IMG/VR virus record: IMGVR_UViG_3300033571_023908
Span: 1-26,348 of that record
Direction: 5' to 3' (one strand)
Length of the DNA: 26,348 nucleotides
Source: a virus
The position numbers and the translations under genes were made by a program. A model generated the notes under the pieces. It had not been told where the DNA came from, ran no database searches, and worked only from the letters and a program-made list of their open reading frames with translations. This document shows positions 1-26,348 of this stretch, in pieces. Numbering within the stretch: position 1 is the first letter of the stretch; each line of letters begins with the position of its first letter.

Positions 1-4
1 AGAA

Positions 5-520
5 GTGAAACTGAGCAAGGCCGCCGCTGCGATGATGCACAAGTACGAGGGGTACAGAAACCGCCCGTATTTGTGCCCGGCGCACATCTGGACGATTGGC
101 TATGGCCATGTGCTGTACCAAGAGCAGATCAAACTGCCGATGTTCCGTCCGGAAGGAAAGACCAAAGCCGACATCCCCATGATCCGCAGTGAGTATCCGC
201 TTAAACCGGAGGACAACCGTGTCTGGACAAAGCAAGAAATTGATGATCTCTTCGCGCAGGATGTCGCAGATTTTGAACGCGGTGTTCTTCGACTTGTTCC
301 CCCTGCTGTTGGGCATCAAGGCCGCTTTGACGCTTTGGTCTCTTTTTCCTTTAACGTAGGGCTGGGCAACCTCCAGCGTTCTACCGTCCGCATCAAGGCA
401 AATCGCATGGAATTTGAAGCCGCAGCAGATGCCTTATTGCTTTGGAACAAGGGCGGCGGTAAAGTGCTTGCAGGGCTGGACCGCCGCCGTAAAGAAGAGC
501 GGGCCTTTTTCCTGTCGTAG
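5..520 (+). CDS. GH24 (T4/P22-type) phage lysozyme, endolysin
   Basis: Muramidase that cuts the glycan strands of host peptidoglycan at lysis. The 171-aa product has the family's E-x8-(D/C)-x5-T active site: Glu15 in KYEG, Cys24 in LCP and Thr30 in TIGYGH. The remainder carries the usual FDALVSFSFNVG core (about 105-116) and ends in RRRKEERAFFL, as small lambdoid-type lysozymes do. Length is normal for the family. Cys24 sits where T4 lysozyme has Asp20, a known variant. The start is a GTG at base 5 with only four bases before it, so its ribosome site is outside the window and a slightly longer N-terminus cannot be excluded. No signal peptide or membrane anchor is visible, so a separate holin is expected; none is recognisable nearby. 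It is the first gene of the late + strand block seen here. Confidence 0.93.
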   Translation: MKLSKAAAAMMHKYEGYRNRPYLCPAHIWTIGYGHVLYQEQIKLPMFRPEGKTKADIPMIRSEYPLKPEDNRVWTKQEIDDLFAQDVADFERGVLRLVPPAVGHQGRFDALVSFSFNVGLGNLQRSTVRIKANRMEFEAAADALLLWNKGGGKVLAGLDRRRKEERAFFLS

Positions 521-527
521 GACAATC

Positions 528-2609
528 ATGCCGTTGCAAAAAATCACTTTCAAGCCCGGGGTCAACCGGGAGAACACTCGATATACCACCGAAGGGGGCT
601 GGTATGAGTGCGACAAAGTTCGATTTCGGCAGGGCAACCCGGAGAGCATTGGGGGATGGCAGCGCCTCTCTGGCTACACCTATCAAGGCGTCTGCCGCTC
701 CTTGTGGAACTGGATCACCCTGGTCGGGCAGAACTTGCTGGGGGTGGGGACCAACCTGAAGTTCTACATTGAAGACGGCGGGATTTACAGCGACATCACC
801 CCAATTAGGGCCACAGAAACGCTTGGGACCAATCCGTTTACAGGCAACGGCACCACTACCGTTACGGTAAACGATACTTCCCATGGCGCTACATTGAACG
901 ATTTTGTGACCTTCAGCGGGGTGACTGGCGCCTATGCTGGCGTGTTGAATGGCGAGTTCCAGATTACCTCAGTCGTCAACGCCAACTCATACACCATAAT
1001 TGCGGCCTCTGTGGTGGCAGTGGGGGCCACTGGTGGAACAGCGGTTGTCGCGGCCTATCAGATAAACAGCGGTGCCGCAGTCGAGGTTCCTTATGTGGGC
1101 TGGGGCGCTGGCGGCTGGGGAACAGGCGGCTGGGGCGCGGGCATAGGTAGCTTAAGCCTAAGGCTTTGGTCTCAAAAAAACTACGGCGAGGACCTGATCT
1201 TCGGTCCTCGGGGCGGGGGCATTTACTACTGGGACGCCACTACCGGCATTGGCGTACGTGGTAAGGCACTGAATTCTCTTGGGGGCACCGTCAGCATTAC
1301 TGCCGCATCCCCCGCAGTTGTCACTTCCACTGTGTTGTACACCGAAGGGGCGGCTCTTCAATTTAACGTCACATCTGGCGGATCTTTGCCCACGGGCATA
1401 GTGGCCAACACCACCTACTATGCCTTTAACGTCGAGGGGTTGACGTTCAACCTTACTGACGCAAACGGCGATGTTATAAATACCTCTGGGTCGGCGTCCG
1501 TCAATGCGTACGTGTCATTGATCGTAGATGTCCCGACGGAGCAGCACTTTATTGTCGTCTCTGACACTTCTCGGTTCATCTTTGCCATGGGGTGCAACGG
1601 CTACAACAACGCGCCGTTTGACCCCATGCTTATCCGCTGGTCCGCTCAGGATGACCCGTACAACTGGACGCCCAACGCGGTAAATCAGGCCGGTGACGTT
1701 AGGCTGTCAAGCGGGTCGGAGATCATCACTGCCGTGCAGACGCGGCAGGAGATTGTGGTCATCACTAACTCCTCCGTTTATTCATTGCAGTTCCTGGGCC
1801 CTCCCTTTGTTTGGGGCTCGCAACTGCTCGGCGACAATATCTCAATTGCTAGCCCAAATGCGGCGACTGTAGCGTCCGGGGTTGTCTACTGGATGGGCGT
1901 GGATAAGTTTTATGCTTACGACGGTCGGGTGCAGACGCTCAATTGCGATCTTCGCCGATACGTGTTCGGTGACTTCAGCTTTCAGCAAACCGAGCAGGTT
2001 TATTGCGGCACCAATGAGGGCTTCAACGAGGTCTGGTGGTTCTACTGCTCGGCAAACAACAACACGGCCTTCCCTGACAAGTACGTGGTGTTCAATTACC
2101 TTGAGCAGGCGTGGTACTACGGCACGATGTCGCGCACGGCGTGGCTTGATACCCCTTTGCGGCAGCACCCGGTTGCGGCAACTCCCAGCTACAACATCGT
2201 CCTCCACGAGCTTGGCATCAACAACAACGAAACGGGGACCACGCAGGCCCTTGATGCCTACATTTCATCGTCTGAGTTTGACATCGGGGACGGCCACAAC
2301 TTTGGGTTCATTTGGCGGGTTCTGCCTGACCTGACGTTCCAAAATTCGTCAAACTCCCCGGGCAACGTGCCTCCTCAGTTGACGATGACGCTGTATGGCA
2401 TGGTCAACTCCGGATCAGGGGTCACGGACACCGCATCGCAGGTAGTGGAAAAGGGCAACAACTACGTGATCACCGAAGAGTTTACAGGGCAGATCTATAC
2501 CCGCTGCCGTGGCCGACAGATGATCTTCCGTGTGGGCTCCAACCAGATCAATACGGCATGGCAGCTTGGTGCGCCTCGTATTGATATCCGCCCGGACGGG
2601 AGACGATAA
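528..2609 (+). CDS. large beta-rich virion protein, head-tail / packaged-DNA-stabilisation-like
   Basis: A 693-aa predicted structural protein. The N-terminal region has GGWYECDKVRFRQG and GGWQRLSG (about 16-46), a pattern I associate with conserved podovirus structural proteins. It is followed by an inserted beta domain rich in Thr/Val (about 100-180), a Gly-Trp run at about 190-206 (GWGAGGWGTGGWGAG), another beta insertion (about 250-340) and a C-terminal part with RWSAQDDPYNWTPN and VYWMGVDKFYAYDG. The latter resemble beta-propeller blades like those of P22 gp10, the tail accessory factor that plugs packaged DNA. That assignment is inference from pattern. The start is ATG 528, with TAGGAC a few bases upstream and a 7-base gap after the lysozyme. 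A longer frame opening at 414 would overlap the lysozyme deeply and is rejected. Its stop abuts the next start. Confidence 0.78.
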   Translation: MPLQKITFKPGVNRENTRYTTEGGWYECDKVRFRQGNPESIGGWQRLSGYTYQGVCRSLWNWITLVGQNLLGVGTNLKFYIEDGGIYSDITPIRATETLGTNPFTGNGTTTVTVNDTSHGATLNDFVTFSGVTGAYAGVLNGEFQITSVVNANSYTIIAASVVAVGATGGTAVVAAYQINSGAAVEVPYVGWGAGGWGTGGWGAGIGSLSLRLWSQKNYGEDLIFGPRGGGIYYWDATTGIGVRGKALNSLGGTVSITAASPAVVTSTVLYTEGAALQFNVTSGGSLPTGIVANTTYYAFNVEGLTFNLTDANGDVINTSGSASVNAYVSLIVDVPTEQHFIVVSDTSRFIFAMGCNGYNNAPFDPMLIRWSAQDDPYNWTPNAVNQAGDVRLSSGSEIITAVQTRQEIVVITNSSVYSLQFLGPPFVWGSQLLGDNISIASPNAATVASGVVYWMGVDKFYAYDGRVQTLNCDLRRYVFGDFSFQQTEQVYCGTNEGFNEVWWFYCSANNNTAFPDKYVVFNYLEQAWYYGTMSRTAWLDTPLRQHPVAATPSYNIVLHELGINNNETGTTQALDAYISSSEFDIGDGHNFGFIWRVLPDLTFQNSSNSPGNVPPQLTMTLYGMVNSGSGVTDTASQVVEKGNNYVITEEFTGQIYTRCRGRQMIFRVGSNQINTAWQLGAPRIDIRPDGRR

Positions 2610-4007
2610 ATGACCTTTATCGTCACTACCAACTACGAGATCGACAGGGTTGCCGCACCAAACTTGCCCTTGGCACCCGACCAGTGGGATCGTCGTTTTC
2701 AGGATCAGTACAGCAACGTCCTTCGCCTGTATTTCAACAGGCTGGACAACTTGATGGCACGACTTATGGCAACTACTTCTACCCTGCCAGTAACGGGCAC
2801 CGTTTCGTTGCCGTCAACATACCTGGATGCTTTTGGGCGACAGCGAGTCAGCAACCCCTTGACCCTGTTCGACTCTTCTCACCGCTACGCGGACAACAAC
2901 CTGTGGGCAAACAGTATCACCGGCACCGCAGCAGCTACGTTCAGCGCAGACGAGGGCTTGATGAACCTGACCGTTGGTTCGGCCAGCGGGGATCAGATCA
3001 TCCGTGAGACGATCAAAGTGTTCTCTTACCAACCGGGCAAAAGCTTGTTGGTGATGAGCACGTTTGTGATGGGCACGGCCAAGGCGAGTCTCCGTCAGCG
3101 CGTGGGCTATTACGGCGCTGCCAATGGGATCTACTTTGAGCGCGAAGGCAGCATCAACTACATGGTCGAGCGCAGCAGCGTCACCGGCTCGGTGGTCAAT
3201 ACTCGCGTAGCGCAGGCAGACTGGAATCAGGACAAGCTTGACGGTACGGGCCCGTCTGGCCTAACGCTGGACTCCTCCAAGGCGCAGATTCTGTACATGG
3301 ACGTTGAGTGGCTCGGCCTTGGAACTGTCCGCACCGGGTTCATCATCAACGGCTCCTTCATCCCGTGCCACAACTTCAACCACGCCAATCTCGTCACTAC
3401 CACATATATCACCACTGCATCTCTGCCACTGCGGTATGAGATGACCAACGTGGCTGCCACTACCGGGCCCAGCACACTTAAACAGGTCTGTTCGACTGTG
3501 ATTTCGGAAGGCGGCTACGAACTGCGCGGTGCCCAGTTGTCAGCGGGAAACACCATCACAGCCCCCACAACGCTGACTACCGCCGGGACGTTCTATCCCG
3601 TTGTATCGATTCGCCTGAAGACAACAAGGCTGGACGCGATTGTTATCTTGACTGCCATCTCTATCCTGGGCATCACCAACAACGCCAACTACAAATGGGA
3701 AGTTGTGGCGTCTGGCACCACGACTGGTGGCACTTGGGTGAGTGCAGGCACAAATTCAGCGGTGGAATACAACATTACCGGGACATCGTTCTCCAGCACC
3801 AACGGGCGCATCTTGGCAACGGGCTTTTTCCAAGGGTCCAACCAAGGGTCCAACAGCGTAGACATCTTGAAGGAGGCGTTGTTTGCTTCACAGCTTGAGC
3901 GCGATCCGTTCACCCCGACTTTTTATGAATTGACGCTGGCCTGCACAGGGGCCTCCAACGGCAACCAAGTTCTCGGTTCTTTGGACTGGGAAGAGATCAG
4001 CCGATGA
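2610..4007 (+). CDS. beta-rich phage structural protein (probable tail/fibre or head-tail component)
   Basis: A 465-aa protein whose ATG follows the previous TAA directly, with GGGAGA just upstream. The N-terminal 60 residues include DQWDRRFQDQYSNVLRLYFN, likely a helical attachment segment, followed by LDAFGRQRVSNPLTLFDSSH (about 71-90). That AFGR-RVSNP-LFDS signature recurs in structural proteins of many tailed phages. The remainder is rich in Thr, Ser, Gly and Val, as in beta-sandwich virion proteins. A 12-base tandem duplication near 3830-3853 encodes QGSN twice. The predicted role is in the tail or neck; which part cannot be told from sequence alone. No enzyme motif is seen. Confidence 0.75.
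   Translation: MTFIVTTNYEIDRVAAPNLPLAPDQWDRRFQDQYSNVLRLYFNRLDNLMARLMATTSTLPVTGTVSLPSTYLDAFGRQRVSNPLTLFDSSHRYADNNLWANSITGTAAATFSADEGLMNLTVGSASGDQIIRETIKVFSYQPGKSLLVMSTFVMGTAKASLRQRVGYYGAANGIYFEREGSINYMVERSSVTGSVVNTRVAQADWNQDKLDGTGPSGLTLDSSKAQILYMDVEWLGLGTVRTGFIINGSFIPCHNFNHANLVTTTYITTASLPLRYEMTNVAATTGPSTLKQVCSTVISEGGYELRGAQLSAGNTITAPTTLTTAGTFYPVVSIRLKTTRLDAIVILTAISILGITNNANYKWEVVASGTTTGGTWVSAGTNSAVEYNITGTSFSSTNGRILATGFFQGSNQGSNSVDILKEALFASQLERDPFTPTFYELTLACTGASNGNQVLGSLDWEEISR
3830..3853 (+). repeat. 12-bp exact tandem duplication
   Basis: CCAAGGGTCCAA occurs twice back to back and encodes QGSNQGSN within the structural protein. The duplication keeps the frame and looks like a recent slippage event. 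Confidence 0.9.
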
Positions 4008-4069
4008 CCCAAAAAACACCTTCCCCGTGATACGATTTCCCCAATTTTTAGCCAGAAAGAGGACCTACC
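4008..4069 (+). other. longest gap in the late gene block
   Basis: The only sizeable non-coding gap among the structural genes, 62 bases. It holds an A-run, an AT-rich stretch near 4041-4050 and the Shine-Dalgarno AGAAAGAGG (4054-4062) for the next ATG. I see no convincing -35/-10 pair and no hairpin, although a phage-specific late promoter could lie here. Confidence 0.4.
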
Positions 4070-6184
4070 ATGGCCGCTGAAGATCAAGGCATCATGTCCC
4101 TGCCCCAGGCTGGCGCAGAGGCCCCCGCTCCGCAGATGTCGATGGACGAAGCGTATGACGCCGTCCAGGGCGGGCTGCAGGACGCCTCTCCGCAAGCTGC
4201 CGGAGACCTGCAAGGGCTGCTGCGCGAAATCACTCCGATGCTCGATCAGTTGAGCGATGAGGAGCTGGACTCTTTCTTGGAGATGCTTCAGTACTTGATT
4301 GAGCACCCGGAAGAATACAAACAGCGGGTATCGGAGCTTGTTGCTCAAGGGACGCTGGAAGAGGGCATGCTCCCGGATGAGTACGATCCGGAGCTTCTTT
4401 CGGCCCTTGCCATGGTCTTCTTCGACGCTCGCCGTCAAAGGCAAGCGGGCAACGAGCGGGAGATGACAGCGCAGATGCCCCAACCCCCGATGGCCATGGC
4501 CCGGGGCGGTATCGCAGAAGCGGCTCGCATGGTCGCATCCAAGGGCCGTAACGGCGACAGCATGCTGGCGCACATTACCCCGAGTGAGGCCAAGCTTCTC
4601 AAAAGTCGCGGGGGCTCGGGCACGATCAACCCCGAGACTGGCCTGCCGGAGTTTTTCATAAAGAAACTCGTCAAGTCAATTGGCAACGCGATCAAGGGCG
4701 TTGTCAAGAGCGTTGTCAATACCGTTAAAAAGGTAGTCAAGTCTCCAATCGGAAGGATGCTGGCGACTGTCGCGTTGGCCACGTTCCTCGGCCCAGGGGC
4801 CTTTGGTGTCACTGGCTTGAACTTGAGCGCTGGAGTAGCCTCTGCGTTGGCCTCGGGCACTGTCACCGCAATTGGTGGCGGCAACCTTAAAGATGTGCTG
4901 CGCAGCGCAGCCACCGCTTATTTGGGTGCCCCTGGCGGCCCTGTTTCTCAGTACATCGGCAACGCTGGCGCTGCCCTTGGCGTGACCAACGCTGCAGGCC
5001 AAGCAGCCATCAATGCGGGTCTTACGGGCGTGGGCGTGGGCGTATTGACCGGCCAGAAGCTTGGCGACGCCGTCAAGAGCGGCCTAATTGCCGGTGCAGT
5101 CCAGGGCGGCATGACTGGGTTTAAGGAGGGATTTGGCGCTCAGGTGCCCTCTGGTCCCAAAATTCAGATGCCCTTGGGCGAGCCGAGCGCAGCGGCCCCG
5201 GTCCCTGAGACTGCCCCTGCGCCCGGGCAAGTCAACCCCCAGGCTTCCGCTTCCGTCCCTGGCCCGAGCGTCCCTGCGCCGGGTGCCCCCTCGGAATTTA
5301 TGGGCCCTGGAGCACAGGCCGCGAAACTCGGACCAGAGTTTGGTAAGTATGAGACCACCATGAGCAAGGTGGGGAACATGGGCTCCGACCTCTTTGGCAA
5401 GGCAAAGGGCCTGTACAACGAGTACCTGTCGCCGTCTGGCATTCAAGAGAGGGGTGCGCAGGATGCGTTGGCCAAGGTCCAAAAGCAGTTCCCCAATGCC
5501 ACGGTGGAACAGATTCAAAGCGCCCCCGCCGGGAGTGCCTTGGCCAAGGCGTACAGCAACGCGCTGCCCGGAACAATCGCCACCTACGGCCCCCTCGCCG
5601 CAGCGGGTCTTGGTATCGCGGGCTTGATGGGTGGGTTTTCTGCGAAGAAGGCCGAGCCCTCCGAAATGGCCCGAGAAATTCAAAACCGAGATGCAAACCG
5701 CATAACGATAGAACAAGATCCTTCCCGATATTACATTCAGGGTCTTCCGGGGGTGAAGTACGACGAAAAAGGCAACATTATTGGCTCGCAACCGTGGCAG
5801 CCAAAAGCTACCATGGACGATGTCAGGGTACCCAGCACTCCCACAGGTTCTGTCTATACCCCTCCGCCAGTTAATCTACTTCCGCCTCTTCAGACGTTCC
5901 AGCCGTATAACACGGCCAGCATGTACACAAACCTGATGCCGCCTATTGGCCGGGCCTCTGGCGGAGTTGCTTCTTTGGCGCAAGGCGGGTATCCTCGCCG
6001 TACTGGACAAATCAGTGGCCCTGGAACCGAAACATCGGATTCCATCCCTGCGATGCTCTCTGATGGCGAATTTGTCATGACCGCAAAGGCTGTTCGTGCG
6101 GCAGGCAAAGGTGACCGCAGGGCAGGAGCGAAGAAAATGTACGCTCTGATGCATCAACTTGAGCGCAACGCTTCACGGGGATAA
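4070..6184 (+). CDS. large virion protein with cationic amphipathic segment; candidate internal/ejection protein
   Basis: A 704-aa protein. An acidic helical N-terminus (1-120) is followed by a linker and the block HITPSEAKLLKS (about 168-179) ending in INPETGLPEFF (about 186-196), a motif I recognise from uncultivated podovirus proteins. Directly after it comes a Lys/Val-rich amphipathic stretch (about 196-228, with IKGVVKSVVNTVKKVVK) and then hydrophobic Gly/Ala-rich sequence (about 230-350), which suggests membrane interaction. A Pro/Ala linker follows (about 365-410). The C-terminus carries SDSIPAMLSDGEFVMTAKA (about 656-674), a signature common in phage structural and tape-measure-like proteins. 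It has a good ribosome site and lies in the late block. A role in forming a DNA-ejection conduit is inference. Confidence 0.72.
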   Translation: MAAEDQGIMSLPQAGAEAPAPQMSMDEAYDAVQGGLQDASPQAAGDLQGLLREITPMLDQLSDEELDSFLEMLQYLIEHPEEYKQRVSELVAQGTLEEGMLPDEYDPELLSALAMVFFDARRQRQAGNEREMTAQMPQPPMAMARGGIAEAARMVASKGRNGDSMLAHITPSEAKLLKSRGGSGTINPETGLPEFFIKKLVKSIGNAIKGVVKSVVNTVKKVVKSPIGRMLATVALATFLGPGAFGVTGLNLSAGVASALASGTVTAIGGGNLKDVLRSAATAYLGAPGGPVSQYIGNAGAALGVTNAAGQAAINAGLTGVGVGVLTGQKLGDAVKSGLIAGAVQGGMTGFKEGFGAQVPSGPKIQMPLGEPSAAAPVPETAPAPGQVNPQASASVPGPSVPAPGAPSEFMGPGAQAAKLGPEFGKYETTMSKVGNMGSDLFGKAKGLYNEYLSPSGIQERGAQDALAKVQKQFPNATVEQIQSAPAGSALAKAYSNALPGTIATYGPLAAAGLGIAGLMGGFSAKKAEPSEMAREIQNRDANRITIEQDPSRYYIQGLPGVKYDEKGNIIGSQPWQPKATMDDVRVPSTPTGSVYTPPPVNLLPPLQTFQPYNTASMYTNLMPPIGRASGGVASLAQGGYPRRTGQISGPGTETSDSIPAMLSDGEFVMTAKAVRAAGKGDRRAGAKKMYALMHQLERNASRG

Positions 6185-6187
6185 ACA

Positions 6188-8023
6188 ATGGCTGAAGTCA
6201 CAGAGCAAATAGTTAGAGAAGCGAAGCCTATTGAGGACATGAAGCTTGCGCTGATGCAGTCAGCGCAAGCGCTCGGTTCACCTACTCTCCCGGCCTATCA
6301 GGTTCAGGGGCTCACCCAAGACCAGTTAGACGCGATGGCCTTGGGCCGCCAAGGCATTGGCGCGTATAAGCCCTATCTCCAGCAAGGCGCCCAGGCAGTT
6401 CAGGCCGGAACGCGCGCCATGGGCGAGGCTGCCGACATCCTGCGCGGGGCCGATACCCGCAATCAATTTGCTGCGGCGCAACAGGCCTACAACAACGCCG
6501 CTGCCCCAGCCGCTGCCCTTGGAAACCTGTCCAATGTTGCAGGGGCGGGCATGGGGTATTTGGCTGGAGCCGGTCAAGACTTTGACTACGCGCAGCAGAT
6601 GGCGCTGGCATCGTCACAGGCAGATCTTGCTCCCGGCCAGCGGATGATGACGGAATCCGTCAATCAGGCCCGGGGAGCGGGGCCCCAGTTTGGCGAGGCG
6701 AAGTCTTACCTGTCTGGCGCTGCTGAACAAGCAGCACTTGCCGCTAACCAGCCCGGATTTGATCAGGGCATAAGGACCCTCGGTGCAGGCGCGGCGCAAG
6801 GCCAAGCTGCCGCCGATCAACCCGGCTTTGGACAGGCCAAAGAGGCCCTTGGAATGGGCATCGGCGCACTCCAGGGCGCGGCACAGGGCTACGATCCTTC
6901 CTCTGCTCAGGGATTCATGAACCCTTACCAGCAGCAAGTTATTGATCAAGCACTGCAGCAGATAAACCGCCAGAAGGACATTCAGCAGCAGAGCCTTCAG
7001 GCGCAGGCCGCTCGCGCTGGCGCTTTCGGCGGCTCTCGGGACGCGATTCAGCGGGCAGAGCTTGAGCGCAGCACTCAGCAGACTCGGAATCAGGCCATTC
7101 TTTCTGCATTGCAGCAGGGCTATGGGTCTGCTCAGCAGCAGGCCCAGCAGGCGTTTGAGCAACAGCAGCAAAGGCAACTGGCCCAGGGGCAGGGCCTGCA
7201 GGGTGCCGCTGGTACGGCAGGCTCCCTTGCGTCTCAGCAAGGCGGCCTTGGTATGCAGGCTGCGGGCCTTACTCAAAACGTGGGTCAGGCAGAGTTGTCC
7301 GCTGCTGGCCAGAAGGGCCAGTTGGGCTTGACTGCCGCAGGTCAAACTGCTCAGGTCGGCTCCCAGCTTGGCTCCATGGAAGCACAACGTGCTAACCAAG
7401 CACTGCAGACCGCTCAGTATGCTGGAAACGTGGGCCAGCAACTGGCTGGCCAAGAACTGCAGCAGGCTCAACTTGGTCAGGGCGCCGCGAGCCTGTATGG
7501 CGGATTGGCTGGCCAACAGGCCGGTCTGGCGGGCCAGCAAGCCAACATCGCAGGGCAGCAGGCCAACATCCTTGGTCAGCAGTCTCAGCTTGAGCAGCAG
7601 CTTGGCCAGGGCATTGGCAATCTGGCTGCGCAGCAGTTCGGTGTCGGCCAGAACCTTGCACAGGGCATTGGCGCTTTGGGCACGCAGTCGGTCAACGCAG
7701 GCTTGCAGCAGGCTCAACTTGGCCAAGCTGCACAGGGCATGGGCCAGCAGGATGTCGCTGCTTTGTCGGCCATTGGGGCCCAGGAGCAGAAGCAGGGGCA
7801 GGCAGAACTCGACGCGCTGCGGGCTACAAAAATGCAAGAGGTCATGCAGCCGTACCAGAAGCTTGCTTTTGTGTCCGACATCTACAAAGGCGCACCATCC
7901 ACGCAGATGGCGGTCACTCAGCAGCAGACTCCCGCGCCCAGTGCATTCCAACAAATCGCGGGCCTGGGCACGGGCATTCTTGGCACTGCCGCCGCCGCGA
8001 ATGCAGTGGGCAAGATTTTCTAA
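6188..8023 (+). CDS. Gln/Ala/Gly-rich virion protein, candidate internal/ejection protein
   Basis: A 611-aa protein extremely rich in Gln, Ala, Gly and Leu and predicted to be mostly helical. The centre has FMNPYQQQVIDQAL (from about 243) and GAFGGSR (278-284), a pair I recognise from conserved structural proteins of podoviruses. A run of four 7-residue repeats with GQQ follows at 439-466. The C-terminal block MQPYQKLAFVSDIYKGAPS is also typical of this group and precedes a Gly/Ala-rich hydrophobic tail. No enzyme motif is seen. It starts three bases after the previous stop. The composition resembles internal core proteins of short-tailed phages that are ejected with the DNA, but no direct homology to T7 gp14-16 is claimed. 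Confidence 0.72.
   Translation: MAEVTEQIVREAKPIEDMKLALMQSAQALGSPTLPAYQVQGLTQDQLDAMALGRQGIGAYKPYLQQGAQAVQAGTRAMGEAADILRGADTRNQFAAAQQAYNNAAAPAAALGNLSNVAGAGMGYLAGAGQDFDYAQQMALASSQADLAPGQRMMTESVNQARGAGPQFGEAKSYLSGAAEQAALAANQPGFDQGIRTLGAGAAQGQAAADQPGFGQAKEALGMGIGALQGAAQGYDPSSAQGFMNPYQQQVIDQALQQINRQKDIQQQSLQAQAARAGAFGGSRDAIQRAELERSTQQTRNQAILSALQQGYGSAQQQAQQAFEQQQQRQLAQGQGLQGAAGTAGSLASQQGGLGMQAAGLTQNVGQAELSAAGQKGQLGLTAAGQTAQVGSQLGSMEAQRANQALQTAQYAGNVGQQLAGQELQQAQLGQGAASLYGGLAGQQAGLAGQQANIAGQQANILGQQSQLEQQLGQGIGNLAAQQFGVGQNLAQGIGALGTQSVNAGLQQAQLGQAAQGMGQQDVAALSAIGAQEQKQGQAELDALRATKMQEVMQPYQKLAFVSDIYKGAPSTQMAVTQQQTPAPSAFQQIAGLGTGILGTAAAANAVGKIF
7502..7585 (+). repeat. four in-frame 21-bp units encoding heptads
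   Basis: Four consecutive 7-codon units read GLAGQQA, GLAGQQA, NIAGQQA and NILGQQS. The DNA units are diverged, so the conserved unit is the protein heptad: hydrophobic at position 2, GQQ at positions 4-6. Confidence 0.85.
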
Positions 8024-8032
8024 GGAAACGCT

Positions 8033-10435
8033 ATGAAGGAAGACATCCTCAAACGCGCCATGTTCTCAATGCCCCTGTCCAAAGAGGCACGTAACTCGGG
8101 CATTCTTTCTGGGTTTGAAGAGGACGACACGGAAGAGGCGCCAGACCCCTCCGAAGAGATGCCTCAGATGGCCAGGAACCCGCAGAATCCGGAGATCCTG
8201 ATGAACACGATGCGGGGCGACATGCGCTCCGTTGACGCTCGGTACATGGAACTGGCTCAGATGGTTGGCGAAGAAGCGGCCATGGAAACGCCCCCGGAAG
8301 TGCTGGCCATGCTGCAGCCCCAGTTTGCGCAGCAAGGCGGCATCGGCGGGCTGCCCCAGGCACAAGGGATGGCACCGCCGCCCATGGCCCAAGGACCCGG
8401 TGGCCCTCCTCAAGGACCCGGCATGCCCCAAGGCCCTGGAATGGCCATGCCTCCCGGCATGGCGGGTGCTCCCCCTTTTCCTGAGGGCGGGGCTGACCAA
8501 GCTCCGCCTACTCCTGACGGCATGCCCCCGCTCAAGGCTTTTGGTGGGGCGTTCGTCACGCCCTTTACCCGGGCGGCGCAATTTACTTCGGACAAGGTCT
8601 CCCCGCTGGCTACTCAGTTCAACGTCGGCGCTGGGCGCCTGATGTCCCAGGGGTTCCCGCAGACATTCAGGCCCATCTTTGAAAACGTCCGTGGCGAAGG
8701 CGGGCGCTTCACGGCAGAGCAGGTGCTGAAGTACCCCACTCTGACTGAGCACTTGTCCAAGCTGGCCGGACCGACCGTGACCGGCCTTGCTCAACGGGCC
8801 ACGGCTCTTGCCGCCCCTGCGGTGGCCACTGGCACAGGCATTCTGGCGGCATCGGGCCTGTACAAAGGGGCCACGGCCCCCGCCCCTGACCCAGAGCGTG
8901 AAGCTCTGGTGCGGCAGTATCAGGACCTGTACTACAAGCTCAACGACCGCAGCATCCCGATGCCGTCCTTGGCCCAGGTTCCCACTGACAAATTGAAGCT
9001 GGATATCCAGGCGATGACCGCCAACCTTCCTCAGCAGGGGGTGGTTGAGGAAGTTGTGGGCCCTGACATCGTTGTCGGTGCGGGTTCTGCTCCTACGGGC
9101 GCAGCGGCAGGAGAGCAGCCTCCTCCTCCTGGCGCAGGGACGGCTGCGGCTACTGCGGGCCAAGACAACGCGGCCTTCATTCAGGGCCAGTTGGCTAGGC
9201 CAAACGTAGCCGCTTCAACTACGGCCACCCCAACGTCTAGGTCTGAGCGCATAAAGGCGGCGCGGGCAGAGTATGCGCCGCTGTACAAGGAACTCCTGGG
9301 CGACGGCAAAGAGGAGATGTACACCAACGCCATGTTGATGCTGGCCGACGCTGGCTTCAAGTACGCTGCTGCTCCTGCCAAGTCAGGCACTACGCCCCTC
9401 TCCTTGTTGGCGCAGGCGGCGCAGGGTGTTCCGCAGGGCTTCATGGCCCTTCTGGCTCAGGCTCGGGACCGTCAAATCAAGGTTGATACGGCGGCACTTA
9501 CGCAGGCCATTACTGACGTTCAGGAGCAGGATAAATACGCTCAGCGTCTCAAAGAGATCATGCTCAAAGGCGACTTTGATTTGCTGAAGGAGCAGATCAG
9601 GAAAACCGGAGACATTCAAGAAGACGGCGGAGCAGGGCTGGTTATAACGAAGACCAAAAACGGTAGCTTCGTGGGCACGAGCATTGCCCCGGACAACCCG
9701 ACAGTGCAGTCTGCCCTGCAAAGTCGCTACACCCTGCGGTCTACGGACAACCCGTTTGTGGTCAACCGGGGCGAAGCTCCGACCACCGTTGAAACCGACA
9801 AGGGAGAGCGGATCAAGCTCACGAATACGCTGCGCTCTTTGGACAACACCCTTTCTACCCTTGATGGGCTGAAGGGCATTTACGCACAGGCATACGGCCC
9901 TGGCGCGTGGTTTCAGGACAAGGTTAACAACCTTTTGGTGCCCATCTCGCCGACGGCGGTTGTCAGGCCCAATCTTGACCTCACTGATGCCGCTTCTCGC
10001 ATCAGTGTCGGCATGAACTCTATCCTCAAGAATATGGCCTCCGCCAACGACGGTGGCCGGGTTGCTGTGCAGGAGCAGGAATGGGCCCGGGAGACGGCCA
10101 GGGGCATCAGCGATCCGACGCGGTTCTTTGCTGACAAGGAGATCGCTGCCAAGCAGTTCAACAGCATGGAAACCATGCTGCGAAATGCCCGACAGCAGGT
10201 GATCACTCAGCTTGGGTACGAGAAGAACGACTACGTGATGAACACCCCTAGCACGGGCACGCAGTCTGACCCCTTCATCATCCCATCCAACCCCGAACAG
10301 CAAAAGCGCATGTTCAACTTCCTTGGCAGTACGATTGGCAAAATCCAAGACCCACGGGCCACGGTCTACCTGCGCATGCCCAACAACACCATCCAAGCAT
10401 TCAATCCGACTCAACTCAGAGGGCTGAATCAGTAA
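8033..10435 (+). CDS. large virion-associated protein with Pro/Gly/Met linker
   Basis: An 800-aa protein of unknown precise role. The N-terminus has the block RNPQNPEILMNTMRGDMRS (from about 47) followed by ARYMELAQMVGEEA, a pattern I recall from proteins encoded next to the preceding two genes in uncultivated podoviruses. Residues about 110-165 are a Gly/Pro/Met/Gln-rich, collagen-like linker. A hydrophobic Ala-rich helix follows (about 255-285), then a second Ala/Pro/Gly linker (about 350-385) and a mainly helical C-terminal half. No catalytic motif was found. The previous stop overlaps the Shine-Dalgarno AAGGAA, and the ATG lies 10 bases on. The stop overlaps the next start by one base (TAATG), so translation is probably coupled. 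Confidence 0.68.
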   Translation: MKEDILKRAMFSMPLSKEARNSGILSGFEEDDTEEAPDPSEEMPQMARNPQNPEILMNTMRGDMRSVDARYMELAQMVGEEAAMETPPEVLAMLQPQFAQQGGIGGLPQAQGMAPPPMAQGPGGPPQGPGMPQGPGMAMPPGMAGAPPFPEGGADQAPPTPDGMPPLKAFGGAFVTPFTRAAQFTSDKVSPLATQFNVGAGRLMSQGFPQTFRPIFENVRGEGGRFTAEQVLKYPTLTEHLSKLAGPTVTGLAQRATALAAPAVATGTGILAASGLYKGATAPAPDPEREALVRQYQDLYYKLNDRSIPMPSLAQVPTDKLKLDIQAMTANLPQQGVVEEVVGPDIVVGAGSAPTGAAAGEQPPPPGAGTAAATAGQDNAAFIQGQLARPNVAASTTATPTSRSERIKAARAEYAPLYKELLGDGKEEMYTNAMLMLADAGFKYAAAPAKSGTTPLSLLAQAAQGVPQGFMALLAQARDRQIKVDTAALTQAITDVQEQDKYAQRLKEIMLKGDFDLLKEQIRKTGDIQEDGGAGLVITKTKNGSFVGTSIAPDNPTVQSALQSRYTLRSTDNPFVVNRGEAPTTVETDKGERIKLTNTLRSLDNTLSTLDGLKGIYAQAYGPGAWFQDKVNNLLVPISPTAVVRPNLDLTDAASRISVGMNSILKNMASANDGGRVAVQEQEWARETARGISDPTRFFADKEIAAKQFNSMETMLRNARQQVITQLGYEKNDYVMNTPSTGTQSDPFIIPSNPEQQKRMFNFLGSTIGKIQDPRATVYLRMPNNTIQAFNPTQLRGLNQ

Positions 10436-13400
10436 TGGCAACGATCCTCAACACCCAGGGGCAACTGGTCGATCTGACGACAGGGCAAGTTGTTGGTCGC
10501 GCCGAGGGCGCCCCGACTGCTGTTGATCCGTTGAAAGCAGGGGCGCCAGAGCAGATCACCGAGGGCGCGGACAAGGTCAAGGGCCTTATCAACAACGCTT
10601 CCTGGGGATTCAACTCTGCGCTTTTCTCTCTGCCTGACGCGGCGCAGCGGGTGATTGGCAGGGGCTTGGGCCTTGATGAGAATCAGGTGTTCCAGTTCGC
10701 CAAGTTCTTCAATCGCGGCGAGGTGGCCCCGAAGAACTCCGGGGAGCGCTACGCCCGGGCAATTGCTGGCGGTGTTGCCGGGGGCCTGCCATTTACTGGC
10801 ATCCTTGGCGCCTCTGCGGCCCTGCGTCCTGCAATCGCTGCCGCTACTCCTGCCACTACGGTGATGCGCGGCGTGACCAAAGATGCGATGGACATGATCG
10901 CAAAGAGCCCGAAGACTGCGCTTGCCATGGATGTGGCTTTTGGCGCTGGTTGGGAGGGGTTGCGTCAGGCTGTTGAAGAGAATGTTTCCGATGATCAACC
11001 GTCCAAAGTATGGCTGAAGGAACTACTGCCGACAGCGGCATTTATTGGCGTCCCCTTGGCCCTGTCTGGCGGCTTTTCCGCAGCGAGCAAGCTCGCCAAG
11101 ATGAGCCCCACCGCGCAGGCTGCAGGCTTTGTCAAAGGTCAACTTGAGGCCCCCGACTTGAGCGGGGTAGAGAAAGAGGTGCTGTCCTCTGCCCCCGGTG
11201 TTTGGAAACTGCCCATAATCAAGGTGGTCCCGAACATGCTGATCAAAAACGCCGAGCGCAAGCTGTCGCAGGTGTTTGGTCCGATTGCAGAGAGCAAGGA
11301 AGCCCAGGAGGCCCTGAAGTCGCTCGAAACGGCCCTCGCCGATCCTCGCTTTGCCCAGGCAGGCTTTGTGTTCGATGCGGCTGAGAAGACGATGTACACG
11401 CCGCTGGTGCAGGAGAAACTCAAGCTATTGGAGCAGCTTGGTCCCAAGGACCTTGAGGCGGTCAAGGAGCGAATCAACTTAAACCAAGCGGCCCTGAACA
11501 GCCTGTTCAGCAATCTTGCCCCGCAGGCCCGCCAGCCCGTGATGGATGCGTTCCAAGCTGCGCAAGCTGATCGTCAGGCGTTCTTTGAGAACCTTGTGCG
11601 CCAGAAGAAGGACATGACGGACGCTGAGATTCTTGCAGTGTCCGAGCGCCTGGGACCACAGAACATCGACATGCTCAACAACGAGCTTCGCGGCGTCATC
11701 ATGAACCGCATGGAGATGGACAACAGGATGCGGCAGAACGTACTGTCGCGCATGGGCCTCAGGCAGGCCACTGCGCCTGATGGCACCCCGCTTCCAACCC
11801 GTGATCAGGGCAAGTCTCTGTTCGATGCTCGGGACATGGAAGGCGCAGCGATGTCGCTGATCTCCAAGTACCGTCCTGAGCGTCCTTCGATGTCGGTGAG
11901 CATGCCTGAGCCTGTGCGCCTGCTCGACAGCTTCGTGCAGAGCCAGATGCGCCAACGCGAGCGGCTTGAGCGCATCTCGCTTCAGAACCTAACCGATGAG
12001 GCCATCGACAGCCAGATTGTTGGCATGGGGGAGGCGTTCAAAGACCCGGCCATCCTCAAGGCGCTTCGCACTTCCGTATACAGCCTTGTTCGCGGAGATA
12101 AACCCAAGGGCGGGCGCCGCGCTCCAGGGCTCGCGGAACTCGCGCCTACCCCCGATGCAAAGGGCAACGTCTCCATCCCTGCCCTGATCCCGGGGCGCAA
12201 GATTGTGATCAATCCGGAGCAGATTCGTCAGGATGCCGCACGCATTGCTGAGGAGAGCACCAAGATTGACATCAACCTGCCCGAGGCACTCGACTATCTG
12301 ACCGCTGCCCAACGGTTCCGCAACGACTCCCTGGCTCAGTACAACGCCGCGATGTCAAAGGGCCGCGTTCGCCAGACTGACGCCCAGCGCATTCTTGATA
12401 CCGGCAATGCTGTGTTCAGGGACGTTGAAAACTTGGTGTTGACCAATGCGCCTCGACTCAAGAGTGAGTACGAGGCGATGAAGGTCATGATCGATGACTA
12501 CAAGCAGACGTATGACCGTACGCTGCCATTGCTCATGTCGCAGACCAAGAAGGGCGGCATGGAGTACTTGCTGCCCAATGAAGACTTGATGCGCAACGCC
12601 TTCAAGACGGCGGAGAACCTGCGCGATGTATCGGCCATCTTGGGCCCTGATGAGCAGTCACAGCGTCTGCTGCTCAACGGCACGATTGACTGGCTGCGCA
12701 CCAAGGGCGTGGTCAACAAAGACGGGATCGTGGACCCCAAGATGATCCGCACGGTGCTCAACAAGAATCGCAATATTGTTGAAGCATTGCCCGAGACGAT
12801 CAGGACAAGGCTCAACGATGAGGTTGCGCTGGCGGATGACTACGTCAAGCGCCTGGGCGAGATAGACAAGCGCGTGGTTTCTGCTCAGGACAACGAGCTT
12901 GATCGAGTGCTGGCCAAGGCAGTTCGTCCTGATGCTGATACACGGGCAGTCATGTCCGATGCACTGCGTGATCCAGCGATCATGCGCAAGCTGGTAGATG
13001 TTGTCGGCAAAGACCAGGAGATGCTGTCGTCTCTGCGCCGGTCTGTATACGACATCGCCACGGAAGGCGCCCAGGGCGGCGGCGCATTGAAGTCGTTCCT
13101 TGATGGCAACGAGAAGTCACTCAAGGTCCTTTTTGACGGCACCACACATCTTCAAGACCTCAAGACCCTGGCTGACTTGCAGCGCAGGGTCAATGCCTTT
13201 TCAAGCGTCACAGGCCAGATCCCTGCCTTCGAATCGCTGGATCAGTCCCTCAAGCGCGTCTTCGGCTTTGGTGTCCAGTTTGGTACGACCACACTGCGCG
13301 AAGCGATGGTGGGCCGTATTTCACCTGAGACAGGCGCCTTGGCTCTGATGGTCAGGATGACGGGCAGCTTGGAAAATGAGCTTTACAAGCGCCTGTTTAC

Positions 13401-13848
13401 CAAAGCCTTGGAGAGCGAAGAATTTGCCAAGAGCATGACCCATATTGCAACCCCGGTGGACGGAAACCGTACGCTCAAGCAGTTGCAGTCCATCGGCGTT
13501 TCAAGGGACATGGTCTTTGGCCCATCGCCCGTGACCGAGGCTGCCCGCAGGGGCATTCAGCAGGGGGTCACAGAGGCGGCTCAGGAAGGCCAGCAGTCCC
13601 CCATTGCAGGGATGGAAGGACTGCCCATTGTTCCACGGGAAACAGCGGCTTCAATGATGCGCCGTCTGCCGCCTGCTCCTCCGACCCGTGGCGTGAGCTT
13701 CAATCCAAGGCTGCCTACTACACCTCCTCCACGACAAGGCGGTGGGTCGAGTCAGGTGCCCCTGATGTATCCTGCCATGTTCCCCAACGATCCGATCAGT
13801 GCCTTGCTTCAGCAACGACAGGCCGCGATCCAAGGACCACAGCAATAA
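10435..13848 (+). CDS. very large helical virion protein, candidate DNA-ejection protein
   Basis: The largest gene in the window, 1137 aa. The N-terminus has two hydrophobic Gly/Ala-rich segments (about 115-150 and 200-225), and a long charged helical body follows. Two related blocks occur about 309 residues apart: KDPAILKALRTSVY (from 536) and RDPAIMRKL followed by LRRSVYDIA (from 845), which suggests an internal duplication. The C-terminus is Pro-rich and ends with VPLMYPAMFPNDPISALLQQ, a conserved-looking capture or assembly tail. No lysozyme or transglycosylase active site was found. Size, position at the end of the large virion genes and membrane-like segments fit a short-tailed-phage internal core protein. 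That function is inference. Its start overlaps the previous stop by one base. Confidence 0.68.
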   Translation: MATILNTQGQLVDLTTGQVVGRAEGAPTAVDPLKAGAPEQITEGADKVKGLINNASWGFNSALFSLPDAAQRVIGRGLGLDENQVFQFAKFFNRGEVAPKNSGERYARAIAGGVAGGLPFTGILGASAALRPAIAAATPATTVMRGVTKDAMDMIAKSPKTALAMDVAFGAGWEGLRQAVEENVSDDQPSKVWLKELLPTAAFIGVPLALSGGFSAASKLAKMSPTAQAAGFVKGQLEAPDLSGVEKEVLSSAPGVWKLPIIKVVPNMLIKNAERKLSQVFGPIAESKEAQEALKSLETALADPRFAQAGFVFDAAEKTMYTPLVQEKLKLLEQLGPKDLEAVKERINLNQAALNSLFSNLAPQARQPVMDAFQAAQADRQAFFENLVRQKKDMTDAEILAVSERLGPQNIDMLNNELRGVIMNRMEMDNRMRQNVLSRMGLRQATAPDGTPLPTRDQGKSLFDARDMEGAAMSLISKYRPERPSMSVSMPEPVRLLDSFVQSQMRQRERLERISLQNLTDEAIDSQIVGMGEAFKDPAILKALRTSVYSLVRGDKPKGGRRAPGLAELAPTPDAKGNVSIPALIPGRKIVINPEQIRQDAARIAEESTKIDINLPEALDYLTAAQRFRNDSLAQYNAAMSKGRVRQTDAQRILDTGNAVFRDVENLVLTNAPRLKSEYEAMKVMIDDYKQTYDRTLPLLMSQTKKGGMEYLLPNEDLMRNAFKTAENLRDVSAILGPDEQSQRLLLNGTIDWLRTKGVVNKDGIVDPKMIRTVLNKNRNIVEALPETIRTRLNDEVALADDYVKRLGEIDKRVVSAQDNELDRVLAKAVRPDADTRAVMSDALRDPAIMRKLVDVVGKDQEMLSSLRRSVYDIATEGAQGGGALKSFLDGNEKSLKVLFDGTTHLQDLKTLADLQRRVNAFSSVTGQIPAFESLDQSLKRVFGFGVQFGTTTLREAMVGRISPETGALALMVRMTGSLENELYKRLFTKALESEEFAKSMTHIATPVDGNRTLKQLQSIGVSRDMVFGPSPVTEAARRGIQQGVTEAAQEGQQSPIAGMEGLPIVPRETAASMMRRLPPAPPTRGVSFNPRLPTTPPPRQGGGSSQVPLMYPAMFPNDPISALLQQRQAAIQGPQQ

Positions 13849-13859
13849 CGGAGTAAATC

Positions 13860-14234
13860 ATGGAGATGGTTGGACGCTTAATCGGCACGATGTTCCTGGC
13901 CCGGGAGTACGCTCACCGGGCCCACTTGCGTGTCACGGGCCCGGGCAGCTTTGCCAAGCATTCAGCGCTGGGCGAGTTCTACACGGCCATCATTGATCAG
14001 GCAGACGGGATCACCGAGGCGTATCAGGGACGCCACGACACCATCATCGAGATTCCGTACCTGCCGATGATCGATGAGGAAGACCCGGCCAAGGCCCTTG
14101 AGAGCCTGATGGATGACATCGAGAAGCTGCGTTATGACGCAGTGGACAAGAAGGACGCTCCGATTCAAAATCTGATTGACGGGGCCATTGAGACGTTTTT
14201 GAGCACCCTCTACAAACTCCGAAAGCTGAGGTAA
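13860..14234 (+). CDS. small Dps/ferritin-like protein (DUF5856-like)
   Basis: A 124-aa all-helical protein. His22, His34, Asp49 and Glu53 have the spacing H-x11-H-x14-D-x3-E of the Dps ferroxidase centre (E. coli Dps His51, His63, Asp78, Glu82), and surrounding residues fit a Dps-type helix pair (SFAKHSALGEFYTAIIDQAD). The fifth Dps ligand (E. coli Asp67) falls on Gly38, with Glu39 beside it. Phage proteins of this size with an H...HxALGEFY pattern are, as I recall, grouped as DUF5856 and judged ferritin-like. Dps itself is about 160 aa, so this is a reduced version without extended DNA-binding tails. It has a Shine-Dalgarno CGGAGT and sits between virion genes, so it could be packaged or act late. 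Iron oxidation, DNA protection or a purely structural role are all open. Confidence 0.72.
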   Translation: MEMVGRLIGTMFLAREYAHRAHLRVTGPGSFAKHSALGEFYTAIIDQADGITEAYQGRHDTIIEIPYLPMIDEEDPAKALESLMDDIEKLRYDAVDKKDAPIQNLIDGAIETFLSTLYKLRKLR

Positions 14235-14238
14235 GAAA

Positions 14239-15225
14239 ATGCCTTTTATGCGTAGACGTTCTCCTGCCCCGGTAGCGGCTCCGGCCCCAGTGGCAGCCCC
14301 AATAACCACCATGCCTGCGGTGCCTCCCCCTACTATGGCACCGGCTCCGGCTATGGGCACGCCAAACCTGAACGATGCCATCAACCAACTTAAAGGCGGA
14401 AATCGACAAAGCGCCGAGGGCATGATGCGCCAGATTGTTGGCCTGCCCCCGCTTTCCCGTGCTCCCTCGGTGCCTCAGCCCGGGCGCCCCGTGTTGCCCC
14501 CGGGGCTACAGCCCGGCCAACCGGGGATTCGCCCGCCCGTGTTGCCCCCGGGTCTTCAGCCGTCGCCATTCCCTCTCCCTGGGATGCGCCCGGGCAGCGG
14601 GCCGTTGCCCCCCAGCCCTCAAGAAAGCCTACTAATCAACTCGATGGTGCAGCCTGGATTCAACAACCAGGGGCAACAGATGGCGCCGTTTGGTGGGCCC
14701 CAGCCGATGATGAACCCACAGTCCAGTGACGCATTAAAGCAGCAGTTCTTGGCGCAGCAGGCAGCGCAGCAGTTCGGCCCCCAGCCGATGATGAACCCAC
14801 AGTCCAGTGACGCATTCAAACAGCAGTTCTTGGCGCAGCAGCCCGGTCAGATGGCGATGGGCCCGATGTCCATGGGCATGCCGCAGTTCCAGCAGCCTGG
14901 TCAGATGGGCCCGCAGCCGATGGTGAACCCGCAATCCAATGATGCGTTGAAGCAGCAGTTCTTGGCGCAGCAGGGGATTAACCAGCCAATGCCTTCATAT
15001 CAGAACCCGGCGCAGCAGGGAAGGCTGATGGAGCAGATGGCAAAACAGGCCCAGCAGCAGCCTATGGGGCAGTTCCAGCAGCAGCCTATGGGGCAGTTCC
15101 AGCAGAACAACGCCCAGCAAATGTCAAACTTCCAAAACCAGAACCAAAGCAACCAGAACCAGGGTAACCAGTTCGGGGGCGGCGGGAACAGGAGCGGTGG
15201 CGGTGGTGGCGGTGGACTTTTCTAG
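14239..15225 (+). CDS. Pro/Gln/Met-rich repeat protein of the late block
   Basis: A 328-aa low-complexity protein. It has an Ala/Pro-rich N-terminus (1-45), a short helical patch (about 43-68, NLNDAINQLKGG and EGMMRQIVGLPPL), a Pro-rich part with RPVLPPGLQP-type repeats (about 75-120) and three copies of a 20-residue unit beginning QPM(M/V)NPQS and ending FLAQQ. A double QQQPMGQF follows, then an Asn/Gln-rich stretch and a Gly-rich tail ending in LF. No globular domain or catalytic motif is seen. The product is probably largely disordered. The position suggests a virion-associated or assembly role; I do not recognise a named family. The start is an ATG four bases after the previous stop, with AGGTAAG upstream. 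Confidence 0.7.
   Translation: MPFMRRRSPAPVAAPAPVAAPITTMPAVPPPTMAPAPAMGTPNLNDAINQLKGGNRQSAEGMMRQIVGLPPLSRAPSVPQPGRPVLPPGLQPGQPGIRPPVLPPGLQPSPFPLPGMRPGSGPLPPSPQESLLINSMVQPGFNNQGQQMAPFGGPQPMMNPQSSDALKQQFLAQQAAQQFGPQPMMNPQSSDAFKQQFLAQQPGQMAMGPMSMGMPQFQQPGQMGPQPMVNPQSNDALKQQFLAQQGINQPMPSYQNPAQQGRLMEQMAKQAQQQPMGQFQQQPMGQFQQNNAQQMSNFQNQNQSNQNQGNQFGGGGNRSGGGGGGGLF
14701..14973 (+). repeat. three 60-bp direct repeats inside the Pro/Gln-rich gene
   Basis: Near-identical units lie at 14701-14760, 14782-14841 and 14914-14973. Units 1 and 2 differ by about three bases; unit 3 is more diverged, largely at third codon positions. All are in frame and 60 bases long, so they duplicate a 20-residue module (QPM(M/V)NPQS...FLAQQ). 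Confidence 0.92.
15052..15099 (+). repeat. 24-bp exact tandem repeat
   Basis: Two identical adjacent 24-base units at 15052-15075 and 15076-15099 encode QQQPMGQF twice. Confidence 0.92.
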
Positions 15226-15234
15226 GAGTAGCAC

Positions 15235-15390
15235 ATGAAAAAGCCAGTATGGGATAAAGCGCGGCCCAAGGACCTCGGGCCTTCGGAAAAGTTGAGTTCA
15301 GGCAAAAAAGCCGCTGCGAAAGCAGCGGCCAAGAAGGCAGGGCGCCCGTACCCTAACCTTGTGGACAACATGCGGGCTGCCAAGAAGTAA
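15235..15390 (+). CDS. 51-aa Lys/Ala-rich basic protein
   Basis: A small gene with Shine-Dalgarno TAGGAG overlapping the preceding stop and ATG at 15235. The product starts MKKPVWDKARPKDLG, has a Lys/Ala core (KKAAAKAAAKKAG, about 24-36) and ends RPYPNLVDNMRAAKK. The core recalls histone-H1-like or DNA-condensing tails, and the RPYPNLVDNMRAA ending is one I recognise from small proteins of related uncultivated phages. It is the last gene of the late block. A role in binding DNA in the virion is plausible but inferred. The Ala/Lys codons at 15304-15329 also form the intrinsic terminator of the opposite operon, so this stretch is under two constraints. Confidence 0.8.
   Translation: MKKPVWDKARPKDLGPSEKLSSGKKAAAKAAAKKAGRPYPNLVDNMRAAKK
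15304..15329 (-). terminator. intrinsic terminator of the leftward helicase-nuclease operon
   Basis: Read on the minus strand, an 8-bp perfect GC-rich stem (GCCGCTGC, TTTC loop, GCAGCGGC; bases 15329-15310) is followed directly by six Ts (15309-15304). It lies within the 51-aa plus-strand gene, 85 bases beyond the end of the nuclease gene. On the plus strand the hairpin has a GAAA tetraloop but no following T run, so it should act leftward only. Confidence 0.85.
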
Positions 15391-15413
15391 CGGTTGCAGT
15401 TGCCATCACTTCC

Positions 15414-16148
15414 TCAAGGGGTCTCTCCGCCCCCGATGGCACTTGGGCCAGGGACCTCAGACCCCTGGCCCCTTTTTTGGTACTGCTCCACGCGGCGCCA
15501 CCACTTGTCTTTGTAGCCGTCGAACTCGCGGCCAACAGTGATGAACTCCTGGGGCTCACCGCCCTGGCTCATCATCATGATGACGCCTTGGTCGATCTTC
15601 GTTCCATGCACGCGGTCGTGCGCAACAGCGTATGCCGCTAGCTGCAAGAAGTAGTCTTCGATCCACTCGCGCTTCTTGGGCCTGTTGGTCTGCTTGAAGT
15701 CCATGATGCAGGGCTTGCCCTTGTAGACGCCCACGCAGTCAGACGTTCCTGCGTATGTGTTGGGCACATACAGCGATACCTCTGCTCCCCACACCTCATC
15801 TACGTGCGGGAAGAAGTGCTCGATGAGTTGGTGGCCCATGCGGTAGCCCTTGACATGCAGCCATGTGCGAGGGACCTCCAGAGGGCGATTGAGCAGCAGC
15901 CGCTCGATGACGTTGTGCATGTGCGTGCCCACGGTGGCAGAGTCGTTGCGCACGCGCTCTGCCTCTTCCTTGCCTACCCTGTCTTCCCAGTCCTTGAGGT
16001 GGCTCTTGTCCTTGGTGGCATCCAGAATCGTGGTCACGCTGGGCATCGGCATGTCATCAGGGTCGGCCCGATAAACACGGCCCGAGGACCTGTCCAAACG
16101 CTCCAGGCGCTTGTAGACGTACTTGCTGCGAAACGGCACCAGCATCAT
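15414..16148 (-). CDS. PD-(D/E)XK exonuclease, RecB/Cas4-like
   Basis: A 244-aa nuclease of the lambda-exonuclease/RecB fold. Visible motifs in order: GTHMHNVIE (74-82, the upstream His motif), GAEVSLYV (121-128), GTSD with Asp137, the metal and catalytic pair Asp150-x-Lys152 in IMDFKQTNRPK, and Gln169-xxx-Tyr173 in LQLAAYA. All key residues of a RecB-type nuclease are present. It starts at an ATG overlapping the helicase stop (ATGA, 16148-16145), so the two are translationally coupled and probably cooperate. Likely roles are end resection for recombination, DNA maturation or host DNA degradation; the sequence does not decide. The last 20 residues or so are Gly/Pro-rich and encoded across the opposing terminator, so they may be dispensable. 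Confidence 0.9.
   Translation of the reverse strand: MMLVPFRSKYVYKRLERLDRSSGRVYRADPDDMPMPSVTTILDATKDKSHLKDWEDRVGKEEAERVRNDSATVGTHMHNVIERLLLNRPLEVPRTWLHVKGYRMGHQLIEHFFPHVDEVWGAEVSLYVPNTYAGTSDCVGVYKGKPCIMDFKQTNRPKKREWIEDYFLQLAAYAVAHDRVHGTKIDQGVIMMMSQGGEPQEFITVGREFDGYKDKWWRRVEQYQKRGQGSEVPGPSAIGGGETP
15445..15478 (+). terminator. intrinsic terminator of the late block
   Basis: A 9-bp perfect stem, GGGCCAGGG (15445-15453) with CCCTGGCCC (15463-15471) and a 9-base loop, is followed by C and six Ts (15473-15478). It ends rightward transcription and lies inside the 3' coding end of the convergent nuclease gene. No T run follows on the minus strand. Confidence 0.88.
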
Positions 16149-17599
16149 TTAATCCACTCCTTGAGTTGTTCGCCCAGCACCTGCGAGGCGATGTTGATCT
16201 TGTTGCGCAGGGCCTTGACGATGTGCTCGTCCACTGTGCCCGGGCTGATGAAATCGATATAGGTCACCTTGTTGGTCTGGCCAATGCGGTGAGCGCGGTC
16301 CTCGCTTTGAAGGCGCACTTCAAGGTCGAAGTTGTTGCTGTAGTAGATCACGGTGTGTGCTGCGGTCAGCGTCAGGCCGTAGCCGCCCGTGCGGGGGTTG
16401 CCAACGAAGAAACGCAGTGGTCTGTTTGGGTCCTGAAACCGCTCGACGATCTGCTGCCGCTCCTCCGCCTCCGTGTCCCCGTAGTAGGTGGCCACGGTGG
16501 TCATGCCGTACTCCTCTGCCAGAGCAGCCTTGATGTTCTCGATGTCTCGCCTGTAGTTGGCCCAGATGATGATCTTGCCGCTGCACTCCTCGATGGTGGA
16601 CAGGAGTTCCTTGACGCGGTTGTTGGGCAGGTCCTCCTGCCTGCCGTCATCAAACTTCACATGACCACAGACGATCTGATGCAGCCGCATGATCTGGGTC
16701 AGCGCATTGTTGGTGGACATCAGGTTGCCGTCGATCAGCGTCAGGGCCATCAGCTTCATCTGGTCATACGCCTTGCGCTGCTCAGCGGTCAGTTCAATCT
16801 CGCGGCGCGTGAACACCTTTTCTGGCAGGTCCAGGCACTCCTCCTTGGTGACCCGGAAGCTGAAGTCCTGAAGCTTGTTCTGTAGCTCATCGAGGTGGCG
16901 GTAGCCGACGATCTGCTTGAACGTGTGCGTGGCCATCTTGCGCTCAACAAGCACAGCGTAGCGAGCCTGGAAGGCATAGAAGCTGTCGTAGCCGAGGAAG
17001 CTGTTGGACAGGAAGGAGCACTGGCTGAACAGGTCCAGCGGGCTCTTGGTCACTGGTGATCCAGTGGCGATCCGTCGATAGCTGGCGTCCTTACCGACCT
17101 TGATGATGTTGGCTGTGCGCTTGGCCTTGGGCGTCTTGATGGTGGTGCTCTCATCGATGGCCATGTATGCGTTGGTCACCCGCAAGAAGGTGCGAGCGAA
17201 CATCACGCCCTTGTCGGTGCTGAACGCTTCGATGTTCATGACCAAGATGCGCAGCGTGTCCACTGCATTGAGCATCCTGTCCATCTCCTCGCGCTCTGCC
17301 TTACGCGGGGACGGCGACCAGCATGCGATGGTATAGGGTATGTGCTCAGGCATGTGCTCTGGTATTTGCCCGGTGTACCAGTTACGATAGACGCCCTTCG
17401 GAGCAACGACCAGCATGGAGTTGATCCTGCCCCTGTCGTAGAGCATGGCAGCATTGTTGATGAGCATGAAGCTCTTACCAGTGCCCATGTCTGCAAGCAG
17501 GGCGACGGCGGGGTCCTCCCAGAACCGCTGTAAGTACGCAGCTTGATGCAGGTACGGCTTGTTCTTGAAGGGGTACTTTTCGAGAAAATAGTTCTTCAT
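16145..17599 (-). CDS. SNF2-type superfamily 2 helicase
   Basis: A 484-aa DNA-dependent ATPase. Motif I is ADMGTGKS (36-43), motif Ia is VVAPKGVYRNW (about 64-74), motif II is DEST (149-152) in place of the usual DEAH/DEGH, and motif III is ATGSPVTKSP (178-187). In the C-terminal lobe IIIWANYRRDIE, GGYGLTLTAAH and QSEDRAHRIGQ (431-441, motif VI) are clear Snf2 signatures. It has no accessory DNA-binding domain, so it is a minimal phage version. Phage SNF2 helicases are often assigned to replication, branch migration or recombination. The start is ATG 17599, with AAAGGAAG upstream and an 8-base spacer. It is first in a leftward operon with the nuclease, divergent from the replication genes across a shared promoter region. 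Confidence 0.93.
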   Translation of the reverse strand: MKNYFLEKYPFKNKPYLHQAAYLQRFWEDPAVALLADMGTGKSFMLINNAAMLYDRGRINSMLVVAPKGVYRNWYTGQIPEHMPEHIPYTIACWSPSPRKAEREEMDRMLNAVDTLRILVMNIEAFSTDKGVMFARTFLRVTNAYMAIDESTTIKTPKAKRTANIIKVGKDASYRRIATGSPVTKSPLDLFSQCSFLSNSFLGYDSFYAFQARYAVLVERKMATHTFKQIVGYRHLDELQNKLQDFSFRVTKEECLDLPEKVFTRREIELTAEQRKAYDQMKLMALTLIDGNLMSTNNALTQIMRLHQIVCGHVKFDDGRQEDLPNNRVKELLSTIEECSGKIIIWANYRRDIENIKAALAEEYGMTTVATYYGDTEAEERQQIVERFQDPNRPLRFFVGNPRTGGYGLTLTAAHTVIYYSNNFDLEVRLQSEDRAHRIGQTNKVTYIDFISPGTVDEHIVKALRNKINIASQVLGEQLKEWIK

Positions 17600-17628
17600 G
17601 TCTTTCTTCCTTTCTGTGTGCGAGGGGG

Positions 17629-17656
17629 TTGACGACCTCGAAAAGTAGTGTACACT
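17629..17656 (+). promoter_or_regulatory. sigma-70-type promoter of the replication operon
   Basis: TTGACG (17629-17634), a 16-base spacer and TACACT (17651-17656), with the expected start of transcription near 17663, 26 bases before the first ATG. The hexamers match consensus at 5/6 and 4/6. The same hexamers and spacer recur at 25869-25842 on the minus strand. Confidence 0.75.
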
Positions 17657-17657
17657 A
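17646..17657. promoter_or_regulatory. perfect 12-bp palindrome over the -10 element, candidate operator
   Basis: TAGTGTACACTA is its own reverse complement and covers both divergent -10 elements. A related half-matching site (TAGCGTACACTA on the minus strand, 25852-25841) occupies the same place in the second promoter, so a shared regulator is possible. Confidence 0.5.
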
Positions 17658-17674
17658 AGCGCACGGTTTGAGAA
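17647..17674 (-). promoter_or_regulatory. possible divergent promoter of the SNF2-nuclease operon
   Basis: Because the -10 region is palindromic, the minus strand also reads TACACT (17652-17647). TTCTCA lies 16 bases upstream (17674-17669), four of six matches to a -35. It is weaker than the forward promoter but correctly placed, about 47 bases before the SNF2 ATG. Confidence 0.45.
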
Positions 17675-17688
17675 AGGAGAAAGTAAAC

Positions 17689-18018
17689 ATGTCTACCGTA
17701 TTCGTTGTGCAGGAGATGCCCAACCATGATATTTCCCAGGCAATGCGCTTTGGAGACATCAAGGTTCTTCTCGCGCCCAACGCGCAAATTGCTTTCAGCA
17801 CGGTGCCCACCGTGCGGGTCCTGAGGCGCAAGCTGAGGGATTACAAGGACGGCGACAGCCTGCTCTTGACGGGTGACCCTGTGGCTATCGGCTTGGCCTG
17901 CTCGATAGCTGCTTTCTATAACTCTGGCCGCTACACCGCCTTGAAGTGGGATCGCCGCGAGCGGATGTATATCCCCGTCAAGATTGACATCACTGAGAAT
18001 GGAGAAAGAGATGAGTGA
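17689..18018 (+). CDS. conserved small phage protein of unknown function
   Basis: First gene of the replication operon, 109 aa. Shine-Dalgarno AAGGAG (17674-17679) lies nine bases before ATG 17689. A TTG 21 bases earlier in frame would overlap the ribosome site and is not used. Visible features: VFVVQEMP at the start, GDIKVLLAPNAQIAFSTVPTV (about 22-42), RRKLRDYKDGDSLLLTGDP (about 46-64) and an Ala-rich helix GLACSIAAFYNSGRYTALKWD. The LLTGDP and ALKWD blocks recur, as I recall, in small proteins heading early operons of other phages, with no assigned role. An alpha/beta fold is likely. Its last 8 bases overlap the next gene. Confidence 0.82.
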   Translation: MSTVFVVQEMPNHDISQAMRFGDIKVLLAPNAQIAFSTVPTVRVLRRKLRDYKDGDSLLLTGDPVAIGLACSIAAFYNSGRYTALKWDRRERMYIPVKIDITENGERDE

Positions 18019-18568
18019 CATCAACAACCTGTTTGAAGAAGACGCTGGCGCACTGACCGTTAAGAACGAGGACCTGTCCTCTGTCGGTGCGCTTGCCAAA
18101 CGCGCCAAGGAACTTGAGAAGGAAATCGAGGACATCGAGACCGTCCTCAAGGAGCGCAAGGACCAGCAGCGCAAGCTGATGGAAGAGTCCATCCCTGCCA
18201 TGCTGCAGGAACTGGGCATGTCCAAGTTCACCATGACTGACGGCAGCGAGATCATCGTTAAGCCCTTCTACAGCGCCAGCATCCCTGAGGAAAAGCGTGC
18301 GCAGGCTTACGAGTGGCTGCGTGAGCATGGCTACGACGACATCATCAAGAACACCGTCTCCGTACGATTTGGCCGCAATGAGGACCGGTTGTGCGAGACC
18401 TTACTGAATCAACTGCGCGAGCAAAACTACCCTGTTGAGCAAGCGCAGAAGATCGAGCCCCAGACCCTCAAGGCCTGGGTTCGCGAGCAGGTGGAGCGCG
18501 GAAGCGAGCTACCAAACGAGCTTTTTGGCGTCTATGTCGGCCAAAGAGCCTCCATCAAATCGGCATGA
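18011..18568 (+). CDS. coiled-coil phage protein of unknown function in the replication operon
   Basis: A 185-aa protein. ATG 18011 has GGAG at 18001-18004 and overlaps the previous gene by 8 bases. Residues about 20-60 form a charged coiled coil (ALAKRAKELEKEIEDIETVL and on). Next come MLQELGMSKFTMTDGSEIIV, a predicted beta hairpin, and HGYDDIIKNTVSVRFGRNED. The C-terminus has QTLKAWVREQVERG and ELFGVYVGQRASI, a block I recognise from phage proteins paired with the next gene. The long helix followed by an alpha/beta part could suggest a Gam-like DNA-end or nuclease-inhibitor protein, but no diagnostic motif supports that, so it stays unassigned. Confidence 0.8.
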   Translation: MSDINNLFEEDAGALTVKNEDLSSVGALAKRAKELEKEIEDIETVLKERKDQQRKLMEESIPAMLQELGMSKFTMTDGSEIIVKPFYSASIPEEKRAQAYEWLREHGYDDIIKNTVSVRFGRNEDRLCETLLNQLREQNYPVEQAQKIEPQTLKAWVREQVERGSELPNELFGVYVGQRASIKSA

Positions 18569-18585
18569 ACCAAGGACCATTAATC

Positions 18586-19353
18586 ATGAGCAAAAACGAA
18601 GTTGCAAAGAAAGAAGAATACGCTGTTGCCCTCGGGGGCGACTTTGAGCAGGATGCCAATAACGGCTTCGATGGAATGGGGCAAGAAGACTTTGCCCTGC
18701 CGTTCCTCAAGCTGCTTACCAGCACCAGCCCGGAGATTGGTGAAGTCGATGGCGCTATGCCCGGCTGCGTCATGAACAGCGTCTCAGGCGAGATCTACGA
18801 CGGCAAGAAAGGCATCACGGTGATCCCGGTGGCCTATGTGCGTCAGTACATCGAGTGGGCACCACGCGGCTCCGGCAGCGGCGCTCCTCAGGCCATCTAC
18901 CCTGCTACGTCCGACATCCTGACCCGCACCCACCGCGAGCCGGGGGACAACAAGGACTACCTCGATAACGGCAACTACATCGAGAACACGGCCAATCACT
19001 ACGTGATGGTCATCAACGACAACGGCATCCCTGAGCCTGCTCTGATTGTGATGAAGTCCACGCAACTGAAGAAGTCGCGCAAGTGGAACAGCATGATGAT
19101 GAGTACCAAGCTCATGGGCAAGAATGGCCCGTACACGCCTCCGATGTACAGCCACCTCTACCGTCTGACCACACAGGCCGAGTCAAACGACAAGGGCAAG
19201 TGGTATGGCTGGGAGATCGAGAAGATCGGCCCTATCCAAGATATGAATCAGTATCAAGCGGCCAAGTCCTTCGCTTCGCAAGTCAGCGCAGGGGAGATCA
19301 AGGTCAAGCATGAGGGTGAAGGCTCCGTGGACAACGGACCAGCACCATTCTGA
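18586..19353 (+). CDS. candidate single-stranded DNA-binding protein
   Basis: A 255-aa protein. ATG 18586 has AAGGA (18572-18576) nine bases upstream. An in-frame ATG at 18565 makes an ATGA overlap with the previous stop but lacks a ribosome site, so a 262-aa form is possible. The body has EDFALPFLKLLTSTSPE, GKKGITVIPVAYVRQYIEWAPR and YTPPMYSHLYRLTT, a pattern I recognise from phage proteins found in replication cassettes. The C-terminus becomes Glu/Asp-rich and ends in Pro-Ala-Pro-Phe, resembling the acidic Pro-Phe tip by which SSBs bind partner proteins. With the primase, helicase and polymerase directly downstream, an SSB or annealing role fits. The assignment rests on context and the tail, not on a proven OB fold. 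Confidence 0.66.
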   Translation: MSKNEVAKKEEYAVALGGDFEQDANNGFDGMGQEDFALPFLKLLTSTSPEIGEVDGAMPGCVMNSVSGEIYDGKKGITVIPVAYVRQYIEWAPRGSGSGAPQAIYPATSDILTRTHREPGDNKDYLDNGNYIENTANHYVMVINDNGIPEPALIVMKSTQLKKSRKWNSMMMSTKLMGKNGPYTPPMYSHLYRLTTQAESNDKGKWYGWEIEKIGPIQDMNQYQAAKSFASQVSAGEIKVKHEGEGSVDNGPAPF

Positions 19354-19454
19354 TTTCGGGGCCGAAAGCGGATGCTGGGGAAGGGTTGGGAGTATCCCGG
19401 CCAAACAGCGCACCCAGAAGCAGCGAGTAGGCCCCACCTTTTATAGAGAGCGCG
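19354..19454 (+). other. 101-bp gap with a small hairpin before the primase
   Basis: The longest non-coding stretch inside the rightward operon. An 8-bp stem with two G-T pairs, GGTTGGGA (19384-19391) and TCCCGGCC (19395-19402) with a 3-base loop, has no T run and so is not a terminator. No convincing promoter was found. It may be an RNA structure or processing site that sets the level of the replication genes. Confidence 0.4.
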
Positions 19455-20987
19455 ATGACAGACATAACAAGATTCAAGGCGATCTTCAGTGGATTGGACA
19501 TTGCCTATGGGACATACAAGATAAAGGCAGAACGAGGAGATGGAAAACAAGCAGGTCAGGCCACGGTGGTCCGAAAACCTCCCACCGATGACCTATGGGT
19601 CAAGCACCTGGAAGGCGTTGAGCCGAGTCTTGGAATTATCCCGATCAGGGCGGATAACTCCTGCATCTGGGGATGTATTGACATTGACCAGTATCCTCTG
19701 GACCTCAAAGGGTTAGTCGAACGCATTGCGCAGTTGAAGCTGCCGTTGGTCGTATGCAGAAGCAAATCAGGAGGTGCCCATGTCTTCCTATTTACAAAAA
19801 CGCCTATTCCAGCCAGAGACTTTCAAACGTATCTCAAGAATGCGGCTGCATTGCTTGGTGAAGCGGGTCGAGAAATCTTTCCAAAGCAAGCCGAGATCCT
19901 TGTTGACCGAGGAGACACCGGCAACTTCCTCAACCTCCCGTACTTTGGCGGAGACGCCGGGCTTCGCTACGCGATCAACCCGGATGGGTCTGCGGCAACT
20001 ATGGAAGAGTTCTATGGTCTGTACGATGCAGCGGTCCAAGAGCTACCTCTCGTCTTCCCAGAGCCGCCTAAGCAAGTTGAGAGTCCCATCAAAGATGGCC
20101 CGCCATGCCTACAGGCACTATGCGCCCAAGGCTTCCCGGAGGGCACCCGCAATAATGGACTATTCAACATTGGGATTTACCTTAAGCGGGTCCATACCAC
20201 TGGTTGGGAAGACAAGATGGTGGAGTACAACTACAAATATGTGGCTCCCCCTCTGCCCAACAACGAAGTCCAGATACTGGTCAAACAGGTTGGCAAGAAA
20301 GAGTATCACTACAAGTGCAAAGACGCGCCGCTCAACTCGTTTTGTAACTCCGGCCTTTGCCGCACTCGCAAGTTCGGTATCGGAGCCGCTGCCCCTGATG
20401 CGCCTCAGATAGCCAGCCTGTCCAAGTACGCCAGTGAACCACCCCTGTGGTTCCTCGATGTCAACGGTCGCCGCATCGAGTTGGATACCGACAGCCTGTA
20501 CATGCAGGCCGCCTTCCAGAAGGCGTGCCTTGAGCGCCTGAACATCGTTCCTCCTACCTTGCGCAAGCAGGACTGGGAGAACCTGCTCAATGCCCTGCTC
20601 AAGGAGATGGTGGAGACCGAGCAGATCACCGAGGCCAGCGAAGACACCAGCGTCACCGGGCGCTTCATGGACCTGCTTGAGGAGTTCACGGCCCACATGC
20701 AGCAGGCCCTTGTGCGTGAGGAGATCATCATGGGCAGGCCCTGGACGGACGAGGACGAGGCCCGCACGTACTTCAGGATGAAGGACCTTGAGGCGCACCT
20801 TAAGCGCAACAACTTCGTGGGCCTGTCCGCGCCCAAGATGGCCCAGAGGCTGCGCGACATGGGCGGCGAGCCCATCAGCCTGTTCCTGAAGAACCGCACC
20901 GTGCGCTGCTGGCGCATTCCCAGGTTTGAGAAACAAGATGCGCCGTTTGAGACCCAAACCGTGCGAGAGCAAGGGAGCCCGTTTTGA
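19455..20987 (+). CDS. archaeo-eukaryotic-type (AEP) primase
   Basis: A 510-aa predicted DNA primase that makes primers for the phage fork. The N-terminal catalytic core shows the three AEP motifs: Asp76-Ile-Asp78 in CIDIDQY, SKSGGAHVFLF with His109, and AEILVD (146-151), followed by NFLNLPYFGGD (157-167). A helical segment with CLQALCAQGFPEGTRNNGLF (218-237) resembles the region after AEP cores in plasmid and phage primases. A Cys cluster (Cys288, Cys297, Cys302, with His285 close) may bind zinc. The C-terminal 180 residues are helical and acidic and may contact the helicase. No helicase domain is fused; the UvrD-like gene is next, overlapping by 4 bases. The start is ATG 19455, preceded only by a weak AGAGAG. 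Confidence 0.82.
   Translation: MTDITRFKAIFSGLDIAYGTYKIKAERGDGKQAGQATVVRKPPTDDLWVKHLEGVEPSLGIIPIRADNSCIWGCIDIDQYPLDLKGLVERIAQLKLPLVVCRSKSGGAHVFLFTKTPIPARDFQTYLKNAAALLGEAGREIFPKQAEILVDRGDTGNFLNLPYFGGDAGLRYAINPDGSAATMEEFYGLYDAAVQELPLVFPEPPKQVESPIKDGPPCLQALCAQGFPEGTRNNGLFNIGIYLKRVHTTGWEDKMVEYNYKYVAPPLPNNEVQILVKQVGKKEYHYKCKDAPLNSFCNSGLCRTRKFGIGAAAPDAPQIASLSKYASEPPLWFLDVNGRRIELDTDSLYMQAAFQKACLERLNIVPPTLRKQDWENLLNALLKEMVETEQITEASEDTSVTGRFMDLLEEFTAHMQQALVREEIIMGRPWTDEDEARTYFRMKDLEAHLKRNNFVGLSAPKMAQRLRDMGGEPISLFLKNRTVRCWRIPRFEKQDAPFETQTVREQGSPF
20971..20977 (+). promoter_or_regulatory. ribosome binding site that fixes a TTG start
   Basis: AAGGGAG lies six bases before TTG 20984, inside the 3' end of the primase gene. 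It supports TTG as the true start of the helicase, since no ATG occurs before the Walker A motif. Confidence 0.8.
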
Positions 20988-22486
20988 CCGAAATCCATAA
21001 GATCTTTGGCCCTCCCGGGGCCGGGAAGACCACCTACCTGCTCAACCGCGTAGAGCAAGAATTGGCGGCTGGCGTTTACTCTGCACAAATTGGCTACTTC
21101 TCCTTCACCAAGAAGGCTGCCAACGAGGCCCGGGACCGCGCCGTGGCCAAGTTCCCGTTCCTCAACCCCAAGACCGACTTCCCGTATTTCCGGACTCTGC
21201 ACTCTTTGGCCTTCCGCTGTCTGGCCATCCAAGCAGACATGATCATGCGGCCCGAGCACTACCGGGAGTTCGCTGCCCAGGTGGGCATTGAGATCAACGT
21301 GGGCACGGAAGATGATGTTGATCTGGCCAAGGCCGACAACCCCATCCTCAACGAGATCAACCTCGCCCGGATTCGGGGCTCCGACCTGCGCCAGCATTAC
21401 AACCAAAGCGGGCTGGACATCGAGTGGTACCACTTCGAATTCGTCGAGCGCAGCTACCGGCATTACAAGCGGTCCAAGGACCTGCTGGACTTCACCGACC
21501 TGCTGGAGATGGCGGTATCCGATCCATCGTGCCTGCCGTCCCTTGAGGTGCTGATCATCGACGAGGCGCAGGATTTGAGCCGTCTGCAGTGGCAGATTGT
21601 CGAAGCCCTGGTTTCCAAGTCGAAACGGGCCTTCCTCGCCGGAGACGACGATCAGGCAGTGTTCACCTGGGCAGGCGCTGATGTCAAGAGCTTCCTGTCC
21701 TTTGAGGGCCAGATCACCGTGCTCAGCCAGTCCTACCGCGTCCCCAGCAGGGTCCATGCGCTGGCCGACAAGGTTGTCCACCGCATCAGGGAGCGCCAGC
21801 CAAAGGAGTGGCGGGCCCGCGATTTCGAGGGCGAGGTCCTGACCTACTACCGCTTCGAAGACGTACCGATGACCGAGGACCCTTGGCTGATCCTTGCGGC
21901 CACCAACTACATGCTCAACCCCGTGCATGAATGGCTCAAGTCCAACGGGGTTCTGTTTGAGCGCGGTGGCGTGCCCAGCCTGCCTCAGAAGATGATTGAA
22001 GCTGTCGTCCACTGGGAGGCCCTGCGGCGCGGCGAAGAGGTCATTGGCGCCCATGTGATGGACCTGTACAAGTACCTGGGCGGGGACTTCGTTGCCCGAG
22101 GCCACCGGACCTTCAAGGGCGGGGACCCCACAGCTTGGTACAGCCTTGCGAAACTGACCAAGGACCACGGCCTACGGACCGAGGCTATCTGGCACGAGGC
22201 CCTGACCCGCATCTCCGAGGACAAGCGCGACTACTTGGTGGCTGTGCTGCGCAGGAAGCAAAAGCTCTCCGGCGCCAGCCGCATCAAGTTATCCACAATC
22301 CACGGCGCCAAGGGCGGGGAAGCGGACAACGTCATGCTGTTCATGGACCTCTCGCCCAAGTTCGCCAAGGAGTACGCCACCAACGGCGACAGCATTCACC
22401 GCCTCTTCTACGTGGGCATCACCCGGGCAAAGAAGTCGCTGCACCTCATCTTGCCCAAGCAACGAGAAAAAGGGTTCTACCTGTGA
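20984..22486 (+). CDS. UvrD/Rep-like superfamily 1 helicase
   Basis: A 500-aa ATP-dependent DNA helicase with every SF1A motif in order: Walker A GPPGAGKT (9-16), motif Ia FTKKAANEARDRA (41-53), Walker B IIDEAQDLSRLQW (191-203), motif III LAGDDDQAVFTWAG (218-231), motif IV QSYRVPSRVHALAD (249-262), motif V STIHGAKGGEADNV (437-450) and motif VI RLFYVGITRAKKSL (473-486). It is shorter than cellular UvrD (about 700 aa), so the accessory subdomains are reduced, as in other phage versions. It is the only SF1 helicase here and may be the replicative unwinding engine. It starts with TTG in a TTGA overlap with the primase stop and ends in a GTGA overlap with the polymerase start. Confidence 0.95.
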   Translation: MTEIHKIFGPPGAGKTTYLLNRVEQELAAGVYSAQIGYFSFTKKAANEARDRAVAKFPFLNPKTDFPYFRTLHSLAFRCLAIQADMIMRPEHYREFAAQVGIEINVGTEDDVDLAKADNPILNEINLARIRGSDLRQHYNQSGLDIEWYHFEFVERSYRHYKRSKDLLDFTDLLEMAVSDPSCLPSLEVLIIDEAQDLSRLQWQIVEALVSKSKRAFLAGDDDQAVFTWAGADVKSFLSFEGQITVLSQSYRVPSRVHALADKVVHRIRERQPKEWRARDFEGEVLTYYRFEDVPMTEDPWLILAATNYMLNPVHEWLKSNGVLFERGGVPSLPQKMIEAVVHWEALRRGEEVIGAHVMDLYKYLGGDFVARGHRTFKGGDPTAWYSLAKLTKDHGLRTEAIWHEALTRISEDKRDYLVAVLRRKQKLSGASRIKLSTIHGAKGGEADNVMLFMDLSPKFAKEYATNGDSIHRLFYVGITRAKKSLHLILPKQREKGFYL

Positions 22487-24348
22487 AAACCATGCCCCTG
22501 TTCCCAACCCCGACTGAGTGGGTTCCTCCACAGTCTTTCCCCAACTTATCCACAGCCCGGGAGATTGCAATTGACCTTGAAACCTGCGATCCACACATGG
22601 AGTCGTTTGGCCCTGGCTGGCCTCGCAGCGACGGCTTTATCGTTGGATACGCCATCGCTGTGGATGGTTGGGCTGGGTATTTCCCTGTTGCTCATGCTGG
22701 TGGTGGAAACCTTGATAAGCGTCTGGTGGAGAGGTGGATCAAGGATGTCCTCGCCCTCCCAGCGGACAAGATCATGCACAACGCCGCCTATGACGCCGGG
22801 TGGCTTCAGGCAAGTGGATTCACCATCAATGGCCGCATCCTCGATACCATGCTGGCCGCTCCGCTCCTCGATGAAAACCGCTTCTCGTACAGCCTCAATG
22901 CGCTTGGCTTCGACTACCTCCAAGAGGTCAAGAGCGAGCAGGGCCTCAAGCAGGCAGCAGCCGACTTTGGCGTCCACCCTAAGAAGGAGCTTTGGAAGCT
23001 CCCCGCGATGTATGTTGGTGAGTACGCCGAGCAAGATGCAGCGCTGACGCTCAAACTCTGGCAGCAGTTCAAGATCAAGATGCGCCAAGAGGAGGTCGAG
23101 TCCATCTTTGAGCTTGAGACCAACGTCTTTCCGGTGCTGATGGAGATGACCCGCAAGGGCATTCGCTTCGACCGCGACAAATGCAGCAAGCTGATTGATC
23201 AGATGCGAAAGCGCGAGGAGCAGTTGCTGCGTGCGATGAAGGAGCAGGTTGGCCAGAAGGTCGATGTTTGGGCAGCACAGTCCGTGGCCCAAGCATTTGA
23301 TCGCCTGGGCATCTCCTACGCCAAGACCGACAACGGGCTGCCAAGTTTCACCAAGGGCTTCCTCGACTCCTGCGAGCATCCGCTGGCCAAGATGATCGTG
23401 GAGGCCCGCGAGACCAACAAGACGCACAGCACCTTCCTGCAGCCGTACATGGACTTCAGCGCCACGACGGGGCGCATCCATCCGCATGTCAACCAGATGC
23501 GCTCTGATGACGGCGGCACGGTCACCGGACGGCTGTCCATGGCCAACCCCAACTTGCAGCAGGTACCTGCCCGCCACGAAATCATCGGACCGATGGTCAG
23601 GAGCCTGTTTCTGCCTGAGGAGGGCGAGCAGTGGGCATCGAACGACTTCTCCTCCCAGGAGCCGCGCCTGCTGGTCCACTACGCCAATCTGCTGTCTCTG
23701 CCCGGGGCCGACAACTTGGTTTCTGCGTACCAAGAGAACCCCAGCACCGACTTCCACCAGATGGTCGCGGACATGGCTGGAATCAAACGCAAGGCGGCCA
23801 AAACGATTGGCCTGGGGCTGATGTACGGCATGGGCAAGAACAAGCTTGCAGCGCAGCTTGATCTGTCCCTGGACGAGGCCAGTGAGTTGATCGAGCAGTT
23901 CCACAGGAACGTGCCGTTCCTCAAGGGCACCGTCAACTCCGTCATGAAGCGCATTGAGCATCCAGCCTCGGGCGGCGCGATCCGCACCCTGCTGGGCCGC
24001 AAGTGCCGGTTCCCGCTGTGGGAGCCGATGGAGTGGGGCGTGAACAAGGCGCTGCCGCGTGAGCAGGCAGTCATGGCTTACGGCCAACGGATCAAGCGGG
24101 CAGGCACCTACAAGGGCCTGAATCGCCTCATCCAGGGGTCAGCCGCAGATCAGACCAAAGCAGCCATGGTGGCCCTGGCCAAGGCCGGTATGCGGCCTAT
24201 CTTGCAAGTGCATGATGAGGTGGCCCTGTCGGTCAAGAGCCGCGAGGAAGCTGTCGAGGGGGCGAGGATTATGGCCGAGGCTGTGCGCCTGGAAGTCCCC
24301 AGCCGGTGCGATGTGGAGATCGGACCAAGCTGGGGAGAAGCGAAGTGA
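22483..24348 (+). CDS. polA: family A DNA polymerase with 3'-5' exonuclease domain
   Basis: A 621-aa replicative polymerase. The exonuclease domain has Asp31-Leu-Glu33 (Exo I), Asn100 and Asp104 (Exo II) and Tyr181-xxx-Asp185 (Exo III), so proofreading should work. Polymerase motif A is Asp388-Phe-Ser-Ser-Gln-Glu393 (E. coli Asp705 and Glu710). Motif B runs from Arg436 through Lys440 to Tyr448, with Leu444 where E. coli Pol I has Phe762. Motif C is His577-Asp578-Glu579. There is no 5'-3' exonuclease domain. The likely start is GTG 22483, overlapping the helicase stop as GTGA, with AAAAAGGG eight bases upstream; ATG 22492 is the alternative. A frame reaching back to 22135 only runs antiparallel in sense to the helicase and is not used. 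The stop abuts the convergent gene's stop in TGATCA. Confidence 0.96.
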   Translation: MKTMPLFPTPTEWVPPQSFPNLSTAREIAIDLETCDPHMESFGPGWPRSDGFIVGYAIAVDGWAGYFPVAHAGGGNLDKRLVERWIKDVLALPADKIMHNAAYDAGWLQASGFTINGRILDTMLAAPLLDENRFSYSLNALGFDYLQEVKSEQGLKQAAADFGVHPKKELWKLPAMYVGEYAEQDAALTLKLWQQFKIKMRQEEVESIFELETNVFPVLMEMTRKGIRFDRDKCSKLIDQMRKREEQLLRAMKEQVGQKVDVWAAQSVAQAFDRLGISYAKTDNGLPSFTKGFLDSCEHPLAKMIVEARETNKTHSTFLQPYMDFSATTGRIHPHVNQMRSDDGGTVTGRLSMANPNLQQVPARHEIIGPMVRSLFLPEEGEQWASNDFSSQEPRLLVHYANLLSLPGADNLVSAYQENPSTDFHQMVADMAGIKRKAAKTIGLGLMYGMGKNKLAAQLDLSLDEASELIEQFHRNVPFLKGTVNSVMKRIEHPASGGAIRTLLGRKCRFPLWEPMEWGVNKALPREQAVMAYGQRIKRAGTYKGLNRLIQGSAADQTKAAMVALAKAGMRPILQVHDEVALSVKSREEAVEGARIMAEAVRLEVPSRCDVEIGPSWGEAK

Positions 24349-24693
24349 TCACGCTTTGCGCCGTAGGACAAGCATCAAGAGTTTGGTCTTGACTTCGGCC
24401 ATGGCGTTACGAATCCCGATGAGGGATAGACGGGGCGGTTCCTTGTAGTCGTCAAACAGATCCAGTTGTTCCAGGGTGAATAGGTACTCACCCCTGCCTT
24501 TTCCCTTAACCAATTCAGCGCGAAGGCGCCCAGAGGCTGCCAACGTCAGCCCCGCCCTGCGGATGCAGGAGGGGTGGATGTTGAGAGCCTTGGAAAGTTC
24601 ACTGGTGCGCTGAGGGATGTAGTTGCACTGGCGCAGGTAGGCCATCACGGCTGCCTGCGCGTCCTTGGCGGCCACCTTGATAGGTTCGACCAT
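24349..24693 (-). CDS. winged-helix-like small protein, putative DNA-binding
   Basis: A 114-aa basic protein from ATG 24693; GTG 24702 or a TTG further upstream are possible starts, and no ribosome site is strong. Residues about 12-75 resemble a winged helix: AVMAYLRQCNYIPQRTSELS, then ALNIHPSCIRRAGLTLAASG as the recognition part and LRAELVKGKGRGEYLFTL as the wing. The C-terminus is Leu/Lys-rich (TKLLMLVLRRKA). It is the last gene of the leftward cluster, 13 bases after the preceding gene, and its stop abuts the polA stop. It could be a phage transcription regulator, but no family is recognised. Confidence 0.68.
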   Translation of the reverse strand: MVEPIKVAAKDAQAAVMAYLRQCNYIPQRTSELSKALNIHPSCIRRAGLTLAASGRLRAELVKGKGRGEYLFTLEQLDLFDDYKEPPRLSLIGIRNAMAEVKTKLLMLVLRRKA

Positions 24694-24706
24694 CAGAACC
24701 ACCCGC

Positions 24707-25201
24707 TCATACCGCCCGCCCTTCCAGGCGCATAGCCACCAGCTTGGCGTAGCCTGCAATGTCGACCCAATGATCGACCTTGTTGGGGTTGCCGTTGATG
24801 ATGCGACCGATCTTGTGGATGATCATCTCCAGGGCTTCCCACTGGTCGTCAGCGAAGGTCTTGTTGTGCTTCTGAGCGTGCTCAGACACCAGCCGCTTGA
24901 TACCCTGCATGAGTTCGGCGCCGTTCTTGAACTGGCCATAGTCCACGGCCCGCTGATCAAGGACCGCGCCCACGGAGATAGTGCCTTCCATATGCGGCGG
25001 CAACGTCAGCGTCTGCTCCGGGACGGGCAGAACCGGCGGCACAAACGATTCCTTGAACGCCTCAAGGCGGCTCCTAGCCCGCAGCTTGTAGACGTAGGGA
25101 ACCGCCATGTTGTACTTGAGCGCAACGTCCTTGACGTTTGACTCCGGGTACTTCTTGAACAGGGCGATGATCTTCAGGGATGTGGGGGACGGTTTTTTCA
25201 T
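24707..25201 (-). CDS. HTH plus conserved helical phage domain (DUF6378-like)
   Basis: A 164-aa two-part protein. Residues about 22-42 (NVKDVALKYNMAVPYVYKLR) form a helix-turn-helix like those in small regulators and transposase-type HTHs. Residues about 78-160 form a conserved all-helical domain with VLDQRAVDYGQF, DQWEALEMIIHKIGRIING and DHWVDIAGYAKLV. I recall this signature as the phage family DUF6378, whose layout resembles MazG-type helical nucleotide hydrolases; that relation is inference. ATG 25201 has GAGGAA upstream and overlaps the stop of the 46-aa gene as ATGA. A regulator sensing a small ligand is one possibility; function is unproven. Confidence 0.78.
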   Translation of the reverse strand: MKKPSPTSLKIIALFKKYPESNVKDVALKYNMAVPYVYKLRARSRLEAFKESFVPPVLPVPEQTLTLPPHMEGTISVGAVLDQRAVDYGQFKNGAELMQGIKRLVSEHAQKHNKTFADDQWEALEMIIHKIGRIINGNPNKVDHWVDIAGYAKLVAMRLEGRAV

Positions 25202-25338
25202 AGCAGTGCTTCCTCGTAGGGTTCGATGGGTTGTTTGTTTTTGGGTTCTTTTGGGAAGAACTTTGGGTCGAGGCGGTCAAATGGCCACCACTTCTTGAGT
25301 TCCTCTTCAGTCAGTCTTCTTTTCGGTTGCTCTTTCAT
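25198..25338 (-). CDS. 46-aa protein of unknown function
   Basis: A short gene with a good Shine-Dalgarno (AAGGAG just before ATG 25338). It overlaps the 3' end of the upstream gene by 32 bases and ends in an ATGA overlap with the next gene. The product is highly charged, begins MKEQPKRRLTEEELKKWWPF and continues DRLDPKFFPKEP, ending in PYEEALL. Trp-Trp-Pro-Phe and Phe-Phe-Pro suggest a small binding motif rather than a domain. No family was recognised. Tight coupling at both ends is the best evidence that it is real. Confidence 0.7.
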   Translation of the reverse strand: MKEQPKRRLTEEELKKWWPFDRLDPKFFPKEPKNKQPIEPYEEALL

Positions 25339-25807
25339 TTCTCTCCTTTCTAACGATGGGTCTTGCTTTCCTCTGACGTACTACCTCATGCACTATGTCC
25401 ATTGCTTTCTCAAGCTCTGCTACAGTACATGCTTCAAGCTGGGCATCATGGATTTCCATGCCCAGGTTCAAGGCGTTGAGTTCGGGTCCTCGCAGGGTAA
25501 ACTTGCCAGTCTCCGCCCCTCTGCTTCCCACAGCAAAGAGGGCGTCCTGTGAGGCCCGAATCTCAACCTCCCAGTCCTGGCCGATCTTCATCGTTGCCAG
25601 GGCTTCCGTGATGTTCAAAGCGCCAATCAGGATGTCAATGTCCTGCCTTGTTCCTTGACCGCTTCGAATCGATTCCAATGCAAGGTGGTTCTTGATTCTC
25701 AAGTCCGTGCCTGCGCTGATTGATGCTACGCGCTTGAGGCCGCCAATGACATAGGACAAAGGGTCCGGAAGGACGCCCTTGGGGCGGTACTTGCTGCGCT
25801 TTCTCAT
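25307..25807 (-). CDS. conserved phage protein of unknown function
   Basis: A 166-aa basic, helical protein starting at ATG 25807, 35 bases downstream of a strong sigma-70-type -10 element. It begins MRKRSKYRPKGVLPDPLSYV, continues LRIKNHLALESIRSGQGTRQ (about 36-55) and DIDILIGALNITEAL (about 56-70), and has GPELNALNLGMEIHDAQLEA (about 107-126). I recognise this combination from hypothetical proteins of phages of betaproteobacteria, with no function known. No enzyme motif is seen. The C-terminus is Arg/Lys/Glu-rich. Its 3' end overlaps the 46-aa gene. Confidence 0.8.
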   Translation of the reverse strand: MRKRSKYRPKGVLPDPLSYVIGGLKRVASISAGTDLRIKNHLALESIRSGQGTRQDIDILIGALNITEALATMKIGQDWEVEIRASQDALFAVGSRGAETGKFTLRGPELNALNLGMEIHDAQLEACTVAELEKAMDIVHEVVRQRKARPIVRKERNERATEKKTD

Positions 25808-25830
25808 GATGTGTTTCCATTCTTCTTTCT

Positions 25831-25852
25831 TGCGTACGCATAGTGTACGCTA
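25831..25852. promoter_or_regulatory. two adjacent GTAC-centred palindromes, candidate operator
   Basis: TGCGTACGCA (25831-25840) is a perfect 10-bp palindrome at the likely transcription start, followed directly by TAGTGTACGCTA (25841-25852), a near-palindrome over the -10. Both centre on GTAC, as does the operator-like site at 17646-17657. Confidence 0.5.
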
Positions 25853-25869
25853 AATTAACCGTGCGTCAA
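25842..25869 (-). promoter_or_regulatory. sigma-70-type promoter of the leftward early cluster
   Basis: On the minus strand TTGACG (25869-25864), a 16-base spacer and TACACT (25847-25842), with the same hexamers and spacer as the promoter at 17629. The -35 overlaps the stop codon of the upstream 63-aa gene. Transcription should start near 25835, about 28 bases before ATG 25807. Confidence 0.75.
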
Positions 25870-26057
25870 GGGCCTTTAGGTTGAGTTGCACTTCTGTTGT
25901 CTTTAGCCGCTTGCTGTGCTGCCTTGAGTGAGGTGTACTTGGCCTTGTTGCTCTTCAGGACAAAGAGGTCGTAGTGGTCGCGTGTGATCTCATCGACCAC
26001 TTCGCCATTGGGCGTTTCCAGCACCCAATGGTCTAAGTTCCAAGTCTTCCACTTCAT
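25866..26057 (-). CDS. 63-aa protein of unknown function
   Basis: ATG 26057 has AAGGAG seven bases upstream and forms an ATGA overlap with the previous stop. The product begins MKWKTWNLDHWVLETPNGEV and has KAKYTSLKAAQQAAKDN near the end: a predicted small beta sheet followed by one helix, a layout frequent in short phage early proteins. No family can be named. Its stop codon lies within the -35 of the downstream promoter. Confidence 0.74.
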   Translation of the reverse strand: MKWKTWNLDHWVLETPNGEVVDEITRDHYDLFVLKSNKAKYTSLKAAQQAAKDNRSATQPKGP

Positions 26058-26260
26058 TTTTGCTCCTTCAGTTTGTCAACGGCATAGGCGATTGCTTGGT
26101 AGAAAGTCCAGCGGTTGCCCGGCTCAATCTCGTTGACTGTTGTGTAGATCTTCTGGAGCAGATCCCACAGTTCATCTCTCTGGGCCATTGCGCAGAGCGG
26201 ACGTTGGCAGTCGAAGCTGCACGAATGGATGTCTTCTTTCATAGTGTCTGACTCTTTCAT
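26054..26260 (-). CDS. small Cys-containing protein of unknown function
   Basis: A 68-aa product if ATG 26260 is used, two bases after the stop of the upstream membrane peptide; ATG 26242 (62 aa), with GAAAGAG upstream, is equally possible. Near the N-terminus HSCSFDCQRPLC places three Cys and a His within 12 residues, which could bind zinc, followed by AQRDELWDLLQKIYTTVNEI, a helix. Short proteins with a Cys-rich start and an AQRDEL helix are common in phage early regions. The stop overlaps the next start. Confidence 0.68.
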   Translation of the reverse strand: MKESDTMKEDIHSCSFDCQRPLCAMAQRDELWDLLQKIYTTVNEIEPGNRWTFYQAIAYAVDKLKEQK

Positions 26261-26262
26261 AA

Positions 26263-26348
26263 TCAATAAAACTGCGCCCACCAAGTGAGTATCTCTGCGA
26301 CCAAATAGCAGCAGATCAACATGCCCGCCACGAAGAATGCAGTTTCCC
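26263..26348 (-). CDS. 3' end of a small membrane protein, cut by the window edge
   Basis: An open minus-strand frame enters from the right edge and ends in TGA at 26265-26263. The visible 27 residues are almost all hydrophobic: FFVAGMLICCYLVAEILTWW, then AQFY at the C-terminus. This is one likely membrane segment with a Trp-rich boundary. The start is outside the window. It lies two bases before the next ATG, consistent with an operon. It could be a holin-like or host-membrane-targeting early peptide; the fragment cannot decide. Confidence 0.55.
   Translation of the reverse strand, partial: ETAFFVAGMLICCYLVAEILTWWAQFY

Follow-up and report, generated by a model that had tools for sequence, protein, structure and literature searches.

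A short Dps-like protein of phage family DUF5856 with four invariant metal-ligand positions, encoded in the late gene block of a virus

Dps proteins are well described in bacteria (E. coli Dps, L. innocua Dps and B. subtilis MrgA), where they measure about 145 to 170 aa. A basic terminal tail serves DNA binding in E. coli Dps and is not present in all Dps proteins. Distant homologues of the protein studied here have been detected in phage particles: LIMEstone1 ORF78 was identified in virions by mass spectrometry (3 peptides, giving 28% coverage; PMC3296691, Table 2), and Sajous1 gp217, for which CsCl-purified particles yielded 10 spectra, was assigned to 'Ferritin' by Phyre2 with a confidence of 96.7 and was published as a 'ferritin' (PMC10892097). 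Thus, a ferritin-like virion protein of phages is already on record. Another relative, T4 rI.-1 (mobD.6), sits in the rI operon and has been given a weak role in lysis inhibition, its overexpression having slightly prolonged lysis inhibition according to a review's summary (Golec et al. 2010, via PMC6832632). The term DUF5856, the Pfam name of the family concerned here, was not found in the literature searched, nor were enzymatic data or functional tests of the ligand set for any family member. PMC8008677 discusses phage DPS and, in the passages covered, does not name the DUF5856/PHROG_858 family.

The window that we analysed is a whole virus record of 26,348 bases, in which the original prediction had singled out a 'mini-Dps' encoded among virion genes (Table 1). 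A GGAG lies a few bases 5' of the ATG of this gene, which is under strong purifying selection (dN/dS of about 0.04 in comparison with the 95% identical relatives L001 and L002). The protein matched Pfam DUF5856 (PF19174) with an E value of 4e-12 and 47.5 bits, the gathering cut-off being 34.6, and PHROG_858 with an E value of 1.8e-17 over residues 3 to 123. This family is present in at least 1,469 phage records, T4 rI.-1 included, and its members share length, fold and four ligands with the window protein. The window gene adds a member to a large, already annotated and poorly understood phage family and is not a one-off. PHROG_858 bears the label 'starvation-inducible transcriptional regulator', probably a misnomer that goes back to the naming of Dps; many phage records carry it. 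We also observed an 87% identical homologue (L131, JAURFH010000016.1) on a contig of 36 kb assigned to a Verrucomicrobiota MAG, possibly a hint of the host or possibly a mis-binned phage.

Table 1. Features of the mini-Dps gene and its immediate surroundings in the window.
Feature	Position	Strand	Remarks or basis
1137 aa late ORF, directly upstream	10435..13848	+	Neighbour conserved within the window's clade; assigned to no named family
Gap of 11 bases between the 1137 aa ORF and mini-Dps	13849..13859	+	Contains GGAG ribosome-binding-like motif
mini-Dps gene (DUF5856 / PHROG_858)	13860..14234	+	124 aa, open ORF, ATG start
His19, 3 residues ahead of His22	13914..13916	+	Near-invariant, Lys in VR7 and LAh_6; sequence and alignments
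His22, at Dps His51 ligand position	13923..13925	+	Invariant; HMM alignment and family alignments
His34, at Dps His63 ligand position	13959..13961	+	Invariant; HMM alignment and family alignments
Gly38, at Dps Asp67 position	13971..13973	+	Asp/Glu in T4-like and jumbo relatives; HMM and family alignments
Asp49, at Dps Asp78 ligand position	14004..14006	+	Invariant; HMM alignment and family alignments
Glu53, at Dps Glu82 ligand position	14016..14018	+	Invariant; HMM alignment and family alignments
328 aa Pro/Gln-rich repetitive ORF, directly downstream	14239..15225	+	Downstream position recognised only in close relative L002

The putative metal ligands were then compared with those of Dps. It had been claimed that H22, H34, D49 and E53 match Dps H51, H63, D78 and E82, and the spacing of 12-15-4 was indeed exact. 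In an HMM-HMM alignment with bacterial Dps from unrelated genomes, these four residues and G38 fell on the Dps positions listed in Table 1, with the A-B loop ungapped. The pattern H-x11-H-x14-D-x3-E arose in 109 of 200,000 residue shuffles of the mini-Dps protein. The four residues were present in all 100 of the 100 full-length family sequences, and they formed the only invariant columns among 22 diverse representatives, some of them with as little as about 20% identity, drawn from the window's clade, P22-like podophages, Caulobacter phages, Ackermannviridae, Straboviridae and jumbo phages. An independent 20-row alignment retained as invariant only the four ligands and Y118. This conservation is stronger evidence than motif shuffling.

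The fifth Dps ligand, Asp67, is absent from mini-Dps, and the original prediction was correct in placing Gly at this position (38) with Glu beside it (39). Position 38 is Asp in T4 rI.-1 (RB59), VR7, CC2, Serratia BF, MW202828 and LAh_6, Glu in RB43, ZHF and PSTCR6, and Gly, Gln, Arg or Asn elsewhere in the family, so that a carboxylate is confined to T4-like, jumbo and some other members. This distribution implies that some relatives have the full five-ligand set and that one ligand was lost in the window's clade. We rejected Glu39 as a stand-in for Asp67, since position 39 is unconstrained (E, K, T, S, D, N, G, Y or F in the family). The proposal of an 'almost complete ferroxidase ligand set' thus stands for the four predicted ligands, which are invariant, but not for the adjacent Glu39 as a conserved substitute. 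In contrast to the rest of DUF5856/PHROG_858, the window's clade combines the Gly at the Asp67 position with an A-B loop longer by 3 residues, which restores the Dps His-His spacing of 12; this spacing is a trait of the clade, most family members having 9 as they lack 3 residues (TGPG loop). The longer loop with its Dps-like spacing was observed in L001-L037 and L039, compared with most of L071-L130.

In a further step, the fold was examined. Structure prediction, which had been proposed as a check for a four-helix bundle, returned a confident one for the AlphaFold2 monomer (pLDDT 94.8; helices 3-24, 31-59, 76-94 and 100-122), and a relative from the portal-adjacent clade (clade-2) was modelled with the same four helices (pLDDT 93.7). 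The best 50 Foldseek matches of the window model in the PDB were all Dps or Dps-like, with TMq values mostly of 0.6 to 0.77; none had an E value below 0.001, as expected because the bundle is short. Matches of the portal-adjacent relative in the PDB were mostly Dps, with some bacterioferritins. Giant-virus proteins of 115 to 129 aa also matched the mini-Dps model with a TMq of 0.76 (A0A481ZC29 of Pithovirus LCPAC404 and A0A7D3V608 of Fadolivirus).

Single-sequence phmmer searches of the PDB gave weak Dps matches mixed with low-complexity protein A repeats, and profiles were therefore needed. A profile of 20 diverse members, among them a bridging sequence described below and jumbo or T4-like proteins, matched Dps chains in the PDB with an E value of 4e-9. 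After removal of the bridge and of the three most divergent other members, Dps still ranked first (E value 1e-4). With hhalign, the score to bacterial Dps was 31.9, compared with at most 19.6 among 100 column shuffles, 16.6 for ferritin/bacterioferritin and 11.9 for reversed Dps, all three of which lay at background. Masking of the four ligand columns reduced the score to background (15.9), indicating that most of the residual sequence similarity to Dps comes from the metal site. The comparison of folds provides evidence that is for the most part independent of this ligand-site similarity. The bacterial Dps comparison set was taken from weaker-scoring ferritin loci; none of the proteins at the 34 top-ranked loci carried the Dps ligand motif.

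The bridging sequence is QDH46540 of Aeromonas phage LAh_6, which matched Pfam Ferritin (7e-10), DUF5856 (7e-5) and Dps in the PDB (2e-10), as well as PHROG_3636 and PHROG_858. By these profile matches, it is a bridge between DUF5856 and true Dps. It differs from the window protein in being 156 aa long and nearer to classical Dps, with an HWN...GP motif and Asp at position 38. Pfam Ferritin (PF00210) did not match the window protein or the rest of the window record; a relative in L076 reached an E value of 5e-4, below the cut-off, whereas LAh_6 passed. The name 'mini-Dps' was thus borne out by fold, profile, bridge sequence and ligand invariance, and mini-Dps is almost certainly a homologue of Dps, by descent or by common origin. 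It has helix order, ligand register, profile and fold in common with the bacterial proteins but is shorter and lacks an N-terminal tail, a BC helix (in the model) and Asp67, and Trp52 is replaced by Leu.

Given that fold and ligands resemble Dps, the protein could be a genuine nucleoid protein of the Dps type, coating the DNA of the phage or of its host. However, helix A begins at residue 3 in the AlphaFold2 model, leaving no basic N-terminal extension, and the pI is 5.1, most DUF5856 members among the 22 representatives being acidic too. Because of the missing basic tail and the acidic pI, we consider DNA coating highly improbable, and the Dps-style DNA-binding role suggested originally found no support.

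We then investigated the gene neighbourhood. The location 'among virion genes' held insofar as the late genes upstream include ORFs of 731 and 465 aa with PHROG virion structural assignments, together with an endolysin, but the immediate neighbours (1137 and 328 aa) had no family match. The 328 aa ORF is also rich in Asn, with internal repeats of the FGPQPMMNPQSSDALKQQFLAQQ type, and the late block contains a further repetitive ORF of 611 aa (6188-8023), rich in Gln, Ala and Gly and with no family match. In close relatives, mini-Dps follows the 1137 aa gene by 7 to 18 bases, with an 800 aa gene ahead of that. In a second group, the P22-like relatives, the gene overlaps or abuts the P22-type portal gene, between the terminase and major capsid genes. 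In the Ackermannviridae the gene is found close to that for DNA primase, within or adjoining a structural gene group and not beside portal, and in T4-like phages it belongs to the rI operon, away from virion genes.

The tight coupling to the portal gene or, in the window's clade, to a large late gene would suit a Dps-derived structural protein of virion or assembly, aiding portal or internal-protein assembly, in which a metal would be structural or missing and no ferroxidase role would remain. The detection of two homologues in virions and the loss of Asp67 in many members point the same way, as does a weak match of the window protein to PHROG_1752, a head maturation protease (E value 0.085). 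Structural matches also included several proteins of 333 to 763 aa annotated as prohead protease (BFVD A0A6J7WPK9, A0A6J7XDU5 and A0A6J7WIS1), which suggests that Dps-like bundles are fused to head maturation proteases and was likewise counted in favour of a structural role. Nevertheless, such a role would not obviously preserve exactly four catalytic ligands as sole invariants over about 20% identity, and T4-like members do not adjoin virion genes. We thus regard a purely structural role as rather unlikely.

The two virion-detected homologues, Sajous1 gp217 (Kuttervirus; MW021757.1, 117 aa, DUF5856 E value 1e-28) and LIMEstone1 ORF78 (Limestonevirus), share 32% and between 32 and 34% identity, respectively, with the window protein, have the same ligands and carry Gly38/Glu39 as in the window. 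Both phages are contractile-tailed Ackermannviridae, in which the gene is near DNA primase and not beside portal or ejection-type genes. These two detections in purified virions make the suggested virion component plausible, but the homologues are distant and come from another phage family; by analogy with them, mini-Dps may equally well be virion-associated or not in the window's phage. For Sajous1 gp217, an iron-loaded tail component that baits host iron-uptake receptors, a 'Ferrojan horse', has been proposed (PMC10892097). The same study found similar infection efficiency in TonB- and FeoB-deficient Salmonella, a tail position received no support in our analysis, and the gene abuts portal in P22-like relatives, all of which make tail-borne iron baiting very improbable for mini-Dps.

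A different setting is provided by T4 rI.-1, found in RB59 (Tequatrovirus T4) at L169:4944-5330 and matching PHROG_858 with an E value of 9e-55. It has all four ligands and differs from the window protein by Asp at position 38, which completes the five-ligand Dps set (H, H, D, D, E). The membership of T4 rI.-1 with a complete set is a contribution of this analysis, as is the observation that the four Dps ligands are the sole invariant residues of the family. Its place in the rI operon and the reported overexpression phenotype raise the alternative of a regulator of lysis timing or of another intracellular process; the metal site would then serve for redox sensing. The T4 effects, as the review summarizes them, are slight and derive from overexpression. 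Moreover, jumbo phage RaK2 has an rI.-1 relative and no recognised T holin or RI (PMC3622015), and the window gene lies in a late virion block with no recognised lysis regulator adjoining. Lysis regulation is thus an improbable function for mini-Dps.

With a four-helix Dps-like fold, homology, ligand invariance and a late-operon position obtained by computation, we favour, with somewhat more confidence than doubt, a shortened Dps-type mini-ferritin with intersubunit metal sites that handles iron, is made late and is probably packaged. Two subunits would pair as in Dps, so that two metal sites arise between them, each from H22/H34 of one and D49'/E53' of the other; by this analogy, a working intersubunit site is likely. 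Fe(II) would bind at the predicted sites, and a reaction there with peroxide or oxygen is probable. With the Asp67 carboxylate lost, the second iron site may be weaker, and the centre nearer to a one-metal or slower one. The protein would act as a Dps-derived dimer or small oligomer with iron, or a different metal, held between its subunits; it would be produced late and would probably be carried by the virion in low to moderate copy number. Such iron handling could limit Fenton damage to phage DNA or proteins, late in infection or in the particle. That iron or peroxide protection is the selected function is plausible but falls somewhat short of an even chance. We extend the reading only tentatively to the whole DUF5856/rI.-1 family, whose members might, though this is less probable still, be phage-specific mini-ferritins, virion-packaged or late-acting, with a reduced H2DE site (Asp67 being kept in T4-like phages and lost elsewhere) and with iron or peroxide handling that protects the packaged genome.

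If the metal site works, T4 rI.-1 and its relatives in at least 1,469 phages would become testable handlers of iron or peroxide, possibly particle-borne, and the question of the metal site can be addressed in T4, a standard laboratory system. If true, the reading would connect the phage particle with iron chemistry and with survival under oxidative stress, and the 'transcriptional regulator' label would need correction.
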